From IMG/VR virus record IMGVR_UViG_3300049846_002551, positions 29,937 to 93,936 of that record: a stretch of 64,000 bases of DNA; one strand, written 5' to 3'. Below the pieces are notes generated by a model. The model ran no database searches and was not told the origin of the DNA. It saw only the letters and a list, made by a program, of their open reading frames with translations. Both the position numbers and the translations under genes were made by a program. Shown here one piece after another: positions 1-64,000 of this stretch (positions are counted from its first letter, which is position 1; every line of letters begins with the position of its first letter). Source of the DNA: a virus.

Positions 1-180
1 GGTACATACGACAGCACAACTCAGGACCCAACGCCTGGTGATAGCGGAAATGTTGGAACTCCTGAAAACGGCAACGTGGAGCTAACTATTCGAAACTCCG
101 AAGCGGCTACGGTGTTTACGGCTCCAGATGAGACTATTCCCAACCTCATCACCGTTCTTCCTGCGGGTACGAGTATCTAA
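1..180 (+). CDS. C-terminal end of a probable tail tube (major tail) protein, partial
   Basis: An open frame runs from base 1 to a TAA at 178-180 and encodes 59 residues ending in AGTSI; the 5' end lies outside the window. The peptide is rich in Thr, Gly, Pro and Asn, as at the surface-exposed end of many virion proteins, but carries no diagnostic motif. Its position directly upstream of the frameshifted tail chaperone and the tape measure gene is where siphoviruses encode the tail tube protein, so that role is inferred from gene order only. A hairpin at 208-231 follows, fitting the end of a strongly expressed structural gene. It could also be a tail terminator or another virion protein. Confidence 0.6.
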   Translation, partial: GTYDSTTQDPTPGDSGNVGTPENGNVELTIRNSEAATVFTAPDETIPNLITVLPAGTSI

Positions 181-207
181 CAAGTACAGTCCGTATTGTT
201 GACAGGT

Positions 208-231
208 AGGGTGCTTTGAAAAAGGCACCCT
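208..231 (+). terminator. Hairpin terminator after the tail tube gene
   Basis: AGGGTGC (208-214) pairs perfectly with GCACCCT (225-231) around a ten-base loop. It lies 28 bases after the upstream stop codon. The bases that follow are only moderately T-rich, so it may be partial or act as an mRNA 3'-end stabiliser. Its presence argues against the TTG start at 216, which would fall inside the stem. Confidence 0.55.
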
Positions 232-257
232 ATTCTGGTTATGGCATACTAAGTTGT

Positions 258-989
258 ATGCGTAGTCCAACCCCAAAGGTTCAACCTCCTGAAAGACCGA
301 AGCATCGTAGTTTACGAGTGCTTTCGGCAAGTCGAGAAATTATTCCTTATTTCGTTCAGGGTGACTCTGATTATATTGATCGCACAATTGATGCTGGAAA
401 AATGTTCGAGTTATTTGAGGACCAATCAATTATTGCATTAGGTGTCGGTCACTTGCCTCTTAGGTCGTATTTGGATTTCGAAACGCAGTATGGTGAGTTG
501 CTTGATGCGTATGTAAACAAAATTCTTTGGGTTTTTTACGCTATGGGGCAAATAGCTAACGAGAATATTCCAGTAGATCAGAAACCTGAATTAAAAATCG
601 TAGACGGGGTTACGACTACTCCGTATGGTCCTATGTATGGATCACTACAAAAAAATGTTGCAGAAGCAATGGCATTCTTGTTAGTTCAGTTTGGTCGAAT
701 CGTTGGCACGAATGCAGATGGTACATATCAGTTCGAGTCTATGAATCAAAACGATATTTACGAGTTGTTAGATGTGGCGTCGTTGATGTCTGTGGATGAG
801 GGAAGTACAGGCCCCGCGTTTTTTGACCTAATAAACATTGCAGGGTTAACTCCTGTTGTGGAAGGCGATGAGTCAACGGAAAAGGATGATGGTCCAAAAA
901 ACTTAGTCTCTCTGATCAAAGGAGAGCCATCCACGACAGGCTCAAAGCGGCAAGGAAGCTCAAGAAGCAAGCCGAACAAGGCGACTTAA
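258..989 (+). CDS. Tail assembly chaperone, frame-0 product (gpG-like)
   Basis: This 243-residue protein is probably the short form of the tail assembly chaperone, which coats the tape measure protein during tail assembly. No sequence motif identifies it; the call rests on its place between the tail tube end and the tape measure gene and on a programmed frameshift signal near its 3' end (A AAA AAC at 896-902, in the right phase). I chose ATG 258 rather than the in-frame TTG at 216 because the TTG lies inside a terminator stem, and a CATACT box ends 7 bases before 258, matching the leaderless starts elsewhere here. The C-terminus is rich in Lys, Arg and Ser. Only about 29 residues follow the slip site in this frame. 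Confidence 0.72.
   Translation: MRSPTPKVQPPERPKHRSLRVLSASREIIPYFVQGDSDYIDRTIDAGKMFELFEDQSIIALGVGHLPLRSYLDFETQYGELLDAYVNKILWVFYAMGQIANENIPVDQKPELKIVDGVTTTPYGPMYGSLQKNVAEAMAFLLVQFGRIVGTNADGTYQFESMNQNDIYELLDVASLMSVDEGSTGPAFFDLINIAGLTPVVEGDESTEKDDGPKNLVSLIKGEPSTTGSKRQGSSRSKPNKAT
896..926 (+). promoter_or_regulatory. Programmed -1 frameshift site with downstream hairpin
   Basis: The heptamer A AAA AAC (896-902) is read in frame 0 as CCA AAA AAC, the exact phase needed for a -1 slip. A stem CTCTC (908-912) with GAGAG (922-926) starts five bases later, a typical spacing for a stimulatory structure. The -1 frame stays open for 87 codons beyond the site. Confidence 0.8.
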
Positions 990-1165
990 CTGTAGATTCT
1001 CCATCTACGGATTGGGGGGAAATTGTTTACATCTTAGGGAAAGTCTACAAATGGACTTTTGACTACATGGTGGAAGAACGTATGTCCATTCTTTGGTTAT
1101 TTTACGATTGGGCTGTGTACGATATTCGGAATGATTTCTATCTTCGAGCGATCACGCTTATGTAA
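902..1165 (+). CDS. Tail assembly chaperone -1 frame extension (gpT-like part of gpGT)
   Basis: This frame is reached by a -1 slip at 896-902 and runs to TAA 1163-1165, adding 87 residues to the first 215 of the upstream gene for a fusion of about 302 residues. It begins LSLSDQRRAIHDRLKAARK, a basic helix, and continues with an aromatic, hydrophobic segment (WGEIVYILGKVYKW and FYDWAVYDIRNDFYL). There is no good start codon or ribosome site of its own in the 902-960 region, and it fills what would otherwise be a 240-base gap before the tape measure gene. In phage lambda and many siphoviruses the G and GT pair is made this way and GT recruits the tail tube protein. The assignment rests on layout plus the slip site, not on similarity. 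Confidence 0.75.
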   Translation, partial: LSLSDQRRAIHDRLKAARKLKKQAEQGDLTVDSPSTDWGEIVYILGKVYKWTFDYMVEERMSILWLFYDWAVYDIRNDFYLRAITLM

Positions 1166-1228
1166 TTGTACTTAATTGGTATTGGTTAGAATTTCCTGTG
1201 TCTAGTAGGTATGACAAAATAGCGATTA

Positions 1229-4200
1229 ATGGATCAGATTCGCGGCGAAATAAAAATCACGTCTGACCTACGGGAGTTGGAGCGTGAATTAAGTGCGCTT
1301 TTTGCTCAATTCTCTAAGAAAGTTAAGCTTGGTGTTGATTTCTCTGAAACGCTTAAGGACATCGAGAAATTTACGTCTGCAATGACGACTCTCGATACGC
1401 GCATTAAAGACCTATCGCAGAATTTACGAAAGGCTCAGGCGGAAAATAAAAAGCTTGCTGATGCTTCTCAAAAGTATTTTACTCAACCTGTCAAGAATGC
1501 GCTTGCTACACTTTATGGTTCGCAGAAGGGTGAGAAAGGCACACTTGAAGAAGAGTTAATTCGTAAACATAAATCACGGTTATTGCGCGAAGCGCATGCG
1601 CTTGGGCAACAGATGTCGGAAGCACATGCGGCAGGAATGGCGAAAGGGTTAGCACAAAAAGATATCCATCAAGCAGTGTTGTTAGCTCTTGGTCCTCTAG
1701 CGGATACACGAGAGCAACAAGCGATTCAAGCTAAAGCGCAACAGTTTTTTAGAGGATTAAAACCTGGAAAAGAGTTTACTCAAGAAATGCGCGTTATGCT
1801 TCGCGTGTTGTTGGACGCTCGAAGCGGGATTCAATCAACGCAAAAAGAGTTGGATGCATTAGCGAATAGTGCAACTAAATCAGCTAAGGTTCAAAAAATT
1901 TCTCAGCAGTCGTTAGCGCAAGGGTACAAAGAACTTGCAAAAATTGCTGGAGACGCTAATCGAAATACGACGGCGTTGGCAACTGCACAAGCAAAACAAC
2001 TCGCTGATTACATGCAACGTGTGCGTCAGGCGACTCAGTTGGCACATAGAGCGGCCCAGCATGGTGCTTATGATCCTAATCTACAGCGAAGTGCGTCTGG
2101 TCAAATTAGACATTTGGGTGGAATGATTAGCTCGTTGCGTAGTGAACAGATTGGTGGAATGATGACTGCCGCACAGTCTGCTCATGCGGATCGGCAAATA
2201 CTTAAAGCAGAAGAACTAATTAGAAAATGGCAGAACGATATCATGCCGTCGATTGCCCACATTCGAAGTGTGAAGGGAAGTGAGCGCACTCGTCGAAGCG
2301 CACAGATGGGAATGTGGGATGTAGAAGGTCGTGTGACTTCTGCGTTTCAACAAGCGAAAGAGATGGCGCGTGAAAACATTTTTGATGTTAATCCTACCGC
2401 TCTTCGTGCATTGATTCAGGATTTAGTTAAGAAACGTGCGGTTTATCGTGGTCAAGCCACTCGTGCTTTAGGTAAAGGTGATGATGTTGCGGCCCAGCAA
2501 TATCAGATGTTGGCGACAGGTTTAACTTCTAAAATCGGTTCGCATGGAGAAACGCTATCGAATTTGGAATGGCAGTTGGCTAAAGCCGGAGCCGGAGCAA
2601 TGGGTGCACCGGGGGGTTTTGTGAATCTTCAGGCGCAGGGTTTGGCAACCGGAGTAGGTGGGCTTCGAGCCGCGTTAGATCGAGCAAAGATTAGCCAATT
2701 GGGTGGTGGCATTGCAGGGAGCGGAAGTTTTCAAGGAATTCGTGCTGAGTATGCAAGTTTAGAGCGGTATATCTTGGATGGTCAAAAAAGGCTTGCGGAT
2801 AAAAAGAAGAAGCTTTCTATTGAAGAACGAGCCGAATTAGACAAGGCTTTAAAAGAAGCTATTGCTTTACAAACTCGATATCAACAAGAGTTAGAGCGTT
2901 TGCGTGTTACGGATTACAATAATATTCAAAAGCATCGTAAAAATCGACGTGATGCGGTTACTCGTTCTGCAAAAGAAGAGTTAGAGATTCGTAAAAAGCA
3001 ACGTTTAGAAGAGAATCTTGAGATGGTGCGTGGTACGTCGGCTGACCCTACGTTGGTACGTAAGATGAATCGAGATCAGTTGTCACGACTTAATGAAGCT
3101 TTAAACGAGAGTAGATGGGCGAGACGAAGAGGTTATCAGGACGTTCCTGATGTGGCAGTTATTGATTCATTAAAACGTGAAATGCATTCACGTGAACGTG
3201 AACTCGGCAAACCTAATTTGTTTAGTAGGTTTTGGTACGGGCTAACAGGTATGCGTCCGATGGCGGGTGGAGCCGGAGGTGGAGGCGGTGGAGCGCATGC
3301 TTATGGAAATTTAAACGATACGCTATTTCATAACTTGAATAAGCGTGTTACCAATATTTCGCAGATGCTAGGCACTTCCCTTTACGGTATGGGATTATTT
3401 GGTGCTGGTAGTGCGCTTGCAAAAGGAACGATTGGCGCGGCGGCAGAAAAGGAGTCAATGGTTAATACCCTTGGTGGTTTGATTAACACCTTTGCTAAGT
3501 TTAGAGATGCGACTGGTAAGACTGTGGGGACGACAGAAAACTTTGTACGGGCTATCGAATTCAGCGGGAAAGTTTACGATGAAGTACGTGCTAAAGCGGC
3601 AGACTCAATTCTTACTACGAAAGAGATGTTTGATTACTTCATGTCTGGTGCGCCGCAACTTATGGCACGAGGCTTGAATACAAAACAATCGCTTGACATT
3701 GTTACCGCTATCGCGTCTCTTGGTAAGTCAATGGGCTTATCTTCAACTGCGGTGCAATCAGATATTCGTGACTTAGCGACTGGTCAAGTTACAGTTCGTT
3801 CGCAGGTGTTAAGAACAATGGGCTTTGACAAAACCGCGTTGGGAAAAGCGCGTCAACAAGGTCCAGAGGCGTTAGTCGCTTACTTTAATAAAATTATGGA
3901 TGGTTTTGCTCCCGCATTGAGGCGGTTGTCCACTCTTAATCAAACTGCGATTACTCGTTTAATGAACGCTTTACAACAGTTTGGGATTACGATTGGAGAA
4001 AAGATGGCTCCAAGGTTGATTCCGTTGTTGGCGCGTTTACAGGCAATGTTTGAAAAGTGGGCTACGGATGGAACTATAGATAAGTTTGCTAGTAGTTTTG
4101 GTCAAACAGTTGAAGCGTTTGCAAAATCACTTATGTGGTTTATGGAAACGCTTGGTCCTACATTTGCAGATATTCGTGTTTTGTTTGCAGGTTTCTTAAC

Positions 4201-7200
4201 TTTCATGACTGGAAAGTTTTTAGTAGGATTAGCTTTGCAAACTCAAGCGGTGCAAACTGTTTTGAATAACTGGGTGGTTTCTTTGGGTTCCGCATTTAAG
4301 AGTCTTGGGGCTGGATTTTTTGGGTTAACGGCAGTCATTGGCGCATTCGTACTTCGATTAATCGGTTATAAAAACGACTTGCAGGAAGAGGAAACTCAGC
4401 GAAATACGCTATTAGCAAGACGGTCTGGAAAAGATGGCTATACCGAGGAAGAGAAAAGAAAAATTGACGCTAATACTGCTGATTTGATTGCGAAGGCGTC
4501 TGCTAAAGGGATGTCTCCAGAGCAAATTAGTGCGTTAGTGTTTCAACGTCGAGGATATGTGTCGAGGGCAATAACTACTGCTGTAAATTCGGCTCAACCG
4601 GAATTAGGTGATTTTTTTAATTCTGGGGCTAATGCTGATACATTACGCATTGGTATGGAAGCGTCGATGGAAAATGTTGATCCTGAATTTGCTCGATCAA
4701 TAATGGCGGAAACTTACGCATCTGTACTACGAGACATGCGCGTTGGAATGTCATCGGAACTTTTAAAGTTACAAAAAACGAACCCCATGCAGTTTATTAA
4801 GCGGGTTTCCGCGCTGTATCCTGATGTTGTAGGTAAAGCGGGAGCGCGATTAGCATTAGCAAATAGTGTAGATTTCTTGGGTAGACCTCTTGATTTACAA
4901 GAAACATTTCCACGTGAAACCGCAGTAGCGGGATTAAAATATCAATCAGGTTTAGTGGCAGGACAGTTGTCTCGATTAGACGCGGCATTAGGTGTGACTC
5001 CGGATAGCTACCGTAAAGCCGTATTAGCCGCTCAGAAGTATGGTTTGACGGCCCAATCGTTAGGTTATGGTTTTCAAGTCGAACAACAGGGATTTGCAAA
5101 ACAATATTTGGATGCTCAAGGAAAACCTGACGAGTTAGTGAAGTTGGGTGGTGAGATAATTGAATCTCAGCAAAAGTATAAGCAGTCGTTAGCTGAGTTG
5201 CAGTCATCTTATGAAGAGCAGATTCGCACGATGCGTGAATCGATCATGGTTCAGAAAGACGAACTTCAAACGAGAAAAGAAAATCTAGATTTACAGAAAG
5301 CTGAATTTGATTTGAATCAACGTAAAGACCGTATCGACCGTATTGACCGTACATCTGCGGAAGGCCGGGCTACTTGGACCCGCGCTATGCGCTCGTTTAT
5401 TGTTGACCAGAATAAAGCGATAGATACTCGTACTGGAGTAGTTAATGCTCAAGCTAATCGACAAATCGGAATTTTGCAATCTCGCGGTGACTCTTGGGAG
5501 GTTGTGGCTAAACAAATGGGTGTTTCAAGTAAGGCCCCTGTAAGCTTAGAGTTTAATGCGAAAACCGTTGAGAATCTTCAGAAAATTGGGGAAGTATTCA
5601 ATGAGCATAAAGCTGTAATTGTGGAATGGTCCAAAGAGATGAAAACCTTTGGAGATGTTCTGGATAAAGCATCGAAAGTTAATGCAGATACTGCAACGGT
5701 AATTCAAGGAGTGGCGAATACGCTAGTTACGTTGCCTGGTTTTGGAAATGTAGCAGGACCACCGACTATCGGTGGTGGAGGTGTTGTTGGTGTTACAGGT
5801 GGGAGTGCGTTAACTCCCATGCCGAGAACCGCATCTAAAGGCGCATTCTTTGGTGGAGTTTGGGTTCCACCTGAATCACCGTCTAGTAATAAAGCGTCAC
5901 TTAAACAAATCGGAAGAAGCATAGCTTTGGAGTTTGGTATTGATCCTGATATATTTGAAAAACAAATTCAACAAGAATCGAGTTGGAATCCTAGGAGTAA
6001 AACGTGGTCTGGTGATAAGCGTGTTGGCTATGTTTATGGTTTAGGACAACTATCATCTAATGAAATGAAGGACGTTGGGGTAACTGATCCGTATGATCCG
6101 GTTCAGAATATGCGTGGACTTGCAACGTTGATGAAACGGTACTTGACTCAGTATGGTGGGGATTACGCGAAAGCTTTAATGCGACATTTTCAAGGTGGTC
6201 CTACACCTAAAGGTCCTTTGGGGAGAATGTATCTGGATCGCATTTTAGGTCCGGGGCATGCTGGGCCTCTAGCTCCTATGCGCGTGGACGCGGCGGCAAT
6301 TATGTCGAAAGGCTTCCTTAAGACAGAGGAAGCGGAGCGTAATCGAGAAGCTAAAATTGAAGCAGATCAACGTATCGTAGCGGCTGTTGCATTAATGGCA
6401 GATGAGGCTTTATCTCGTCGACAGGATTATCGTCAGGCGAGAATGGGGTGGATGTCTGGTGGTTTAGGTGAAGGTGAGAATCGCGGAGTATTTTTAATTC
6501 AGCAGAATTTGTCTCGATTAGCTTATGAGTATATGAACGGTGCTGGTGCCTATGGTCCGGGTGGGTCATTAGAGGCTTATGGTCTGCCTTCAAGAATGGG
6601 TTCAGCTAGACGTTACAATTTAGCTTATGAGTATTTCAATTTGCACCCAGGTGAAGCGGGTAGGTTGTCTCAAAATCCTGCGGAGTATCGAAAGGTTTTA
6701 GAAACGCTTGGATTTTTGCCAAGTGAAGTGAATCAGGGCATAACTCAAACTACGGCAGGTGGATTTGCAAAGTTAGGTCGCGCTATCGAAGAAGAGATTA
6801 ATGCGACGGTTGCTAAAATTAATCAAGCAAATGAAATGATTCGCGGAGCGTTGAGTGAATTCGGAAACGCAATAAGTAAGTATTCGGAACGTGCCGCAAT
6901 TCCATATCAAGAAGCGGCGCGTTTGGTTGGTGTTAACTTGTCCGATATTGCGGGGCAAACCGAACTAGACAAAATTGATAGACATCTCCTTTCTGTGAGG
7001 ATGTCCCAGATTGGTTTAACTTCACAAGCAAATACGCTTTTTGCTGGCGCGGTTCAGAGTGCGCGAACGGCGAAGCCTGGTGATATGTCTGCCATTAGTG
7101 CGTTGCTTGGGTTTAGTTTCCCAGGAATTGGTAGAGTGCTTTCTTCTGACCAGGTTAGTGGGTGGACTTCTAAGCTTGGGGGTATTACTGATCCAGATGC

Positions 7201-8521
7201 GTGGCAATCGGCTTTAAGCCAGTTGTTTATTGAAATGGCTCCGTCGTTCGGTGAAAAGTTTGCGAAGTTGCTTGCGGACCAGGTTGGTCCAATTGAAGTG
7301 GAACGACGTTTGAAAGAATTGTCCATTGAACGTGCGCGATCTTTAAGAGAAGATAAATTTGCTTATGATCGACAGGTTAATGAAGCGCAGATGCATCAAG
7401 AGGAATTGACTTATCAGAGACTTTTTGATCAAGTAAGTTCACCACAAACGAGTGTTAGGTTATGGACAGATACACATGGTTTGCAGATGGAATCCGTGTC
7501 TCGTCGTTATGAGTTGCTTGGGCAACAAGCGCAATTAGCGATGGGGGCTAAGATGCTTGCGGATAAGAAGGCGATTGTTGGGTACGTTCCAGCGATTGGT
7601 ATGTATGGAATGCCCATGCTTGGATCAGATGGCAAACCGTTAATGCGCCCGATTAGTTTGTATGAAAAGAACATCTCTGCGAACCCCAATTATTATGAAG
7701 ATTTTCAGAATTCGCTAATTAGTTCAGGAAGAGGTGCGCTGATGGGCGAACTTCAAGGCATGAATTTGGCGAGTATGCAGAATGCCCAAGCTTATCAATC
7801 CGTTGCGGGAAATCTATTTAGTATGTTGATAGGTAATCCGCTAGGTGTTATGAATGGGACAGCTTTTAACAATGAAGGAGTAGGGGGTTTGTTTAGTCCA
7901 CTAATGGATTTACAGAGTCAGCGTCAGAATGTTGCCGCGCAACTATTGATGACAGCGATGTTTAAGAATCCTTCGTTAGAGCAAGCGTTGAACGATCCTA
8001 CATTGCGACAGTTTCTAAAAGTAGTAAATCTTCCTGGCGGTGGAATGACACTCAAGTTTGACAAATGGGGAGCTATAAAATCTGGATTAGGAAATTTGGC
8101 TGGTGGTTTAGCTGGAAACTATGGTGGAACTTTGTTAGGGACTGCGCTATTTCCTGGACGTGATCCTAGTGCTATTAGTCTCGGTGCAAATATTGGAACT
8201 TCACTTGGCGGAACTTTCGCAAGTGCTTTAGGTATGGCGGGACCGTGGGGCATGGTAGCTGGAGGTTTATTAGGTGGATTAATCGGTGGTCTATTTGGTG
8301 GAAGTAAACCGAATCCTGCGGAAGAGCGCAGACGCGCTTTGGAAAAACAGCATCGAGAGCGAATGGAAGAATTACTTTCTAGAATCGACAAAAGCTTAAG
8401 ACCTCAAGCTGACTACTTCCGCACGATTAAGGGTGACGTATTATATGGAACATCGTCACGTTGGTACTCAGGTAGAGCCTACGCACAACTTGGACTTCAA
8501 GGCGCATTGGGTGGTCGTTAA
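1229..8521 (+). CDS. Tape measure protein with lytic transglycosylase domain
   Basis: This 2430-residue protein should set tail length and pass through the tail at DNA ejection. Residues 1-650 are mostly charged alpha-helix and coiled coil. A tape measure core near residues 720-930 holds the region around MFDYFMSGAPQLMARGLNTK and two hydrophobic segments follow. Residues about 1565-1665 form an SLT-type muramidase domain with the probable catalytic Glu in QESSWNP and the typical YGLGQLS motif. The last 150 residues are rich in Gly and Ala, ending with GGLLGGLIGGLFGG, as in membrane-inserting tape measure ends. By the usual rule of about 1.5 angstrom per residue the tail would be roughly 360 nm, an inference. 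The stop overlaps the next start as TAATG. Confidence 0.92.
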   Translation: MDQIRGEIKITSDLRELERELSALFAQFSKKVKLGVDFSETLKDIEKFTSAMTTLDTRIKDLSQNLRKAQAENKKLADASQKYFTQPVKNALATLYGSQKGEKGTLEEELIRKHKSRLLREAHALGQQMSEAHAAGMAKGLAQKDIHQAVLLALGPLADTREQQAIQAKAQQFFRGLKPGKEFTQEMRVMLRVLLDARSGIQSTQKELDALANSATKSAKVQKISQQSLAQGYKELAKIAGDANRNTTALATAQAKQLADYMQRVRQATQLAHRAAQHGAYDPNLQRSASGQIRHLGGMISSLRSEQIGGMMTAAQSAHADRQILKAEELIRKWQNDIMPSIAHIRSVKGSERTRRSAQMGMWDVEGRVTSAFQQAKEMARENIFDVNPTALRALIQDLVKKRAVYRGQATRALGKGDDVAAQQYQMLATGLTSKIGSHGETLSNLEWQLAKAGAGAMGAPGGFVNLQAQGLATGVGGLRAALDRAKISQLGGGIAGSGSFQGIRAEYASLERYILDGQKRLADKKKKLSIEERAELDKALKEAIALQTRYQQELERLRVTDYNNIQKHRKNRRDAVTRSAKEELEIRKKQRLEENLEMVRGTSADPTLVRKMNRDQLSRLNEALNESRWARRRGYQDVPDVAVIDSLKREMHSRERELGKPNLFSRFWYGLTGMRPMAGGAGGGGGGAHAYGNLNDTLFHNLNKRVTNISQMLGTSLYGMGLFGAGSALAKGTIGAAAEKESMVNTLGGLINTFAKFRDATGKTVGTTENFVRAIEFSGKVYDEVRAKAADSILTTKEMFDYFMSGAPQLMARGLNTKQSLDIVTAIASLGKSMGLSSTAVQSDIRDLATGQVTVRSQVLRTMGFDKTALGKARQQGPEALVAYFNKIMDGFAPALRRLSTLNQTAITRLMNALQQFGITIGEKMAPRLIPLLARLQAMFEKWATDGTIDKFASSFGQTVEAFAKSLMWFMETLGPTFADIRVLFAGFLTFMTGKFLVGLALQTQAVQTVLNNWVVSLGSAFKSLGAGFFGLTAVIGAFVLRLIGYKNDLQEEETQRNTLLARRSGKDGYTEEEKRKIDANTADLIAKASAKGMSPEQISALVFQRRGYVSRAITTAVNSAQPELGDFFNSGANADTLRIGMEASMENVDPEFARSIMAETYASVLRDMRVGMSSELLKLQKTNPMQFIKRVSALYPDVVGKAGARLALANSVDFLGRPLDLQETFPRETAVAGLKYQSGLVAGQLSRLDAALGVTPDSYRKAVLAAQKYGLTAQSLGYGFQVEQQGFAKQYLDAQGKPDELVKLGGEIIESQQKYKQSLAELQSSYEEQIRTMRESIMVQKDELQTRKENLDLQKAEFDLNQRKDRIDRIDRTSAEGRATWTRAMRSFIVDQNKAIDTRTGVVNAQANRQIGILQSRGDSWEVVAKQMGVSSKAPVSLEFNAKTVENLQKIGEVFNEHKAVIVEWSKEMKTFGDVLDKASKVNADTATVIQGVANTLVTLPGFGNVAGPPTIGGGGVVGVTGGSALTPMPRTASKGAFFGGVWVPPESPSSNKASLKQIGRSIALEFGIDPDIFEKQIQQESSWNPRSKTWSGDKRVGYVYGLGQLSSNEMKDVGVTDPYDPVQNMRGLATLMKRYLTQYGGDYAKALMRHFQGGPTPKGPLGRMYLDRILGPGHAGPLAPMRVDAAAIMSKGFLKTEEAERNREAKIEADQRIVAAVALMADEALSRRQDYRQARMGWMSGGLGEGENRGVFLIQQNLSRLAYEYMNGAGAYGPGGSLEAYGLPSRMGSARRYNLAYEYFNLHPGEAGRLSQNPAEYRKVLETLGFLPSEVNQGITQTTAGGFAKLGRAIEEEINATVAKINQANEMIRGALSEFGNAISKYSERAAIPYQEAARLVGVNLSDIAGQTELDKIDRHLLSVRMSQIGLTSQANTLFAGAVQSARTAKPGDMSAISALLGFSFPGIGRVLSSDQVSGWTSKLGGITDPDAWQSALSQLFIEMAPSFGEKFAKLLADQVGPIEVERRLKELSIERARSLREDKFAYDRQVNEAQMHQEELTYQRLFDQVSSPQTSVRLWTDTHGLQMESVSRRYELLGQQAQLAMGAKMLADKKAIVGYVPAIGMYGMPMLGSDGKPLMRPISLYEKNISANPNYYEDFQNSLISSGRGALMGELQGMNLASMQNAQAYQSVAGNLFSMLIGNPLGVMNGTAFNNEGVGGLFSPLMDLQSQRQNVAAQLLMTAMFKNPSLEQALNDPTLRQFLKVVNLPGGGMTLKFDKWGAIKSGLGNLAGGLAGNYGGTLLGTALFPGRDPSAISLGANIGTSLGGTFASALGMAGPWGMVAGGLLGGLIGGLFGGSKPNPAEERRRALEKQHRERMEELLSRIDKSLRPQADYFRTIKGDVLYGTSSRWYSGRAYAQLGLQGALGGR

Positions 8522-11400
8522 TGGGCGATTTGAATTATGGAGATTTTAGTTTAATAGACGGGAGATTCATATTAGAAGATGTTGAATATGACTCGTTGCC
8601 CGATGGTTGGCAATGGCTAAGTGGTGAAGATGGGCTAAAAGGCGAGACAGTTAGGACGTTAACGCAAACACGAAAGAATATTGTACAACCTGCGCGTACA
8701 GGAAAGAATTGGTATAGCTATTCTGACGAAAGTTTTTCTGGTGATGCGGTTAACAAGTACGTTGATGCTCGTTACATTGTCAGTCAAGTTTGGTCGGTAT
8801 CATGGAATAACGCTTTCATGTCGTGGTGTATGCGCGATCATTTGATGACGCTGTACACTTTACAAAAGGGTTTCTGGTTACAATACGACGACGAAATGAG
8901 TCGAGATTGTGCGACTCTTCAAGCTATTGATAGTGACCGAACTCAGTTTGTCACACCTACTTATCCTATTGCATTTTATCGAAAGGGTGATCCAGACGGT
9001 CAGTACTCTTTAGATACTTGTTATTTTGAACTGAGGATTGATAACGTAATTGTGGATTGGAACGATAATCCATACAGAATTGATCCTGACATTGGGTTAG
9101 TGGTGTTTGAAAGTTCAATCAACGCGAATTCTATTGTGACGTTGAAATATTTATGGAGAGCGTATGTTCGAATTAAGGAATTAAATTTAGCGCAGTTAGT
9201 GATGGCGCAACATCTGTATGTAGGAACTGTTGTATTCGAACAGCTAAAGCCTCCGTTAAGCTTTGAAAGGTTCGATGAATTTTTAGTGGATGAGCCTTGC
9301 CGCGATTGCGAAAATGGTGATCGTAGAATTAATGATGTCGGGGAAGTTTGTAACGATTTCGTTGGGCCAGCGTTAGTGACACACGGCGATGAATCTTTAA
9401 TTGGGTGGGCAAACTTAGGAAACGCAAAGGTTTTAGATGGAGCTTATGCACAATGCACTTTGTTATTAGGGGAATTTTCAGAGCAGTTGATCGCTGAGGA
9501 GTTTAATTTAGCGCCACCAGCCGATGTTCAGTTACGGGTTTCTAAATTTAAAGTTATTATTCATCACGATGATATTAATGTTAACGTTAGGATGGTTTTT
9601 GCACGGCTGTTCTATAACGATCAACTTATAGGCCAGAATAAAGCAACAGGTGATAATGGGGTTGAAAAAACAGTTTCGTTTTACGTGACTTCAGATGAAC
9701 TGGAAGGCTATTCGTTTACGTGGGACGAGTTACAGAACGGTGCGATGGGTGTTTCTGTCAAGTATGAAGCTTTAGACGATACGGTAGTTTCGGTGGACTA
9801 TATTGAGTTGACTGCTTGTTACGATGATGGGGATGAGATTGGTCCGGACATTGGTGATTGCGGATGTGACAGCGACGAAGTTTCGGAAATTACTATTGTC
9901 AATTCTTTATTGAGTTGTACGCATCGAGAGGATGACATTTATATTACAGGATTCTCTATACCGACTAATCATTACGTGCATGGAGTGGAGATTACGAGTT
10001 TTATTGCGGGAGCAGACAAGGGGTGTTTAGAGCCTCCAACTGAAGTAGCGGAAGTTGACATGCGCCTAAAGTTGAATACGGCTCCGTCCTCTTATTCCAG
10101 TTGGTTTTCGAAAAGTGCTCAACCTGTGAGGGTTTGTGATCATGCCTATTTGAACTTCATCGATGCCACTAGCGATTATTCTTGGGGAGGTAAGAACGAC
10201 GACTGGGGTAAGCCTTTTGGTGTCTGGTCCCCTGCACTTGTAAATACTAATGGATTTCGTTTACAAACGGTGTGGGATACGGTTTGTGCCCCGGACGCTG
10301 GAGCTAACTGGAGTTATACTAAATCCTATGACGGCTCGGCAGTTGGAGTCGGAATTGTAGATGGTGGCTGTGACGCCGATTTTGATGACGCCTGGGGAAG
10401 TTCTGGTGAGAACACATCTAGGCAAATGTGTTGTGCTGGGGAAGTTCAAGGAACGCTAAGTTGCGAACAGTCTGGATCGATTACGCACGAGTTCACGTGG
10501 ATTGGTGGTGGTGATCCCCCACCGTTTCTGTATGTGAAGGTTTACGCTAAAGCCTATGCAGGAAATGGGTTATTTTCTTCAGACGCTGATCATTCTCAAA
10601 CAGCGGATAACGGAATAGGAAGCCCCTTTGTCATGGACGCGAGTGGGCAGTTTGGAGTTTCGGAAGAAACGAAACTCTTACAAGTACAGGTTCTGGATGG
10701 GGTGGCGTCGTTGACTCTTCAGATGTATGCATATGCTTCTCAAGGTGCACCGTTATATCCTGTAAACAATCCATGTTGCACAGTTTACGTTACCACTACT
10801 GCAACTATTGATTCACCTGATACTTGCATCTATCCATCGATTGAAGCGGTTTCGGTTAAGGTGCATCATTCACCTGTTTGTAGTGTGGATGCGCTTACGT
10901 ATCAAGAAGCGGCAGTTTCCGGATGGAATACCGTATTCAAAGGTGAGTCGGGGGGTTTGGCGATTAGTTCTGATGGTTCGATTGATGGTGCGTTTTCTTT
11001 GTTGGCGGAGCGTTTTGATGCACCAACGTTAGGGGCTAATAGCAGAATTGTCGGCTTTAGAGTTAGTGGCGAGTTTCGCGTTACACCTGCATATGTTCGT
11101 GTGGCGGATTTAACCTGGAAAGTTCATGTTGGGAGTTACGACTCTGGAAGAGCGGGACAAACTATTAACTATCCACAAATCAACGATTGGACAGAGTTTT
11201 CGTTAGGTGGTAACGGAGACTTTTGGGATTACGGAACTACATACGGAGAAACGGGTGTAACGTATCCCACCGCTACGGGTGCTCAATTAAACTCGTTTTT
11301 GAAACTAGAGTTGTTGGGAGATAATGATGCGAGTTATGCTTATGAGTTTAGAAGCCTAAAATTGAAGTTTTGGTATGTCGATGTTTGTGATGGAGTTTAA
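8521..11400 (+). CDS. Distal-tail-like baseplate protein, long paralogue
   Basis: This 959-residue protein directly follows the tape measure gene, where siphoviruses encode the distal tail protein. Residues about 85-250 match the same region of the next gene: FWLQYDDEMSRDCATL against FWIQYDDEMARCWGRL, LKYLWRAYVRIKEL against LKYTWRGYVRVKEL, and GTVVFEQL against GTVVFEQV. The remaining 700 residues are beta-rich, with many Cys (for example CGCDSDEVS) and repeated patterns suggesting several receptor- or carbohydrate-binding beta-sandwich domains. The role in host binding is inferred from position and composition. The start ATG overlaps the tape measure stop, so translation is probably coupled. 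Confidence 0.65.
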   Translation: MGDLNYGDFSLIDGRFILEDVEYDSLPDGWQWLSGEDGLKGETVRTLTQTRKNIVQPARTGKNWYSYSDESFSGDAVNKYVDARYIVSQVWSVSWNNAFMSWCMRDHLMTLYTLQKGFWLQYDDEMSRDCATLQAIDSDRTQFVTPTYPIAFYRKGDPDGQYSLDTCYFELRIDNVIVDWNDNPYRIDPDIGLVVFESSINANSIVTLKYLWRAYVRIKELNLAQLVMAQHLYVGTVVFEQLKPPLSFERFDEFLVDEPCRDCENGDRRINDVGEVCNDFVGPALVTHGDESLIGWANLGNAKVLDGAYAQCTLLLGEFSEQLIAEEFNLAPPADVQLRVSKFKVIIHHDDINVNVRMVFARLFYNDQLIGQNKATGDNGVEKTVSFYVTSDELEGYSFTWDELQNGAMGVSVKYEALDDTVVSVDYIELTACYDDGDEIGPDIGDCGCDSDEVSEITIVNSLLSCTHREDDIYITGFSIPTNHYVHGVEITSFIAGADKGCLEPPTEVAEVDMRLKLNTAPSSYSSWFSKSAQPVRVCDHAYLNFIDATSDYSWGGKNDDWGKPFGVWSPALVNTNGFRLQTVWDTVCAPDAGANWSYTKSYDGSAVGVGIVDGGCDADFDDAWGSSGENTSRQMCCAGEVQGTLSCEQSGSITHEFTWIGGGDPPPFLYVKVYAKAYAGNGLFSSDADHSQTADNGIGSPFVMDASGQFGVSEETKLLQVQVLDGVASLTLQMYAYASQGAPLYPVNNPCCTVYVTTTATIDSPDTCIYPSIEAVSVKVHHSPVCSVDALTYQEAAVSGWNTVFKGESGGLAISSDGSIDGAFSLLAERFDAPTLGANSRIVGFRVSGEFRVTPAYVRVADLTWKVHVGSYDSGRAGQTINYPQINDWTEFSLGGNGDFWDYGTTYGETGVTYPTATGAQLNSFLKLELLGDNDASYAYEFRSLKLKFWYVDVCDGV

Positions 11401-11419
11401 AAAATTAAATCGGTGAAAC

Positions 11420-13009
11420 ATGTCTAGGCAAGATGGCTACTTTATTGTAGACGGGGTTTTTCATACCGATCTACCAGTGGCATTCAGTCAAGTGCTGGAC
11501 GACAATTTTGGTGTGCCTGATGCGGTTTATCATATTGCAGATGGGCAAAAGGTTGTGGCTGTTCAATCACCACAGCTTCTTGATTTAGATACCTATCAGG
11601 ATTATTTTCACAGAAGAAAGATACATGTGCAAGCATGGAAAGCTGATTGGGGTGAAGAGTCGTTGATGACTGTTTTGATGGCGGAACAATTACGCCAATT
11701 GTATAATACTCAACAGAATTTCTGGATTCAATACGATGATGAGATGGCACGATGCTGGGGAAGGTTAGTGGGTTTGAACGCGGATTTAGTGAATGGGCAT
11801 GCCGACCATGTGTACTTTACTCCGCATTACCCGATTTTTCCATTTGGGCACGAGCCACCAGACGATCCAGAAGCGAGTGACGCTTGGGAATCGATGCTGA
11901 TGGTTGGAAGAGAACTCTTAGATGTAGATGCGTATAGCGTTTATCCTGATTACGGAATGGTTGTCATTAATGCAGACGGTCGCCGTTATCATGATCGAAT
12001 TAAAGCACATCTCAAATACACTTGGAGGGGTTATGTTCGAGTTAAGGAGTTGATGTTAAGCCCTCATCAATTAGCGCAAACTTATTATACAGGAACCGTC
12101 GTATTTGAGCAGGTAGCGATTCCAATTAGTGGCGTGGACTTAACGTGGCGCGATGCACCTTACACTGGAGTGTGCACAGTATACGCTACAGTCAGAACCA
12201 GCACGTTTGCTAAGATTGCGATTGTTAGCAAAGCGGCGGGTAGTCGTTACGGCAAGATTATAGGTGGACATAACAACATCACGCCTATCCGTTTGGGTTC
12301 ACGGGTTCGAGCTATTAAAGACATCGTGGCTCACAAATACGGAAGGACGGTTGTGAGTGCGTTTTCTATGGGAGTACCTGGAAATGGGACAGTAACGGCA
12401 ATTGTTGCCGTTTCAGAAACAACTACAGGAACTACGATTGATTCATCAGGTACTGGGTGGTTTGGTTCTACGAACAGCAAGCCATTGGCAGAATTACTTG
12501 CGGATGGAGATGACCTCACTTATATTTATGGTTCTACGTTTAGTCAAAAGTTTAAGCTGACTTCGTTTAGTGATCCTTTAGTTAATAGTGGTCACACTTT
12601 GAATATTAAATGGAGAAGGGGTACGGGAGGCACGACAAAGCTTACGGTGTATTTGTTGCAGGGGACGGCAAAAATAATTGCGGCTGTCACTTTCACACGG
12701 AGTGTGGACGATGACGCGGTTGACACGTATACTTTGAGTGGAGCGCAAGCAGATTTGATTACGGATTACACTAACTTGTATGTAGAGTTCTATTCAGATA
12801 GGTTAGCGATTGTGCCAGCGTTTTTAATTGAGATTCCGATTCCTGGGGCTGGGGTTATTAAGACTCGATCTGTTACTGGTAATGTTGCTGTTCAGTCAAA
12901 GGTAACTGCTGTACGACCACCGATTAATGGATATCCTGAACTTTCTAGGGTAAAGATTGTGACATTAGCAAGCGGCATTTTGGGCTACTCTTGGTCTGGT
13001 AATGATTAA
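11420..13009 (+). CDS. Distal-tail-like baseplate protein, short paralogue
   Basis: The 529 residues share an N-terminal domain (about 75-240) with the preceding gene, including the FW.QYDDEM and YVR.KEL blocks, while the C-terminal half differs and is Thr/Val-rich beta-type sequence. Tandem copies suggest duplication of a distal tail or baseplate subunit, with one copy carrying extra binding domains. It starts 19 bases after the upstream stop. Nothing enzymatic is visible. It could also be a tail-tip adaptor rather than a true distal tail protein; no assignment beyond baseplate-type structural protein is firm. Confidence 0.62.
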   Translation: MSRQDGYFIVDGVFHTDLPVAFSQVLDDNFGVPDAVYHIADGQKVVAVQSPQLLDLDTYQDYFHRRKIHVQAWKADWGEESLMTVLMAEQLRQLYNTQQNFWIQYDDEMARCWGRLVGLNADLVNGHADHVYFTPHYPIFPFGHEPPDDPEASDAWESMLMVGRELLDVDAYSVYPDYGMVVINADGRRYHDRIKAHLKYTWRGYVRVKELMLSPHQLAQTYYTGTVVFEQVAIPISGVDLTWRDAPYTGVCTVYATVRTSTFAKIAIVSKAAGSRYGKIIGGHNNITPIRLGSRVRAIKDIVAHKYGRTVVSAFSMGVPGNGTVTAIVAVSETTTGTTIDSSGTGWFGSTNSKPLAELLADGDDLTYIYGSTFSQKFKLTSFSDPLVNSGHTLNIKWRRGTGGTTKLTVYLLQGTAKIIAAVTFTRSVDDDAVDTYTLSGAQADLITDYTNLYVEFYSDRLAIVPAFLIEIPIPGAGVIKTRSVTGNVAVQSKVTAVRPPINGYPELSRVKIVTLASGILGYSWSGND

Positions 13010-13011
13010 TA

Positions 13012-16000
13012 ATGGGTTTAAATATTGATAGCTTAATACGCGCTGGGGATGTAGAGATACAGCACCGGATTCGTAGGTACGACGTTAATTGGGGTCGTCC
13101 GCATTTTGCTGTTACTTATAAGCGACTGCTTCTTGCTAAGATGCCCATCGTTTACTGGTCGATGGAGCAGTCAGACTATGGTGGTTCCAGTTTTTATTCG
13201 CGGAATTGGGGGAGCGCAGGACGTGATCAAGATTTACATTATTTTCCGTCTGATGGAACGGGCTTGGTTTGGGATACAGGACAAGCAGACCCAACTGATT
13301 CTGAAGTGGATTTTGGTGGTGTGGGTTACGCGAATAGTATTGTTAGCTTAAGTAATTCTTACTTTGAGTTGGGTTACAGCATAGTGATGTGGATTAAGCC
13401 CAATAGAGTTTTAGATGCGGATGAGATTAACGGTTTGCTTTGCAAACAATTAAATGTTGGTGTTAGAGATGGGGGACTTTGCTCTATTGTCCTACAAGGC
13501 TATGAAGGAGTGAATCGCTTAGGGATTGTTTTCAATGACGATGAATCGATTTACTTGGATACGGCAGATGTTATATTTGAAGTTGATAAATGGTATTGCG
13601 TTGTGGTTACGGTTCAGCCTGGTGGAGATTTGACGTATCCTAATTTACCGATTTCTGCTGACAATCCGCGCTTATGGGTTGATACGAATCCTGTTTACGT
13701 TTATGTGAATGGTGTAAAGGTTTGGGATAATGACGCTGTAGTTTTAAACGAACCAGATTTTGACGTAACTAACTGCAATTGGATTGCAGGGGCTGTTCGA
13801 TTTAATGATGGAATAGGGTTTAATTTTGATGGTCACATGGATGAAGTTGGAGTTTTTCCAATCGTATTTAATCAACAAACTGCAACTCAAATATATGGAT
13901 TAGGTTTAGGGGCTACTTATCTTGAACCAGATGAGGATTTCGATAATGATGTTGTTGGGAGTTATGCCGATCAGAGACGGTACGGACAACTTATTCTTGC
14001 TGATAGCCCTACGAATTATTGGAAAATGGATGAAGTTTTGGATGGAGGTGGTGATGACTATAAGTACGTTCCCGATGCTCAATCAGGATTAGCGAATCGA
14101 AACTTAAGCGTGGCTCGTGGAGCCGGACAATGGAATGAAAACCGTATTGTTGAAAGCCCTATTCTTTCTGCAAATTACTTGTCGTCTGATCCGCCAGGTA
14201 AAGCCTTAAAAATGTCTGGTGATGATTATCCTGGATTCATCAGAGATTTTGAACAGTTGGAAGATACTGGAGAGCAAACGGTTGAGGTCTGGTTTAAGAA
14301 GGATGCATGGTCTAGCCACCCAGACGGCATTATTGGATTAACTGGATTCGATCATGGAAAAGGTTTTAATCTCGCTGTCAAAAGCGATGACCATTGGGGC
14401 GTAATTTTTTACATGTATTGGCACGGGTCTGATCACACCAAAAAGCTCTTCACCAGCGGAAAGATGATTTTTAAGCGAGATACTTGGTATCACGTAGTGT
14501 CTACGCTTAATAAAGACGGTGAAGCGCGTTTGTATGTTGACGGTCAGTTAGTGGACTCAGCTTCGTGGGGTAAAGATTGGAAGTATAAGTACGCGCCGAC
14601 TTCCAATCTATTTGTAGGTGGATGGGATGGTGATCCCAGAAATACACAACCTGTCTTTTATATCGACGATATTGCGCTGTATTCAAAAGCGTTATCTGCA
14701 AACCAAGTTTATACGCATTATTGGACTGGGAAACTTGGGCCTTATGCAAAGATTAATCTAACGGGGGGTGATCCGTTGCAGGAACCGTCACCTTTCATTA
14801 TTGGCGTTAATGAATACAGTGTTTTAGAAAACGAAGAAGATATCACAGAGTTTGTGGACTCTTATAATTTCGATGAGGATATTAAACAACTAGTTTCAAC
14901 TGCGTCGATGACTGTTTACGAAGATTGGAATGCGGGGCAGATTAACACCAAGTTAAACGCTAATACTTATGTGAAGATCGACCGAAGGTTTCGAAGCCAG
15001 TCTTTGGATTATGATTCGGGTTGGGTTTCGATGGGGCATTTTTTGGTTGAAGGGCCTATTGGAAGTAGTGTATCTGCGTCTGGTAGCCGCACCGCAATGG
15101 TGGCGTTGAAGGGGCTGAATAAACTTTTCACTTTGGATTTAGCGCACACCCCAATAGAACCTGATAGGCTGTTAGTTCGGAAACGAAAATTGGATGTAGT
15201 TACCTCAACGGTGGAGTACACGAAATATCATATGAGTCGGGATTCGGATAATCCGGACATTGATAATGTTTTCCAGAACTGGGCTGAGTTTCCTTCCACT
15301 AAAATTTGGGTTACCGATTTTAAAAATTATGATAAAAATGATTCGGATAAGGGTGGTATTAACGATCCGAAAGAAGTTATTCGCATCAAAGGTTCGGAAG
15401 GCGCGGTTCGAATTCTAGGTGGTGAGGGTGCCGTTACGATTGATAATACCTATCTTTTAGATAAAGTGAGTGATCGTGGTTTGGGTGATCCGTCGACAAT
15501 TATGGCGGAATTTTACCGATACGCGACTATCGAAGATAAGAAAGAAGCTGAAGTTTTGGACATGTTTGTTCTTCGAAATCGTTGGCAACTTACATTAGAG
15601 GATGCGGGGTTGTTGATTGATGGTAAATCAATTCTTGTTCGAACTGGAAATGCAAAAGGAAAATTATGGAAGCTTGTTTCAAACGGGACTGCACGTGAGA
15701 TTACTGCGAATGAGAAGATAGATGCTGATACTGTTTTAACAAACATCGGAACTGAAGATAACGATTGGGTTAAGGGGTCATCTTATGGTAGCGCACCACC
15801 ACCTCCAGGTGATGGAACTCAATACGCAATTCAAGCAGTAGGGGATCATACAATTGATAGTACGTTTAATATTGCAGACATTCCATTAACAGCATTTATA
15901 CCACGTACTTCTGTTGATTGGGATGACAATAGCAAGATAACTGGAATTAAGGTTAAGTTGTGGAGGCGGTGTAGGAATCCTTACGGTTTTACTGCGTCGA

Positions 16001-17805
16001 GAGACGCGGTGAAAGACCATATTATGCAGATTCGTGTGGGAAGTTTGTATACCGTATCGAACCCGTTAACGAGTTATTGGCCTACTACAACTATTGACTG
16101 GACGCTTGTGGAATATGGTGGCGATAATCAAACGCTTGGCGTGAATTGGACTTGGGGACAAATCAAAGATTCGTTAGAAGATGTCTCGTTCCAGTTTGCT
16201 GTTACGATTGATCGTGGACCTCTTCTAGATATAGTCGCCGAGTTTTATGAAGTTTCTATTGAATTAATCATTGAAGATTTGGGTGTTATTACACTTCATG
16301 ATATACATGGTTATCCGGTTAATCCAGAATATGAGGGGTTGGCTGTTGGCGATGTCGTTCAGATTGGTGATTACAACTCTGTGGAAGATGCTATTCGAAA
16401 GGTTGCTTATCGATGCGGGTTTCAAGAGAACGATTCAAGTAAGCCTTTCTACTTTGAATTAGATGCATGTCCAACTGCGTTGGCTCCATCGGTTCCGCCT
16501 ATTAGACCGAAGATTAGTGATCAAACGCATTGGGGAGAAATTGTTGAGCAACTATTGCAATACGCTCCACCGAACTATCGTTTATCGATTAACAGCGATG
16601 GGGTTCTTCGTGGTCAACTTGTTGGATTTTTAATTGGTGCGGCACCTAACCATCAACTGGTTGGTCGTTTGGATATTAATGAAGATCACGGTGACTACGG
16701 GATTGCTACACGCTTAGTGATTGAAGGAGAATCTACGGACACTTTTAATGTTGGATTAAACATTGCCGCAGGTGGTACATCAGCGGTTCGCGCTTACGTG
16801 CTAGATGGTTATGCAGACCCCTCGAAACATCCTGATAAAGATGATTATTTGGGAATCACTATTACGCAAGATCAAGCGGACGCTAAATGGCAACAAGTGT
16901 TCAATGGGAATCCAAAAACTCCAGTTCCGAGTGGAGGCAATAGTGCGTGGGTTACTCGATACGGTGTGATTTTAGCTCAGGAAGGTAAGCCAAAAGATGT
17001 TAAGCGTTGGAAATATGAGGATACAGCTTTATGCGCGATAGATATAGGAAGAGCGTCTACAGGTACACCGATTGAAATTGAAGCGTTGGAGTTTACGTGG
17101 TTTAACCATTATTTAGAAGGTAACACGATTTCTCAATCGTTAATCGTTCATTACATGACTGAAGCGGATTACGAAGCAGAGTTTGGTGCTGTTTTAAGTT
17201 CGTCTCCGGATCAAGATGACATGAGTTATTTCCCATCAGCGAATTCCAGAGCTTGGAAACTACTGGTCGATGAATTTGCGCTGGAAGAATCTACGACTAC
17301 AATTGAATCTGGAGAGTTTGAAGGTGGACTTCCGGTTGGGTGTCGTTTCTTAAAGTTTACTAACGGTCAATCGCATTATCGTTTCCCAATGGAAGCACCA
17401 AGTGATAAAGATGCTGGAGTGCGTGTAACGTTAGCTGAATGTAAGATTTGGACTAGTCGAAGAATTATTGCAACTGCTGAACTTGGAGTGAGCGGAATAT
17501 TTGGAACTGGTGATTATAAAGAGTTAGCAACGAGACTTCGACGAAGAACGGACTATTTGGAGAAGAATTTGTATTTGAATAATTTTGATAAAGCTAAATC
17601 ATTTGCTTTAGCGGAATTGCAAGAACGCTATGTTGATTTTACACCGATTGCGGTGACGGCATTTGCTCCGACAGTTGAAGTTGCCGACATAGTTTATTTG
17701 ATTCATCCGGAGACTCGAATCGGAAAAACTTATTTAGTGGTTGCGGCTTCCCATGATGTAAGTGGAGTTGGAAAATTCCAAGTCTTGAATTACGATATCA
17801 ACTAA
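13012..17805 (+). CDS. Tail-tip or tail hub protein with two LamG-like domains
   Basis: This 1597-residue protein is probably the tail hub or host-binding tail-tip protein. Two repeats, about residues 40-300 and 320-580, have the pattern of concanavalin/LamG folds: YWSMEQS and YWKMDE near the starts, VMWIKPN and VEVWFKKD, KWYCVVVTV and TWYHVVSTL, and VYVNGVKV and LYVDGQLV. Such domains bind sugars. The C-terminal 1000 residues contain stretches resembling phage tail hub proteins (for instance EDITEFVDSYNFDEDIKQLVS and WGEIVEQLLQYAPPNYRLSI). It begins two bases after the preceding stop. Duplication of the LamG unit within one hub protein is notable; carbohydrate binding is an inference. Confidence 0.65.
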   Translation: MGLNIDSLIRAGDVEIQHRIRRYDVNWGRPHFAVTYKRLLLAKMPIVYWSMEQSDYGGSSFYSRNWGSAGRDQDLHYFPSDGTGLVWDTGQADPTDSEVDFGGVGYANSIVSLSNSYFELGYSIVMWIKPNRVLDADEINGLLCKQLNVGVRDGGLCSIVLQGYEGVNRLGIVFNDDESIYLDTADVIFEVDKWYCVVVTVQPGGDLTYPNLPISADNPRLWVDTNPVYVYVNGVKVWDNDAVVLNEPDFDVTNCNWIAGAVRFNDGIGFNFDGHMDEVGVFPIVFNQQTATQIYGLGLGATYLEPDEDFDNDVVGSYADQRRYGQLILADSPTNYWKMDEVLDGGGDDYKYVPDAQSGLANRNLSVARGAGQWNENRIVESPILSANYLSSDPPGKALKMSGDDYPGFIRDFEQLEDTGEQTVEVWFKKDAWSSHPDGIIGLTGFDHGKGFNLAVKSDDHWGVIFYMYWHGSDHTKKLFTSGKMIFKRDTWYHVVSTLNKDGEARLYVDGQLVDSASWGKDWKYKYAPTSNLFVGGWDGDPRNTQPVFYIDDIALYSKALSANQVYTHYWTGKLGPYAKINLTGGDPLQEPSPFIIGVNEYSVLENEEDITEFVDSYNFDEDIKQLVSTASMTVYEDWNAGQINTKLNANTYVKIDRRFRSQSLDYDSGWVSMGHFLVEGPIGSSVSASGSRTAMVALKGLNKLFTLDLAHTPIEPDRLLVRKRKLDVVTSTVEYTKYHMSRDSDNPDIDNVFQNWAEFPSTKIWVTDFKNYDKNDSDKGGINDPKEVIRIKGSEGAVRILGGEGAVTIDNTYLLDKVSDRGLGDPSTIMAEFYRYATIEDKKEAEVLDMFVLRNRWQLTLEDAGLLIDGKSILVRTGNAKGKLWKLVSNGTAREITANEKIDADTVLTNIGTEDNDWVKGSSYGSAPPPPGDGTQYAIQAVGDHTIDSTFNIADIPLTAFIPRTSVDWDDNSKITGIKVKLWRRCRNPYGFTASRDAVKDHIMQIRVGSLYTVSNPLTSYWPTTTIDWTLVEYGGDNQTLGVNWTWGQIKDSLEDVSFQFAVTIDRGPLLDIVAEFYEVSIELIIEDLGVITLHDIHGYPVNPEYEGLAVGDVVQIGDYNSVEDAIRKVAYRCGFQENDSSKPFYFELDACPTALAPSVPPIRPKISDQTHWGEIVEQLLQYAPPNYRLSINSDGVLRGQLVGFLIGAAPNHQLVGRLDINEDHGDYGIATRLVIEGESTDTFNVGLNIAAGGTSAVRAYVLDGYADPSKHPDKDDYLGITITQDQADAKWQQVFNGNPKTPVPSGGNSAWVTRYGVILAQEGKPKDVKRWKYEDTALCAIDIGRASTGTPIEIEALEFTWFNHYLEGNTISQSLIVHYMTEADYEAEFGAVLSSSPDQDDMSYFPSANSRAWKLLVDEFALEESTTTIESGEFEGGLPVGCRFLKFTNGQSHYRFPMEAPSDKDAGVRVTLAECKIWTSRRIIATAELGVSGIFGTGDYKELATRLRRRTDYLEKNLYLNNFDKAKSFALAELQERYVDFTPIAVTAFAPTVEVADIVYLIHPETRIGKTYLVVAASHDVSGVGKFQVLNYDIN

Positions 17806-17815
17806 AGATGATACT

Positions 17816-18445
17816 ATGAGAATCGATGCTTTTGAATTGTCGGCGTATGAAATTGTGAGTCAAGCGGATGAGGTTGCAGAACAAATCATAGGCACGGTTA
17901 CGTTAGATGAACCTGCTCCGGAGGGTGGCGTCTTAGTACTCATTGGTTCAATTGATTCCGAATTGAAAGTGCCTAGAAGTGCGTTGGTTGAGCCTGGAGA
18001 AACGTCCGTTAATTTCTATATTGGATCAGGAGCGTTATTACCGCTTTACGTATACCATGTGTATGCTCAAGTTCAGGAGAGTGTGGCGCGTCAGAAAGTA
18101 GTTTTAAAACTTCCTGGTTTGGCGTCTGTTGCCTTTAGCCCGAATAAAGTGGAAGGTGGTGAAGTTTCTCGGTTAACGGTGAATTTAGATTCTCCTGCTC
18201 CGGCTACAGGTGCGCTTGTTTTGTTTACGGAGGTGATTGGCTATGATGGAGAGAACACTCCATTACTATTAGACTTGCCACCTAGTTTGTTTTTCGCGTC
18301 AGGAGACACGACTAATTATTGCGATGTAACCACTCGTGTTTGGGACGGTGGGCGTCGTCCACCACCCCGTGAAATTAACACAGCCGTCGACGCAATTTAT
18401 GGAACGAATACAAAACGTGCTATTCTTACGATTACAGACCCATGA
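17816..18445 (+). CDS. Virion-associated protein with two Ig-like repeats
   Basis: This 209-residue protein carries two related units, VTLDEPAPEGGVLVLI near residue 30 and VNLDSPAPATGALVLF near residue 120. Both resemble the strand pattern of small Ig-like or Calx-beta-type domains often displayed on phage surfaces. It lies between the tail-tip gene and two small probable virion genes, and its last codons overlap the next start as ATGA. Function is unknown; a surface decoration or tail accessory role is inferred. Confidence 0.55.
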   Translation: MRIDAFELSAYEIVSQADEVAEQIIGTVTLDEPAPEGGVLVLIGSIDSELKVPRSALVEPGETSVNFYIGSGALLPLYVYHVYAQVQESVARQKVVLKLPGLASVAFSPNKVEGGEVSRLTVNLDSPAPATGALVLFTEVIGYDGENTPLLLDLPPSLFFASGDTTNYCDVTTRVWDGGRRPPPREINTAVDAIYGTNTKRAILTITDP

Positions 18446-18792
18446 TAGCGAGAAAACTTGACTCTGATTTCACGATTACAAAGCGGTTAATCAATCGCGT
18501 AGTAAAGAAAGCAATTAGCGATGAACTACCTGCTGGACGGTCTAATAAGTTTGTTCAGAATTACGTGTTTGGAGTAGGCGGAGGCGGAAGCAACTTCGGG
18601 GGTAACGGTCAATCGCAAGGCAAGACTACAGGCTTAGTATATGATCCTGCCGACCCTGGAGTAATCTCAGAGCAGACTCGCGCAAAAATTCAAGGCTTAA
18701 AAGGTGTGTATTTGCATGATAATCCAAGCGAGGATTCTATCAATATTGTCGCTGAAGCGGTGAACGATCCGTTTTTTTGGTTAGGAATTTAA
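18442..18792 (+). CDS. Small hypothetical protein of the tail module
   Basis: A 116-residue protein starting on an ATGA overlap with the preceding gene. The N-terminus is basic and helical (KRLINRVVKKAISDELPAG), followed by a Gly/Ser-rich linker (VGGGGSNFGGNGQSQG) and a polar C-terminus ending DPFFWLGI. This layout of basic helix, flexible linker and aromatic tail would suit an adaptor or anchoring peptide on the virion, but no family is recognisable. Conserved spacing with its neighbours is the main support for coding. Confidence 0.6.
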   Translation: MIARKLDSDFTITKRLINRVVKKAISDELPAGRSNKFVQNYVFGVGGGGSNFGGNGQSQGKTTGLVYDPADPGVISEQTRAKIQGLKGVYLHDNPSEDSINIVAEAVNDPFFWLGI

Positions 18793-18795
18793 ACT

Positions 18796-19140
18796 ATGCC
18801 ACAGTCATCAGTTGCTAGACGTTTAGCTCAAGGTGAAGTGCCCACTTCTCAAACAGTTGTGTATACAGTCGGAGATTCAGCACGAGCTATTTTATCCAGT
18901 ATTTCGTTTCATAACAGTAGTGGTGCGGACCGCTTAGTGAGTATGTGGATTGTGCCAAATGGTGGTTCTGCGGATTCGTCGAATAAATTTTTAGAGACAA
19001 TTTTATCTGATGAAGAGTCTTATCGAGAGAGTGGGTTAGGGCAAGTTTTAGAGCCTGGAGACACAATTATTCTGACAGAAGATAATGGCACATCTGATGT
19101 TGCGTATTATTTATGTGGGGCTGTTTTAACAGAGGTTTAG
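18796..19140 (+). CDS. Small beta-sandwich virion-type protein
   Basis: The 114 residues follow a pattern common in phage structural genes near tail fibres: a YTVGDSARAILSSISFHNSS strand pair, then LVSMWIVPNGG, and a closing region with VLEPGDTIILTEDN. Similar small proteins are found beside fibre genes in many phages, often without known function. It follows the previous stop by three bases. The next gene has its own promoter, so this may be the last gene of the tail transcription unit. Confidence 0.55.
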   Translation: MPQSSVARRLAQGEVPTSQTVVYTVGDSARAILSSISFHNSSGADRLVSMWIVPNGGSADSSNKFLETILSDEESYRESGLGQVLEPGDTIILTEDNGTSDVAYYLCGAVLTEV

Positions 19141-19147
19141 TATCCGG

Positions 19148-19160
19148 TAGAATGTAGGAT
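19148..19160 (+). promoter_or_regulatory. Extended -10 promoter giving a leaderless start
   Basis: CCGGTAGAAT places a TAGAAT -10 box at 19148-19153, 7 bases before ATG 19161. The expected transcription start therefore falls on the start codon. No good -35 is visible; TTTAAC lies about 17 bases upstream. It resembles the elements before 44158, 53356 and 55931. Confidence 0.5.
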
Positions 19161-22106
19161 ATGCGCGTTGATTCCACTTCTTTTGACCGAATTTGTACGT
19201 TCGGTCTGGTTATGATTGTTAAGAATGGTGCTCATTTACTTTATAGGATTTTAGACCAGATTGCTCCCTCAGATAAAGATGGCATAGGGTTTGATCAAGT
19301 TGTAATTTTGGATACAGGTTCTACGGACGGGACTGTTCAACTTTTAAAAGACAAATACCCTTGGGTTGAGGTGCATGAAGCGAAGTGGGAGTTTGATTTT
19401 TCAATCGCTAGAAATCAAGCATTGAAGTATGTGAATACGGATTTGTGGATGTGGTTAGATGCAGATGACACCTTTACTTCTGAGACGCTTAAGCGGTGGT
19501 TCGAGATTGCAAAGGAGTTATGGTCTAATCGAACGACACCGGGGCATCCTGTTTACGCTTTAATTCCATACATTTATGAGGTGGATAAAAACGATCTTCC
19601 TGTCGTGGTTCATTATCGAGAACGAATCATGTTGGGAACTGAAGGGTGGGAATGGCGAGAACCTTTGCATGAGGTTTGCTATTACAACTTACCTGACGGG
19701 CATTTTGTGGCTTATAATGATTGTCCAGTTGTGCATAGGCCCATAGGTACGGACAATGCGAAAGTTAACGGCGACCGAAACTGGAAAATCATGATGCGAA
19801 ACTATCTAACCGAAGATAAAAGTGATCGCACTCTCTACTACATGGGACGTATGGCGAATGCGCGGCACCAATGGGAATTCGCAATTCAAATTTCTCAACA
19901 ATTACTTTCGCGCTCTCCCGGAGGTTATTACGAATATGAGGCCGCAGTTGCATGCGGAGAAGCTTATGCTGAGTTGTTCAAGCGGGATGACATTGAGGCG
20001 TATAAAGCTAAGGCGATTGAATTTTTAACTATTGCCAAACGGTACGAACCAACGCGCAATGACGCTCGACAGAAACTTTGTGATTTGTATATCTTTAGTC
20101 GAGACACGAAGCTAGCGATCAAGGAGGCTGAAGGTTTGAATGAGGCTATGCCAGCTACGGTTGCGACTACGCTTCCAGCGTATTATGGGAAGTACAAGTA
20201 TTCGGTTTTAGCTTTAATCTATTTTAGACTGGTAGGCAATGTTTGGTTGGCTATGGGGAATCACTTTAAAGCGTTAGATTGCCCGAAACCTCATGCTTCG
20301 TCTTTGCAATTGGATTCTGCGATTCGTGCTTATTTGGATGATCATGACATCGGTGTTATTTACGCGGATGAAAAGTACGTGAACCAAGCGATGGGTTTGC
20401 GAAAGATTTTGTTACAACGTGGGACATTTAAAGAAGTACTTGTGTTTAACGATACACATTGTTTGTCTTTTGCATCTAAATATTATTTCCACTTTACGGA
20501 AAAACTCGATACTCTTTATAAGGAAGATGGGCATCCAAGGCTACGAAAGTTTTTGGTAACACCTCGTCCATTAGAGGAACACCCACTAGGTTATGAAAGC
20601 GTAATTTGCATGCCTGACACTCCAAGTATGCTAGAGGCGTCGCTTGATGAAGCGTTGTCTCCATGTACGTTGGTATCTGGTCAATATGAACCTTTATCGG
20701 AGATTTTCGAACAAACTATGCGATGTCGGTCTGAGCGGGTATGTATCTCGTTTGTAACCGATTTAAATGATTGTCTTATGCAATACGAGAAGTCTAATCC
20801 TACGCAGTTTGATAGACTTAAATTTGTAGTTAATCGGATAGGAGAATGCTTTGGTATTATCGGTTGGACAGAGAGTGTAACATCTCTATTTGTTGATGAG
20901 TTTGGAATTGTAAGAACTCACGCTTTAGACAATATTGATTTTGTGATAGCCGATGAATCCTTTGGGTTTGATCTTGACAAACCAGGCGTTAAGATTCGAG
21001 TGGAATCTGTTGGGCAACCTAAAAAAGTGATTCATATTGTGGCTCCAGGAATTGAAGATTGGGATGGAACTACGCCGCGTAAATGGGGCATAGGGGCTTC
21101 AGAGTCTTGTGTGGTTTATTTAGCGGAAGAACTGGTGAAGCGTGGTCATCAAGTTATAGTTTACAACACTACGTTTAAATCGCGGATTGTGGCGGGTGTT
21201 GGTTATATACACATGGCGCAATATCACGATACCGGGCAACTGTGTGATTTATACATTTCTTCTCGGATTCCGGAAGCTCTTACAGGTCGCAGAGGAAAAA
21301 TGCAGGTTCTATGGATGCATGATATTCCAGAATCGTACACTTATCGAATTACAAATGACCAAGTAATTGATCGATATGTGGCTGTTTCAGAATGGCAATT
21401 ACAACAAGCTATTAAATGTAATCTTAAAGCTAGCAAATGTGTGCATATTCCAAATGGAATTAAGCCGTGGAAAAGTTTTGGAAAGAGAAGAAACGATACT
21501 CGTGTAATTTGGTCGAGTCAACCAGAACGTGGGTTAGATAATTTACATCGTTTTTGGCAAAAGAAGCCTGATTTATTTAGCGATGTTTGGGTGATTTATG
21601 GGTTTTACAATTTGTTAGTTTACGGAAAAGCGCGTAATAACATGGAACTAACGGAAGAAGCGTTCTATGATACTTGTCGATACAAGTATGCGCTTCGGCA
21701 AATGAAAGCGCGGATAGTGGGAAGGATTCCTCACTATCAAGTTTCCCAGTTGGCGCAAGCGTCAGGCCGTTGGATTTATCCTTCGGTGTTTCCAGAGACA
21801 TTTTGTGTGGCGGGATTGGAGATGCTGTATAACGGAGTGCAGTGCTACTATACTAATAATGGCGCAACTTCAGAAATTTTAGGAAAGGCTGGACTACCTG
21901 ATGTGGCAGATGGTAGAGAGGTTCGACGAATCAATTTATCACATGCAGTAGATGGTCCGGCGTTTGAGTTTGATTTGGATGCTAATGATTGGGTTGATAT
22001 GCTGAGTACGCATTTATTGACTGGAACACGCGAGATAGGGTTTTCTAACACCGATTTTTACTGGTCACGCATCGCGGACCAATGGGAGGAATTAATCAAT
22101 GCTTGA
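19161..22106 (+). CDS. Two-domain glycosyltransferase (GT2 and GT4 folds)
   Basis: This 981-residue protein has a GT2-type N-terminal domain (about 1-230): VILDTGSTDGT, then WMWLDADDT with the metal-binding DxD near residue 100. A helical TPR-like middle section (YYMGRMANARHQWEFAIQIS) follows. From about residue 620 there is a GT4/GT-B domain with HIVAPGIEDW, VYLAEELVKRGHQVIVYN and the donor-site region PSVFPETFCVAGLEMLYNGV near residue 870. It likely transfers two sugars in sequence to a phage or cell surface acceptor. It begins the glycosylation cassette and has its own promoter. Its large size for a phage enzyme is unusual; the acceptor is unknown. Confidence 0.85.
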   Translation: MRVDSTSFDRICTFGLVMIVKNGAHLLYRILDQIAPSDKDGIGFDQVVILDTGSTDGTVQLLKDKYPWVEVHEAKWEFDFSIARNQALKYVNTDLWMWLDADDTFTSETLKRWFEIAKELWSNRTTPGHPVYALIPYIYEVDKNDLPVVVHYRERIMLGTEGWEWREPLHEVCYYNLPDGHFVAYNDCPVVHRPIGTDNAKVNGDRNWKIMMRNYLTEDKSDRTLYYMGRMANARHQWEFAIQISQQLLSRSPGGYYEYEAAVACGEAYAELFKRDDIEAYKAKAIEFLTIAKRYEPTRNDARQKLCDLYIFSRDTKLAIKEAEGLNEAMPATVATTLPAYYGKYKYSVLALIYFRLVGNVWLAMGNHFKALDCPKPHASSLQLDSAIRAYLDDHDIGVIYADEKYVNQAMGLRKILLQRGTFKEVLVFNDTHCLSFASKYYFHFTEKLDTLYKEDGHPRLRKFLVTPRPLEEHPLGYESVICMPDTPSMLEASLDEALSPCTLVSGQYEPLSEIFEQTMRCRSERVCISFVTDLNDCLMQYEKSNPTQFDRLKFVVNRIGECFGIIGWTESVTSLFVDEFGIVRTHALDNIDFVIADESFGFDLDKPGVKIRVESVGQPKKVIHIVAPGIEDWDGTTPRKWGIGASESCVVYLAEELVKRGHQVIVYNTTFKSRIVAGVGYIHMAQYHDTGQLCDLYISSRIPEALTGRRGKMQVLWMHDIPESYTYRITNDQVIDRYVAVSEWQLQQAIKCNLKASKCVHIPNGIKPWKSFGKRRNDTRVIWSSQPERGLDNLHRFWQKKPDLFSDVWVIYGFYNLLVYGKARNNMELTEEAFYDTCRYKYALRQMKARIVGRIPHYQVSQLAQASGRWIYPSVFPETFCVAGLEMLYNGVQCYYTNNGATSEILGKAGLPDVADGREVRRINLSHAVDGPAFEFDLDANDWVDMLSTHLLTGTREIGFSNTDFYWSRIADQWEELINA

Positions 22107-22890
22107 TGGAGAACAACAAATGGAATGTAAGACACCGGAGGAAGTTTACGCTTCTTGGTTTAATCATATTCAAAGTATCCATGCTACGAATCCAAATCGT
22201 CATTCCAATCAAGCGAGTTATGACGCAACATTACGGGATAACTATCCTTGGGCTTTTTGGAATTTAAAACAAAACGACTTGCATTTGGTTTGTCACGATA
22301 TTGGTTGCGCGTATGGTACGTTGTCTTTGGGGGCTTACACTTTAGGTTACAAAGTTTATGCCGTCGATATTGTGGATGAGTATGTAAATGCGGAAGCACT
22401 CAGTTTTAGAGGTATACCATTTATTCAACACGATATTGAGAGTGGGCCTGTACCTGATGTTCCTGAAGCAGATGTTGTGTTGTTTACAGAAGTGTTAGAG
22501 CACCTAAATAGTAATCCAATTCGTGCTATTTGTAATGTTCGAAATATGATGAAACCAGGTGCGCTTTTGATTTTATCAACACCTCGTTTTGAAGATAGTC
22601 GTCATTATCGTGGTCGCTATCAAGTAGGGCTTGATCCAGTTGAGCGTTGGACCGATATTCCGCTTAAAAGTTCTGAAGAGTGGATTGATGCTCATACATA
22701 TCTTTATACCGAAGTAGAATTGCGGCAATTACTTGATCTATGTGGTTTTAAAATTCTACAAACAGGTAATCCTTGGGGAGGGTTAACGACTGGAATTACA
22801 GCGTATAAGACTATCGAAGTGGATACGTTGGTGACTGCTAGAGCGTATCAGTATGTGGAACTTATGCAAGAGAAAAGCGTGAAATCGTAA
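22099..22890 (+). CDS. SAM-dependent methyltransferase of the sugar cassette
   Basis: A 263-residue class I methyltransferase. Motif I is DIGCAYGTLSLGAYTLGYKV, an acidic residue after it (AVDI) should bind the ribose, and VLFTEVLEHL plus NMMKPGALLILSTP match motifs II and III of the Methyltransf_11/23 type. The start ATG 22099 lies inside the end of the preceding gene, 8 bases after a strong GGAGGA Shine-Dalgarno. Between glycosyltransferase genes it probably methylates a sugar or lipid-linked intermediate. The substrate cannot be read from sequence. Confidence 0.8.
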   Translation: MLDGEQQMECKTPEEVYASWFNHIQSIHATNPNRHSNQASYDATLRDNYPWAFWNLKQNDLHLVCHDIGCAYGTLSLGAYTLGYKVYAVDIVDEYVNAEALSFRGIPFIQHDIESGPVPDVPEADVVLFTEVLEHLNSNPIRAICNVRNMMKPGALLILSTPRFEDSRHYRGRYQVGLDPVERWTDIPLKSSEEWIDAHTYLYTEVELRQLLDLCGFKILQTGNPWGGLTTGITAYKTIEVDTLVTARAYQYVELMQEKSVKS

Positions 22891-23555
22891 TGGATGTTGT
22901 TGTGATCCCTTTTCGCAATGAGGAAAAAAACATTCCACTTACTCTCGAAAATATTCCATCCATCTATCCAATTATTATGGTAGATGGGGCTGGAGATAAA
23001 GCTTCCATTGATAAATCACGCTATGTGGCACAGAGTTCTCATCCGATGGTTGCGATAGTGGAGCAAGTTGGGGAAGGGTACGGTGGCGCAGTACTAACTG
23101 GAATTAAGTTTGCGTTGAAGATGAATGTTAAACCTTCCGATTACATTATTGTGATGGATGTTCAATCCCATAATTTTAGAGAAATGTTAGTGGCTTTACA
23201 TAACTACAAAGGTGAGGCTGATGTGATTGCAGGTAATCGTAAAGTTCAACATAAGTCTATTTTTCGCAAATGTCTTTCAAAGTTGGCGCGGATATTTTGT
23301 TTAAGCCCGATTCACGATTCTTCGAGCGGGTTTAGGGCGTACAAAAAACATGCGGCGCAAAGTATTGTAGATCGATATACGGGAAGGCGCATTCCGTCGT
23401 ATGCATTTAATATGGCGATTGCGCTTCACCCCAAAATTATGGATAAGACTTGGTGCGTTAAAGAATTTTCTATGACCTATGTAGGGGGAAAGACAGGTTT
23501 AAATTGGAAGGAAATTTGGAAAGTCTTTATTTGGAGAATTGGATGCTATCGATAA
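22890..23555 (+). CDS. GT2 glycosyltransferase, dolichyl-phosphate mannose synthase-like
   Basis: The 221 residues open with VVVIPFRNEEKNIPLTLENI and carry GEGYGGAVLTGIKFAL and IIVMDVQSHNF in place of the usual MDxDxxH, then SSSGFRAYKK, the conserved DxxSGFR-type block of polyprenyl-phosphate sugar synthases. Such enzymes move a sugar from a nucleotide donor to a polyprenyl phosphate. The second Asp of the DxD motif is changed (MDVQS), so donor or activity may differ. The start overlaps the previous stop as TAATG. No membrane anchor is present. Confidence 0.75.
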   Translation: MDVVVIPFRNEEKNIPLTLENIPSIYPIIMVDGAGDKASIDKSRYVAQSSHPMVAIVEQVGEGYGGAVLTGIKFALKMNVKPSDYIIVMDVQSHNFREMLVALHNYKGEADVIAGNRKVQHKSIFRKCLSKLARIFCLSPIHDSSSGFRAYKKHAAQSIVDRYTGRRIPSYAFNMAIALHPKIMDKTWCVKEFSMTYVGGKTGLNWKEIWKVFIWRIGCYR

Positions 23556-24202
23556 TTATTCCAACGAAAGGCCGAAGTGACTCGTTAGTTCGGTGTTTAA
23601 CGGCGATTATTCATGAGACAGCCACCCCATTTGAAATTATTTTGGTGAACTATGACTATGATGGGTTGGTTGTGCATGACCTGCCTAATAGTCGAGTTTT
23701 GCATTATCCTGGTTGTAGTTACGCTTTCGGGATTAATCGTGGATGTGAAGTGGCAAGCGGCGATTATTTTACAGTTCCTGGAATTGCAAACGATATTGAA
23801 GTAACGAAGCATTGGGATGTTTCTTTAATTGAGGCTTTGCAGGATCAGCGTGTTGGTATGGCAGTTCCTGGAGTTCAAGAACGTAGCGTGGTCGACGGTC
23901 CGGTTTACGGCGCGTTTATAAGTCCGCCAGCTTTTAATCTGGATTGGAATCAAATGCCGGAATACGCAGGGTATGGAGTGGTTAGGCGCGACGTGTTTCA
24001 AAATGTGGGGTTGATGGATGAGAATTTTACACCTATCTATTTAGAAGATGTTGATTACGGGTTAAGGGTACTGACAGCAGGATACACCATTAAACCATGC
24101 CGAGAATCATTGATTATTCATCATCACGAACTCGAAGGACGCACTTACGTAAATCAAGCGAATAAGGAATACTTTTACAAGAAATGGAACATTCAGATTT
24201 AG
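23543..24202 (+). CDS. GT2 family glycosyltransferase
   Basis: A 219-residue GT-A protein starting MLSIIIPTKGRSDSLVRCL. I chose ATG 23543 over an upstream TTG because this is the canonical GT2 N-terminus and a GGAG sits eight bases ahead. Later features are an acceptor-loop region GYGVVRRDVFQNVG and LEDVDYGLRVLTAGY, the ED/GLR element near the catalytic base in GT2 enzymes. It overlaps the previous gene by 13 bases and the next by 19. The nucleotide-binding DxD is weak (GIANDIEV). Rhamnosyl- or galactosyl-type transfer is likely but not determined. Confidence 0.75.
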   Translation: MLSIIIPTKGRSDSLVRCLTAIIHETATPFEIILVNYDYDGLVVHDLPNSRVLHYPGCSYAFGINRGCEVASGDYFTVPGIANDIEVTKHWDVSLIEALQDQRVGMAVPGVQERSVVDGPVYGAFISPPAFNLDWNQMPEYAGYGVVRRDVFQNVGLMDENFTPIYLEDVDYGLRVLTAGYTIKPCRESLIIHHHELEGRTYVNQANKEYFYKKWNIQI

Positions 24203-25035
24203 CTGTACAGATTAACGCAAATGGCGGTCACAGAGGCGTAAGTGCAATTGTTTTAAACTGGAATGAATTGCATGTTGTAAAAGGGACGATTGAATTTTTA
24301 AACCAAGAGACTCTTATAGACGAGATTATTCTTGTCGACAACGGTTCACGTGACGGTTCTCCGGAATATTTCACTCATCTATCCAAGCGTCGAGAATATG
24401 TGGAGAGAGTTAGAACTGTTTTGTTGAATAAAAATTATGGGTCGTCTATTGGTAGAAATGTCGGGTTAGGGTTAGCGAGTAGAGAAAGTATCTTTTTAAT
24501 TGACGGAGATATCTTGTATGTTCCTGGCACTATTCCGTTTTATCAAAAGATTTTGGATTCGTATCCAGAGTGTGGGTGTGTTGGCTATAATGATTATGAA
24601 CGTGTACAAGCAACTGGAATGAATGGAACTGCAAATTACAAAGAAGCACAAACAGTTATGCAAAGTACGGTGCAATTGTCGAAGTGGTTTCCAATGGCTT
24701 GGACACAGTATGGTTTATTTCGCGGTGATTTGTTACGCAAACTGCAATTTGTAACTGAAGGTTGTTTTGGAGAGTGTGGTCATGGCTATGAGGACGATTG
24801 GTTGTATCATGCGATGGAACAAGAAGGCTACTACTCTATTGCGGTAAATGCCCCACTATACTATCATGATGGGCATTACTCGTTACGATTAATGCAAGAA
24901 ATGAATCTTTCAGATCGTGGAGAGGAACGGGCCAAATTATTTTATGCCAAATGGGGAGAGGGCAACGGTTGGCGTGAGCGTATGGGTACGATTCCTTATC
25001 AGGAAAAGAGGCCATTTCGTGTATATCCGTCCTAG
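24184..25035 (+). CDS. GT2 family glycosyltransferase
   Basis: A 283-residue GT-A enzyme. VSAIVLNWNELHVVKGTIEFL opens the fold, IILVDNGSRDGSPEYF is the classic GT2 nucleotide-binding block, and IFLIDGDILYVPG carries the metal-binding DGD motif. The C-terminal region has HGYEDDWLYHAMEQEGY, matching the catalytic-base ED element. It overlaps the preceding GT2 gene and its end overlaps the next, unrelated helicase gene, so the cassette is continuous with the replication module. Possible targets are virion glycans or the host envelope; neither is shown by sequence. Confidence 0.8.
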   Translation: MEHSDLAVQINANGGHRGVSAIVLNWNELHVVKGTIEFLNQETLIDEIILVDNGSRDGSPEYFTHLSKRREYVERVRTVLLNKNYGSSIGRNVGLGLASRESIFLIDGDILYVPGTIPFYQKILDSYPECGCVGYNDYERVQATGMNGTANYKEAQTVMQSTVQLSKWFPMAWTQYGLFRGDLLRKLQFVTEGCFGECGHGYEDDWLYHAMEQEGYYSIAVNAPLYYHDGHYSLRLMQEMNLSDRGEERAKLFYAKWGEGNGWRERMGTIPYQEKRPFRVYPS

Positions 25036-26425
25036 TTATAATCGGGGGGAAATTGTTGGTAATGTTCCAGCGAAGTTAGAGGCCCTACTCCAAAATGAAT
25101 TTGTTTGGTATGACATTAACGATTTAACCAATCCTGTTTATTTTTATTCCAATAAGGTGATGTACCTTGGGTTGATGTTTCAAGTCGCAGAATTCATAAC
25201 TGAATATGGTATCGAGTGCACAGTTAATCTCCCTAATTTGGACAAGCTTGATCGATATGATTGGAAGTTTATTGGCACTTATAGAGCTAAACAAAAAGAG
25301 GCTGTGAATGCGCTATACGCTTCACGTTATGGTGCATTAAAGGCTCCGCCTGGGTTTGGTAAAACTACAGTTGCATCGGCGTTAATTGCTAGAATTGGTT
25401 TGAAAACAGCGATTATTGTACAAGCGGGAGAACCGTTTGATCAGGCTTACAACACGATTCTTAAGATGACAAACATTAAGCATATAGGTCGAGTGTCTGG
25501 AGAATATAAGGATTTAGGAGATGTTACGGTCTACATGATTCAAACGTTGTCAAATGAGATTGCTGAGAATCCTAAAGGAGAAATTGCTACTGCTTTCGCG
25601 CAATCGCAAGTCGTGATTGTTGATGAACACCATCATTCAGCGGCGGATACTTATTTGCTAGCTTTAAATTTTGTAACTAATCCGCAATTTGTTTTTGGTT
25701 TTAGTGCAACCCCAGAAGATAGAGAGGACGGTTTGCAACCTTTTGTAAACGCTTATATAGGTCGTCCAGTATTTGAGGTTACATATGGTGAGCAGATTGC
25801 ACACGGGCATCTATGTCCTGTTACGGTTTATGTGATGCGAATGCCGGAAAGAGACTTCGGATACTCCAAAAATCGTAGTATTCCCGCGTTTCGGAAGAGG
25901 CAGTTATATCAAGAAGTTTATCAAGAGTATGTGGTTGAAAATCGAGAAAGGAATAACGAAGCGTTGTTTTTTACTCAAGATATGATTGATGAAGGACATT
26001 CGGTGGCAATTATTGTTTCGAGAATTCCACACGCTCACGAAATTCATAAGCTGTATCCGCAAGCTGTGGTTTTAACGAGCAGTACACCTAAAAGCGAAAG
26101 ACGGGATATTTTAGAAAAACTTCGTTCCAAAGAGATAATGTGCGTGGTAACCACTTTGTTTGATGAAGCAACCGATGTTCCTTCGTTGGGTGCTGTTTGC
26201 ATGCTTGCGGGTGGTAAAACGGAGATACGGTTGCGTCAGCGTATTCGTTCAACGCGAACATTTTCTGGACCGACAGCTAGAGGCCATTACAACAAAACTC
26301 GTGGATACGTATGGTATCCAATAGATCAAGCGGACTTTTTGCAGTCCCATTCTACGAAGTGCTTGAAAATTTTAAAGTCGATTGTACAGGAACATCCGGA
26401 GAACGAATTAGTATGGATACAATAG
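25019..26425 (+). CDS. Superfamily 2 DNA helicase, UvsW-like
   Basis: A 468-residue SF2 helicase. Walker A is APPGFGKTT (about 110), motif II is VDEHHH (about 201), motif III FSATPEDRED, and the C-terminal RecA lobe has VVTTLFDEATDVPSL and RLRQRIRSTR, equivalent to motifs V and VI. UvsW-like helicases resolve recombination intermediates and restart forks. I chose GTG 25019, preceded by AGAGG at seven bases, because the longer frame from 24917 has a low-complexity N-terminus read from inside the glycosyltransferase gene. It starts 17 bases before that gene ends. Confidence 0.85.
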   Translation: MYIRPSYNRGEIVGNVPAKLEALLQNEFVWYDINDLTNPVYFYSNKVMYLGLMFQVAEFITEYGIECTVNLPNLDKLDRYDWKFIGTYRAKQKEAVNALYASRYGALKAPPGFGKTTVASALIARIGLKTAIIVQAGEPFDQAYNTILKMTNIKHIGRVSGEYKDLGDVTVYMIQTLSNEIAENPKGEIATAFAQSQVVIVDEHHHSAADTYLLALNFVTNPQFVFGFSATPEDREDGLQPFVNAYIGRPVFEVTYGEQIAHGHLCPVTVYVMRMPERDFGYSKNRSIPAFRKRQLYQEVYQEYVVENRERNNEALFFTQDMIDEGHSVAIIVSRIPHAHEIHKLYPQAVVLTSSTPKSERRDILEKLRSKEIMCVVTTLFDEATDVPSLGAVCMLAGGKTEIRLRQRIRSTRTFSGPTARGHYNKTRGYVWYPIDQADFLQSHSTKCLKILKSIVQEHPENELVWIQ

Positions 26426-26829
26426 GGTCACCTTTTTGGTTGTATATTCGTTTATTTGCGGATGCCATGAACATTGATTATTCGTTGTTTAAACGACGGT
26501 TCACGGATTTGCACATTAAGGAATTTAATGTTAGGATTAGTAACTGGAAAACCACTAATGGTTGGAGTAATAAAGAGGTATGTGGTTTAATATATTATTG
26601 CTATCTGCATAATCCTTTGGCTTCGGTGGATTTGAAATTGTATGGTCAGGCTGACAATATCGGTAAGTGTGTGAGTACCTATGCGAAATGGTTAAGAGCC
26701 AATCAAGAACGCATAGAAAAAGATGGGTTATTGAAAGCGATTTTTTCTACGAGTCCAAACACTACTTATTCTGAATTGAGTCGTGCCATGTCTTTGGATG
26801 AAGTGCACGAAATTTATGGCAAACATTGA
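26413..26829 (+). CDS. Hypothetical replication-region protein
   Basis: The 138-residue product starts at ATG 26413, overlapping the helicase stop, and reads MDTIGSPFWLYIRLFADAMN. It is largely helical with many aromatic and basic residues (SNWKTTNGWSNKEVCGLIYY). I recognise no family. Between two replication helicases, a small accessory or loader-type role is possible but unsupported by motif. Its last 14 bases overlap the next start. Confidence 0.55.
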   Translation: MDTIGSPFWLYIRLFADAMNIDYSLFKRRFTDLHIKEFNVRISNWKTTNGWSNKEVCGLIYYCYLHNPLASVDLKLYGQADNIGKCVSTYAKWLRANQERIEKDGLLKAIFSTSPNTTYSELSRAMSLDEVHEIYGKH

Positions 26830-27610
26830 GCCGAATCAGTATATTCAATATGAGAAATGGTGCCGTAGCGATCATAAAAAATTAACGGCATTAGAGCAAG
26901 CGCGTGTTTTGCGTCTTAAAGAATTAGACGCGCTATGCAAAAAGTGTCGAATGTTTCCAGACGATCAAATGAAATGTGAGGGAACCAGGCAAGTGTTTCC
27001 AGTAAACGCGGAAAAAATTGACCCTAAGTTTTTTCGTTTAGAGATGCAATCTTGTCACAAGCTTGACGCTAAAGTTGATCATCAAATGTATTTGGAGCGT
27101 TTAAAGAGGGCTGGGATTTCAAAGAAGATGGCGACGGAATTACTACGCACTAATTCACCAAGATTGTCAACGGAAGTTACAAAGAAAGGTGGGCATCTGT
27201 ATTTTGATAAAAAGAAACTACATGATTTCACTTATGAAATACTATCGGACGGGTTAGACCTTAAGATTAAGGAATACATTATTGCTTTAGCGAACTGCGG
27301 GTTTCAAGGTGTGTACTTATTCACCGTCAATTTTTATCGTAGTTGGGTGCAAGGGTCTAGCCGGGTCGAGAACATTAAAACTATTCAAGGTCCTTTAATT
27401 GATTGTGATTGGTTAGTGGTTGAAGCCATTGACTATTCAACGGAAGCGACTTATTTCCGCGAAGCATTGTTTACGATTGTTAGGACGCGAGTCTCACAAT
27501 TGAAACCTACTACGATTATTCAGACGCGAAATACACCGCAGTTTCAAAGTGAGATGGAAAAGACGTTTTTTGCGGAGGTTATGAAGTGGCCCAAAATCAA
27601 TCTTACGTAA
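26816..27610 (+). CDS. Cys-cluster protein of the replication module
   Basis: A 264-residue protein starting MANIEPNQYIQYEKWCRSD at ATG 26816. Its N-terminal third holds CKKCRMFPDDQMKC and a further CHK about 35 residues later, a plausible zinc site. The C-terminal half has a buried strand DCDWLVVEAIDYSTEATYF and LKPTTIIQTRN, reminiscent of the Walker B and sensor strands of DnaC or DnaA-type ATPases, but there is no Walker A. It might be a degenerate helicase loader, a guess from position upstream of the DnaB-like gene. Start and end both overlap neighbours. Confidence 0.5.
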   Translation: MANIEPNQYIQYEKWCRSDHKKLTALEQARVLRLKELDALCKKCRMFPDDQMKCEGTRQVFPVNAEKIDPKFFRLEMQSCHKLDAKVDHQMYLERLKRAGISKKMATELLRTNSPRLSTEVTKKGGHLYFDKKKLHDFTYEILSDGLDLKIKEYIIALANCGFQGVYLFTVNFYRSWVQGSSRVENIKTIQGPLIDCDWLVVEAIDYSTEATYFREALFTIVRTRVSQLKPTTIIQTRNTPQFQSEMEKTFFAEVMKWPKINLT

Positions 27611-27906
27611 TTACAATTGTGGGTTGTAGTCATTATTCTGAAGGCTGTTCCGCTATGTTAAACGATGATGACTGGATGGACGCGCTTACTTTCGAATGGG
27701 ATGTCCATAATGTACATGATGATACGGCTGTTATTGTAAAATATACAAAACACGTTATCGGTTTTGTTTCGAGAGCCACAAAAGATTTAGTTTGGAAAGC
27801 GGTGAAGGCAAAGCGCATGATTAATATTTTGGGTTTAGTGGAATGTGCTTTTGTGGATAAATCCCATACGCAACTTAAGTGGTTTTCGGTGGAGGTAAGT
27901 GAGTAG
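27586..27906 (+). CDS. HIRAN-domain-like small protein
   Basis: A 106-residue protein from GTG 27586 with GGAGG seven bases ahead. The pattern VGCSHYSEGC, HNVHDDTAVIV, HVIGFVSRATKDLVW fits the HIRAN domain, a small beta-barrel that binds 3' DNA ends and is usually fused to SNF2 helicases or nucleases (established for the family). Here it stands alone, next to a helicase and primase set, so it may direct those enzymes to DNA ends. The match is by eye from a few conserved positions. It overlaps the previous gene by 25 bases and ends where the DnaB-like gene starts. Confidence 0.5.
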   Translation: MAQNQSYVITIVGCSHYSEGCSAMLNDDDWMDALTFEWDVHNVHDDTAVIVKYTKHVIGFVSRATKDLVWKAVKAKRMINILGLVECAFVDKSHTQLKWFSVEVSE

Positions 27907-29342
27907 TGGAGCCTATTTACGCTAAGTTTTTAAGCTACGTGATTGATATGAACGGTCAACTTGACCCTTTGTATGCACGAAAAATTTTCGCTAACACGGT
28001 TCTAACTTCGGAGTTCTTTTACGAGTATGACGCAAAAGCGAACACTTTTACTCCGACTGAAGCTTCGTTATTGTTTGATTTTTCAAAAGAACAATTTCAT
28101 CGGTATGATGCTCCTGCAACTGTTGATTCTATTGTTACGGAAGTGATGAAGCGTAGTGAGTTGTCTACGTTCGATAAAGAGCGAATCAACGAAGCTTTGA
28201 TTGTTATTTCTCAAGTGGGGGTAGTTCCTAATGATTTTGAATATAGTCTCGATTGCGTAATTGAAGCTTATACGGCTAATAAGACTATGCAAATTATGCA
28301 ACGTGGAACCGCGACTTTAAAAAATGATCCACGTGGTGGTGTTGAATATCTAGTTCAATCGTTAACACAGGTGCTTGCTTACCAGAGACTAGAGGAAACC
28401 GCGATTGAGCGCACGTTGACGCTGAGTACGTTTGCCGAATATCTGAAAGAGGAACTTCAAGAGAAAGGTTCGATCATGTCGGGTAGCGTGTCGTACCCTT
28501 ATTTAGATGCGAATAGGATTTTAGGTGGCATGGCTCCTGGAGAGTTAATCGTTATTGCAGGACCTTCAGGTTCTGGAAAAAGCTTTATAGGGCATGATAT
28601 TGCTTATTATGCGGCGTTGTCTTGCGGATTGAATACTGTTTGCGCTGATCGTGAAATGCTTCATCCTCAAAATGGTTTGAGGTTTTTATCTCGACAGACA
28701 CAAATACCTTCAAGAAAATTGCGTAATAAACGCAGTCGAACAGATGCGGAAAATCAGCTAATTGACGCCGCATTAGAAGAATATGTGAACATTATTTCCG
28801 AGCAAGACCCTCTTCTTTTTATTCCACCTAAACTTTGTGCTAACACATATATGATTCGTAGAGAGATTGATAAGCATTGGGGTACGCGAAAGCCAGATTT
28901 GATTATTGCAGATTATCTAACAGAGTTTGAGCCTACTATAAGACGAGAAGGGTGGGAAGAAGTTCGACAGGTGACGCATGATTTAAAACAACTCGGTTTA
29001 TATTATGCATGTCCTGTAGTAACGATGGCGCAGATTAATCAGCGGAAAGAAGTGCAGTATCGAACGATTAAACATATTTGCGATACATTGTTGATTATTG
29101 AAGAGGACGCTGATCAACCCTATGTTCCCCCTAAAGTGGATGAGTTTGTGGGTTCACCTGGTATTATCCATTGTACGGTTGATAAAGCGCGGAATGAAGC
29201 GCATAACGTCGGTTTCTCTTTGGAAATCGAGTTTGCGACGGCTTCTGTTCAAGCCGCTCCAGAGTATGGAAGAACTGCTATTGGCAGAGAATTGCAGAAA
29301 TCTCCATATGATCAGGATGAGGATGCAGACTTACAAGATTAA
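27906..29342 (+). CDS. DnaB-like replicative helicase
   Basis: This 478-residue SF4 helicase should unwind DNA at the phage fork. Residues 1-190 are a helical N-terminal domain without clear motifs. The RecA-like core begins LGGMAPGELIVIAGPSGSGKS with Walker A near 219-226, then VCADREML and PDLIIADYLTEF (Walker B, about 329). VVTMAQINQRKEV is the H3/Gln element and GIIHCTVDKARNEAH holds the arginine-finger-type residues. The start is GTG 27906, overlapping the previous TAG. A primase zinc gene follows immediately, the classical helicase-primase pairing. Confidence 0.85.
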   Translation: MEPIYAKFLSYVIDMNGQLDPLYARKIFANTVLTSEFFYEYDAKANTFTPTEASLLFDFSKEQFHRYDAPATVDSIVTEVMKRSELSTFDKERINEALIVISQVGVVPNDFEYSLDCVIEAYTANKTMQIMQRGTATLKNDPRGGVEYLVQSLTQVLAYQRLEETAIERTLTLSTFAEYLKEELQEKGSIMSGSVSYPYLDANRILGGMAPGELIVIAGPSGSGKSFIGHDIAYYAALSCGLNTVCADREMLHPQNGLRFLSRQTQIPSRKLRNKRSRTDAENQLIDAALEEYVNIISEQDPLLFIPPKLCANTYMIRREIDKHWGTRKPDLIIADYLTEFEPTIRREGWEEVRQVTHDLKQLGLYYACPVVTMAQINQRKEVQYRTIKHICDTLLIIEEDADQPYVPPKVDEFVGSPGIIHCTVDKARNEAHNVGFSLEIEFATASVQAAPEYGRTAIGRELQKSPYDQDEDADLQD

Positions 29343-29815
29343 TGTTTGATAAACGCGATATTGTAGAAGTGGCAGAGGAACTTGGAATCGAGTTGACTTA
29401 TCACGAACACACGGACAGACCTTACTATATGGGTTTCTGTCCGTTGCATGATAATGTTAAAACTCCTGCCTTTGTAATATTTCCACGCATACAACGTTTT
29501 TATTGCTACGGTTGTACACCTGAAGGTGGAGATGTTATAGATTTAATTCGAAAAAAAGAAGGGTTGAGTTTTAAACAAGCAGTACAACGAGTTACGATTG
29601 CACTTACAGCCGAAGATTCGTTTTTAAAGAGGTTGAAGCAGAACACTAATACTGTGGATTTAAACTATTTGCAGATTCGTGCTATGAAATTGAATGACGA
29701 GCCGCGCCGTTTAAACTTCAATACGGTTCAGCGTCTATATCAACAGTTTGATTTTTTAATCTCGGAAAACAGGTGGTTGGAAGCAGATCATCTTCTTAGG
29801 AAAGTTGGCGCATGA
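29342..29815 (+). CDS. Primase zinc-binding (CHC2) domain protein
   Basis: The 157 residues contain a CHC2-type zinc ribbon: CPLHDNVKTPAFVIFP then FYCYGCTPEGGDVIDLI, as at the N-terminus of DnaG where it reads template for primer initiation. DnaG's catalytic Toprim part is absent. That part appears to be encoded by a separate gene at 39471. After the ribbon, GLSFKQAVQRV completes the standard domain and the last 60 residues are helical and unassigned. It overlaps the helicase stop by one base (TAATG). Together with the Toprim gene it probably forms a two-subunit primase. Confidence 0.8.
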   Translation: MFDKRDIVEVAEELGIELTYHEHTDRPYYMGFCPLHDNVKTPAFVIFPRIQRFYCYGCTPEGGDVIDLIRKKEGLSFKQAVQRVTIALTAEDSFLKRLKQNTNTVDLNYLQIRAMKLNDEPRRLNFNTVQRLYQQFDFLISENRWLEADHLLRKVGA

Positions 29816-31851
29816 TTCTAGAAAAAGAGTTAACAGGATTACCAGACGGGTGTCATTTAAACCCAATGCAGGAACTATTAGTTCCGCATATTAATGAGCA
29901 TTACAATATTGTTGTTGCGGCTCCTACTGCTTCGGGGAAAAGCCAAGCGATTACTATGTTTGGTTATAAGCACTTACGCAATAAGAAAAGGGTTTTGTAT
30001 ATTGGTATCATGAGAGCTTTAGCACAAGAGAAGTTTGACGATTGGCAATTACCAACTCACCCTTGGAGTAAGTATGCTAAGACTGTAATCAGCGGTGACT
30101 ACCGCATGGACACGGATAAACAAAAAGAAATTGATGCGGCTGAGATTATTTGTATTACCCCGGAATCTTTGGCGTCGCGTTTAAGGCATCCTCATTCACC
30201 ACGGAATCAATGGTTACATGAAGTCGGTATTTTGATTGTCGATGAATGCCATTTGCTTTCTGCGGATGATCGTGGAACCAACATGGAAGCCGCATTGATT
30301 GAGTTCACATATGAATTTCCGGACGTACAATTAATCGGGTTGTCTGCGACTCTTCCTAACGTTGATGAAATTGGTCACTGGTTTACAATTCTTAATAACA
30401 AGGAAACCTATGTTATTGAGAGCGAATATCGTCCTGTTGTTTTGGAGAAGCATTTTATGTCTTTCTCGAACACGGTTCGTGAAGCGATGGAAGAAGAGAA
30501 ATTAGCTATGATTGATCAGTTAGTTTGCGACGAGAAACCTGATCAGCAGTTTTTGATTTGTGTATGGCAGAAAACATGGGGAAAGAAGATTGAAGAGTAT
30601 CTTTCGAACAAAAAAGTGCCTGTAGCATTTCACAATGCGAATTACGATAAAGGTACGCGCAAAAACATTGAGCAATCTTTTAAAGACGGTAGAATTCGAG
30701 TACTGATTAGTACGTCTACTTTGTTTACAGGGGTTAATCTTCCTGCCAGGAACGTAATTATTACCGCAGTTGATATTGCACGAATGGATATTCCAGTTTA
30801 CGAGTTGCAACAGGCGATGGGAAGAGCAGGTCGCCCAAAATACGATACTGAAGGCGACGTTTACATTATGGTTCCTAGTCAACGCTTTAGCTATCATCAG
30901 CGGCGTATTTTGACAGGAGAACCTGTGCGTTCTGTATTGCACAAAGAAGAATGGTTGGCGATGCATTTTTTAGGTGCTCAATATCTTGGACGCATTGATA
31001 ATTTTGAAGGGTTTAATTTATGGTTTAACCGCACGTTAACACAATATCAAAACAATTTCCCGAAAGAAGTGAAAGAAAGCATGCTTTCCAATATTTTGGA
31101 TGATATGCGTATGCGTCGTATGATTATGTATGACGATTACACGAAGCATTTTCGTTTGGCACATAGAGGAAAAATTGCGGCGCAGATGTATATGGACCCC
31201 TATCACTTTAGTGATGCGCTGATCAATCTTTCGAAGTATTTTTCGCTTGTGAACCCGAACGATATGGATTTAGCTGTAGCGTTGGGTTCATGTCGAAAGT
31301 TTTCTGAGAACTCTATTTCGAATCGAGAAAAGTTGGCGATTCCAGATGAGGTTTTATTGCGGCAGGATGTTCTGAAAGCGTATATTAAGTCGATCAGCGT
31401 TATTTGGTATAGAATTAACGGAAAGCCTGTTCCGGAGCTTTTGTCAAATGTTAATTTTAAAATTTTTGATGATTTTCCGCGCTTGCATGCGGCAGTGGCA
31501 AGAGCAAATAACGAAGTTGAGCGTTGGAAGAGTATTACTCCGGAGAAACTTGATATTCTTTTTATGCGAGTTATTTTGAAATGTTCGGAAGAGCAAGCGG
31601 AGTTAGGGCTTAAAAAATTTACGAGCAACGAGCGCAAAAAGCTGTTAGCAGTTGGAATTTACTCGGTACGTGATGCAATGAATAATTTGGGTATGGTTCT
31701 AAAAGTTATTCCGCATATTCGATGTATAGAATTAGGGTTGATTAAAGCTGGAGCTAAACCGCCAACCGTGAATTCGGATGGTGTTGTAGAATACGCGGAA
31801 GTTTCCTCTAATCGTGGATTTGTTGGAAAGCGGGGTTTTGGAAAGCGATGA
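29812..31851 (+). CDS. Ski2/Hel308-type superfamily 2 helicase
   Basis: A 679-residue SF2 helicase of the Ski2 group. Walker A is APTASGKS (about 38-45), motif II DECHLL (about 143), motif III GLSATLPN, and the diagnostic motif VI is QQAMGRAGRPKYD (about 333). The Hel308/Ski2-like winged-helix and helical C-terminal region fills the last 250 residues. Family members unwind forked DNA or RNA; here replication fork processing is likely. The C-terminus ends RGFVGKRGFGKR, a basic tail shared with the gene ending at 37403. ATGA overlaps link it to both neighbours. Confidence 0.83.
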   Translation: MILEKELTGLPDGCHLNPMQELLVPHINEHYNIVVAAPTASGKSQAITMFGYKHLRNKKRVLYIGIMRALAQEKFDDWQLPTHPWSKYAKTVISGDYRMDTDKQKEIDAAEIICITPESLASRLRHPHSPRNQWLHEVGILIVDECHLLSADDRGTNMEAALIEFTYEFPDVQLIGLSATLPNVDEIGHWFTILNNKETYVIESEYRPVVLEKHFMSFSNTVREAMEEEKLAMIDQLVCDEKPDQQFLICVWQKTWGKKIEEYLSNKKVPVAFHNANYDKGTRKNIEQSFKDGRIRVLISTSTLFTGVNLPARNVIITAVDIARMDIPVYELQQAMGRAGRPKYDTEGDVYIMVPSQRFSYHQRRILTGEPVRSVLHKEEWLAMHFLGAQYLGRIDNFEGFNLWFNRTLTQYQNNFPKEVKESMLSNILDDMRMRRMIMYDDYTKHFRLAHRGKIAAQMYMDPYHFSDALINLSKYFSLVNPNDMDLAVALGSCRKFSENSISNREKLAIPDEVLLRQDVLKAYIKSISVIWYRINGKPVPELLSNVNFKIFDDFPRLHAAVARANNEVERWKSITPEKLDILFMRVILKCSEEQAELGLKKFTSNERKKLLAVGIYSVRDAMNNLGMVLKVIPHIRCIELGLIKAGAKPPTVNSDGVVEYAEVSSNRGFVGKRGFGKR

Positions 31852-32552
31852 GTCGTAAAAAGAATATGGACACCACAGAGACAGGTGGACTGCGAAGTAA
31901 GCGAACGACTGAAAGCTGGAGCGACATTTCTAATGCGCCATTACAGGCGGGAGATTTACTGAAAATTTTCAATGAGGCGACTGAAGTTAAGCGCACGTTT
32001 CAGATTCATTCAGTTGTGTCGAATGAAGATGGTACTTCTCGTCGCATTAATGCAACGGTAATTGACACTACGGATCATAACGAGCAGATTGGTTCTGTGG
32101 TGGATTTTGATTTGCCAAGAGCGCAACCTATTCTTGGAAGTCTGATTAAGACGGACGAGAAATTTGAACGTCTGGATATTGTTCAGGTTAATGACCTTAT
32201 GGCTGTTGAACTTTATAAATGGCTTATGTCGCGTAGTACTTCGAATTTTGGTGCTCCTTTCAAAGCTTGTGTCCAGTTTTTGGTTACTGGTGGATTTCTT
32301 TCGGCAGATATCGATTACAAAGTAGCCCAAAATCGATTAAGAGCGATGATTAAACAACGTGGGGAATTGTTCCATTCTGGTGGAGGTCGAATTTTCGGAA
32401 CAGGAATTGATTTGCAGTCAAGCACTAAGCAGGGTATGAAGTTGGGGCAAGGGATTGTTATGGTAAAACGAGTCAAGTTGTCCAAATTATTTATGGGATT
32501 TCGTTTAATGATTGAATCCGGTTTATTTGGAGATTTCATTATAGAGGAATAG
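31848..32552 (+). CDS. Hypothetical protein between helicase and polymerase
   Basis: The 234-residue protein starts on an ATGA overlap and its stop directly precedes the polymerase start. It has a polar N-terminus, then a beta-rich part (IFNEATEVKRTFQIHSVVSN) and a helical C-terminal half (FLSADIDYKVAQNRLRAMIK). No family is recognisable. The tight coupling to the polymerase suggests a replication accessory such as a clamp, processivity factor or loader, an inference only. Confidence 0.55.
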   Translation: MSRKKNMDTTETGGLRSKRTTESWSDISNAPLQAGDLLKIFNEATEVKRTFQIHSVVSNEDGTSRRINATVIDTTDHNEQIGSVVDFDLPRAQPILGSLIKTDEKFERLDIVQVNDLMAVELYKWLMSRSTSNFGAPFKACVQFLVTGGFLSADIDYKVAQNRLRAMIKQRGELFHSGGGRIFGTGIDLQSSTKQGMKLGQGIVMVKRVKLSKLFMGFRLMIESGLFGDFIIEE

Positions 32553-35500
32553 ATGGTAAAACCGAGAGGAAAGTTAGATGCGCCTATTGTGATTGTAGGG
32601 GATGCACCTACAGATAGGGAAATGGAAGAAGGTCTTTCGTTTTCAGGACATTCGTATGACTTAATGTATGACTTACTAGGTCAAGCGGGGTTTGACATTG
32701 AAGATTGCGTGTTTGTGAATGCTGTCACTTTTCAAAAGTACACAAAGCGTGGTGCGCTTACTGAAAAAGAGATTCTTCCAGATGCGAAGAAGTATTTAAT
32801 CCCATTTATAGCTCAGTATCCACGGAAGATGGTTATTGCGATGGGCAACAACGCTCTTTGTGCCACAGGGGTTTCTAAAAAGCCACAAAAGGTTAATTCT
32901 TTTCGCTCAAAGGTTTCAGTATCCGAATTACTGGAGAAGCACGGCTGTACAGCGTTTATAACCGCTACATTGCATCCTTGGCTAGTGCTGAAGGAGCCGG
33001 ATTTAGATAAAGATTTAGTGACCGACCTAAGCTATGCGCGGAGAATCTACTTAGGGGAGCATTCAGAACAGGTTGGGATGGAGATTCGGGATATTGATAA
33101 GCCGCAGGATGTGAAGCACTTATGGAATGCGATTAGTAAGAATTCATCGTTAGCTTACGATTTTGAAACCTCTTCATTAGATCGTGATAATGCATTAGTT
33201 GTTACGTCGTCTTTTTGTAACGGGCTTAAAAATTCAAATGGAGAATACATCGTTTGGTTCTGGGGTGGATACGATAAATTGCAACCACGTTACCCCGATA
33301 CGCTTTTAAAGCAATTTGTTCGTGAATTCGATAGCCTTTTTATGGAGGCTGGAAATCTTTATGATTTGATTGCTTGGAACATGGCATATGACGATTGGGT
33401 TGCGGAACGTTGGGTTGGGCATGAACTTCCTGGTTCACAATTCGATGGCATGATCATGAAGTGGAGTGTTGATAATCGCAGACCACATGATTTAAAATCA
33501 TCTACAGCACGGTTTCTTGGTTACCCTAACTACGATAAAGCTGTCGATGAGTCTGTAAAAGCTATTGCCGCAAGACGTAATAAAATTCTAACGTCTACTG
33601 ATGATTTGTTTGTGCTGGAATATTTCGGGTACACACCGGAGAAAGCAAAAACTGGATACCGTTGGCCTAAAAAACTAGATAAAAAGCTAGCGGCATACGC
33701 AATGCAAGAGTTTGAAGAGTTGCGTTTGTACAATTGTTACGATGCCGTCTACACTTATTTGCTTTTTGAAAAATTAGGTGATCGTATTAATCGTGCGAAC
33801 TTAGGGTTTTCATGCGATTTTAGGCATCGAGTTGCGCGAGAGTTCTATAGAGCAGAGCAACGTGGCATGCTTTGTGACGTAAAGTTAAATCGTGAGTTTA
33901 GCAAGACTTTAGCAGATTTGGAAAAGAAATGTAAGATTGAAATTTCGAATCAAGTTGCGAGTATGGGTTTCGATTTACCAGATTTCAACTATCTTTCGGG
34001 GGACCAATTAGGGGAAATTTTGTATGGTAAGCCTGTGATGCTTCCTTTTATTGATAGAACACCATTGTATCGCAAACACGTGCGTTCGGAAATTGATCAA
34101 CGTTGCAATGATGTGGAAGCATCTTTATACGGGGACGTGGAGGATGTCGAAGAAGTCAGAAAAGCGGTGGAGGTTGGGCATGGCGTAGATACTGAAAAGT
34201 TGCAGACGATTCTTATACAAACGTATAAACAACGCTACGGGGACGATATCACTACTTATGGTGAACCGTATTACTTGCAAGGGATGTACAAGCCCATTGG
34301 TTACACAAAGACGGGTAAGCCCTCAACTGCTGGAGCGATTTTACAAACGCTATATCATGAATATGAAAATCCGTTTTTAGCTCTTGTGTTGATGGCTCGA
34401 CGTGCAAACAAATTAAAGTCTACGTTTATTGATGGAATTTACGAGAAACTTGATGCGTCTAACGTTCTTCGTCCGAGATACAATGTTATAGGCACCGAGA
34501 CTGGACGTGCAAGTTCAAGCAATCCAAATGGACAAAACTTTACTAAATATGTTCGTGGACAATTGATTGCTCGACCGGGTTATCAGTTCTTGGAGTTTGA
34601 CTTAAGTCAAGCAGAGATTCGTGGAATTGCCGCTGAGTCGGGAGATTTATTGCTTATTGAAGCCCTTGATGCGAGTGACATTCATACACGAATTGCTTCA
34701 ATTGTATTTAAACTTCCAGAGGCTGATGTTAATCCGGATACGCATAGACGATACGCTAAAGCTCAACCTCTAACAGCAAGAATCGCTACTCCATTTGGCT
34801 GGACTACGATGGGAAGGCTTAAAATAGGTGACTATGTGGTTTCCAGTGACGGGAAGCCTTGTAGGGTGACCGACATTTTTCCACAAGGGTTGCGCGAAGT
34901 TTATGAAGTACTTTTTGACGACGGGCAAGTGATTGAGTGTTCTGGGGATCATTTATGGACGGTAATTGACAGGTCAAGTCGCGTTCCCACATGCCGCTTA
35001 ATGGCTACTATCGATATGTTTTCGCATACATCGAAAGGACGAGGCTATCGATTTGCGGTGGAACGAACCAAACCCGTGGAATTTGCTCCTCAAACCGAAC
35101 CTTTGTTTATTAGTCCTTATACGATGGGTGTGTTATTAGGGGACGGTTCAATTCAACATTCCATGTTTACTGTCATTGATCAAGAGATAGTAAGACGTGT
35201 GGAAGAAGATGCTTCGAACTATGGGTGGAAACTAGAGCGTTACAAATACGAGAAACGAATACCTTGTTATCGATTAAAGAATGCGCTTAATTATAAACGG
35301 TCAATTTATGCAGAGTTTAAGCGTATTGACAGTTGTATTCGTTGGATTTCAAATGATAAGTATATTCCACGTCGTTACATGTTAGGGACTGTTGATGAAC
35401 GGTGGGCTTTACTACAAGGGTTAATGGATACGGATGGTACCGCCTCCAAATCATCTAATTTTAGCTATTGCTCAGTAAGTCAGCGGTTAGTTGAAGATGT

Positions 35501-36452
35501 TGCAGAACTGGTGCGGTCTTTAGGGGGCCGTGCGCGTATTCTTAGAAGTGAGAATCGAAATGGGCGTGTTTATTATCGAGTTGCCGTTATGGTGTCGAAA
35601 TGTCCGTTTTATTTAAAAAGAAAAGCTATTCGTTGGCGTCCATCGCGTACTACATGTACGTCTATTCGAGAAATTAATCGAAGTGATCGTTTTGTTGATA
35701 TGCAATGTATTATGGTGGATCACCCATCGCATTTATATTTAACGGAAGGCTATATCCCTACCCACAATACGATTGTGTTTGGAATTATTTATGGAATGTC
35801 TGCGTATTCGTTAGCGTTGGCGTTAAAGGTTACGCAGTCTGACGCTGAAAAATTTATTGAAGATTTCTTTAAAGCTTTTCCTGGTATGAAATCTTGGCTT
35901 GATAACCAAGTAAAGCTAGCGCATGAATCGCCTTACTACGTTTATACTCCGTGGGGGACGCGCAGATCAACGTTGAACGTTTTATCGGTAGACAGGCAAG
36001 TAGTATCACATACTGAGCGAACTGCAATGAATATGCCTATTCAAGGGGGGGCAGGTGAATTATGTTTTTGGGATATTTGTCAAGTTATGGATGAAGTGCG
36101 GCGACAGCAATTGGAAGTGTGGTTTTTGAATAACACGCATGACTCCGGCTTGTTTGAGATTGAAGAGTCGTTAGGATGGTATGAGAACGGTAAGGTTTGT
36201 GGTCCGGTAGCAGAAATTGTGAACTCCGTTATTTCTACGCCACCGCCTGTGTTCCCATTAAATAGGGTGAAATGGAAAGCAGACCTGAGTTTAAGCCGTT
36301 GCTGGTCCGCCACTCCAAACCTGAATAGGGCTCTTGATCCTAAGTTTGGAACAAACGATTCGATATTCAGATGGGATTTGATTCGAACAGATTTGCTAGA
36401 CTATGATGAGCAAGAAGAATTGAATGAAGTCATAGAGGTGATGTCACAATGA
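32553..36452 (+). CDS. UDG-like/3'-5' exonuclease/DNA polymerase I fusion with intein
   Basis: This 1299-residue precursor is the phage replicase. Residues 1-190 resemble family 4 uracil-DNA glycosylases (IVIVGDAPTDREMEEGLSFSG, then VIAMGNNA and TATLHPW), a fusion also known for SPO1-type polymerases. The 3'-5' exonuclease has DFETSSLD (about 203), NMAYDDW and YNCYDA. PolA motif A is LEFDLSQAEIRG (about 680), motif B is interrupted by an intein at RRYAK/TIVFGIIYG, and motif C is THDSG. Removing residues 737-1072 gives a 963-residue enzyme. There is no 5' nuclease domain. It ends on an ATGA overlap. Confidence 0.9.
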   Translation: MVKPRGKLDAPIVIVGDAPTDREMEEGLSFSGHSYDLMYDLLGQAGFDIEDCVFVNAVTFQKYTKRGALTEKEILPDAKKYLIPFIAQYPRKMVIAMGNNALCATGVSKKPQKVNSFRSKVSVSELLEKHGCTAFITATLHPWLVLKEPDLDKDLVTDLSYARRIYLGEHSEQVGMEIRDIDKPQDVKHLWNAISKNSSLAYDFETSSLDRDNALVVTSSFCNGLKNSNGEYIVWFWGGYDKLQPRYPDTLLKQFVREFDSLFMEAGNLYDLIAWNMAYDDWVAERWVGHELPGSQFDGMIMKWSVDNRRPHDLKSSTARFLGYPNYDKAVDESVKAIAARRNKILTSTDDLFVLEYFGYTPEKAKTGYRWPKKLDKKLAAYAMQEFEELRLYNCYDAVYTYLLFEKLGDRINRANLGFSCDFRHRVAREFYRAEQRGMLCDVKLNREFSKTLADLEKKCKIEISNQVASMGFDLPDFNYLSGDQLGEILYGKPVMLPFIDRTPLYRKHVRSEIDQRCNDVEASLYGDVEDVEEVRKAVEVGHGVDTEKLQTILIQTYKQRYGDDITTYGEPYYLQGMYKPIGYTKTGKPSTAGAILQTLYHEYENPFLALVLMARRANKLKSTFIDGIYEKLDASNVLRPRYNVIGTETGRASSSNPNGQNFTKYVRGQLIARPGYQFLEFDLSQAEIRGIAAESGDLLLIEALDASDIHTRIASIVFKLPEADVNPDTHRRYAKAQPLTARIATPFGWTTMGRLKIGDYVVSSDGKPCRVTDIFPQGLREVYEVLFDDGQVIECSGDHLWTVIDRSSRVPTCRLMATIDMFSHTSKGRGYRFAVERTKPVEFAPQTEPLFISPYTMGVLLGDGSIQHSMFTVIDQEIVRRVEEDASNYGWKLERYKYEKRIPCYRLKNALNYKRSIYAEFKRIDSCIRWISNDKYIPRRYMLGTVDERWALLQGLMDTDGTASKSSNFSYCSVSQRLVEDVAELVRSLGGRARILRSENRNGRVYYRVAVMVSKCPFYLKRKAIRWRPSRTTCTSIREINRSDRFVDMQCIMVDHPSHLYLTEGYIPTHNTIVFGIIYGMSAYSLALALKVTQSDAEKFIEDFFKAFPGMKSWLDNQVKLAHESPYYVYTPWGTRRSTLNVLSVDRQVVSHTERTAMNMPIQGGAGELCFWDICQVMDEVRRQQLEVWFLNNTHDSGLFEIEESLGWYENGKVCGPVAEIVNSVISTPPPVFPLNRVKWKADLSLSRCWSATPNLNRALDPKFGTNDSIFRWDLIRTDLLDYDEQEELNEVIEVMSQ
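34761..35768 (+). mobile_element. Intein with LAGLIDADG endonuclease in polymerase motif B
   Basis: The insert is 336 residues (737-1072 of the precursor) and in frame. It starts AQPLTARIATPFGWTTMGRL with GDYVVSSDG as block A and CSGDHLWTV as block B. TMGVLLGDGS and LLQGLMDTDGTAS are the two LAGLIDADG helices. LYLTEGYIPTHN is block G, followed by Thr+1. Aligned with E. coli-type RRSAKAINFG, excision restores RRYAKTIVFG with no extra residue, fixing both ends. Residue 1 is Ala rather than Cys or Ser, so splicing would use a non-standard first step. It is a selfish homing element at an essential active site. Confidence 0.85.
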
Positions 36453-36691
36453 TTTATTGGTTGACTTGTATACAAACGATTCTGCTGTTTATTGCTGTTA
36501 TATGGTTGAGACGTGTGATTAAAAAATTAAAATTTTTGACACAGATTGAAGCTGGTATGTTCGTTAACTATCGCGGTGAGAAAAAATACGTGGTTGAGGT
36601 TTCAGGTCGTCGGGCTTTCGTTTGCCAAGGTGCCGGAAACTATAATGGACGATGGGTAAATATATCGGAATTAACAAGGCGGGATAATTAG
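36449..36691 (+). CDS. Small membrane protein
   Basis: An 80-residue protein on an ATGA overlap with the polymerase gene. Residues 3-21 (WLTCIQTILLFIAVIWLRR) form one hydrophobic helix followed by positive charges, so the C-terminus is probably cytoplasmic. The remainder has small beta strands (FVNYRGEKKYVVEV) and a GNYNGRW turn, as in SH3-like folds. The role is unknown; it may tether a replication protein to the membrane. Confidence 0.55.
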   Translation: MIYWLTCIQTILLFIAVIWLRRVIKKLKFLTQIEAGMFVNYRGEKKYVVEVSGRRAFVCQGAGNYNGRWVNISELTRRDN

Positions 36692-36695
36692 GTAT

Positions 36696-37403
36696 ATGAA
36701 TGACAGAGAAAAAGCACGTTTAGAGTTTTGGAGTGAGTTCACTTCTAAGATTCGTATAATGCATTTCATTAGCGACATCACGGAGAAGAATCGCACTACA
36801 ACTCAAATCAGGCAACTTCAAGAAGCGCGAGATTACGTTTTGACCAACTTCGATAAGGGTGCTCGAATGATGGGAGAGCATTTGTTTTCAGAAATGCAGA
36901 TTCAACTAGATGAAGAGGCTCCTGGAAAATTTTCGTGGTTGCATGAACTTATCGCAGATGATAATTTGACTTCACCGAAGTTTCCTTCGGTGTTTACCCC
37001 TATTGTGGTACAAGAATTAATCGTCAAAATTTACGGTGCACAAACCACTATCGCTTCGACTCTTGAAGAAATCGAACCAGCCTATCGAAAGTGGTTAGAT
37101 TATGAAAATCGTGTTAAGTTGATTTACAAAGCCGCATGTGGTTTGGACAAAGAGTGGCAGACAGATGCGCTGTTCATGACAGCTTATCCGGAGGACATTT
37201 TTGTATTAATTCGAAGATTAGGCGAGTTTGTTGGGCAGTTTAAATTGCGGTTGGAGCAATTAACAAGAGCGTATGAAGCGTTGAGTCGAATCATCACCGT
37301 CATGGAGATGAATCCAACGTCTATGATGACTCGTAAAGAGGAACAAGAAACCACCGTAAAAAAACACTCGTTTGGCGGATCACGTGGTTTCGGAAAGCGT
37401 TAA
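36696..37403 (+). CDS. Hypothetical replication-region protein with basic C-terminal tail
   Basis: This 235-residue, mainly helical protein has no recognised domain. The last residues, SFGGSRGFGKR, repeat the terminal RGFGKR of the Ski2-like helicase encoded at 29812. Both proteins end exactly at that motif, which suggests a shared docking or DNA-binding tail. It stands just upstream of the SSB-like gene, separated by a 71-base gap that probably contains a promoter or leader. Confidence 0.55.
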   Translation: MNDREKARLEFWSEFTSKIRIMHFISDITEKNRTTTQIRQLQEARDYVLTNFDKGARMMGEHLFSEMQIQLDEEAPGKFSWLHELIADDNLTSPKFPSVFTPIVVQELIVKIYGAQTTIASTLEEIEPAYRKWLDYENRVKLIYKAACGLDKEWQTDALFMTAYPEDIFVLIRRLGEFVGQFKLRLEQLTRAYEALSRIITVMEMNPTSMMTRKEEQETTVKKHSFGGSRGFGKR

Positions 37404-37474
37404 AAATTTGTGGTAAAACATAAACATAAATGTCATTGTGCGCCATAAGCACCTAGACATAAGGAGTAAATCGA

Positions 37475-38365
37475 ATGAGTACAGGTTATCGTAGACCTAA
37501 AGGCAAGAATGCTTTTGAGCAGTATGCCTCTGCTAGTCGTGAAGCACACCCACTTGAAGTGGATTATCGTAGTCTTAAAATTGGGGATAGCGTTAGACTG
37601 CGCTTTCTTGATTTAACTGAAGATTCAACTGTCGCGTTAGAAGCGCGAGAAGTTAAAATTCTCAATCCACAGAATCAAAGCTTTATGAATATCAAAGTAG
37701 AGATTCCATTGGGCGAGGATGGTAAGCCTCTTCCGGAAGTTAAAGAATTGGTGGACCACAATCAAACACCCGTTTTGGCTGGAAAATCTGTACGCATTTA
37801 CCGATGTCCAGTTTGGGTTTATCACATTGTCAAAGAAAAAGAGATTATTGACGTGGATGGTTTGCGCTATCTTGAATTCACACAAGGATTGCGCGACTCG
37901 TTAGAGGAATTGAGATCATTCCAAAACGGTGTCGGTGAATTCAATGAAGAAACAGGTCGACCTGACTATGATGTGGATTTGCGAATCATTAAAGGTGAAG
38001 GTTCTATCAGTAAGAACTATGTGTTTGATGTCGTTTATCTGGATGCCAAAACAAAAAAGCCTCACGAGAATTTTGGTGTTGAAGCGGAAGAAGTGTTGGA
38101 AGAAGTTATGGGTGAGATTGATAGTGCATGGGATGAGGTGCAAGACGCAATTCATACACGGACTACACTTGATGCGCTTACTAAAAGAGTCGCGCCACCA
38201 AAATCGAACGATAAGCAATCCGTTTCGTCTAGGCCATCGGCTGGACGTAGTTCACGTCACGCAGTTGAAGAGGAAGAGGAGCGAAAAGGTTCATCGGAAG
38301 ATGAAGAGGACCCGCCAAGTGGTGAGCCAACTCGTCCTTCTCGTCGTTACGGACGCCGAAACTAG
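37475..38365 (+). CDS. Probable single-stranded DNA-binding protein
   Basis: The 296 residues begin MSTGYRRPKGKNAFEQYAS, followed by a beta-rich core (SVRLRFLDLTEDSTVALEA; KSVRIYRCPVWVYHIV) that could be an OB-fold, and end in a long acidic tract (VEEEEERKGSSEDEEDPP) plus a short basic tip. Acidic tails that recruit partners are typical of phage SSBs such as gp32. It has a good GGAG site six to ten bases before ATG 37475 and sits directly before recA, with a strong hairpin between. Identification is by layout, acidic tail and position, not by firm domain match. Confidence 0.55.
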   Translation: MSTGYRRPKGKNAFEQYASASREAHPLEVDYRSLKIGDSVRLRFLDLTEDSTVALEAREVKILNPQNQSFMNIKVEIPLGEDGKPLPEVKELVDHNQTPVLAGKSVRIYRCPVWVYHIVKEKEIIDVDGLRYLEFTQGLRDSLEELRSFQNGVGEFNEETGRPDYDVDLRIIKGEGSISKNYVFDVVYLDAKTKKPHENFGVEAEEVLEEVMGEIDSAWDEVQDAIHTRTTLDALTKRVAPPKSNDKQSVSSRPSAGRSSRHAVEEEEERKGSSEDEEDPPSGEPTRPSRRYGRRN

Positions 38366-38375
38366 CCTGTTCTTC

Positions 38376-38407
38376 AGTGGGGAAGGTGATGTATCTACTT
38401 CCCCACT
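38376..38407 (+). terminator. Strong hairpin between SSB-like and recA genes
   Basis: AGTGGGGAAG (38376-38385) pairs perfectly over ten bases with CTTCCCCACT (38398-38407), loop of twelve. The T-run (GGTTTTTATG) comes only after six further bases and runs into the recA start at 38420. It is probably an attenuator or a processing/stability hairpin that sets the SSB to RecA ratio, since the stem also lies next to the recA ribosome site. Confidence 0.65.
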
Positions 38408-38419
38408 TACGAGGTTTTT

Positions 38420-39553
38420 ATGCGTACTAATTCAGGAATTTCAAAAGCGTTTGATGCTTTGCAGAAAGCAGGTTTTGATGTTGACAATCGTGCGACAGGT
38501 GAAACTCCTCCTGTTATTCCTTTAGCATTTGATTACTTTAACGAGATGACGGTTTGTGGTGGCATTCCACGTCGACGTTACACTCAAATTTACGGGGAAC
38601 CACACCAAGGAAAAACGCTGTTAGCTATGCATATCGTTGCTATGGCGCAGAAGCAAGAACCAGATAGGCTTTGTGTTTACTTAGATACAGAGAACACGTT
38701 TGACAGAAGCTGGGCGGAAGCAAACGGAGTCGATTTCAATAAACTCTACTTGATTCAAGGGAATACTGCTGAGAAAGTTTTAAAAGATGCAGTTGAAGTT
38801 ATGAAAACCGGGGTGGTCGGTTTAGTTGTGATTGACACTATCGGACAAATGATTGAATCGAAAGGCAAGACTGCATCTTGGGAAGATTCGAAAGAGTTAC
38901 AGAGAAATGATGGTGGCACACGCCAAATTGGTGCTTTTCAAAAACTAGTTACACGTTTTTGTAGAACAGCTTCTGACTACATGATGGAACATAATATTGC
39001 AGTTGTTGGCGTAAATCAAACGTATACTCAAATTGGGGTGTTGTACGGTGATCCGTTAACTACTCCTGGTGGAAAATCGTGGAAATTCAATATCACAATG
39101 GATATTCATGTTCGACGTGTGGATTATCTTCGTGACACAAAGGACAGTCCAATTGTAGGGCTAAAAATGGCTGTGAACATCTTGAAAAACAAATTGGGTG
39201 GTCCCGCCAAAACCGATGACCACACGCATCTCTTATTTTATTTTGGGGAAGATGGAATTGATCGTGCAGTTACATATGGTTTAATTGATCGGGGTATTCG
39301 AGTGGGCTTGATTACGAATGTTCCGGGCAACGCTTGGTATGAATGGAACGAGAAAGGCCAGCGCATTCGGAAATGGCAAGGTAGAGCGCGAGTGATAGGG
39401 GAGTTGCTTTCTGATGCCGAGTTGCGTGATCAACTAAAAAAGTCAGTAGAAGAAAAGGAGAAAAGCAGTAGTGGACGGGCCGATTCTGGAATATCATCAA
39501 CGTCTACTAGAAAGTCCAAAAAGTCTGCGTTATTTGAAGAATCGGAGGATTAG
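38420..39553 (+). CDS. recA: RecA/UvsX-like recombinase
   Basis: A 377-residue RecA-family ATPase. Walker A is GEPHQGKT (about 60-67), Walker B GLVVIDTI, and the L2 region is VVGVNQTYTQIGVLYGDPLTTPGG, with the start of the filament-forming core at GGIPRRRYTQIYG. It would coat ssDNA and drive strand exchange for recombination-dependent replication and repair. The C-terminal tail is highly charged (VEEKEKSSSGRAD). The Toprim primase gene starts inside its 3' end, overlapping 83 bases in another frame, so the two are translated together. Confidence 0.85.
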   Translation: MRTNSGISKAFDALQKAGFDVDNRATGETPPVIPLAFDYFNEMTVCGGIPRRRYTQIYGEPHQGKTLLAMHIVAMAQKQEPDRLCVYLDTENTFDRSWAEANGVDFNKLYLIQGNTAEKVLKDAVEVMKTGVVGLVVIDTIGQMIESKGKTASWEDSKELQRNDGGTRQIGAFQKLVTRFCRTASDYMMEHNIAVVGVNQTYTQIGVLYGDPLTTPGGKSWKFNITMDIHVRRVDYLRDTKDSPIVGLKMAVNILKNKLGGPAKTDDHTHLLFYFGEDGIDRAVTYGLIDRGIRVGLITNVPGNAWYEWNEKGQRIRKWQGRARVIGELLSDAELRDQLKKSVEEKEKSSSGRADSGISSTSTRKSKKSALFEESED

Positions 39554-40100
39554 TTTATCAGCGGCGAGAGTTTTTGGGTTAGGATATTTTGACGCAACAG
39601 AGGCTAGTCCGTTTTATGATAGGTTGATGATTCCTATTCATGACGCTTATGGAGAACTTGTTTCTTTTCAAGGTAGGGCACTATTTAATTATGAACACAG
39701 TGGTGCGCCAAAATATTATCATGCACCTTTTGAAAAGAGTACGGTTCTTTATGGGCTATGGGAAAATGCTTCATGGATGGTGGAAGAGTCCTACGCTGTT
39801 ATTGTCGAGGGACCATTAGACGTGATTGCCTTATGGGACGCAGGAGTTCCTGCAATCGCAACAATGGGAACTTCATTTTCTCAGGCTCAAGCGTATTTGT
39901 TTAGGCGTTACACGAAGAAAGCGGTGTTGTGGTTGGATGCAGATGTCGCAGGTGAAAAAGCACGAGAGGTTATTCGTAGAAGTCTTTCACCATTAGGCGT
40001 AGTGATCTCTGAAGTTTCGAAATACAGAGTTTACAAAGATGCAAGTGACGCATGGCAGAAAGCAGGACACGATGGGATCAAGAGAGAACTAAATGGATAA
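39471..40100 (+). CDS. Stand-alone primase catalytic (Toprim) domain
   Basis: The 209-residue protein equals the DnaG catalytic core: FYDRLMIPIHDAYGELVSFQGRA is the TOPRIM_N signature, VIVEGPLDVIALWDAGVPAIATMG is the Toprim EGxxD part, and AVLWLDADVAGEKA is the DxD metal site. No zinc domain is present; that is encoded at 29342, about 10 kb away. I used GTG 39471, preceded by GGAG, since the domain needs the full N-terminus. It overlaps recA by 83 bases. The last residues overlap the next start. Confidence 0.82.
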   Translation: MDGPILEYHQRLLESPKSLRYLKNRRISLSAARVFGLGYFDATEASPFYDRLMIPIHDAYGELVSFQGRALFNYEHSGAPKYYHAPFEKSTVLYGLWENASWMVEESYAVIVEGPLDVIALWDAGVPAIATMGTSFSQAQAYLFRRYTKKAVLWLDADVAGEKAREVIRRSLSPLGVVISEVSKYRVYKDASDAWQKAGHDGIKRELNG

Positions 40101-40503
40101 AACGATGAAAGATTCGGAATCTTATTGTGCAACTATTTACACAAAATACACGAGTATTCTACGGATTGTGGTTTCCATACAAGAATATGTTTTGCGAAAT
40201 TTTTCAGCAACAGGTTTGGTTACAGATTTTCCTGTAGTGGCATTTGATAGTTCAAGTACTCGACGTAAGAATGCTTGCGAAGTCTGTACATTTATAAAAC
40301 CACAGTTGATTATTGGACCTGAAGCTGAAGTAGACGACGCGATACAAATGTATGTGCGTTTGCTGGTTGAAGAGTACTGTTATAGGTATCGCTCCATTAC
40401 TAACATCCAGTTGGATGTAAGGGAGTTCGACATTAAAAATGATAAATGGCGCGATTACCTTAAAGGAATGATTCTTGGTTCAATATCAGGTATGGCACTT
40501 TAA
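40093..40503 (+). CDS. Hypothetical protein
   Basis: The 136-residue product starts at ATG 40093 inside the primase gene's end and stops at the first base of the next gene. It contains CATIYTKYTSILRIVVSIQ and a CEVCTFIKPQ pair of Cys, with a C-terminal region LDVREFDIKNDKWRDYLKG. No known fold is apparent. Tight overlaps on both sides support coding. It may work with the adjoining Rad50/Mre11-type genes. Confidence 0.55.
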   Translation: MDKTMKDSESYCATIYTKYTSILRIVVSIQEYVLRNFSATGLVTDFPVVAFDSSSTRRKNACEVCTFIKPQLIIGPEAEVDDAIQMYVRLLVEEYCYRYRSITNIQLDVREFDIKNDKWRDYLKGMILGSISGMAL

Positions 40504-41537
40504 TGAAAACACTTGCTAAAGTAGAACTAAAAAATTATCGCTCACATGAATATAGTGTGATTGAGTTTGGAATGTTGACTTCTATCATTGGAGAGAATGA
40601 TGCTGGGAAGAGCAACGTGTATAGAGCTATTAATATGGTGCTCCTTAATCTTCCGTTTTCAGAAGCACAGTTACGTTATGGAACGAAAGAAGGTTCGGTA
40701 AAGATTACGTTTAGCGATGGAAGCACAATTATTCGAATGCGGAAGGGTTCTAAACAATCGTGCCAGTTATTTGATACAGTTAAAACAACCACCTATGAGA
40801 CTATTAAGGATATCACTTCCATTGTTCAAGATTTTACAGGTTTCAAGCAAGTAATACTTGACAAGAATTCTAGACCGGAATCTATTCAATTAATTCCTCT
40901 GAATTCGCCGCAATCTTATTTAGTAGATGGTACGTCCACCGATGGAGTACTTCGGCGTGTTAATCGATTGATGTCTGGTGCAGGTATTGAAACTGCTCGA
41001 ATCTCATTGGAGAAAGAGTTACGAGTTTTAGAAAAATCTAACGCGAGTTTAGAGACGGAATTAGAAAAGCAACAAGCCATTGTGGATTACCTTTCTCGTG
41101 ATGAGTGGGAAGAGTTTGATGAATGTTTGAAATCCACTAACGAACGCTTACTCCAATTGGATAATTATGAAGAAGTTGTGGCTGTGATTACGGAGTTTGA
41201 ACCTTTTTTGAAACAAATTGACCATCTAGTTACGGCGCGAGATGTTTTTGCAGATAGTTTAAATGAAGTATACGCTTTAAAGGAAAAAATTGAAAAGCTT
41301 GAAGTAGTTACAAATTTGAATTCGTTGTTATTTAACGCGCAGAAAGTGATAGCTGAGAACTTAGGGTTGTTAGATAAGGAATACGAGCAAGACGACGAGT
41401 TGAAAAAACGATTGCAAGAAGTGCAGGACAAAATTAATAAAGCGACGGCAGAGCATTTAGCTCAAGTCGCTGAGGAAGAGCGCATTAAAGCGTTACAGGA
41501 TAAGAAAATTTGTCCAGAGTGTAAGAGGCCACTATGA
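40503..41537 (+). CDS. SbcC/Rad50 N-terminal half, ending at a zinc hook
   Basis: A 344-residue protein with Walker A GENDAGKS (30-37) and the start of the SbcC/Rad50 ATPase fold (VELKNYRSHEYSVIEFG), then long coiled coil (VLEKSNASLETELEKQQAI to EYEQDDELKKRLQEVQDK). It ends KICPECKRPL, so the CxxC zinc hook (C337, C340) is the C-terminus. The descending coiled coil and the Walker B half are missing; they appear in the gene at 42746. Rad50-type proteins tether DNA ends with the Mre11 nuclease, whose homologue is the next gene. Confidence 0.8.
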   Translation: MKTLAKVELKNYRSHEYSVIEFGMLTSIIGENDAGKSNVYRAINMVLLNLPFSEAQLRYGTKEGSVKITFSDGSTIIRMRKGSKQSCQLFDTVKTTTYETIKDITSIVQDFTGFKQVILDKNSRPESIQLIPLNSPQSYLVDGTSTDGVLRRVNRLMSGAGIETARISLEKELRVLEKSNASLETELEKQQAIVDYLSRDEWEEFDECLKSTNERLLQLDNYEEVVAVITEFEPFLKQIDHLVTARDVFADSLNEVYALKEKIEKLEVVTNLNSLLFNAQKVIAENLGLLDKEYEQDDELKKRLQEVQDKINKATAEHLAQVAEEERIKALQDKKICPECKRPL

Positions 41538-42484
41538 GTAAGTTGTCAATTGTTTCTTTTACAGACCCCCATATTCGGATGACAACTCCGCAAGCCAGAT
41601 GTGACACAAACTGGTTGGAGCAATGTTTAGGACAAGTAGAAGCTGTATTCAATTTTGCGAATCAAAAGCGCGCAAGGGCCGTCGTTTGTTCTGGAGATGT
41701 GGGGGATTCTCCGGCTTGGAGTGACTTAGCGATTGTTGGTCTGTATAAAATTTTAGAGCAATACAAACATATTCCATTTATTACGACGGTGGGACAGCAT
41801 GATGTACGGGGTCATCAGATCGCTGATTGGAGGCAGTCGTCTATTGGTTTATTGTCGCTGTTAAGTAATCTAGTAACCGTTTTAATTGGAGGGCAATCGA
41901 TTATTTTAGATAGAAAGCTGGAGATTTTTGGTTTCGGATTCAATGAACCAGAAACGTTAGCTTTTCTAGACGGCAAGTTTCCTTTTGATGTTAATAGCAA
42001 ATATTTTCGAATGGCTTTAGTACATGCTCAAGTGGGACCATCAGAATCGATGGGTTGGCAAGGAATTGAAAACCAAAAATTACAGGGATGTCAAGTAGCA
42101 AGCTTTGGGGATATTCATTGCGGGTTTGAACCTTATGAATTTCCTTCTGGAACAGTTGCTTATTCAACTGGGAGTCTAGTGCGGAGCAGTTTAACCGACA
42201 TGGGGCGAACTCCGATGTGTGCGGTAATTGAGATTCTTGAAAATCAAGAGTTCACGTTGGACTTCCATGAAATTCCGGATGGTGATGATAGTGTTGTGTT
42301 CTACAATAACGCTGTGGTAGATTCAAGTGTAGATACCGCGATTGAGTTTAAAAACATGGTGCAAAAAGCGCGAGAGCATCAAGACGAAACTCCTATTAAA
42401 CGACTACAGCGTGTTGGAGTTGACAATGGATTCACTCAAAAGCAAATTGATTTAGCCATTAATAAATTGGAGGATGTGGACTGA
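41534..42484 (+). CDS. SbcD/Mre11-like nuclease
   Basis: The 316 residues match the SbcD/Mre11 calcineurin-like phosphoesterase fold: FTDPHIR for motif I, VVCSGDVGDSP for motif II, TTVGQHDVRG for motif III, and LVHAQVG and FGDIHCG for the last two. Motif III usually reads GNHD and the last GHxH; here GQHD and GDIH replace conserved metal ligands, so activity may be altered. The capping domain is the short polar C-terminus. ATGA overlaps with the neighbours place it between the two Rad50-like halves, as in sbcD/sbcC operons. Confidence 0.8.
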   Translation: MSKLSIVSFTDPHIRMTTPQARCDTNWLEQCLGQVEAVFNFANQKRARAVVCSGDVGDSPAWSDLAIVGLYKILEQYKHIPFITTVGQHDVRGHQIADWRQSSIGLLSLLSNLVTVLIGGQSIILDRKLEIFGFGFNEPETLAFLDGKFPFDVNSKYFRMALVHAQVGPSESMGWQGIENQKLQGCQVASFGDIHCGFEPYEFPSGTVAYSTGSLVRSSLTDMGRTPMCAVIEILENQEFTLDFHEIPDGDDSVVFYNNAVVDSSVDTAIEFKNMVQKAREHQDETPIKRLQRVGVDNGFTQKQIDLAINKLEDVD

Positions 42485-42777
42485 TGGATTTGAATGAATT
42501 GAAAGCAGAATATCGGAAACTAGAGGTAAATGCAAGAGATGTATCTCTAGCCATCGGTCAGCATGAAGCAAAATTAGATCATGCGTTAGAATCTTTAAAG
42601 TCGGCTATTCCAGATTTAGATATTTCTGATCCTAGGGCAATTAATTTTGACAAGTTGATGAAGGACACCATTAAAGAGCAAAATAAATTGTCAAGTCAAC
42701 TGGAATCGGAACTTGAAGTTTTAAGGGAGCGCATCGAAAAAGCCAATGATGGACTACAAAAGCTTATCGGAAATTAG
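42484..42777 (+). CDS. Coiled-coil accessory protein of the SbcCD-like complex
   Basis: This 97-residue protein is nearly all heptad-like helix (LNELKAEYRKLEVNARDV; EQNKLSSQLESELEVLRER). It sits between the SbcD-like nuclease and the Rad50 C-terminal half, overlapping the latter by 32 bases. A plausible role is part of the returning coiled-coil arm of the split Rad50, but this is inference from composition and position. No ATPase motif is present. Confidence 0.6.
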   Translation: MDLNELKAEYRKLEVNARDVSLAIGQHEAKLDHALESLKSAIPDLDISDPRAINFDKLMKDTIKEQNKLSSQLESELEVLRERIEKANDGLQKLIGN

Positions 42778-43408
42778 TCATACGTTGTATGGCGAATTAA
42801 TCGCCCATGCGCGAATTAAGAGTAGCGAAACTTCTCGATTAAAAACGATAGAGTCTGTTGTTAATACGAATCGCACCGACATCGAAGATTACAAAGCGTC
42901 GATTAACCTATGTCGCGTTTGTATTCAAGAACAGGCGGCCTCGAAAGAGCACATAGAAAACATTATCACTACACTTCTTAATGGAGTAATGAGCGGTGTG
43001 CATACGCAGTACGCTTTTGCTGGGGATATTCCTTATTACGAATACAAATTAGAAGAAGTTATTGATGCGGTTGGAGCCGTGGTTGGATTAAAGCCAACAG
43101 TGTATAAAAACGGGGTTGCAGATGATCCGGATAGTTTTGGTGGGGGAGTACAAAACCTGATCAAGTTTGGGTCCAATCTTATTCATGTTCTATTAAATCC
43201 AACTATTTCTCCGGTGGTGATTCTCGATGAACCAATGACCAATCTCTCCCCAAAAGCTTGGAAATTCGTGGTGAGGTTTTTGGTGGATTTGCAAAAGGAT
43301 TTAGGTATTCAAGTGGTTGCCATAACCCATTCAGGGGCGCAGTTTCCGGATACTTGGATGGTTTGGCGTGAGGGCCAAACTTCCTATGTTAGGTATTTGG
43401 AAGAATAA
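42746..43408 (+). CDS. SbcC/Rad50 C-terminal half (signature and Walker B)
   Basis: The 220 residues begin with coiled coil (ISHTLYGELIAHARIKSSET), then an ABC-type signature region DSFGGGVQNLIKFG, Walker B PVVILDEPMTNLSP with D-loop-type continuation and a final VVAITHS switch histidine. This is the C-lobe of the SbcC/Rad50 ATPase, the partner of the N-lobe at 40503. Only two to three heptads of coil are left, so the arm is far shorter than in cellular Rad50. It ends the recombination operon; a non-coding gap with a probable promoter follows. Confidence 0.8.
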   Translation: MMDYKSLSEISHTLYGELIAHARIKSSETSRLKTIESVVNTNRTDIEDYKASINLCRVCIQEQAASKEHIENIITTLLNGVMSGVHTQYAFAGDIPYYEYKLEEVIDAVGAVVGLKPTVYKNGVADDPDSFGGGVQNLIKFGSNLIHVLLNPTISPVVILDEPMTNLSPKAWKFVVRFLVDLQKDLGIQVVAITHSGAQFPDTWMVWREGQTSYVRYLEE

Positions 43409-43420
43409 ACTGTTTGATTT

Positions 43421-43470
43421 TTTAAAGTTGGCCCAGTCTAGTGTAAAATACGGGTAGGAATTAGAAATCT
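43421..43470 (+). promoter_or_regulatory. Putative promoter and ribosome site
   Basis: TTAAAG near 43421 and TAAAAT (43444-43449) are separated by about 17 bases. Next, GGTAGGAA at 43453-43460 gives a Shine-Dalgarno for ATG 43471. It lies in the only gap between the recombination operon and the packaging region. Confidence 0.4.
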
Positions 43471-44133
43471 ATGCCAAATGCTGTAGCACGACTTGAGTGG
43501 CCTAGCGGCGTCTCGACTTTCGAAGCTTTGATTGCGATTGCCGGACGGGTAGAGCAACAATTAAACGGAAACGGGGACCCTGTTTATATAGGGTACGCGC
43601 CGAAAGCGGATTCTAGAACTGATGCGGATGGGTGGATTATCGAGTATCGAATTTACGATGCGTCGAATAAACTTTTGACTATTCATAGAAAAGCCGGATT
43701 CTCATGGAATTCTCGGACAGCGGTTATGGCACTGGTTCATTTGAAGGATATTGCTCCGGCAAATGCTCACGTTAGTATGGCTGGTAATGCAAGGGCTGTT
43801 CAATATGAACGCGGAGCCGGACTTGGGTCTTTAGTTTTGAATCAAATCGGAACTATCGCTTATAAGAAAGTCAAGGTTGCACGATTTTCTGCGGCATCTC
43901 AGATCAAACTTTTGCAAGGACGTTGTTTACCAAGTTCGCTGATTCGCGCCTACATGGGAGTTAATCAACTTTCTATGTCGGCAACTGTTAGTGATGCGGG
44001 GACAGTTCAATTAGGTGTCGGTGTGCTTGGTCAAATGGATGTACAGTCGACTGTTCGTTCTGGATCATACAAAGGTGGATTCGGTGTTGGAAGGATGGTA
44101 ATTTCGGCTACTGCTAACGGCATCCAGGTTTAA
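43471..44133 (+). CDS. Hypothetical beta-rich protein
   Basis: The 220-residue protein is Ala/Gly/Val-rich with alternating strands (AVQYERGAGLGSLVLNQIG; VSDAGTVQLGVGVLGQMDV) and ends in VISATANGIQV. It could be a minor virion or internal protein; nothing specific supports this. It is monocistronic, with a leader that has a recognisable Shine-Dalgarno and a new promoter-like element before the next gene. Confidence 0.55.
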   Translation: MPNAVARLEWPSGVSTFEALIAIAGRVEQQLNGNGDPVYIGYAPKADSRTDADGWIIEYRIYDASNKLLTIHRKAGFSWNSRTAVMALVHLKDIAPANAHVSMAGNARAVQYERGAGLGSLVLNQIGTIAYKKVKVARFSAASQIKLLQGRCLPSSLIRAYMGVNQLSMSATVSDAGTVQLGVGVLGQMDVQSTVRSGSYKGGFGVGRMVISATANGIQV

Positions 44134-44145
44134 AATTCCATACGG

Positions 44146-44157
44146 TAGTATTACCTT
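44146..44157 (+). promoter_or_regulatory. Extended -10 promoter giving a leaderless start
   Basis: CCATACGGTAGTATT puts TAGTAT at 44146-44151, six bases before ATG 44158. The same CCATACGGTA block appears, reverse-complemented, before the minus-strand gene at 61709. No -35 is evident. Confidence 0.5.
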
Positions 44158-44685
44158 ATGGCAAGTTCGAAAGCAACACCAAAGAAACGTCGGGTGTCAT
44201 TTAAAGGCGCACGGCAAAAGGGTACACGAGCAGAAACTGAGTTTGTTGAAATTATGCGTTCACTTGGGATTCCAAGTCAACGAGTTTTAGCCTCTGGTTC
44301 TTTTGTGGGAGCGAAAGCTGACGTAAAAGTGGGGGTGCGATTAAACCGAGATAACACATATCCGGCTCCAGATGAAAGTGCTTCTATTATGCGGGTCGAA
44401 GTCAAGAACCAGGCTACGAATCCAGAGGTGCCGTTTTCGGTTATAAACGCTATACCGACTCAAGGAATGGTGTTTGCACCTACACCAAAAGATGCGCCTG
44501 CATTGTATTGGAAATATCTAAATCAAGACGCTGTTAGCAAAGCTGTCATACTGCGTCGAGCGAAAGTTCCATCTAATGCCGTGGCAAGTAAAGATTGGAA
44601 TCAAGTATTCATGGTAGCGATGGGTTTAGATGATTTTGCGAAGTTGTTTAAAAAAGCTTACGGACATGAACTAGGTAGTGAATGA
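44158..44685 (+). CDS. Hjc-like Holliday junction resolvase or PD-(D/E)XK nuclease
   Basis: The 175-residue protein has the arrangement of archaeal Hjc-type resolvases: basic N-terminus (PKKRRVSFKGARQKGTRAE), Glu in TRAETEFVEIM, Asp in ASGSFVGAKADVKV, and the E-x-K core MRVEVKNQ. It would cut branched DNA, helping to resolve recombination intermediates before packaging. Assignment is by motif order, so another nuclease of the same fold is possible. The end overlaps the zinc-ribbon gene by four bases. Confidence 0.7.
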   Translation: MASSKATPKKRRVSFKGARQKGTRAETEFVEIMRSLGIPSQRVLASGSFVGAKADVKVGVRLNRDNTYPAPDESASIMRVEVKNQATNPEVPFSVINAIPTQGMVFAPTPKDAPALYWKYLNQDAVSKAVILRRAKVPSNAVASKDWNQVFMVAMGLDDFAKLFKKAYGHELGSE

Positions 44686-44948
44686 AAGTAAAGAATCGGG
44701 CTTTAATTTTTGGACGCTTTGCTCCTGAAAAGAGGAAGTTCTTTTTAGATTTGCATCAACAAATTTTAGGTGCGAATATCCGTCGAGTGTCAATCCAAAA
44801 CACCCCAGGATTTAGGTTTAATGTATTAATCTGCGCGATTTGCAAGGAGTTCTATTGGTTGACAGACGTATATTCGAATCTAGATTACTGCCCGCGATGT
44901 GCCTCTAACGTTGCTACATTAAGGAGAATTAATGCTAACTGCGTCTGA
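44682..44948 (+). CDS. Small zinc-ribbon protein
   Basis: An 88-residue protein with ICAICKEFYWL and YCPRCASNV, two CxxC pairs spaced by 21 residues as in zinc ribbons. The N-terminal half is basic. It is likely nucleic-acid or protein binding. Its 3' end overlaps the start of the next gene by 17 bases, tying it to the packaging genes. Confidence 0.6.
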   Translation: MKVKNRALIFGRFAPEKRKFFLDLHQQILGANIRRVSIQNTPGFRFNVLICAICKEFYWLTDVYSNLDYCPRCASNVATLRRINANCV

Positions 44949-45579
44949 AATCAGAGAATTGCGCGAGAAGTATGTGGCATCTTTAGACCAAGAAAACGCT
45001 CCGGCTATTGCTACATTCTGTCAAGATAACGGTTATACCGATGATGCGGATATCAAAAAAGTTTTGCGCTTGGCTAAAAAAGAAAATTGGGAAGCGCATC
45101 GAGTTAAACGTCGTGCTAAGTTGGCTCTTGCGCTGGAAAAACGCGAAGATAAGCTTATAGCCAAACTTGCTGATGATATGATGCAGGTTAGAGAAGGCTT
45201 TATCAAGGATCAAATCAATGAAGTCAATGATTTGCTTCCGAAAATGATTGAAGAGCTTAGAGCGAGAATGGAGACAGGGTTTTTTGACGATAAGGCTTTG
45301 ATACAAGGCATTAAATTGATGATGGAATCTCGAAGTTCCTTAATGGCTTTAATCGATAAACAATACGGTTCCGATGCTAACGCTAATGTGGCGCAACAGG
45401 GCAATCTGTTTGATTTTTTAAACCGATTGGCTTTTCTAAGTCGACTGGTTGAAGTGAATGACGGAAAAATTTCATCGGTTACATTGGACCCTTCAAACTA
45501 CAAACATTTGAGTGAGCAGGATGACAAAGAACGCACCGCTCTTACGGAATTAGATTCGGAGGTGCTCAATGAGAAATGA
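44932..45579 (+). CDS. Probable small terminase subunit
   Basis: The 215 residues are mostly helical with a central coiled coil (LEKREDKLIAKLADDMMQVR, EVNDLLPKMIEELRARM), and its end overlaps the large terminase start by 11 bases. Small terminases have an N-terminal DNA-binding part and a helical oligomer core and are nearly always next to terL. The N-terminal segment SEIRELREKYVASLDQENAPAI and TDDADIKKVLRLAKKENW could be that DNA-binding helix pair. No specific domain match is visible, so the call rests on position and composition. Confidence 0.6.
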   Translation: MLTASEIRELREKYVASLDQENAPAIATFCQDNGYTDDADIKKVLRLAKKENWEAHRVKRRAKLALALEKREDKLIAKLADDMMQVREGFIKDQINEVNDLLPKMIEELRARMETGFFDDKALIQGIKLMMESRSSLMALIDKQYGSDANANVAQQGNLFDFLNRLAFLSRLVEVNDGKISSVTLDPSNYKHLSEQDDKERTALTELDSEVLNEK

Positions 45580-48274
45580 GATTGATTCTCAAATTCACGA
45601 ACGACTTATACAAAATAAAAAGCGCGAAGCATGGGATGCAGATAGCAAAACTGTTATCGAGCATGCGCTTATGATGGGTCTTGAAGATCGAGAAGAGCTA
45701 GTTCGTAAAGCTAGAGATTTAGCTTGTACTCAAGCACCACGAACACCGACAGAGCTATGGCATGCGATACACCTTTTATTCGGGTACAAGGTTCCTTTGA
45801 CTTCTACACATCCCGATTTTAATGCACCATTTGAATGGTTTAGCAAAGCATATTTTAATGTTACAGATGACTCGGTTGCATTAGCAAGTCGTGGTTCTGG
45901 AAAAACATTGTTAGGTTCAATTCTTACAGCTATTAAATCTATTTGGAATCCTGGTTATGAGGCTGTGCATGCTGGTGGCACACAGGTGCAAGCGCACGTG
46001 GCGTCATCTTATTTGAATACGTTCTATACGTTTCCGCATTTCAAACCTTTGTTCGATGGCAAACCTGCAAAGTTTTCTGCAAGCTGGAAGAACAATTCTC
46101 AATTCAAGATCGTGACTGGAAGTATGAAAGGTGTGTCTGGTCAGCATCCTATTTTATTGACGCTCGATGAGATCGAGTTTTGGGAAATTGAAGCTTTAAC
46201 ACAGACTTTTGAAGTTCCTGTAAATAAGCAAAATTATCGGCGCGTGTGGACGGCATTCTCTACTAGACAACGATGCTTACCTGGTTATACACGAATTTTA
46301 ACCGAAGATGGGCCAATGAAAATTTCCAAGGTGGTTCGTACTCGCTATGCTGGAAAAGTTAAATCTTTTAATAGTGTAACTCAAGTATGGGAATGGAAAC
46401 AAGTTATTGATTGGTACCACAATGGTTCGAGTAGCGAATGGTTTAAAATTTATCTTGAATATACAGGATTAGGTCGGGGTTGTGAATTAATTGCAACAAA
46501 AGAACATTATGTTTACTATGCTCCAGGCAAGAAAAAACCTCTTGATCAGTTTGTAGAAGGAGATTGTTTATGTTTGCCATCTTGGTGTCCAAGCGGTGAT
46601 CAACGTCAATTATTATTAGGAACGCTGTTAGGGGATGCCTGTCTTAGTGGTGGTTCTTTACGCGTGGAGCATTCTAGCAAACAAGTTAATTATTTACGTT
46701 GGTTTGGTAGAGCTTTTAAAGAAGAAGCGTTGCCAGAAGATTATAATGAGAAGCGGGATCATTATCTACAGCGTTTAAAAGTTTCTCCATATTTACATAG
46801 ATTACAAAAAGAATGGTATCCCGATAAAGTTAAACGAATTCCAGATTATGTATGGGAAGAGCTTGACGAAAGAGGACTTGCAGTTTGGTTAATGGATGAT
46901 GGTTCATATCGTAAAGCGGGTACTAATAACGGTGGTGACACTTGGCATATTTATTGTAATCATTTTAATTCTCATGAACGCGAACAAATGCAGAAATGGT
47001 TTAAATGTCGTGGAGTTTATTTAACATGGATGGAGATGCGTCCTGGACAATTTTATGCATATATTGGTGGAGCCTACGCTCGTCTTGTTACAGAGATGGT
47101 AAAAGCGTATATTGATGTGTCTACACACCTCGGTGTGCGACAAGGATGGAAACGATGGGTTGCTTCTGATTATGTAGAAACAGGGCATGAAGGTATTGAA
47201 CAGGTGCCTATTCGTAAAATTGAAGTGCTACAAACAAATCCACAAGGATGTTATGACATTGCCGTAGAAGGAAATCATAATTACTGTAATGGTTCAAATA
47301 TATTAGTTAGCAATTCTTATGGATGTATGAACTGGTTAGTCGATGAGGCACCAAAAAGAGGTTTTTCGTTTTTTCAGTGGTCTGTGTTTGAAGTTATGCA
47401 ACCATGTATTACGTGTGAAGCTTTGGATAAAGAGCCTTATGGAGATGATGAAGCGCGTGAGTGCGTTTGTCCCCTATGGGAAGCTTGTAGAGGTGAACGC
47501 GCTAAAAAATCAAGTGGGTGGCTTCCACTAAAAGATGCACGTGATAAGTGTATTCGGTTAGGTGGACCACGTGGGAGAGAATGGCAAACACAGGGCTTGT
47601 GTAATCGCCCATCTAGTCATGGATTAGTTCTTCACAATTTTGAGCATACTTACAGACCGGATGGGAACTACACGAAGTGGGAGTACAATCCGGAATTACC
47701 GTGGTACGCAGTGCATGATCCTGCGGAGGGCAAAAAGTCTGTTATATATTTTTTGCAAATTTATGATGGTATGACATTTGTGTTTGATGAGTTAGTTGAT
47801 CCGTTATGCCCGGATGTTACCACTGCAAAACAAGCTTTCTATGAGCATTGTTTGCGAATGAAGTACCCCGATCCTGAAAAGATAGTTGTAGACCCGCATC
47901 GAACGGACGCAGTTGCTACATGGAAGTTTGGATCAAAATCTGGAGTCGGTATTTTACACTCGTATAGTGCAGATGTCCCTGATATTTCTGAGGTTTCTGG
48001 CGTTACTCAGTTCTTAACTAAAACGATTGAATTGTTGCGTCAATCAATTTGTGATGGTCGTAATCATCGTAAGCTTTTTATCAATCCAGAATATTGTCCG
48101 CATGCGGTTCGCGGAATAAAAGAGTACCACTATCCAACTGATAAGGTTACTAATGACGTAAATTCAGATATACCACAAAAAGATTATTCGGATGAAGTTG
48201 ATCCCTTACGATATTGGGAGATGTATCGTGTTACGAAATTAAATCAAGGTGGTGGAAGAATTCTTGTTTTGTAG
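45569..48274 (+). CDS. Large terminase (TerL) with intein
   Basis: The 901-residue precursor is the packaging motor. The ATPase has Walker A ASRGSGKT (about 107-114), Walker B ILLTLDEIEFW and the coupling motif TAFSTRQ. An intein (236-582) follows immediately. The nuclease half has the strand YAVHDPAEGKKSVIYFLQ with its catalytic Asp, and KIVVDPHRTDAVATW. Its Cys-rich linker (CITCEALDKEPYGDDEARECVC, CPLWEAC) may bind zinc. Excision leaves about 554 residues, normal for TerL. Start ATG 45569 overlaps the preceding gene. Confidence 0.88.
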   Translation: MRNEIDSQIHERLIQNKKREAWDADSKTVIEHALMMGLEDREELVRKARDLACTQAPRTPTELWHAIHLLFGYKVPLTSTHPDFNAPFEWFSKAYFNVTDDSVALASRGSGKTLLGSILTAIKSIWNPGYEAVHAGGTQVQAHVASSYLNTFYTFPHFKPLFDGKPAKFSASWKNNSQFKIVTGSMKGVSGQHPILLTLDEIEFWEIEALTQTFEVPVNKQNYRRVWTAFSTRQRCLPGYTRILTEDGPMKISKVVRTRYAGKVKSFNSVTQVWEWKQVIDWYHNGSSSEWFKIYLEYTGLGRGCELIATKEHYVYYAPGKKKPLDQFVEGDCLCLPSWCPSGDQRQLLLGTLLGDACLSGGSLRVEHSSKQVNYLRWFGRAFKEEALPEDYNEKRDHYLQRLKVSPYLHRLQKEWYPDKVKRIPDYVWEELDERGLAVWLMDDGSYRKAGTNNGGDTWHIYCNHFNSHEREQMQKWFKCRGVYLTWMEMRPGQFYAYIGGAYARLVTEMVKAYIDVSTHLGVRQGWKRWVASDYVETGHEGIEQVPIRKIEVLQTNPQGCYDIAVEGNHNYCNGSNILVSNSYGCMNWLVDEAPKRGFSFFQWSVFEVMQPCITCEALDKEPYGDDEARECVCPLWEACRGERAKKSSGWLPLKDARDKCIRLGGPRGREWQTQGLCNRPSSHGLVLHNFEHTYRPDGNYTKWEYNPELPWYAVHDPAEGKKSVIYFLQIYDGMTFVFDELVDPLCPDVTTAKQAFYEHCLRMKYPDPEKIVVDPHRTDAVATWKFGSKSGVGILHSYSADVPDISEVSGVTQFLTKTIELLRQSICDGRNHRKLFINPEYCPHAVRGIKEYHYPTDKVTNDVNSDIPQKDYSDEVDPLRYWEMYRVTKLNQGGGRILVL
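46274..47314 (+). mobile_element. Intein with LAGLIDADG endonuclease in TerL
   Basis: The 347-residue insert begins CLPGYTRILTEDGPMKISKV (block A, Cys1) and ends CNGSNILVSN with Ser+1 of SYGCMNW following. LLGTLLGDACLSGG and GLAVWLMDDGSYRKAG are the two LAGLIDADG-type motifs; LRVEHSSKQVNYLRWFG fits the family. Block B-like CELIATKEHYVYY is present. The penultimate residue is Ser where His is usual, so Asn cyclisation may be assisted differently. It is inserted directly after the coupling motif of the ATPase. Confidence 0.88.
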
Positions 48275-48332
48275 CACCTAAATATACTGGGAAATCTCCA
48301 GAAATTTTTCTAGTCCAATTTCCATGTGTAGA

Positions 48333-48360
48333 CTGTCTATTACCTTTTAGACAGGGTATT
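48333..48360 (+). terminator. Hairpin terminator between terL and the reductase gene
   Basis: CTGTCTA (48333-48339) and TAGACAG (48348-48354) pair perfectly across an eight-base loop, and GGTATTTTTG follows. The stem is modest but the T-run and the position in a 110-base gap fit a terminator or attenuator. Confidence 0.6.
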
Positions 48361-48384
48361 TTTGAAGGAGTTCATTTCTACATC

Positions 48385-50271
48385 ATGGACATTGGTTCTC
48401 GTATTTTGTCGGACATGGTTCACTATGGTAAGTATGCCAAATACATTTACAATTTGCATCGACGCGAGTCTTATCTGGAAACACTTGAGCGGAACAAAGG
48501 GATGCATATTAGTCGATTTCCGCAACAGAAAGCACTAATTGAAGATGCGTATTCTTTAGTTGCCGAAAAGAAGATTTTACCTTCGATGCGTTCCATGCAA
48601 TTTGGTGGAAGTGCGATGTTTAAAAACCATGCACGTGGTTATAATTGTTGCTACTTACCGATTGAACATCACACCTCTTTTGCTGAAGCGATGTTTCTGT
48701 TATTGTGTGGAACTGGAGTAGGTTATTCGGTTCAACGCCATAACATAATGAACATTCCTCCGATCATGTCTCCCGGTCCATCACAACGTTATCTAATTGG
48801 AGATTCTATTGAAGGATGGGCGGATGCGGTGCGTCATTTAATGAAAGCATACTTACAAGGCGCACCACTCCCAAAGTTTGCTTATGACGACATTCGTCCA
48901 GCGGGTTCTGAGCTATCTTCTGGAGGTAAGGCTCCGGGTCCGGAGCCGCTTCGTAGAGTATTAGACCTGACGCGGGACTTGTTGGAATCTAAGCCTATTG
49001 GAAGTCGACTTACTTCATTAGATTGTCACGACATTTTGTGCTTATTATCAGAAGCAGTTTTAAGTGGTGGGATTAGGCGTTCGGCAATGATTGCGCTTTT
49101 TGATTACGATGATGCGCTTATGTTGAATTGCAAGAATCCAGAAAACTTTGAGTATCCAAGGGCCGATGGTTCTGGTGGAAAAAATGTTCAAAGAATGAGA
49201 GCTAACAATTCGGCAGTATTATTACGTTCTTTGCATAAGGAATACTTTGATAACATTTGGAAAACTGTGAGTGAGGCAGGATCAGGAGAGCCTGGAATTT
49301 TTTGGACTAACGATTTAGATTACGGAACAAATCCCTGTTGTGAGATTGCGCTTAGACCGTACTCTTTTTGTAACTTAACAGAAATTAACACTTCTAATTT
49401 GGAGGACCAGTCGGACTACGATCAACGGGCTTGGGCCGCATCGATTATTGGAACGTTGCAAGCGAGTTACACCGATTTTCATTACCTTCGACCAATTTGG
49501 CGACAAACAAGTGAAGAAGATGCGCTTTTAGGAATTGGCATGACTGGGATTGCAAGTGGCTGTGTTTTAGATTTAGACATGACGCAAGCGGCACGAGTTG
49601 CATGTGAAACTAACGAGTGGTTTTCAAAATCTATCGGTATCAATCAAGCAAAGCGTGTTACATGCGTTAAACCTTCTGGAACTACTTCACTAGTGTTGGG
49701 TTGTTCATCTGGAGTGCATGCTTGGCATGATTATTATTACATTCGAAGAGTTCGATTAGGAACTGATGAGCCGTTAGCACAATATCTCATGGTGCATCAT
49801 CCGGAAATTTTGGAGAATTCAATAGAGAAGCCTGAACGTGAAGTAATTGTTTCAGTTCCTGTTGAGGCTCCTGCCAAAGCAATTACTCGGCATCATGAGT
49901 CTCCGAACACTATTCTAGAACGAGTTAAAAAGATACACAAAGAGTGGATTACTCCGGGTCATCGAGAAGGTGCGAATCAACATAACGTTTCATGCACCGT
50001 TAGTATCAAATCTGGTGAATGGCGTGAGGTTGGGGATTGGATGTGGGAGAATAGAGCGCACTACACGGGTTTGTCGTGCTTTCCATTTTGGGGTTCAGAT
50101 AGTCTGCATGTTCAGGCCCCTTTTGAAACTATTACTGTTGACGATTACCGACAACGAGTTGCGGTTCTTAAAGATATTGATTTAACGAGTATCGTTGAAT
50201 CGACTAATGCGATTGAACATGAAGCGGAAAGTGCTTGTGCTGGTGGCGCATGTATGGTTACACGAATGTGA
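48385..50271 (+). CDS. nrdJ: Adenosylcobalamin-dependent ribonucleotide reductase (class II, monomeric)
   Basis: This 628-residue enzyme should reduce ribonucleotides to deoxyribonucleotides using vitamin B12. Features are NCCYLPI (about 86), LLCGTGVGYSVQ, GSELSSGGKAPGPEPLR, SGGIRRSAMIALFDYDD, NPCCEIALRPYSFCNLTEIN with active-site Cys, GIGMTGIAS, KPSGTTSLVLGCSSGVH, and the C-terminal redox pair in CAGGACM. This fits monomeric class II enzymes, though shorter than the roughly 740 residues of the Lactobacillus type. ATG 48385 starts the protein; a GGAG is 12-15 bases ahead, rather far. It needs host cobalamin. Confidence 0.85.
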   Translation: MDIGSRILSDMVHYGKYAKYIYNLHRRESYLETLERNKGMHISRFPQQKALIEDAYSLVAEKKILPSMRSMQFGGSAMFKNHARGYNCCYLPIEHHTSFAEAMFLLLCGTGVGYSVQRHNIMNIPPIMSPGPSQRYLIGDSIEGWADAVRHLMKAYLQGAPLPKFAYDDIRPAGSELSSGGKAPGPEPLRRVLDLTRDLLESKPIGSRLTSLDCHDILCLLSEAVLSGGIRRSAMIALFDYDDALMLNCKNPENFEYPRADGSGGKNVQRMRANNSAVLLRSLHKEYFDNIWKTVSEAGSGEPGIFWTNDLDYGTNPCCEIALRPYSFCNLTEINTSNLEDQSDYDQRAWAASIIGTLQASYTDFHYLRPIWRQTSEEDALLGIGMTGIASGCVLDLDMTQAARVACETNEWFSKSIGINQAKRVTCVKPSGTTSLVLGCSSGVHAWHDYYYIRRVRLGTDEPLAQYLMVHHPEILENSIEKPEREVIVSVPVEAPAKAITRHHESPNTILERVKKIHKEWITPGHREGANQHNVSCTVSIKSGEWREVGDWMWENRAHYTGLSCFPFWGSDSLHVQAPFETITVDDYRQRVAVLKDIDLTSIVESTNAIEHEAESACAGGACMVTRM

Positions 50272-50297
50272 AAATTACCTATCAGTAAATATTATGG

Positions 50298-50309
50298 GAT
50301 AATAGAAAC
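50298..50309 (+). promoter_or_regulatory. -10 box with leaderless start
   Basis: GGGATAATAGAAAC puts GATAAT at 50298-50303, six bases from ATG 50310. No clear -35 exists. It fits the spacing seen at other leaderless starts here. Confidence 0.4.
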
Positions 50310-50534
50310 ATGAGCAAGGAATACCCAAACGCTTCGATTCCAAAATTAACTAAAACTGAAATGCGGGTAATGGAAAATATTGCTAAAGGTCTAACTTCTC
50401 AGCAAGTGGCAGATGCATTAGCTTTGAGTAAACGAACTGTGGATTTTCATTTGGGAAATATCTATAGTAAGTTCGACGTTTCGAATCGAGTGCAAGCGAC
50501 CAACAAAGCAAGAGCATTAGGGTTAATTGAGTAA
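50310..50534 (+). CDS. LuxR/GerE-type DNA-binding regulator
   Basis: A 74-residue protein that is almost only the LuxR-type HTH: LTKTEMRVMENIAKGLTSQQ, ALSKRTVDFHLGNIYSKF, RVQATNKARALGLI. Family members bind promoters as dimers; with no receiver or autoinducer domain it would be constitutive or need a partner. It sits just before the structured RNA region and the first of the extended -35 promoters, so it is a candidate activator of those. Probably leaderless, and coupled to the next gene by TAATG. Confidence 0.8.
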   Translation: MSKEYPNASIPKLTKTEMRVMENIAKGLTSQQVADALALSKRTVDFHLGNIYSKFDVSNRVQATNKARALGLIE

Positions 50535-50779
50535 TGCAAGAAGTGATTGAAGCGTTGCGTAAGGATGAGCATGTTGTGCAAATCAACAATACGCCATATG
50601 ATGTTTTTATACATAGAGAGGATTGCTCGTCTGATGAAGAGAACAACGCACGGTTTACTGCCAAGCATGTGTATCAATTAGTCCTGAAACCTGTTGTAGG
50701 TGGTCAATCGTTTTCGTTTTATGGAGATACGAAAGAAGTTTGTTACGATCACCTCTTAGCATTTTTTACGGAGGTGTAA
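50534..50779 (+). CDS. Hypothetical small protein
   Basis: The 81 residues include VIEALRKDEHVVQINNTPYD, a charged stretch HREDCSSDEEN and beta strands FTAKHVYQLVLKPVVGGQ. No family recognised. Start overlaps the LuxR-type gene stop. It may be a co-regulator of that gene. Confidence 0.5.
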   Translation: MQEVIEALRKDEHVVQINNTPYDVFIHREDCSSDEENNARFTAKHVYQLVLKPVVGGQSFSFYGDTKEVCYDHLLAFFTEV

Positions 50780-50780
50780 T

Positions 50781-51056
50781 GTGCGAACTGCCCATCAACC
50801 TGATGAAAGTCAGCCCCTTAACCTCAGTTCGGATGCGCTTCAATACTTGGGTGCGTTAAAAGAGTGCCATGAAGCCTTGATTGAAACGCTAGATGTCACA
50901 GATGAGATAATCAAGTTGGTAAAAGACTTTTTGGAGGGAGATGCTATAGATTCTCAGGACGTGTTGTTGTTATGCGAACGTTATGAGGTCATGTCGGCTT
51001 CCACAAGACAAAATTTTGAAATTTCAAAGTCCCCCCTTGACAAAACTACCCTTTAG
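50781..51056 (+). CDS. Hypothetical small helical protein
   Basis: A 91-residue protein from GTG 50781, two bases after the preceding stop. It is helical and acidic (SDALQYLGALKECHEALIET; LLLCERYEVMSASTRQN). An out-of-frame ATG at 50779 gives only 26 codons and is less likely. The first extended -35 promoter (51037) overlaps its last codons. Function is unknown. Confidence 0.5.
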   Translation: MRTAHQPDESQPLNLSSDALQYLGALKECHEALIETLDVTDEIIKLVKDFLEGDAIDSQDVLLLCERYEVMSASTRQNFEISKSPLDKTTL

Positions 51057-51067
51057 GGTGGTACAAT
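51037..51067 (+). promoter_or_regulatory. Extended -35 promoter, copy 1
   Basis: TTGACAAAACTAC begins at 51037 and TACAAT lies at 51062-51067 with a 19-base spacer containing GGTGG. It overlaps the stop of the previous gene (TAG 51054-51056). It should drive the small structured RNA beginning near 51074. Confidence 0.75.
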
Positions 51068-51070
51068 GAT

Positions 51071-51192
51071 TTTGTTATCGAGTGGAAACCAATAAGAGAG
51101 GCGGCGCACAGCGATAACGCTAGATTCAATGTCTGGTGGGTTTTGAGTGCTTTTCAAGTGGGATGAATAGGCTGTGCGTTGACTCTCTTTTT
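51071..51192 (+). ncRNA. Small structured RNA or leader with alternative folds and terminator
   Basis: About 120 bases directly downstream of a strong promoter, without an open frame. AAGAGAG (51094-51100) pairs with CTCTCTT (51183-51189) and CGCACAGC (51105-51112) pairs with GCTGTGCG (51171-51178), followed by a T-run (TTTTT). GTTATCG (51074-51080) can instead pair with CGATAAC (51112-51118), which conflicts in topology and by one base, so it could form a switch or a pseudoknot. Either a terminated small RNA or a riboswitch-like leader for the gene at 51249. Confidence 0.65.
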
Positions 51193-51248
51193 GTATGGTT
51201 TGCAAAAACATGGTAAAACTGTAGGGACGTTCGAAGTAGGAGAGAATA

Positions 51249-51440
51249 ATGCAATTTTATGATGTTCGCACTCGACAACATGTTGATATTCCCGACGAAA
51301 ACTGCGAAAAGGTAGTTTTTGCTAAAGGAACCAGTAAAGAACGATATGCCTTTAAAGGGGTAACTCCGGCAGGTAACAAGGTGATGAAGTTTTGCTCGAA
51401 AACGGATTACGACGCTTCGACTTTGAAAGAAGGCGCGTAA
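51249..51440 (+). CDS. Hypothetical small protein
   Basis: A 63-residue protein from ATG 51249 with GGAGAG six bases ahead. The sequence is polar with a VVFAKGTSKERYAFKG strand and CSKTDYDA. Its upstream region carries the small structured RNA, which may control it. It is the last gene before about 1.8 kb with none. No family recognised. Confidence 0.55.
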   Translation: MQFYDVRTRQHVDIPDENCEKVVFAKGTSKERYAFKGVTPAGNKVMKFCSKTDYDASTLKEGA

Positions 51441-51453
51441 GTAGGTTTGTACA

Positions 51454-52410
51454 TTGACAATTGAATAACAAGTTTACGATTTGGTCAGAACTAAACGCTA
51501 GTCGTTTGTAGTACGACCAAAAACACGGTGGTATAGCATCGTTAGATAGGGCATCGAGAGATGTGGAAAGGGATCAGGTTCTTCATACCCCCCGCTACTC
51601 CTTAAAAAGAGTAGTCATCTATGCAAGCTCAGTTGCTGTAAGCTTCAGGACCGAAAGGTATTGGAACTATACTGGTAATTGTGAAATCGAAACGTTTTAA
51701 GAAGCACGGGGGTGACACTATCGACTTCTTGGAGCCATCGGAGTAGCGTCTGATAAAGGTTTCATGCAAAGCAATGACAGTTAAGCGACGAAGAGTAGTG
51801 TTAGTGCTTGAGTTCAGTCGTGAATAAAAGCGTTAATGCAGGTGAGCGTGGAGAGCTACGCAGAAAGCGTAGCTGGAAACGTTAAATCAGACGAGTAACG
51901 TATAACGACCGTGAAAGTTAATAAGCGGTGTGTCGTATTTCTATCTTCAAAAGAGACTGAAGCGGCGGCGCACACACATCGTTATGAAGTTGCATATAGC
52001 TCAATGGTAGAGCAACGCCATGCTAGGGCGTAGGTTGCTGGTTCAAGTCCAGTTAAGCTACAAAAAAACGCACAAGTTGTGCGCCACATGATGACGACAA
52101 TTGGCCTCTGTCCTTAATCTTAGAGATGTAAGGAGCAGGAAGTCTCGCAAGGATAACCTGTAGTGTGACGAGGAACGACATAAACTCTTAGCGGGGTTGA
52201 ATTGCTGATAATAAGGCAAGTGGCAAGTACAGATTGCACAGTAGTCTCATGGTGACTGGGAAAGCATGTCCAGTATAAAAAATGCGGTCAGGCAGTCGGA
52301 CCATTCGCAAGGATGGTGGATAAGTTGGCAACAAGTATTGCAAATACTTGGTACTCCAATATAAAGCGACTGAGTATCAGGAGTAGTCTCGTCCTGTGAG
52401 TAATATGTAT
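51454..52410 (+). ncRNA. Large structured non-coding RNA region, GOLLD/ROOL-like (part 1)
   Basis: No convincing open frame and a run of strong hairpins mark this stretch as RNA. Examples are AAACG-CTAGT-CGTTT near 51493, GCATC-GAGA-GATGT near 51551, CTACTC-CTTAAAAA-GAGTAG near 51595, ACC-GAAA-GGT near 51650, AGCTACGC-AGAAA-GCGTAGCT at 51854-51874, ACCAT-TCGCAAGG-ATGGT near 52300 and CAAGTATT-GCA-AATACTTG near 52332. A tRNA-like element is embedded at 51990. GGCGCACA (51967-51974) and TGTGCGCC (52078-52085) flank it and can pair. Giant phage RNAs such as GOLLD are tRNA-associated and of this size, but the family is not proven. A weak -35 TTGACA lies at 51454. Confidence 0.6.
51990..52061 (+). 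tRNA. tRNA-like element, GCU anticodon (Ser codons), short variable loop
   Basis: D arm GCTC-AATGGTA-GAGC (51999-52013), anticodon arm ACGCC-ATGCTAG-GGCGT (52015-52031) with anticodon GCT at 52022-52024 and normal T33 and A37, T arm GCTGG-TTCAAGT-CCAGT (52037-52053). The acceptor stem TTGCATA/TAAGCTA has T-T and A-A mismatches, discriminator C, no encoded CCA. GCU would be serine, yet the long variable arm of tRNA-Ser is absent. It is a divergent tRNA, a decayed one, or a structural piece of the surrounding RNA. Confidence 0.6.
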
Positions 52411-52511
52411 TGATGGTTAACACCGTAGCTGAAAGGTAGCGGGAATGGTGTGCGGACCTACGGAGCAATCTAGGGTTCGCATTCCTCCAGGGTGTGAATC
52501 CCAAACCATCA
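52411..52511 (+). ncRNA. Closed-helix structured domain with possible pseudoknot
   Basis: TGATGGTT (52411-52418) pairs perfectly with AACCATCA (52504-52511), and ACACC next to it with GGTGT (52491-52495). Inside, CCGTAG (52423-52428) with CTACGG (52458-52463) and GGGAATG (52441-52447) with CATTCCT (52480-52486) cross each other, which would make a pseudoknot. The ends look like an acceptor stem, but the interior does not fold as a tRNA. Confidence 0.5.
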
Positions 52512-52639
52512 GTACATTTTCAAATTTTGAATTTTCAAAGCTAATTTCTAAAAACTCGAATATGAAAATGATCGAAAATTTTTTAAGGTCGTGCGCGTAT
52601 ATGGGTTTTTTGGCTGAAAACGAGTTAGTCTCTGGGGTC

Positions 52640-53250
52640 ATTTTAAGGAGTCCATAGCACCTTACTTTGGGAGATGGTGACGCGATACCCATGTAACGTC
52701 ATCTGAGGAAACCAGCCTGAATAACCAAGCTAATGAACACGAGTCCCTAGCAACGCTGGTGAAAGAGAAAACGTGTGACACTCCGGAGAGACGGAGATTT
52801 TGTTACTCCATATGTGAATTACCATTTGGTTACTCGAAAGGGTAAGTGTGGTTCCAGTACAACAGACCAAGAAGATGCTGGCGGAAGCGACGATTATGTA
52901 ATTGCGGTGACCCGAACCAAAAGCGTCGTGAACAGGTGACATCCCCGGAAAGACGGGGGCCGATTTAGTTATAGGGTCGTAATCCGACATTGCTGTTGCT
53001 CGGCGGCAAAATCATGAGCGAACTAAAGAAATGGTGAAACACGCAGTAGGTAGTCGCTACTGATATGATGTTAGCAATAACATTGAAAATCCCCCAGCCG
53101 GAGGGGTCAGACTTAAAAAGGAATAGCGCAATTCTTCCCTAACCCGGACTCTAACCTGAGATGACTGGCAAAGTGCCAATCCCCGGAACAAGCGGTGCAA
53201 CGAAGAGATAGCTACTCGGATACGTCGAAAGTTCGTACTTGCCGGGGATT
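52640..53250 (+). ncRNA. Large structured non-coding RNA region (part 2) with 3' terminator-like helix
   Basis: Again no gene, only hairpins: TTACTC-GAAA-GGGTAA near 52829, CTCCG-GAGAGA-CGGAG (52781-52796), CCCCG-GAAAGA-CGGGG (52943-52958), CAGTAG-GTAGTCG-CTACTG near 53044 and CCCC-CAGCCGGA-GGGG near 53092. The end is defined by AATCCCCGG (about 53179-53187) pairing with CCGGGGATT (about 53243-53251) followed by a T-run, a terminator-like closing helix just before tRNA-Glu. The AT-rich stretch 52512-52640 separates it from the preceding domain. Whether parts 1 and 2 are one transcript or two RNAs is unknown. Confidence 0.55.
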
Positions 53251-53253
53251 TTT

Positions 53254-53328
53254 GGCCTCTTGGTCTATCGGTTATGATCTCCGGCTTTCTACCGGAAGAG
53301 ACGGGTTCGACTCCCGTAGAGGCTACCA
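53254..53328 (+). tRNA. tRNA-Glu (anticodon UUC)
   Basis: Acceptor GGCCTCT/AGAGGCT with one G-T pair, discriminator A and encoded CCA (53326-53328). The anticodon arm is TCCGG-CTTTCTA-CCGGA with anticodon TTC, and the T arm ACGGG-TTCGACT-CCCGT. The D arm starts GTC. Its overall sequence resembles bacterial tRNA-Glu. It directly follows the terminator-like helix of the structured RNA and its 3' end lies just before a promoter for the endolysin gene. Confidence 0.9.
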
Positions 53329-53343
53329 AAACTTTACTGGTGG

Positions 53344-53355
53344 TAGAATTCTTGT
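53344..53355 (+). promoter_or_regulatory. -10 promoter element, leaderless endolysin start
   Basis: GGTGGTAGAAT gives TAGAAT at 53344-53349, six bases from ATG 53356. CAAAACTTT upstream echoes the other promoter family but at shorter spacing. Confidence 0.5.
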
Positions 53356-53916
53356 ATGGCTAATGATCAAAAACCGTGGCGTAACAAGATTCCCATTCCT
53401 TACAAAGGCATTAACACTAGATATTCCCCTGCCCGTGTTAGTACAATGAAAGCCGTATTCGGAAGTCCAGTTGGTAAATTGACCAATGACTGTAACGAAG
53501 ATGCTATATCTCCAAAGATTGCGAAACGGATTAAGACCAGAAAAATCGGCAAGTGGAAGTTTCGAGGTCTTGATCTGTTTCTTGATGTAATTGAACAAGT
53601 TTTTGCCGAGTATGCGGTGAAATATCCGGATGCCTACAACGATCTTCATCAAGAAGGCATGCTTTGTGTTCGTTTAGTTCGCGGCAGTAAGTCGCAACCA
53701 AGCAATCATTCTTGGGGTACGGCAGTTGACTTAGGGTTTGGAGATGCCGTTGACAGTCGAGGCGATGGCTTTTGTTTTAAAGGGATGCTCGACCTGTATG
53801 CTATCGCTAAAAAATATAAGCTTTTTTGGGGTGCATCCTTTAGCACCGAAGATGCAATGCATTTTGAGGCTTCAGAGCAGTTGGTTCGGGAGTGGTCGGA
53901 AACAGGCTTAATTTAA
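53356..53916 (+). CDS. Endolysin-type peptidase (M15/VanY-like)
   Basis: The 186-residue protein has SNHSWGTAVDLGFGD (about 116-130) and DAMHFEAS (about 166-173), the zinc-binding His, Asp and His of M15 D-Ala-D-Ala carboxypeptidases and L-Ala-D-Glu endopeptidases, which cleave peptidoglycan peptides. No signal peptide or separate cell-wall-binding domain is visible, so a holin or another export route would be needed; no clear holin gene adjoins it, though the next small gene encodes a membrane peptide. Start supported by leaderless spacing. Confidence 0.8.
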   Translation: MANDQKPWRNKIPIPYKGINTRYSPARVSTMKAVFGSPVGKLTNDCNEDAISPKIAKRIKTRKIGKWKFRGLDLFLDVIEQVFAEYAVKYPDAYNDLHQEGMLCVRLVRGSKSQPSNHSWGTAVDLGFGDAVDSRGDGFCFKGMLDLYAIAKKYKLFWGASFSTEDAMHFEASEQLVREWSETGLI

Positions 53917-53920
53917 GTAT

Positions 53921-53951
53921 TTGACAAAACTACTCTTAATGGTGGTATAGT
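53921..53951 (+). promoter_or_regulatory. Extended -35 promoter, copy 2
   Basis: TTGACAAAACTACT at 53921 and TATAGT at 53946-53951 with a 19-base spacer ending GGTGG. It starts the transcription unit of the small membrane peptide and the XRE regulator. Confidence 0.8.
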
Positions 53952-53971
53952 ACTTGTGTTGAGGTGATGTA

Positions 53972-54133
53972 ATGACAGTCCTGATTTTGTTGGTTTTGAT
54001 TCTGTTGGTTAAGAAACTGATTTATGCGGAGTCTATCACGCGGGGCATGTATATCCCGCGTGAAGCTACTTCCACTTATATTGATCCTGAAATTGTAAAA
54101 GCAGAAAAAGCTTTACGTAAACGTTTAGGGTGA
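53972..54133 (+). CDS. Small membrane peptide (53 residues), holin candidate
   Basis: The frame starts at ATG 53972 with GAGGTGAT ahead and ends at TGA 54131-54133, overlapping the next start (ATGA). MTVLILLVLILLVKKLIYAE is one N-terminal hydrophobic helix with a Lys pair after it, then a charged, helical C-terminus (KAEKALRKRLG). Adjacent to the endolysin gene it could be a small holin-like or spanin-like factor, but its promoter groups it with early genes, so the role is open. Confidence 0.6.
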   Translation: MTVLILLVLILLVKKLIYAESITRGMYIPREATSTYIDPEIVKAEKALRKRLG

Positions 54134-54354
54134 TGAAGTCGGAAGAGCAACAACAAATCATTGTATTTGTTGTTTCTTTGCGAAATGTGGTTGAGATGAC
54201 TCAAGCGGAGTTTGCTGACACGTTAGGCGTTAGTCGGTCTTACATTTCTGCGCTGGAAAGCGGGTTTAGACCGATTAACGTTTCATTTCTAATTGCAGTC
54301 AGAAAGCGGTTTGGCATTTCCATTGATGCGCTTTTTGACGGATTGAATTTTTAA
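54133..54354 (+). CDS. XRE-family (Cro/CI-like) regulator
   Basis: The 73-residue protein is a single HTH domain: VEMTQAEFADTLGVSRSYIS with recognition helix SRSYISALESG and the capping helix NVSFLIAVRKRFGI. I used ATG 54133, which overlaps the upstream stop; a GTG at 54130 is also possible. It may control the nearby promoters, for example the copy at 54375 immediately after it. No partner domain or dimerisation tail is present. Confidence 0.8.
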   Translation: MKSEEQQQIIVFVVSLRNVVEMTQAEFADTLGVSRSYISALESGFRPINVSFLIAVRKRFGISIDALFDGLNF

Positions 54355-54374
54355 ACATTTTTCTGATATATCGG

Positions 54375-54404
54375 TTGACAAAACTACTTTGTACCAGGTA
54401 TAAT
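54375..54404 (+). promoter_or_regulatory. Extended -35 promoter, copy 3
   Basis: TTGACAAAACTACT at 54375 and TATAAT at 54399-54404, spacer 18. A 40-base leader follows, with GGAGG at 54431-54435 as the Shine-Dalgarno for ATG 54447. This is the copy with a conventional leader. Confidence 0.8.
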
Positions 54405-54446
54405 TGCGTTAGGGGTATAAACCCACGACTGGAGGAATTGTAACAA

Positions 54447-55859
54447 ATGAAAAGCGAATTGATTTATGACCGAAAATCGGATGGAATCCAATCATCGGAT
54501 TACTTAGGAGATGCGATGATTGATCCGATGGACATCTATGGTTTTCCAAACTTGAAAAAAGGCGATGATCCGGTCATTAAGGATCATCCGGAATTTCCGA
54601 ATCCAAGAACAGGTCCGCTTGATCGCACTCTCATTGATGAGATTAAAGAAGCAGGTCAACTGATTGAGCCTATTGCAATTTATTTTCATGAAGAAAAAGG
54701 AAAAGAAGTTGCCGTTCTAGTCAACGGAAAAACACGGTTGACAGCGGTTGCGGAAGCATGGGCCGAGGATGGAACAACAGATAAGTTTCGTTTGATACCT
54801 TATGTTGTTGTGACTGGTACACCTATGGAGATTCAATTTTTACAAGCGAAGATGAATCTCGAAGATTCAAGACGACCTTTATCGAATGTGGAAACTGCGG
54901 ACTTCTTATCAAAAATGGAAGAAGCGTATGGTTTGACCGAAGAACAACAGTTGGAATATTTGAAGAAGCCTGTTAATCAAGGAACGATTCGTTGGCTTCG
55001 AGAATCGAAAGCTGTTGCTGGAGATAGCATCGTGCGCGAAGCCTTAGAGGAAGGTGTGATCGATGCCACTACTGCAAAATCTTTGACTAAAATTGAAGAT
55101 GAACAAGAAAAGAAAGATGCGCTGAAGCAGGTTCAAGATAGTAAGTCGCAAGGCAAAACTGAGCGTCAAGCACGTCAAACCATCAAAGCGAAAACTAAAA
55201 CTGCAAAAGGCAGTAAAACGGGTGTATTGCGAACAGGAAATCGAACGACTCTTGGGTGGAAAGCAGGGTTGGAGCTTCTTCAAGAATATTACCCATACGC
55301 TAAAGTTGCATTTCAAAATAATCTCGATGTAGATAAGATCGATTGGAAGTCACGAGATGAACGTGAAGCTTTTCTCTTTGATCAAGAGGTTATGGCGCGA
55401 TTTGATATCGTGGTAAAATTTATGAAGTTGGACACGCTGACTATGCTTCAATTGTGCTCAACGATTGAAGAAATATTTGGGCCAGAAGAGTGCAAGGCGA
55501 TGAATGTTATCGACTGGATGCCAACACCAACTAAACGTGATATTGACGAAGGAGTTTCTGTGGGAACTAAGACACCAAAAACGAAACAAGACGCGGTAAA
55601 AAAACCCGTAACTAAAACAACGAAAACAAAACCAAAGGTTAAGAAGGAACCAAAGGTTAAGAAGGAACCAAAGGTTAAGAAGGAACCAAAGGTTAAGAAG
55701 GAACCAAAGGTTAAGAAGGAACCAAAGGTTAAGAAGGAACCAAAGGTTAAGAAGGAACCAAAGGTTAAGAAAATTGCGACTAAAACAACGACTAAGGCTC
55801 CAAAAAAGGAGAGTACGCCTAAACCGACAAAGAAAGCGCGACCACGTTCGCCTCTCTAG
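54447..55859 (+). CDS. ParB-like protein with Lys-rich repeat tail
   Basis: The 470-residue protein begins with a ParB/sulfiredoxin-type fold: AMIDPMDIYGFPN, LIDEIKEAGQLIEPIAIY, AVLVNGKTRLTAVAEAW, followed by a helical region with STIRWL-type HTH elements (QGTIRWLRESKAVAGDSIV). The last 110 residues are basic and contain eight copies of a PKVKKE-type hexapeptide, then an unordered Lys/Thr/Pro tail. ParB relatives bind DNA or act as nucleases or CTPases; the tail likely adds non-specific DNA binding. The repeat array invites length variation. A strong Shine-Dalgarno and a terminator flank it. Confidence 0.75.
   Translation: MKSELIYDRKSDGIQSSDYLGDAMIDPMDIYGFPNLKKGDDPVIKDHPEFPNPRTGPLDRTLIDEIKEAGQLIEPIAIYFHEEKGKEVAVLVNGKTRLTAVAEAWAEDGTTDKFRLIPYVVVTGTPMEIQFLQAKMNLEDSRRPLSNVETADFLSKMEEAYGLTEEQQLEYLKKPVNQGTIRWLRESKAVAGDSIVREALEEGVIDATTAKSLTKIEDEQEKKDALKQVQDSKSQGKTERQARQTIKAKTKTAKGSKTGVLRTGNRTTLGWKAGLELLQEYYPYAKVAFQNNLDVDKIDWKSRDEREAFLFDQEVMARFDIVVKFMKLDTLTMLQLCSTIEEIFGPEECKAMNVIDWMPTPTKRDIDEGVSVGTKTPKTKQDAVKKPVTKTTKTKPKVKKEPKVKKEPKVKKEPKVKKEPKVKKEPKVKKEPKVKKEPKVKKIATKTTTKAPKKESTPKPTKKARPRSPL
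55632..55772 (+). repeat. Eight tandem 18-base repeats in the ParB-like gene
   Basis: The unit CCAAAGGTTAAGAAGGAA is repeated in frame from 55632; the eighth begins at 55758 and diverges after twelve to fifteen bases. It encodes PKVKKE. The copies are identical, suggesting recent expansion by slippage or recombination. Confidence 0.95.
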
Positions 55860-55879
55860 ATTTAAAATGTTACAATTCC

Positions 55880-55911
55880 AGGGATCGAGCAATTTTGCTC
55901 GGTCCCTTTTT
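55880..55911 (+). terminator. Rho-independent terminator after the ParB-like gene
   Basis: AGGGATCGAGCA pairs with TGCTCGGTCCCT (one mismatch) around a short ATTT loop and is followed by TTTT. This is the clearest intrinsic terminator in the window. Confidence 0.9.
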
Positions 55912-55918
55912 AATGCGG

Positions 55919-55930
55919 TATAGTTTGAGA
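55919..55930 (+). promoter_or_regulatory. Extended -10 promoter, leaderless start
   Basis: GCGGTATAGT gives TATAGT at 55919-55924, six bases before ATG 55931. It lies right after the terminator. Confidence 0.5.
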
Positions 55931-56242
55931 ATGGCAGAGTTTTCAATGGACGGATTCCAGTCGCTGGAGTTAGGGATGTCTACTAAGTTTCGTCAAATGT
56001 GGTTTAAGCTTAAAAATCCCGATTCGAAAGAAGGAACTTTGCGCGTGGAATTTCATAACCGCAAACGTCCACAGAATCGTGGAGCTATTTACGATTACAA
56101 CGCCACAGAAGCCTTTGTAAAAGCGTTTGTGGAGCATGCTCAAAGAGTAGGCATCGAGTCAGTCGGTAGTATGTTTCACAAAGAGGTTATTGCAAAACCG
56201 GAAGAGCATCCGTTCACTTTAGTAGCGAAGGCGGTTGAATGA
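55931..56242 (+). CDS. Small KTSC-like protein
   Basis: A 103-residue protein starting MAEFSMDGFQSLELGMS; the upstream in-frame start at 55895 would lie in the terminator, so ATG 55931 is preferred. The section GTLRVEFHNRKRPQNRGAIY followed by FHKEVIAKP loosely fits the KTSC domain (F/Y-x-Y and a final I-R-x-Y-type end) seen in phage and bacterial small proteins. The function of that domain is unclear. It overlaps the next start by four bases. Confidence 0.5.
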   Translation: MAEFSMDGFQSLELGMSTKFRQMWFKLKNPDSKEGTLRVEFHNRKRPQNRGAIYDYNATEAFVKAFVEHAQRVGIESVGSMFHKEVIAKPEEHPFTLVAKAVE

Positions 56243-56487
56243 TTCTGGTTGAAATTCAGCCTAATGAAGAAAAACCTTTTTTTGCGATGGACTTTAACGG
56301 TACAGCGCGTTTTGATCTAATCACGATTGTGGATACGTTAGGAAACGCTGTGGCTACACTTGAGCGCGATAAAAGCGGTGTGCTGGTAGCGAAGATTATC
56401 GGGAAAGCCTATCTTGCTGAAAAGCAAGTTTCGGCTACGAAATCCCAAAAAAACAAAAAAGACCCCGATTGCGGTTGTAAGGGTTGA
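56239..56487 (+). CDS. Hypothetical small protein with Cys end
   Basis: The 82 residues include a predicted strand-rich part (FFAMDFNGTARFDLITIV, GNAVATLERDKSGVLVAK) and end KKDPDCGCKG. No family is recognised. Overlaps the preceding stop by four bases; its last codons overlap the -35 of the following promoter. Early, small and expendable in appearance. Confidence 0.5.
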   Translation: MILVEIQPNEEKPFFAMDFNGTARFDLITIVDTLGNAVATLERDKSGVLVAKIIGKAYLAEKQVSATKSQKNKKDPDCGCKG

Positions 56488-56513
56488 CAAAACTACTCTA
56501 TGTATGCTATAAT
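56484..56513 (+). promoter_or_regulatory. Extended -35 promoter, copy 4
   Basis: TTGACAAAACTACT from 56484, TATAAT at 56508-56513, spacer 18. It overlaps the stop of the previous gene. The expected start leaves a leader of about eight bases before ATG 56529. Confidence 0.8.
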
Positions 56514-56528
56514 AGCAATAGACAAGTT

Positions 56529-56843
56529 ATGTGTTATGATACGTATTCGTTTCGATTCACCTGTGCCAACGATTCACAGGCTAAGGCCGTTATCTATTTA
56601 GTGAAGGCCGACTTCCGGACGCCACAAGATTGTTTTTATGAGGGTGATGTGGTTCATTGGGAGACGCTTGAGTATAAGCGTAAAACCTGGGGTCGTGTAG
56701 CGGGTCCTATGGATTTCTGTGTTTGTGCTTCCACTTATGACTACTATGTAAATTTAGCGGAAGCTTGTAAAAAGGAGTTCATGTCGACTGTAGTCGAACA
56801 GCGAAGCCAGGATTTACTGGGCGGAACGGACTCAACCTCTTGA
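56529..56843 (+). CDS. Hypothetical early protein
   Basis: A 104-residue protein starting MCYDTYSFRFTCANDSQAKA. I chose ATG 56529 since the longer frame starts inside the promoter. Cys and aromatic residues are frequent (DFCVCASTYDYY). No family recognised. Its end overlaps the next promoter. Confidence 0.55.
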   Translation: MCYDTYSFRFTCANDSQAKAVIYLVKADFRTPQDCFYEGDVVHWETLEYKRKTWGRVAGPMDFCVCASTYDYYVNLAEACKKEFMSTVVEQRSQDLLGGTDSTS

Positions 56844-56869
56844 CAAAACTACTTCGAGTGTGGTATAGT
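56840..56869 (+). promoter_or_regulatory. Extended -35 promoter, copy 5 (leaderless)
   Basis: TTGACAAAACTACTTCG at 56840 and TATAGT at 56864-56869, spacer 18. ATG 56876 comes exactly six bases later, so the transcript should begin on the start codon. Confidence 0.8.
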
Positions 56870-56875
56870 TGACTT

Positions 56876-57775
56876 ATGACTGGACGAAGAATGGTTCACG
56901 CGCACCGTATGGTGCAATACTACATGAAGCAACCGATTCCGGACCGTGTTTTTGTCTCAAATCCTGATGGGAAAGGACGGGAATACATGCCGCTCTATGA
57001 TAAGGTTGTAGGCGTTAGTTCGAATCTCATGTCAAAAGTTGAATCTTTTCCTGTTTACTACTGGTCCGAAGAATCTCTGATTCAAGGTTCGGTTTGGAAT
57101 AGTGGAGTAGAAGCGTCCGAAGTGTATAAACGTATGGCACGAACAATCACTTCTCCGGGAGCTATCCATTTCTTTGATGTTCTTCAATCTGTGCATAACT
57201 CTGAGCTAGGTGTTATGAATTGCGTCGGGATGATTAGGTATGAAGCTCAATTGCTTACTATGCTTTATGTGTCAAAGGATTTCAATTGGGATAACTTATC
57301 ACACGGTATTGAAAACTACAACATCTACTTTTTGAGAGAAGATCAGTTTTCAAAGTTCTATTTCACTTGGGCGACGATGCTCGAAGCGTATGCAAAGACT
57401 CCGTTAGAGTGTGATACTAAGAAATTCTTGCTTACTCCTGCACGAGCAAAAGGTATTGATAACAAGACGCAAAAAAGCTACCGTAGAAACCCGGTTAACG
57501 TAGTATGCTTACGTAAACTTGTGTATGATAAAGAGGCACTTAGAGAGAAAGCGGCTTATGTGTTGCGCGAGGTTGGAAGTGGAAACACATTGCAAGTTCA
57601 ATTTGACGTAACAGGTCATTATCGACAACAATGGTATCCGTCTGAAGGTAAACATCGCACTATTTGGATTGAGTCTTACACGAAGGGGAAGGATAAGCCA
57701 CGAGTAATTCGACCAACGGTACATAAAGTAGTTGAACGTTCAAACATTGCCAAAACTACTTCTGGGACGGTATAA
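56876..57775 (+). CDS. Hypothetical early protein, 299 residues
   Basis: The protein starts MTGRRMVHAHRMVQYYMKQP and has no clear domain. It has a mixed alpha/beta composition with aromatic patches (FYFTWATMLEAYAKT; HYRQQWYPSEGKHRTIW) that may indicate a nucleic-acid or host-factor binding protein. It is preceded by a leaderless-type promoter, and its stop lies inside the -10 of the following one. Position in the early region suggests host takeover. No homology claimed. Confidence 0.6.
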   Translation: MTGRRMVHAHRMVQYYMKQPIPDRVFVSNPDGKGREYMPLYDKVVGVSSNLMSKVESFPVYYWSEESLIQGSVWNSGVEASEVYKRMARTITSPGAIHFFDVLQSVHNSELGVMNCVGMIRYEAQLLTMLYVSKDFNWDNLSHGIENYNIYFLREDQFSKFYFTWATMLEAYAKTPLECDTKKFLLTPARAKGIDNKTQKSYRRNPVNVVCLRKLVYDKEALREKAAYVLREVGSGNTLQVQFDVTGHYRQQWYPSEGKHRTIWIESYTKGKDKPRVIRPTVHKVVERSNIAKTTSGTV

Positions 57776-57776
57776 T
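57747..57776 (+). promoter_or_regulatory. Extended -35 promoter, copy 6
   Basis: TTGCCAAAACTACTTC from 57747 (one change from TTGACA) and TATAAT at 57771-57776, spacer 18. The stop codon of the upstream gene (57773-57775) is part of the -10. ATG 57785 follows eight bases later. Confidence 0.75.
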
Positions 57777-57784
57777 TAGTAAAG

Positions 57785-58135
57785 ATGCCACAGACAAAGT
57801 ATGGATACGATTTTTATCGCGATCACTTGATTCCTGCAACGGTGACTTTGAAGCGTGATTTAGCGATAATATCAACTGAGACTGCATGCGTTAAGAAGGT
57901 TAATTATCAACGGGAAAAACGTTTGATAGCATATGAGACTATGGAGTATCATGCGCTAATTGATGAAGCGGAGCGGACTGTAAGGCTGTTTGTTCCCATT
58001 GACGGTTTTATTGAAGAAGTTTCCATTCCGTTGCGATACGTGAAATCTAGAATTGATCGAACTGAACAGCCTATTGATTATCGTAAATGGGGCAACACTC
58101 GTAAGGTGTCATACAGTATCACGGAGATGTCATGA
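57785..58135 (+). CDS. Hypothetical early protein, 116 residues
   Basis: A small basic protein (MPQTKYGYDFYRDHLIPATV) with beta-strand-like segments LIAYETMEYHALIDEAERTV and LFVPIDGFIEEVSIPLRYV. Function unknown. Leaderless-type spacing to the promoter; its last four bases overlap the next start. Confidence 0.55.
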   Translation: MPQTKYGYDFYRDHLIPATVTLKRDLAIISTETACVKKVNYQREKRLIAYETMEYHALIDEAERTVRLFVPIDGFIEEVSIPLRYVKSRIDRTEQPIDYRKWGNTRKVSYSITEMS

Positions 58136-58464
58136 ACGTTACTGCTGATTTGATACTGGTTAGCTTTGGTGTCATCGTAACCTATTTAGTGGTGCGATCA
58201 CAGATTTTTCAAAATACCAGGGATTGGGTGGATGAAAAGTTCGCAGTTCCGGCTTACAAACTAGGAAAACCGATTCCAAAGTGGGTTCGAGTTTTGAAGT
58301 GTGACACTTGTTTCAGCTTCTATGCCACGTTACTGAGCCTGATCGTGTTTAAGGCGATGTGGAATTCGGTTATAAACGACGAGACGGTGCAGATTGCCGG
58401 GTACCAGGTCTTGCTTTTCACGTTTATTTGGCTACAGACCATTGCGGTACTGAGGTGCATCTAG
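58132..58464 (+). CDS. Small membrane protein with CxxC
   Basis: A 110-residue protein with a hydrophobic helix near 6-22 (ADLILVSFGVIVTYLVV) and a hydrophobic C-terminal half (FYATLLSLIVFKAMW; VLLFTFIWLQTIAVL). CDTCFSFY carries a CxxC on the polar side. The pattern is like small phage membrane proteins of unknown function (DUF1360-type), a guess. ATGA overlap with the previous gene. Confidence 0.6.
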   Translation: MNVTADLILVSFGVIVTYLVVRSQIFQNTRDWVDEKFAVPAYKLGKPIPKWVRVLKCDTCFSFYATLLSLIVFKAMWNSVINDETVQIAGYQVLLFTFIWLQTIAVLRCI

Positions 58465-58466
58465 AG

Positions 58467-58652
58467 ATGAAAAGGTTAACGGAATGGATTTTGTTTATTG
58501 TTGCAGGTGTCGCCGCTTGTTTTATCTACGACCGGGCATCTTTGATAATTCAAACATTTAGTGGACGTTTTGGGATGTTTGTGCTAATTTTAGTTTTGCG
58601 CGGATTTATTACAGCTTTTTGGGAGGATCAATTTCAAAAGAACAATGGATAG
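58467..58652 (+). CDS. Small membrane protein, 61 residues
   Basis: Starts at ATG 58467 (MKRLTEWILFIVAGVAACFI); an upstream frame from 58359 reads antiphase to the previous gene and is rejected. Two hydrophobic helices are likely, the second at RFGMFVLILVLRGFITAF. No known family. Overlaps the next start by eight bases. Confidence 0.55.
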   Translation: MKRLTEWILFIVAGVAACFIYDRASLIIQTFSGRFGMFVLILVLRGFITAFWEDQFQKNNG

Positions 58653-58944
58653 TCGAGAATTATTACCAATTGAACTGCCATTTAATGTTCGGCAAGCTAA
58701 TGCTGAAACTTTAGAGTTTTTGAAAAAGCTATCGGATTTAGGGGTAGAAGCCATCGTGATTCATTGTGATAAGCAATGGCAACTAGACGTTACTCTTGAG
58801 ACGCAGAGTTTCCGTACATCTGTTAGCTTTACACCAACGATAACTATCAATGAAGCCATTTTGTGTATGACGGCATTGGATCGTCAAATACAACATCAAT
58901 TAGAGTCAAAAGGAGATCATCACATTGAGACAAGTGAAGATTAA
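58645..58944 (+). CDS. Hypothetical early protein, 99 residues
   Basis: Starts MDSRELLPIELPFNVRQANA and has an acidic, helical N-terminus and a beta-rich C-terminus (RTSVSFTPTITINEAILC). No family recognised. It overlaps its neighbours on both sides, typical of the compact early region. Confidence 0.5.
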   Translation: MDSRELLPIELPFNVRQANAETLEFLKKLSDLGVEAIVIHCDKQWQLDVTLETQSFRTSVSFTPTITINEAILCMTALDRQIQHQLESKGDHHIETSED

Positions 58945-59299
58945 AACTAATGTACAAATGTTTCTTTCTAAGTTTTCTATTAAGAATGAAACATGGCAAC
59001 CACATCCGGTCTATAAGGAATTTTATGGTTCCGATAAAGGCCGCATTGCATCTGTACACCACAATCGAGCGCGATTGCTTAAAATTGGCGCGAAGGTGGA
59101 ATTAACTCGTGGTACGTATGGAGTTAACTACCAACGTAAGCAGTTTCTGCCACATCGATTTATTTGGGAGTGCTTTTACGGAGTAATTAAGGATACTAAG
59201 CAGATTGTATTCAAAGATGGTGATCGCACCAATTTGAAGTTAAGCAATCTTACGCTTATGACTCCAGCCCAGCGAATCGAATACACGCAAGAAGATTAA
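58925..59299 (+). CDS. HNH-endonuclease-like protein with altered active site
   Basis: The 124 residues start at TTG 58925, nine bases after AGGAG. WQPHPVYKEFYGSDKGRIAS matches the NUMOD4 motif of phage homing endonucleases, and LPHRFIWECFYGVIKD then IVFKDGDRTNLKLSNLTLMT is the HNH_3 layout. The usual central catalytic His (V-D-H-I-D-G) is replaced by F in IVFKDGD, so nuclease activity is doubtful. It could be a regulator or decayed homing enzyme. Confidence 0.6.
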   Translation: MRQVKIKTNVQMFLSKFSIKNETWQPHPVYKEFYGSDKGRIASVHHNRARLLKIGAKVELTRGTYGVNYQRKQFLPHRFIWECFYGVIKDTKQIVFKDGDRTNLKLSNLTLMTPAQRIEYTQED

Positions 59300-59300
59300 G

Positions 59301-59768
59301 ATGGTTGAAATCATCGGAGACTTCTGGAAAGAAGCACAAACTGGGAAATATCAAGTCATCGGTTGTACCACAAATGGTGAAGTCAAAACGAATGGGCGTC
59401 TAGTCATGGGCGCAGGGATTGCGCTTGAGTTCGCAGATCGATATCCGTGGTTACCTGAAATGTTGGGGATGCGCATGACTCAAAAAGGTACCAGCACTTC
59501 ACTCATAAAAGAGGTGGTGCCGTATATCCTGACATTTCAAACGAAACATCATTGGAAACAACCATCGAGATACAAATATATAGTTGATTCAGCAATTCGA
59601 ACAAAGATGCTATTAGAAGAAGAGGATAGCAAAGATTGGAAAATTTTGCTTCCTAGGCCCGGTTGTGGGTTAGGGGGTTTATCTTGGGAAGATGTGAAAC
59701 TGATTTTATCGAGGCATTTTGATAATCGGTTTCATATCATCAGTAGAGAGGGGGAACTATCTTGTTAA
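59301..59768 (+). CDS. Macrodomain protein (Poa1p-like ADP-ribose binding)
   Basis: The 155-residue protein has the features of ADP-ribose-1''-phosphate phosphatase-type macrodomains: GCTTNGEVKTNGRLVMGAGI, then FADRYPWLPEML, and ILLPRPGCGLGGLSWEDV as the substrate loop. It would bind or hydrolyse ADP-ribose derivatives, which phages could use against NAD-dependent or ADP-ribosylating defences (established role of the fold; use here inferred). It follows the HNH-like gene by one base. Its end overlaps the next start. Confidence 0.75.
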   Translation: MVEIIGDFWKEAQTGKYQVIGCTTNGEVKTNGRLVMGAGIALEFADRYPWLPEMLGMRMTQKGTSTSLIKEVVPYILTFQTKHHWKQPSRYKYIVDSAIRTKMLLEEEDSKDWKILLPRPGCGLGGLSWEDVKLILSRHFDNRFHIISREGELSC

Positions 59769-59992
59769 AAACTTGGTTGAAAGTGTTTTTCAAATTGGAC
59801 GGAAAACGTCGTTGCGTTTCTCGTTGGTTGGACTGTGAATTGTACACTTTGTATGAATATCGAGGAAGTTCAGGGGTTCGCTATCAATGGGAAAACGATG
59901 CTGGAACGGAAATAGGTCCATGTTATTCCGCAATCGAAATGGCAGAAGTTCATTTTGGGGGGAGTGGGTTCCGTGCAGATCGCAAAAATTAA
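59762..59992 (+). CDS. Hypothetical small protein
   Basis: A 76-residue protein from TTG 59762 with AGGGGG ahead at suitable distance. The sequence includes KVFFKLDGKRRCVSRWLDCE and ENDAGTEIGPCYSAIEMAE. No family recognised. Its last 20 bases overlap the start of the FkbM methyltransferase. Confidence 0.45.
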   Translation: MLKTWLKVFFKLDGKRRCVSRWLDCELYTLYEYRGSSGVRYQWENDAGTEIGPCYSAIEMAEVHFGGSGFRADRKN

Positions 59993-60755
59993 TGACGCCG
60001 TAATCGGAAAAAGTGCAATGATTGTTGGGCTAGACAACCCGATTCTAAATCTGGTTGGTCAACACATGGTAGATACAGGTCAAATGCACGAACAGAAGTT
60101 TCTGCACTGGTTTCGAAATAAAGTACGGCAGGAGTGCGATAATCAACAAGGCGTTCTTTTTGACATTGGAGCCAATATTGGAACGTTCAGCGTTTTTATG
60201 TGTCATGCTTTTCCGTATATCGAGATTTATGCGTTCGAACCGATTAAGGAATTGTTTGAAATTTTAACTGCAAATATTCGAACGTTGAATCTTATGTATC
60301 CGAATTGCCGTATTACGGCATTTAATAATGCGATTGGAAATGTGAATGAAACTTTAGCGATTGTGCAAGTTCACGGGAACCAAGCTCAGAGCCATATTCT
60401 ACCTGCGGGTACTAATCCGGAGAGTTTGATATATCCGCATTCTATTACTACGTGTGCGATGTTGCGGCTTGATGAAGTTGTATCAAAAATTGATTTAGAT
60501 CACAAACGTGTCTATGTTAAAATTGATGTAGAAGGGTTTGAAGCGTTTGTAATTCACGGGATGCCGTCGCTTTTGCTTAACTATAAACCTGTGTTGTTGA
60601 TAGAAAACAATTCTATTGGTGATGTTGAAGTGTGTTTTCGTTTGCTGACGGAATTAAAGTTGGATGATTCGGAATATCGCGCATATCGAATTACAAACGT
60701 GATTCGCGTGGATGACAACAGCGAAAATTATATGGTTGTGTATGAAGCAATTTAG
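59973..60755 (+). CDS. FkbM-family methyltransferase
   Basis: The 260-residue protein carries the FkbM pattern: VLFDIGANIGTFSVFM (motif I), IYAFEPIKELFEILTANI, the FNNAIGN strand, and VYVKIDVEGFEAFVIHGM, the diagnostic VDVEGxE-type block. These enzymes O-methylate sugars, among other targets. I chose GTG 59973 because GGAG lies eight bases upstream; the frame could extend to TTG 59955. It is separate from the glycosylation cassette but could act on the same glycan. The gene ends tail-to-tail with the minus-strand gene with no gap. Confidence 0.75.
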   Translation: MQIAKINDAVIGKSAMIVGLDNPILNLVGQHMVDTGQMHEQKFLHWFRNKVRQECDNQQGVLFDIGANIGTFSVFMCHAFPYIEIYAFEPIKELFEILTANIRTLNLMYPNCRITAFNNAIGNVNETLAIVQVHGNQAQSHILPAGTNPESLIYPHSITTCAMLRLDEVVSKIDLDHKRVYVKIDVEGFEAFVIHGMPSLLLNYKPVLLIENNSIGDVEVCFRLLTELKLDDSEYRAYRITNVIRVDDNSENYMVVYEAI

Positions 60756-61709
60756 CTACTTCGCCATTTCTTGCAAAATCACTGTTCGCATTGATTGAAC
60801 AGGCCAACAAGTGTACACATTGTTTCCGCCAGATGCGGCGTAACCCGAATCACTCCAAAGTGGCGCGGTTCCGTTCAAATTCTTCCAATACCATGCAAGG
60901 CTTGGGTCAATGGGTGTATGAAGCAATGCTCTTGTTACGTTTGCGTTTCGAATCATAGTGAAAATGTTACGTAACGATGCAACAGGATTACTTACTGTTT
61001 TTCGAACGCCGAATTCTAAAACGGTATCGGTGATTGATCCGTACATGCTGGTAACTCGTGGACCATTGCCTTCATCGTAAACAAAACATCCGTTACCAAT
61101 GATTGATGTTCCAAGAATCAGTTCAGCCGCTTGTTTAAACTCTACAAACGGATTACCTGGTGCAATTGGGCCGAGCCTTTCAATTTTAGCCTTTCCTGCT
61201 GGAGTCAATCTTGCCCAATTCATTGGAACGGAAAGATTCGTCCATGCATCGGTATGGAAGGCCATTAGGTCAACTCCAATTGCGCCTTTAAACGAGATTC
61301 CTGTAAACGTCGATTTAGTTTTAGTACAATCTTGTAGTAGCCAATCCCATCCGTTTTTATGCTTTGTGCGGATAATCGCTGAAATCAAATCCTTTCGAGC
61401 CATGACAGCATAGTTGTCTCTGTCGCTTAAATATTGACTCCAAATTGAAGAACTTACTGCGTTTTCTACTCCTACATTACTATCCACAATAGGATGAATG
61501 ACTTGAACTCCGTGCGCGTTGCACCAACGATAGAGTCGTTTTTGATAGTCTAAGCCCTGCAATTGAGGAAACCAATCGAATTCGTCGTCCCCCACGGCAT
61601 AATAGATAGCGCGTCCTTTAGCGGTGTAAAGTGCTCCCATCTGTGCTTCGAAAAGCGCATCATCTCGGTCAAGCATCGTGGTTCGAAGGTTAAAGCCCCA
61701 GTTAGTCAT
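60756..61709 (-). CDS. Sole minus-strand gene, possible glycosidase-like or carbohydrate-active protein
   Basis: A 317-residue protein with no family I can name. Its aromatic, alternating pattern (DDEFDWFPQLQGLDYQKRLY; VQVIHPIVDSNVG; GVDLMAFHTDAWTNLSVPM) is like a TIM-barrel type enzyme, and AIYYAVGDDEFDWFPQ puts two acids after a strand, as in glycosyl hydrolases. No signal peptide. It is the only gene opposing all others and its stop abuts that of the FkbM gene. It has its own leaderless-type promoter. Function is speculative. Confidence 0.6.
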   Translation of the reverse strand: MTNWGFNLRTTMLDRDDALFEAQMGALYTAKGRAIYYAVGDDEFDWFPQLQGLDYQKRLYRWCNAHGVQVIHPIVDSNVGVENAVSSSIWSQYLSDRDNYAVMARKDLISAIIRTKHKNGWDWLLQDCTKTKSTFTGISFKGAIGVDLMAFHTDAWTNLSVPMNWARLTPAGKAKIERLGPIAPGNPFVEFKQAAELILGTSIIGNGCFVYDEGNGPRVTSMYGSITDTVLEFGVRKTVSNPVASLRNIFTMIRNANVTRALLHTPIDPSLAWYWKNLNGTAPLWSDSGYAASGGNNVYTCWPVQSMRTVILQEMAK

Positions 61710-61723
61710 GGTATAGAATCATA
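61710..61723 (-). promoter_or_regulatory. Extended -10 promoter for the minus-strand gene
   Basis: On the minus strand, CCATACGGTATGAT gives TATGAT (61718-61723), eight bases before ATG 61709. The CCATACGGTA block equals that at 44140. Confidence 0.5.
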
Positions 61724-61752
61724 CCGTATGGATTAAAAAATCAAAACCTATC

Positions 61753-61782
61753 TTGACAAAACTACTCCGATGCAGGTATGAT
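61753..61782 (+). promoter_or_regulatory. Extended -35 promoter, copy 7 (leaderless)
   Basis: TTGACAAAACTACTCCG at 61753 and TATGAT at 61777-61782, spacer 18, with ATG 61789 six bases on. It diverges from the minus-strand promoter about 30 bases away. Confidence 0.8.
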
Positions 61783-61788
61783 GATTAC

Positions 61789-62076
61789 ATGTTGATTGAA
61801 AACTTAAAGAAGTGGTGGATTTTATGGATTTGGGTTATGCTTCTTTTTTTAGTGCTATTTTTCGGGTTGCGTGGTTCAACGGTCCCAAAATTCGAATACA
61901 AGATTACGGCTCCTGAAGATTACGAATTGGAAATGAAATGCAACGAGATGGGGGCAGATGGTTGGGAGATGGTTACAGCCCGTCGAGCTACGCATGAAGA
62001 ACCGTACATTCCTGGTGTGCAATCACGCCATGACGAGGCTAGCTACGAAATTATTTGGAAACGCGAAGTACGCTGA
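61789..62076 (+). CDS. Membrane-anchored small protein, DUF4177-like
   Basis: The 95-residue protein starts at ATG 61789; the longer frame begins inside the promoter. WWILWIWVMLLFLVLFFGLR is one transmembrane helix. The outer part, FEYKITAPEDYELEMKCNEM then GADGWEMVTAR, matches the pattern of DUF4177 (W-E-x-V turn), a small beta/alpha fold in bacteria and phages. Function unknown, membrane location likely. Confidence 0.65.
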   Translation: MLIENLKKWWILWIWVMLLFLVLFFGLRGSTVPKFEYKITAPEDYELEMKCNEMGADGWEMVTARRATHEEPYIPGVQSRHDEASYEIIWKREVR

Positions 62077-62136
62077 TTTTGTGTTTGTTAACGTGTATAA
62101 TTAACTTGAAACATCAGTTTTATAAGGAGGATACCG

Positions 62137-62676
62137 ATGAAGATTCGATGTGTTGGATTGTGTTGCTGGTTGCTGTTGTTTGCAGTTAGTTATTCTGTAA
62201 ACTTATACCAACATCAAAAACTTTCAAAACCATTAGCTACTCGTGGTGGTTTACAGCGAAAATCAAGTTTTCCTGCTCATTTGTCTGTGTATACGGAACG
62301 AGAAAACGGGAAAAGTACAAAATCAGGAATTCCGTTTGATGATGACAAGCGCACGGTTGCTGTACACCTTTCACGGATCAGTTGGCTATATAAATATGTT
62401 GCAGTTGAATATCAAGGGCATATTTATGGATTAACCCCTGAAGATTCGCTTCAAGTAACCGACACTTTTGCCAGTAGATATTACGAACGCAAGTTGGGTT
62501 CGTTATACATTTTACGGTTGGATTGTTCGAAAGCGGCAAAGCGTTTAATTACAGGCAACTCTTCGGGAGTGACATTAAATGTACGTGTTTGGTTGCTTCC
62601 ATCTAAACCGAAGAAAAACAAGTTAGTGAGTCTGACAGAGATTCACGCCACGGAGCTAGATATCGGGAGACTGTAA
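62137..62676 (+). CDS. Secreted or membrane-anchored hypothetical protein
   Basis: A 179-residue protein with an N-terminal hydrophobic helix (CVGLCCWLLLFAVSYSV) acting as signal anchor, then a polar, beta-rich domain (FDDDKRTVAVHLSRISWLYK; LTPEDSLQVTDTFAS). AAGGAGGAT is the ribosome site 7 bases before ATG 62137, and TATAAT at about 62096 may be its promoter. No family recognised. Exposed outside the membrane, it could alter host surface or superinfection. Confidence 0.6.
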   Translation: MKIRCVGLCCWLLLFAVSYSVNLYQHQKLSKPLATRGGLQRKSSFPAHLSVYTERENGKSTKSGIPFDDDKRTVAVHLSRISWLYKYVAVEYQGHIYGLTPEDSLQVTDTFASRYYERKLGSLYILRLDCSKAAKRLITGNSSGVTLNVRVWLLPSKPKKNKLVSLTEIHATELDIGRL

Positions 62677-62697
62677 CTCCACATACAGCGGTATCGA

Positions 62698-62753
62698 ACG
62701 AACAGTCCCTGAAACCTGTTCGTGCTATGGGAGACTGTTAGGAGAGACTAACA
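62698..62753 (+). other. Two perfect hairpins between genes
   Basis: ACGAACAG (62698-62705) pairs with CTGTTCGT (62716-62723); TGTTAG (62736-62741) pairs with CTAACA (62748-62753) around loop GAGAGA, the same loop as in the structured RNA at 52786. They precede the next promoter directly, so may end the upstream transcript. Confidence 0.55.
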
Positions 62754-62754
62754 C

Positions 62755-62785
62755 TTGACAAAACTACTCCTGATTGTGGTATTAT
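62755..62785 (+). promoter_or_regulatory. Extended -35 promoter, copy 8 (leaderless)
   Basis: TTGACAAAACTACTCC at 62755, TATTAT at 62780-62785, spacer 19, ATG 62792 six bases later. Confidence 0.8.
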
Positions 62786-62791
62786 TACTGC

Positions 62792-63514
62792 ATGCTCGAC
62801 TTCAAAATCACGCTTAGATGTGCAGACGCGATAGAGTTTCTACAGTCGTTAAAGAAAAATTCAGTGGATATGGTGCTAACTGACCCCCCGTATTGGACTT
62901 TAGACAAACATCGAAATGTGGGAACTACGACTCGTTTAGGTGGTAATGCCAATAAAGCGAAACAAACAGGGTGGTTCAAAACAATTAATCAGGAATACAT
63001 GATGCAAATGCTCGATGAAATTTATCGTGTCCTAAAACCGAATTGTCATGCGTATGTAATGTCCGATGGACAGACATTACGCCACATTTTGAATCATGCT
63101 GATAACAGTAAAACCCCTTTTAAGAATTACAAGCCAATTGTTTGGGATAAAGTGAACCAAGGAATGGGTTACCATTATCGATGCCGACATGAGTTTTTCG
63201 TAATGCTTGATAAGGGTAAAAATCGAAGGTTGAACAGTTTGTCTGTTCCAGATGTTTGGGCTGTTCCGATGATTAAAGGCGGATATTCAACTGAGAAGCC
63301 CGTTTCACTCATGGAGATTCCAATCCTAAACAGCACAGAACCATTAGAACTAGTAGTGGACCCATTTATGGGTGGTGGAAGTGTAGCGATGGCATGCGCC
63401 AAAAATTGCAGGAATTTTTTGGGTTGTGATGTTAGTATGGAAGCAGTGGAGCTTACGCGAAATCGATTGGTTGCGGATTACCGAAAACATGTGGTCGGGT
63501 CACTAGGAGTTTAA
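62792..63514 (+). CDS. DNA methyltransferase (DPPY type)
   Basis: The 240-residue enzyme has LTDPPYWTLDKHR (motif IV, about 31-34) near the N-terminus and LVVDPFMGGGSVAMACAKN (motif I) with FLGCDVS at the C-terminus, the order of the beta class of N6-adenine and N4-cytosine methyltransferases. No endonuclease partner is nearby, so it likely protects phage DNA from host restriction. ATG 62792 is used because the frame upstream is inside the promoter. Confidence 0.85.
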   Translation: MLDFKITLRCADAIEFLQSLKKNSVDMVLTDPPYWTLDKHRNVGTTTRLGGNANKAKQTGWFKTINQEYMMQMLDEIYRVLKPNCHAYVMSDGQTLRHILNHADNSKTPFKNYKPIVWDKVNQGMGYHYRCRHEFFVMLDKGKNRRLNSLSVPDVWAVPMIKGGYSTEKPVSLMEIPILNSTEPLELVVDPFMGGGSVAMACAKNCRNFLGCDVSMEAVELTRNRLVADYRKHVVGSLGV

Positions 63515-63519
63515 AAGAG

Positions 63520-63831
63520 ATGTCATATCGAAATGCGAGTGGTGTAACAATTCACGTTGGGAGAAGTTATAGACTAGCGGATGGATTTGTGGGTCTGGTT
63601 ACAGCGATGACAATTACCATCACGATACACGAAAGTGGGTTGCCGAGCTACCGTCACAAAAAGACGTGTTTGGTCACGCTTCTCGGTGTTGAGAAACGAG
63701 AAGCCTTGCTTGCGTTAAAAGAAGATAGACTCCCATACGTGGGAGAGCGTACTGTTTTAGCTGATGAGATTTGTGCACTTAACGTGAAAAGCAGGCATAA
63801 TGAAGGAACTGCGTTTGATATAAACCTATGA
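63520..63831 (+). CDS. Hypothetical small protein
   Basis: A 103-residue protein, MSYRNASGVTIHVGRSYRLA, beta-rich with VGLVTAMTITITIHESG. Six bases after the methyltransferase stop, so the same transcript. An SH3-like or regulatory fold is possible. Its stop overlaps the next start as ATGA. Confidence 0.55.
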   Translation: MSYRNASGVTIHVGRSYRLADGFVGLVTAMTITITIHESGLPSYRHKKTCLVTLLGVEKREALLALKEDRLPYVGERTVLADEICALNVKSRHNEGTAFDINL

Positions 63832-64000
63832 TGAAATATCGATTGAAAATTACAGGTGCTGGAGTTGGGACCATTTTGGAATCTACCGACACTATTGATA
63901 ATTTAAAAAAAGTTTTGACGGCAGGGAATGTAACAGTCGAAACTTGGATTAATACTAATATTCGGACACAAGTGGTCTTTACGTTAGAAGGGTTTTGGTT
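63828..64000 (+). CDS. Hypothetical protein, 5' part
   Basis: An open frame from ATG 63828 (MMKYRLKITGAGVGTILEST) continues past the end of the window; 57 codons are seen. The strand-helix pattern is ordinary and unrecognised. Support comes from the ATGA overlap and continued open reading. Confidence 0.6.
   Translation, partial: MMKYRLKITGAGVGTILESTDTIDNLKKVLTAGNVTVETWINTNIRTQVVFTLEGFW

Follow-up and report, generated by a model that had tools for sequence, protein, structure and literature searches.

Rad50 is usually pictured as a single chain that runs out to a zinc hook and back, and cellular Rad50 is one chain. The locus studied here raises the question of whether such a protein can be encoded in separate pieces. 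It lies in a stretch of virus DNA of 64,000 nucleotides (IMG/VR record IMGVR_UViG_3300049846_002551, positions 29,937 to 93,936), hereafter the window, for which a preliminary description had proposed that Rad50/SbcC is split at its zinc hook and that the gene of a nuclease separates the two halves. Both the sequence and its relatives bear this out, and four adjoining genes of the window very probably encode a split, multi-chain Mre11-Rad50 complex of the SbcCD type, whose assembly we infer.

The four genes of the locus

All four genes are on the plus strand. The first (40503..41537) encodes the N-half of Rad50, 344 aa, whose reading frame holds ATPase lobe I, a long helical arm and a terminal zinc-hook motif. 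The Walker A motif (P-loop), GENDAGKS, is at 40590..40613, and its G30 and K36 are present in 28/28 aligned rows; the Q-loop column holds P in the window, with a Q three residues before. The arm (residues 159-333, 40977..41501) is predicted as a single helix in an AlphaFold single-chain model, with a block-mean pLDDT of 76-93 over residues 171-330, in a model with a pTM of 0.34 and low confidence at residues 105-145. The hook motif CPEC (residues 337-340, 41511..41522) has both cysteines in 28/28 aligned N-halves, and the gene ends four residues past it (...ICPECKRPL*), just as first described.

A sequence profile of 28 N-halves had Rad50 as its first PDB match (E 1.9e-17; best SMC 5.4e-13), while Foldseek of the N-half model placed a cohesin SMC head first (3.5e-6) and Rad50 second (1.4e-5). 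An SMC identity, which calls for a hinge between the arms, was rejected: no Pfam match to the SMC hinge domain was found, and the N-half terminates at the CxxC. The N-half has a lobe I that bears Walker A and is nearest to that of Rad50, and it carries the CxxC zinc-hook motif of Rad50/SbcC. In a comparison with anti-phage ATPases (AriA, GajA, LmuB, PtuA), the N-half was matched by 59 families, the best being AriA (E 8.4e-11); no anti-phage family matched the window nuclease, and the named neighbours are replication and recombination genes.

The second gene (41534..42484, 316 aa) encodes an Mre11/SbcD-like nuclease, identified by comparing a profile of relatives with the PDB. Mre11 was the best match of this 29-relative profile (E 2.1e-17), and the window nuclease alone scores under the Pfam cut-off for Metallophos. 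It retains D11, H13, D55, H89, H164 and H195, with two substitutions, Q88 for the N of GNHD and D193 for the first H of GHxH, at positions that we take to be Mre11 metal ligands; Q is found in 13/29 and D in 18/29 rows of the nuclease alignment. The phosphoesterase motifs and the closeness to Mre11 point to a nuclease of the Mre11/SbcD type.

Between the nuclease and the C-half, a reading frame at 42484..42777 encodes a coiled-coil protein of 97 aa, here called S, so that both intervening proteins of the preliminary description are in place. The fourth gene (42746..43408, 220 aa) encodes the Rad50 C-half, a short coil followed by ATPase lobe II, as judged from reading frame, profile and model. 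The signature and Walker B lobe assigned to it was recovered as FGGGVQN, VVILDEP and ITHS: the ABC signature core GGG (residues 132-134, 43139..43147) has G in 33, 31 and 34 of 34 rows, Walker B VVILDE (residues 157-162, 43214..43231) has D161 and E162 in 34/34, and the H-loop His195 (43328..43330) is His in 33/34. Rad50 was the best PDB match of the C-half profile (E 1.8e-15), and the C-half model (pLDDT 82) gave its best Z, 12.1, to the P. furiosus Rad50 C-lobe, with 10.9 for SMC; Foldseek listed an SMC head in the first row and Rad50 after it. Lobe II, with a GGG-type signature, Walker B and H-loop, is thus closest to Rad50. Since the lobes are on separate chains and the hook is not mid-chain, the locus was classed as a split variant and not as an ordinary Rad50.

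A 4-base overlap (ATGA) joins the end of the N-half to the start of the nuclease, and the stop-start overlaps suggest coupled translation of the window genes. Their neighbours include UvsX/RecA-like, primase and RusA-like (resolvase-like) genes. A large window gene at 45569-48274 bears an intein-like insert.

Relatives and the origin of the split

Scanning viral contigs with single sequences turned up one locus and then none, and profile searches were needed. One scan of metagenomic virus contigs yielded 358 C-half relatives, of which the best 80 were fetched. The C-half is on a separate chain in 138/139 fetched loci that match the C-half profile (114 distinct), and 84 of the 114 distinct loci have the order N-half, nuclease, S, C-half. 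A CxxC lies within 30 residues of the N-half end in 91/93 distinct loci that have an N-half (L079, with an N frame broken into two pieces, was counted by the piece that bears the hook). Among 401 other open frames, 250-520 residues long, 18 have a CxxC in their last 34 residues, so that the terminal hook is beyond chance. Separate reading frames for lobe I with arm and hook, for the nuclease, for S and for lobe II are shown by the sequences to be conserved in very divergent phages, also where the two halves are distant in the genome.

Split Rad50 is common in metagenomic virus contigs, while six tblastn queries found it in four isolated phages among 50,697 records; the C-terminal hook, earlier called rare, is therefore rare among isolated phages only. 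Mvi-JY20 and L005 have all four parts, arranged as in the window, with N-halves 28 and 30% identical to that of the window, and the Bacillus phage vB_BboS-125 (BboS-125) has the four parts in a different order. In the jumbo phage Tunturi_5 the halves are on opposite strands and ~107 kb apart, and in the Microbacterium phage Magritte they are also widely separated, with an N-half that is without CxxC. N-half, nuclease and C-half were all present in 5/5 records searched, namely that of the window and those of four named phages. Matches in Paenibacillus and Virgibacillus phages were rejected as split relatives, since in the two examined (509 and 503 aa) the chain is continuous and has its CxxC in the middle.

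For the window's own genes the searches gave no close relative; dN/dS was estimated for close pairs among the relatives. The ratios (N-half 0.23-0.28, nuclease 0.09-0.12, S 0.07-0.17, C-half 0.05-0.09) indicate purifying selection on all four parts in these pairs, with exceptions.

Continuous phage relatives have the CxxC mid-chain, e.g., at residue 291 of 570, and an Mre11-type nuclease adjoins several of their SbcC genes. Our continuous phage SbcC set, for which "T4-like" is our own label, consists of the continuous loci among L013-L060, with L017 and L021; L042, L043 and L051 fall in this range but are split. In a tree of 41 split rows (a sample) and 29/37 continuous rows, after gappy ones were dropped, the split group stood apart from 28/29 continuous proteins with a support of 96. 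The exception, the continuous and very divergent Neutron, grouped with the window and Mvi-JY20, at a value of 97 in the rerooted tree as printed; long-branch attraction may be the cause. One origin of the split is thus likely but not proven.

S and the lengths of the arms

A small coil ORF occupies the S position in relatives. Read by eye, S is a hairpin of two helices, and its only PDB matches were helical and coiled-coil chains from unrelated sorts of protein, with a designed protein at the top (4.8e-4). Compared with the common S profile, the S profile of the window group reached a probability of 43%, which makes the window's S a possible homologue of the common form. Searched with the S profile, 4/5 records had no match and Magritte had one, which is doubtful, being weak and inside a 347-residue frame; nothing better than E 2 was found in continuous phage SbcC loci. 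As Magritte has neither a CxxC nor a convincing S, hook and S are not essential everywhere.

In continuous Rad50 the outgoing and return arms match; L021, the sole continuous protein here that could be anchored, has arms of 203 and 206 residues. It is possible, though on balance doubtful, that S, present once per arm, simply stands in for the distal return helix that the coiled coil lacks, a role that would be compatible with the split complex. The S gene sits between the genes of the halves, and in the window an N-arm of 178 residues is roughly equal to S (97) plus a C-arm of about 60 (from alignment). The earlier idea of assembly from separate arms, which we keep as an inferred one, in its simple form with S and C-half as the return arm thus roughly fits the window's lengths, but not those of the family. 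Over 80 loci (the window not among them) the N-arm ranges over 147-245 residues and does not correlate with S + C-arm (Spearman 0.14, p 0.21; medians 198 vs 135), S alone (0.19, p 0.10) or C-arm alone (-0.22, p 0.05). The N-arm is made of 47-residue repeats whose number varies across the family, giving arms of ~151, 198 and 245 residues, while S and C-arm keep nearly constant lengths, which argues against S as a simple return strand, as does its reading as a hairpin.

A more speculative and rather unlikely proposal is a modular Rad50 of several chains, in which the phage-variable N-arm repeats are bound by S as a hairpin clamp, possibly in several copies, with no fixed return arm. If this is true, non-covalent seams could let the ring open and close, and the number of repeats could tune its reach.

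The proposed complex, its alternatives and known systems

In the proposed complex, N-half and C-half would meet at the head to form one Rad50-type nucleotide-binding domain, and a pair of these composite heads would clamp DNA as well as ATP and form a dimer together with two nuclease subunits. At the far end, the C-terminal CxxC motifs of two N-halves would hold one zinc ion, so that the apex of the ring would consist of chain ends and the ring would have protein-protein seams. S would be part of the complex, probably packed along the N-arm. Given the UvsX/RecA-like, primase and resolvase-like neighbours, its probable role is to process DNA ends for recombination-dependent replication, like that of T4 gp46/gp47.

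A sequencing error, a frameshift or the decay of an ordinary sbcC gene might be suspected in a metagenomic virus record, the more so as the relative L079 has a broken N-half frame. The relatives already refute this, leaving it a negligible probability: a whole nuclease gene separates the parts with no frame to join them, the same break recurs at 114 distinct loci, including phage genomes deposited as complete, and close pairs of relatives bear the marks of purifying selection. Conservation confirms that frameshift and artefact are excluded. Fractured phage genes with split inteins exist, and the insert at 45569-48274 is intein-like, so the halves might instead be rejoined by protein or RNA trans-splicing. 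We consider this very improbable, as 112/115 N-half frames stop 2-30 residues past the hook, leaving no space for an intein half, C-halves start directly with the coil, and RNA joining in Tunturi_5 would need to span 107 kb and opposite strands.

It is somewhat less remote, yet still improbable, that the halves no longer cooperate and each serves another partner, as their distance in Magritte and Tunturi_5 and the hookless Magritte N-half might suggest. In the Rad50 scheme neither half hydrolyses ATP alone, and here Walker A is confined to the N-half and signature, Walker B and H-loop to the C-half, with key residues conserved in each; N-half, nuclease and C-half also occur together in all five records searched. 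These observations favour the split complex.

This complex resembles cellular Mre11-Rad50/SbcCD, the first PDB match of the N-half, C-half and nuclease profiles, in its ABC-type ATPase lobes, hook motif and Mre11-type nuclease. It differs in that its Rad50 is divided between separate genes at the hook and that it has an additional small coil protein. It shares phage encoding and hook motif with T4-like gp46/gp47 and other continuous phage SbcC, whose CxxC is mid-chain. Mimivirus R555 and others are Mre11/Rad50 fusion proteins (PMC3175470), likewise rearranged genes of the same complex in viruses, but with nuclease and ATPase fused, the opposite rearrangement. The giant phages SPN3US/phiKZ (PMC5105663) also have scattered genes for the complex, but only SbcC and SbcD are separated, and SbcC (gp186, 95.7 kDa) is one whole chain with both lobes. 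No published description of a natural split Rad50 was found in a search largely of openly available papers, among them PMC6375668, PMC12153180 and PMC7824862.

The halves of L086, a core-family member, match PHROG 16465 ('exonuclease'; N-half, E 5e-40) and PHROG 15167 ('ATPase'; C-half, E 2e-31), two separate families whose descriptions draw no link between them. The window halves match these more weakly (1.3e-13 and 1.3e-4), their first matches being phrog_77, SbcC-like (1.1e-16), and phrog_4747, unknown (1.1e-6). Proteins filed as 'exonuclease', 'ATPase' and 'hypothetical' are now linked as parts of one machine.

The split lineage keeps the hook, cuts the chain there and tolerates halves far apart in the genome. 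Its naturally separate pieces could serve to test how signals pass along the arms between hook and head, with Magritte as a hookless variant provided by nature. The lineage suggests that Rad50 can do without a covalent turn at the apex, while the hook itself is nearly always kept.

Genes and domains of the split Rad50

The preliminary description read four genes around a Rad50 split at its zinc hook, and this layout is borne out, with the same open reading frames. The N-half (40503-41537, 344 aa), comprising lobe I, a long helical N-arm and the hook, contains Walker A and ends in CPECKRPL-stop. The Mre11-like nuclease gene (41534-42484) starts within the last N-half codons in an ATGA overlap, the gene for S, a 97-aa coiled-coil protein (42484-42777), starts on the nuclease stop (TGATG), and the C-half (42746-43408), a short C-arm and lobe II, overlaps S by 32 bases in a different frame; all four are on the plus strand. 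The C-half occurs once in the 93,936-base virus record that includes the window. Neither Pfam nor PHROGs gave a significant match for the ORFs immediately 5' of the N-half (40093-40503, 136 aa) and 3' of the C-half (43471-44133, 220 aa); Microcystis phage Mvi-JY20 has a 120-aa ORF at the place equivalent to the former. The 901-aa ORF at 45569-48274 looks by eye like a terminase large subunit; inserted in its frame is an intein-like segment containing a LAGLIDADG endonuclease (residues 346-479, Pfam E 6.5e-18) and an intein-splicing match below the cut-off. The ORF in the equivalent region of Mvi-JY20, homologous by eye only, has 553 aa.

With single sequences, only the N-half passed the curated Pfam cut-off (AAA_23, AAA_15), the nuclease and C-half falling just under it; because these matches were modest, profiles were used. 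Compared with the PDB by sequence, the N-half profile (28 sequences) found Rad50 first (E 1.9e-17; best SMC 5.4e-13), the C-half profile (34 sequences) Rad50 (E 1.8e-15) and the nuclease profile (29 sequences) Mre11 (E 2.1e-17). Conserved residues are G30, K36, C337 and C340 in the N-half (each 28/28), G132 (33/34), G133 (31/34), G134, D161 and E162 (34/34 each) and H195 (33/34) in the C-half, and D55, H89, H164 and H195 in all 29 nucleases, where two further metal-site positions hold Q in 13/29 and D in 18/29; we take these nuclease positions to correspond to Mre11 ligands.

For the C-half model (mean pLDDT 82, pTM 0.67), the best alignment was to the Rad50 C-lobe of P. furiosus (Z 12.1 over 161 residues, 3.4 A; an SMC head scored 10.9), and in Foldseek the top hit was an SMC head from B. 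subtilis, followed by Rad50. The N-half model (pLDDT 76, pTM 0.34) contains lobe I, with a poor stretch at 105-145, and a single predicted helix from residue 159 to 333 that ends close to the hook; its Foldseek list runs from a cohesin SMC head to Rad50, with RecN and RecF lower. Since Foldseek ranks SMC heads above Rad50 for both halves, structure alone does not tell the two apart, and the choice of Rad50 over SMC is decided by the sequence profiles, the hook and the nuclease partner.

Distribution of split loci

Profile scans gathered at least 54 loci in a first round and 34 in a second, and then 11 GTDB contigs together with the best 80 of 358 IMG/VR places. The C profile matched 139 of 189 loci (the window being entered twice), and the preliminary reading of separate chains extends to these relatives: the C-half is its own chain in 138, the sole exception being an ordinary 953-residue SbcC (L017), in a sample that under-represents distant continuous proteins, the profile having been built from split C-halves. 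A fused gene bearing the lobe of the split C-half family would have been detected. The eleven MAG contigs with the C-half (L098-L108) have taxonomic assignments that include Bacteroidota, archaea and WWE3, among others.

When loci sharing a 60-residue word were collapsed and the window kept once, 114 of the 138 were distinct, and 84 have the order N, nuclease, S, C. The incomplete sets lack only N (8), only S (7) or the nuclease (2), or consist of S and C (3) or C alone (10). N is absent at 21 loci, mostly where the fetched DNA starts shortly upstream; L098, L114, L134 and L180 have no N in more than 3 kb of upstream DNA. The S profile matches at 97 of the 114 and, at 1e-3, does not match at seven N-bearing loci (the window, L002, L005, L006, L068, L082 and L094), each of which has a candidate S by place, either a short coil-forming ORF or a profile match weaker than this cut-off.

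CxxC lies within 30 residues of the C-terminal end in 91 of 93 N-halves, a count that leaves out a hookless N-half from Microbacterium phage Magritte, against 18 of 401 other frames with CxxC in their last 34 residues. The two exceptions are L137, with a degraded hook, and L147 (426-2018), which continues in frame just past the hook into a NUMOD4/HNH homing endonuclease, i.e. at the split junction. In continuous relatives (37 names, two proteins entered twice), CxxC is mid-chain.

Six tblastn queries of 50,697 phage records, a survey that more distant relatives may escape, yielded four isolated phages with split Rad50: Mvi-JY20, vB_BboS-125, Magritte and Tunturi_5. Mvi-JY20 shares the four-gene set and its order, its N-half ending in CSQC plus 14 residues; the set is also present at IMG/VR locus L005, where the N-half ends in CESCNRPLI. 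The N-half of Bacillus phage vB_BboS-125 (L006), CPLCEQTHKGGGC, is followed by an AP2/HNH endonuclease, a 78-aa coil, the C-half, a 118-aa ORF and, last, the nuclease, and the locus is one of the seven lacking only S. Its AP2/HNH homing endonuclease gene (L006 3137-3709) lies directly 3' of the N-half, at the split junction, and its nuclease gene (4977-5957) has no annotation in the deposited record.

Magritte (L096) and Tunturi_5 (L097) are among the 21 loci without N, their N-halves sitting elsewhere in the genome. Tunturi_5, deposited as complete and circular (308,711 bases), has its N-half gp181 (485 aa, C-terminus CGKCGDPISKSAA), the 97-aa coil protein gp180 directly downstream and SbcD-like gp177 at about 124-128 kb on the minus strand, and C-half gp14 on the plus strand at 19.1-19.7 kb; gp180 is S-like only in its length and position and is unmatched by the S profile. 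In Magritte, the N-half without CxxC (93.8-94.9 kb; L095 3001-4053), the nuclease (119.7-120.7 kb) and the C-half (0.3-0.9 kb) are scattered.

The N-arm and the role of S

The N-arm from lobe I to hook, anchored in 87 N-halves but not in 4 others, has 189-202 residues in 65 (exactly 198 in 42), 147-155 in 10 and 242-245 in 5; seven fall off these steps (178 in the window, 208 in three, 213, 256 and 302). Self-similarity of arms of 185-215 residues peaks at lag 47, exceeding the heptad lag of 7, and in the 42 arms of 198 the pattern LxxLhxxI...h...hE..h..h is common to three consecutive 47-residue segments measured from the hook. Lag 47 is only third-ranked among several in the window's own arm. 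The arm of L094 (1716-3005) has very strong 48-residue self-similarity (score 0.75), as might come from recent tandem duplication within the arm.

S (median 79) and the C-arm (median 56) are nearly constant in length. A single S acting as return strand should track N-arm length, and N-arm length did not track S plus C-arm (Spearman 0.14, p 0.21, n = 80, window excluded); the options are that the repeats pack against each other, or that several copies of S or something else pair with the arm.

We computed dN/dS for eighteen pairs of relatives in stop-to-stop frames, where genes without differences yield no value. Values for L083/L087/L088 were 0.23-0.28 (N), 0.09-0.12 (nuclease), 0.07-0.17 (S) and 0.05-0.09 (C), and for L062/L063 0.09 (nuclease), 0.17 (S) and 0.06 (C). 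L075/L093, near saturation, gave 0.35 (N) and 0.17 (nuclease) and no computable value for S or C; three pairs had a lone synonymous change, in one gene each, and L079/L081 gave 1.05 for N, the L079 frame being broken. By these values S is a protein under constraint in the groups sampled, which do not include the window, whose genes have no close relative.

Proposed assembly and relation to known complexes

An N-half and a C-half would rebuild one Rad50-type head, two heads and two nucleases would form the working end, and at the apex the C-termini of two N-halves would share zinc. The neighbours in the window, which encode a UvsX/RecA-like recombinase, a TOPRIM primase and a resolvase-like protein, are of the kind that recombination-dependent replication would lead one to expect. 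Mre11/Rad50 fusions (PMC3175470) and scattered SbcC/SbcD genes (PMC5105663) have already been published, and no description of a natural split Rad50 was found in the literature searched. We rate the split Rad50 as a conserved variant of a known complex, common in metagenomic virus contigs.

Follow-up and report, generated by a model that had tools for sequence, protein, structure and literature searches.

A relative of the RNA analysed here is GOLLD env-38, 14 copies of which assemble into a hollow cage that encloses the variable linker (PMC12286853). In the cryo-EM structure of this 14-mer, linker nucleotides 497–538 are disordered within the cage (PMC12286853), and the authors report that the variable linker of GOLLD sometimes contains a phage tRNA (PMC12286853). 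According to work cited in a passage of PMC7567579, a Lactobacillus prophage, the one phage examined in this respect, does not need GOLLD to produce phage. We analysed a 64,000-nt stretch of DNA (the window) from an IMG/VR virus record of 93.9 kb; no close relative of this record was found among annotated phages. An initial annotation of the window had described positions 51441–53253 as a single giant structured RNA of about 1.8 kb that might belong to either GOLLD or ROOL. Instead, the region reads best as two things, GOLLD (~51441–52400) and a separate, neighbouring noncoding block. For the whole account, namely, a divergent GOLLD with a captive tRNA-like linker and a separate block downstream, we estimate a probability of about 0.8.

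The noncoding region begins directly behind a 63-aa ORF, whose stop codon ends at 51440, and, in agreement with the initial annotation, holds no credible gene: no ORF longer than 91 aa is present in 51441–53253 on either strand. Among annotated phages, no near or distant DNA matches to the region were detected beyond tRNA-shaped ones and a short motif; E. coli genomes yielded one weak motif match only, and plasmids gave no meaningful match to the stretch after GOLLD. When folding energies were compared with those of dinucleotide shuffles (60 per block), 51441–51922 (z = −3.1), 51923–52400 (z = −2.2) and 52396–52520 (z = −4.1) stood out, with coding controls at z = +0.9 to +1.4, whereas 52640–53253 as a whole was no more stable than its shuffles (z = −0.8). 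Thus, the dense series of strong hairpins originally reported for the entire region holds only for the first 1.1 kb.

At the curated Rfam cut-offs, only two tRNAs were reported for the window. When the search was run with an E-value threshold (E ≤ 10) as well, the GOLLD family model RF02032 matched 51923–52395 on the plus strand over its full length (model positions 1–416 of 416, 120.6 bits, E = 1.6 × 10−32; E = 1.1 × 10−34 in the per-genome search). The score is below the gathering cut-off of 150 bits, so that a scan at curated thresholds alone would have hidden GOLLD. This cut-off is the curators' choice, not a biological feature, and it is likewise not reached by three GOLLDs whose loci were picked with the GOLLD hairpin pattern (L282, 131 bits; L316, 149.6 bits; L291, 127 bits; all E ≤ 4 × 10−36). 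RF02032 matched 45 of the 48 tested records picked by this pattern, with 127–331 bits, whereas 48 other phage records gave no match at E ≤ 0.001; the window score lies just under the range of these matches and close to the scores of other GOLLDs whose linker holds a tRNA (131–200 bits). The conserved first hairpin of the 3′ domain, with a UCAAAAG loop, is located at 51935–51963 (plus strand); it consists of 9 bp in 87 loci and has two mismatches in the window copy. The hairpin pattern matched the window once, against no match in 100 shuffles, and at least 119 IMG/VR stretches overall; the helix has 4 or more pairs in 88 of these stretches and 7 or more in 87.

On this evidence, ~51441–52400 is almost certainly a divergent member of the GOLLD family, and membership is secure apart from the curated cut-off. 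An RNA of the ROOL family, or another catalogued large RNA, would also fit the size and the phage and tRNA settings; however, no Rfam family other than GOLLD and tRNA, ROOL included, had a meaningful match in the window at E ≤ 10, which leaves this assignment with a negligible chance of being correct. The covariance scan proposed along with the initial annotation thus settled the choice of family in favour of GOLLD and against ROOL, with a full-length match below the cut-off. GOLLD was absent from the 12 searched records that encode relatives (~50% identical) of the ribonucleotide reductase genes neighbouring the RNA in the window. Two of the other records contain two GOLLD matches each: in the L313 record (G070), both are strong (322 and 312 bits), and the second match in the 424-kb L309 record (G048) is weak (40 bits).

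The Rfam model does not cover the 5′ domain of GOLLD, a less conserved region of ~420 nt directly upstream of the 3′ domain. In the window, we assign this domain to 51441–51922 (plus strand; start uncertain by ~50 nt) on the basis of its folding (z = −3.1) and of a covariance model, CM R1, which was built from the last 130 nt of the 5′ domain in 10 related GOLLDs, with the window left out. The best match of CM R1 in the window, 51790–51924 (E = 1.2 × 10−4, 184 kb searched), sits exactly upstream of the 3′ domain, and a held-out GOLLD, L325, scored E = 1.3 × 10−7. Because of this location, both GOLLD domains are taken to be present, with the RNA spanning ~51441–52400; the comparison covers the last ~135 nt of the 5′ domain, and the upstream 350 nt are placed by position only. 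A sequence profile derived from 42 other GOLLD 5′ domains missed that of the window.

The tRNA-like element that had been noticed inside the region is borne out and sits in the variable linker of GOLLD. It occupies 51989–52062 (plus strand, 74 nt, anticodon GCU, GCT in the DNA) and was called a tRNA by both Rfam (51.7 bits) and ARAGORN. The D, anticodon and T arms of the cloverleaf are present and pair 1:72 is kept, but this domain has neither a fully paired acceptor stem (two mismatches) nor the long variable arm of tRNA-Ser, and CCA is not encoded. Of the 87 GOLLD loci, 9 have a tRNA called by ARAGORN at a distance of +54 to +64 from the first hairpin; the anticodons are those of Asn (2), Pro, Gln, Arg and Leu, the last in four copies of a single locus. 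Two further cases were recognized by eye: L385 has a tRNA-like linker whose acceptor end is open, and the tRNA in L325 is degenerate.

Counting the window, there are 7 independent called linker tRNAs, each with one or two acceptor mismatches, and pair 1:72 is missing in 5 of them. By contrast, pair 1:72 is present in 87% of the 411 free tRNAs of the same loci, and 260 of the 411 showed no acceptor mismatch under a simple counting heuristic that is biased towards too many mismatches in free tRNAs. A long variable arm, found in all 16 free tRNA-Ser and in 31 of the 39 free tRNA-Leu, is missing from the linker tRNAs with Ser and Leu anticodons. The D, anticodon and T arms are paired in all linker tRNAs; CCA is encoded by none of the 7, nor by any free tRNA.

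tRNA bodies with a damaged acceptor are expected to be poor substrates for RNase P and for aminoacyl-tRNA synthetases. Given that acceptor mismatches are common in linker tRNAs and uncommon in free ones, we infer that the linker tRNAs stay in the RNA and have no role in translation; the domain in the window is, accordingly, probably not a working free tRNA. The alternative is that a working tRNA is cut out of the transcript, whereby GOLLD would be, in part, a tRNA-gene carrier. This would agree with the ordinary tRNA called by Rfam and ARAGORN, with the anticodon stems paired in every case and with pair 1:72 in the window copy, but not with the recurrent acceptor mismatches, the loss of pair 1:72 in 5 of 7 cases, Ser and Leu anticodons on bodies without a long variable arm, and a single fixed position shared by differing anticodons; we consider it unlikely.

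Under the preferred reading, that of a captive linker, the 5′ and 3′ domains of 51441–52400 would fold separately, and the window copy belongs to a group of GOLLDs with a tRNA-like linker that retains intact D, anticodon and T arms on a damaged acceptor stem. Such damage would make for poor RNase P processing and poor charging, so that the tRNA would stay uncut and be displayed inside the cage. The family membership, the position of the tRNA, its recurrence with different anticodons and the acceptor damage are direct observations; the cage and the internal location of the linker would carry over to the window copy by analogy with the published structure of another GOLLD. The displayed domain would most likely capture a factor that recognizes the tRNA body or the anticodon, with host factors that bind or cut tRNAs, or parts of the ribosome, as candidate partners, although such a capture or decoy role is a tentative proposal. 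We did not find the acceptor damage of linker tRNAs described in the literature searched; the original 2009 GOLLD paper may already note tRNA detail. GOLLDs that combine a damaged-acceptor tRNA linker with changing anticodons offer a direct, testable handle on the function of GOLLD.

The second half of the region, 52405–53253 (~850 nt), is neither GOLLD nor ROOL and gives no indication of a single giant fold. It opens with a very stable, four-way cloverleaf-like fold at 52405–52516 (plus strand; 13-bp closing stem, three arms, z = −5.9 with 200 shuffles), which was called neither as a tRNA (default stringency, introns allowed or not) nor as a tmRNA, and continues with an A+T-rich spacer at 52517–52640 (plus strand; 32% G+C, 37% T). 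At its 3′ end, the terminator-like closing helix of the initial annotation is found, on sequence and fold, at 53179–53253 (plus strand), where ATCCCCGG pairs with CCGGGGAT and TTTTT follows; tRNA-Glu (UUC; Rfam and ARAGORN) comes directly after it at 53254–53328 (plus strand), likewise as described.

Between spacer and terminator lie two copies of a pseudoknot-hairpin element with the order P1, conserved loop, 5′ strand of P2 (GAAC..), 3′ strand of P1, 3′ strand of P2 (..GU), GACA and P3, where P3 is the hairpin NNNCG GARAGA CGNNN; in both copies, P3 is preceded by GTGACA. Copy A spans 52711–52796 (plus strand), with P1 (52711–52716/52755–52760) and P2 (52737–52741/52772–52776) read directly from the sequence, GACA at 52777–52780 and P3 at 52781–52796 (GAGAGA loop at 52786). 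Copy B spans 52887–52959 (plus strand), with P1 at 52887–52892/52924–52929, P2 at 52916–52918/52935–52937, GACA at 52938–52941 and P3 at 52942–52959 (GAAAGA loop at 52948); the region of copy B includes a 95-nt similarity to phage zth2-2. All three helices can form in both copies. The GARAGA-loop hairpins singled out in the initial annotation exist and belong to a genuine, strongly covarying motif.

A scan with GTGACANNNCGGARAGACG yielded at least 114 distinct matches in viral contigs and at least 116 in bacterial contigs. The pattern TAATTGCGG...GGTGACA was too loose, with L427 alone being real among 66 matches. Among the matches listed, the far-side NNN was fully Watson-Crick in 60 viral and 40 bacterial cases (1 in 64 expected). 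Of the 229 distinct matches listed, 99 were fully Watson-Crick, a further 36 deviated by one G-U and 2 by one A-C; this excess of G-U over A-C shows selection on RNA in this orientation. P2 (GA-ACNNN ... NNNGU-GACA) was complementary in 67 of the 148 listed loci, compared to 19.5 ± 4.0 with shuffled partners, and involved 21 different strands. P1, which would form a pseudoknot with P2, is supported on average (score 9.00 vs. 8.18 ± 0.21) and is strong in single cases, e.g. L018, L114, L228 and L230. Alignment A2 was picked for complementary P2, which makes its pair counts circular for that helix; the unbiased tests are the comparison of P2 with shuffled partners, the P1 score and the G-U vs. 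A-C count. CM R2, a covariance model that covers P2 and P3 and was made with the window left out, detected copy A (34.5 bits, E = 2.5 × 10−6; the alignment uses an alternative 5′ partner for P2) and copy B (24.7 bits, E = 4 × 10−4). Over the whole 93.9-kb record, the model found exactly these two (E = 3.4 × 10−6 and 5.6 × 10−4), and it gave no match with E < 0.05 when run on 1.0 Mb of DNA from other phages.

Well over 100 contigs, from phages and from bacteria, carry the element, and the genomes concerned include those of many bacterial phyla. Among the 152 distinct paired loci listed, a tRNA is present within 1 kb in 32, antisense in none, and starts 4–11 nt downstream of the element in 14. 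The window copies are 162 nt apart, resembling the 160-nt spacing in L148, where tandem GTGACA elements at 2479 and 2639 are followed by tRNA-Met. In L206, two GTGACA elements flank a tRNA-Met, and L029 has two tandem copies. Elsewhere, the element directly precedes an HNH endonuclease gene (L144, 1674–2492, minus strand) or, in Bacteroides phage BS-TP2 (L032, 2493–2653), lies a short distance before NinG and HNH genes. Its neighbours vary (portal, primosomal, HNH and ssDNA-binding genes), which excludes a tie to one common neighbour gene; a DNA-level element is ruled out by the strand bias and the preference for G-U over A-C, and a group I intron was rejected after no Rfam match was obtained in the 27 loci scanned.

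At the sites of the element, no Rfam 15 family matched above or below cut-off, and neither the motif sequence nor the pseudoknot element was found in the literature searched. The leading ideas for its role are a processing or self-cleaving element and an antitermination RNA. We lean, by a narrow margin of confidence, towards the joint reading that the GARAGA hairpins represent a widespread, undescribed class of pseudoknotted phage RNA that acts on RNA, always on the strand of the neighbouring tRNA and with a processing, antitermination or self-cleaving role, and that GOLLD linker tRNAs are captive mimics inside the cage. If the element indeed acts as a ribozyme, in processing or in antitermination, phage genomes would turn out to share a common component that is new.

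These data also bear on whether the entire 1.8 kb could be a single giant RNA, consisting of GOLLD and 3′ tRNA-like and pseudoknot modules and ending at the T5 tract. The lack of genes, the use of one strand throughout, the similarly purine-rich halves, the terminator-like helix at 53179–53253 and a scan of 50295–53418 that finds no promoter-like site are all compatible with such an RNA. However, the GOLLD model stops at 52395, 52640–53253 folds no better than its shuffles (z = −0.8), the pseudoknot element stands alone in many phages, and it accompanies GOLLD elsewhere in one weak case among 87 loci; a single RNA thus seems improbable. Still less plausible is a decayed tRNA array, i.e. degenerate tRNAs and spacers without function: the degenerate acceptor at 51989–52062, the cloverleaf without tRNA identity at 52405–52516 and the tRNA-Glu at the end of the region might be viewed as its remains, but the fully kept GOLLD structure (E = 1.6 × 10−32) contradicts it for that part, and both pseudoknot copies are intact.

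The gene downstream, 53356–53916, encodes an M15-type peptidase (Pfam), possibly an endolysin. Upstream of GOLLD, 51039–51198 contains a promoter-like site, TTGACA...TACAAT, followed by ~100 nt closed by a hairpin (GAGAGGCGGCGCACAGC...GCTGTGCGTTGACTCTCTTTTT), and is likely to be a small RNA; 51057–51248 folds with z = −2.4 (dinucleotide shuffles). A promoter- or operator-like repeat with an internal inverted repeat, TTGACAAAACTACYCTTWAKGGTGGTAYA, is present at 51040–51072 and 53924–53956, preceding the likely small RNA and a downstream operon, respectively. Further away, 45569–48274 encodes a 901-aa protein, probably the terminase large subunit, with a LAGLIDADG homing endonuclease inside a likely intein (PF03161; PF14890 weak), and 54447–55859 encodes a ParB-like protein (PHROG 1033) whose C-terminal part includes a run of KVKKEP repeats.

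Among known systems, no close family is available for 52711–52959; small regulatory or catalytic RNAs with a pseudoknot come closest in shape, and this element resembles them in combining a pseudoknot and a hairpin compactly, in having unpaired bases that are conserved and in sharing the strand of the neighbouring tRNA, although it has no Rfam 15 match. The long noncoding RNA of Vibrio phage ICP1 (PMC7567579), a transcript of ~800 nt in a 1-kb ORF-less gap by lysis genes, is similar by description; ICP1 has no tRNAs. ROOL is another large, cage-forming phage RNA near tRNAs, but its model has no match in the window at E ≤ 10. Compared to GOLLD (RF02032 and env-38; PMC12286853), the window copy differs in its score below the Rfam cut-off, in a GCU linker tRNA with acceptor mismatches and without a long variable arm, and in the unrelated noncoding block downstream. 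It is like GOLLD in being an RNA of more than 800 nt from a phage (an IMG/VR virus record), with the 3′-domain model fully matched and the 5′ domain recovered by a separate model, a tRNA-Glu 0.9 kb downstream and a possible endolysin gene nearby, and in carrying, as reported for some GOLLDs, a tRNA in its variable linker.
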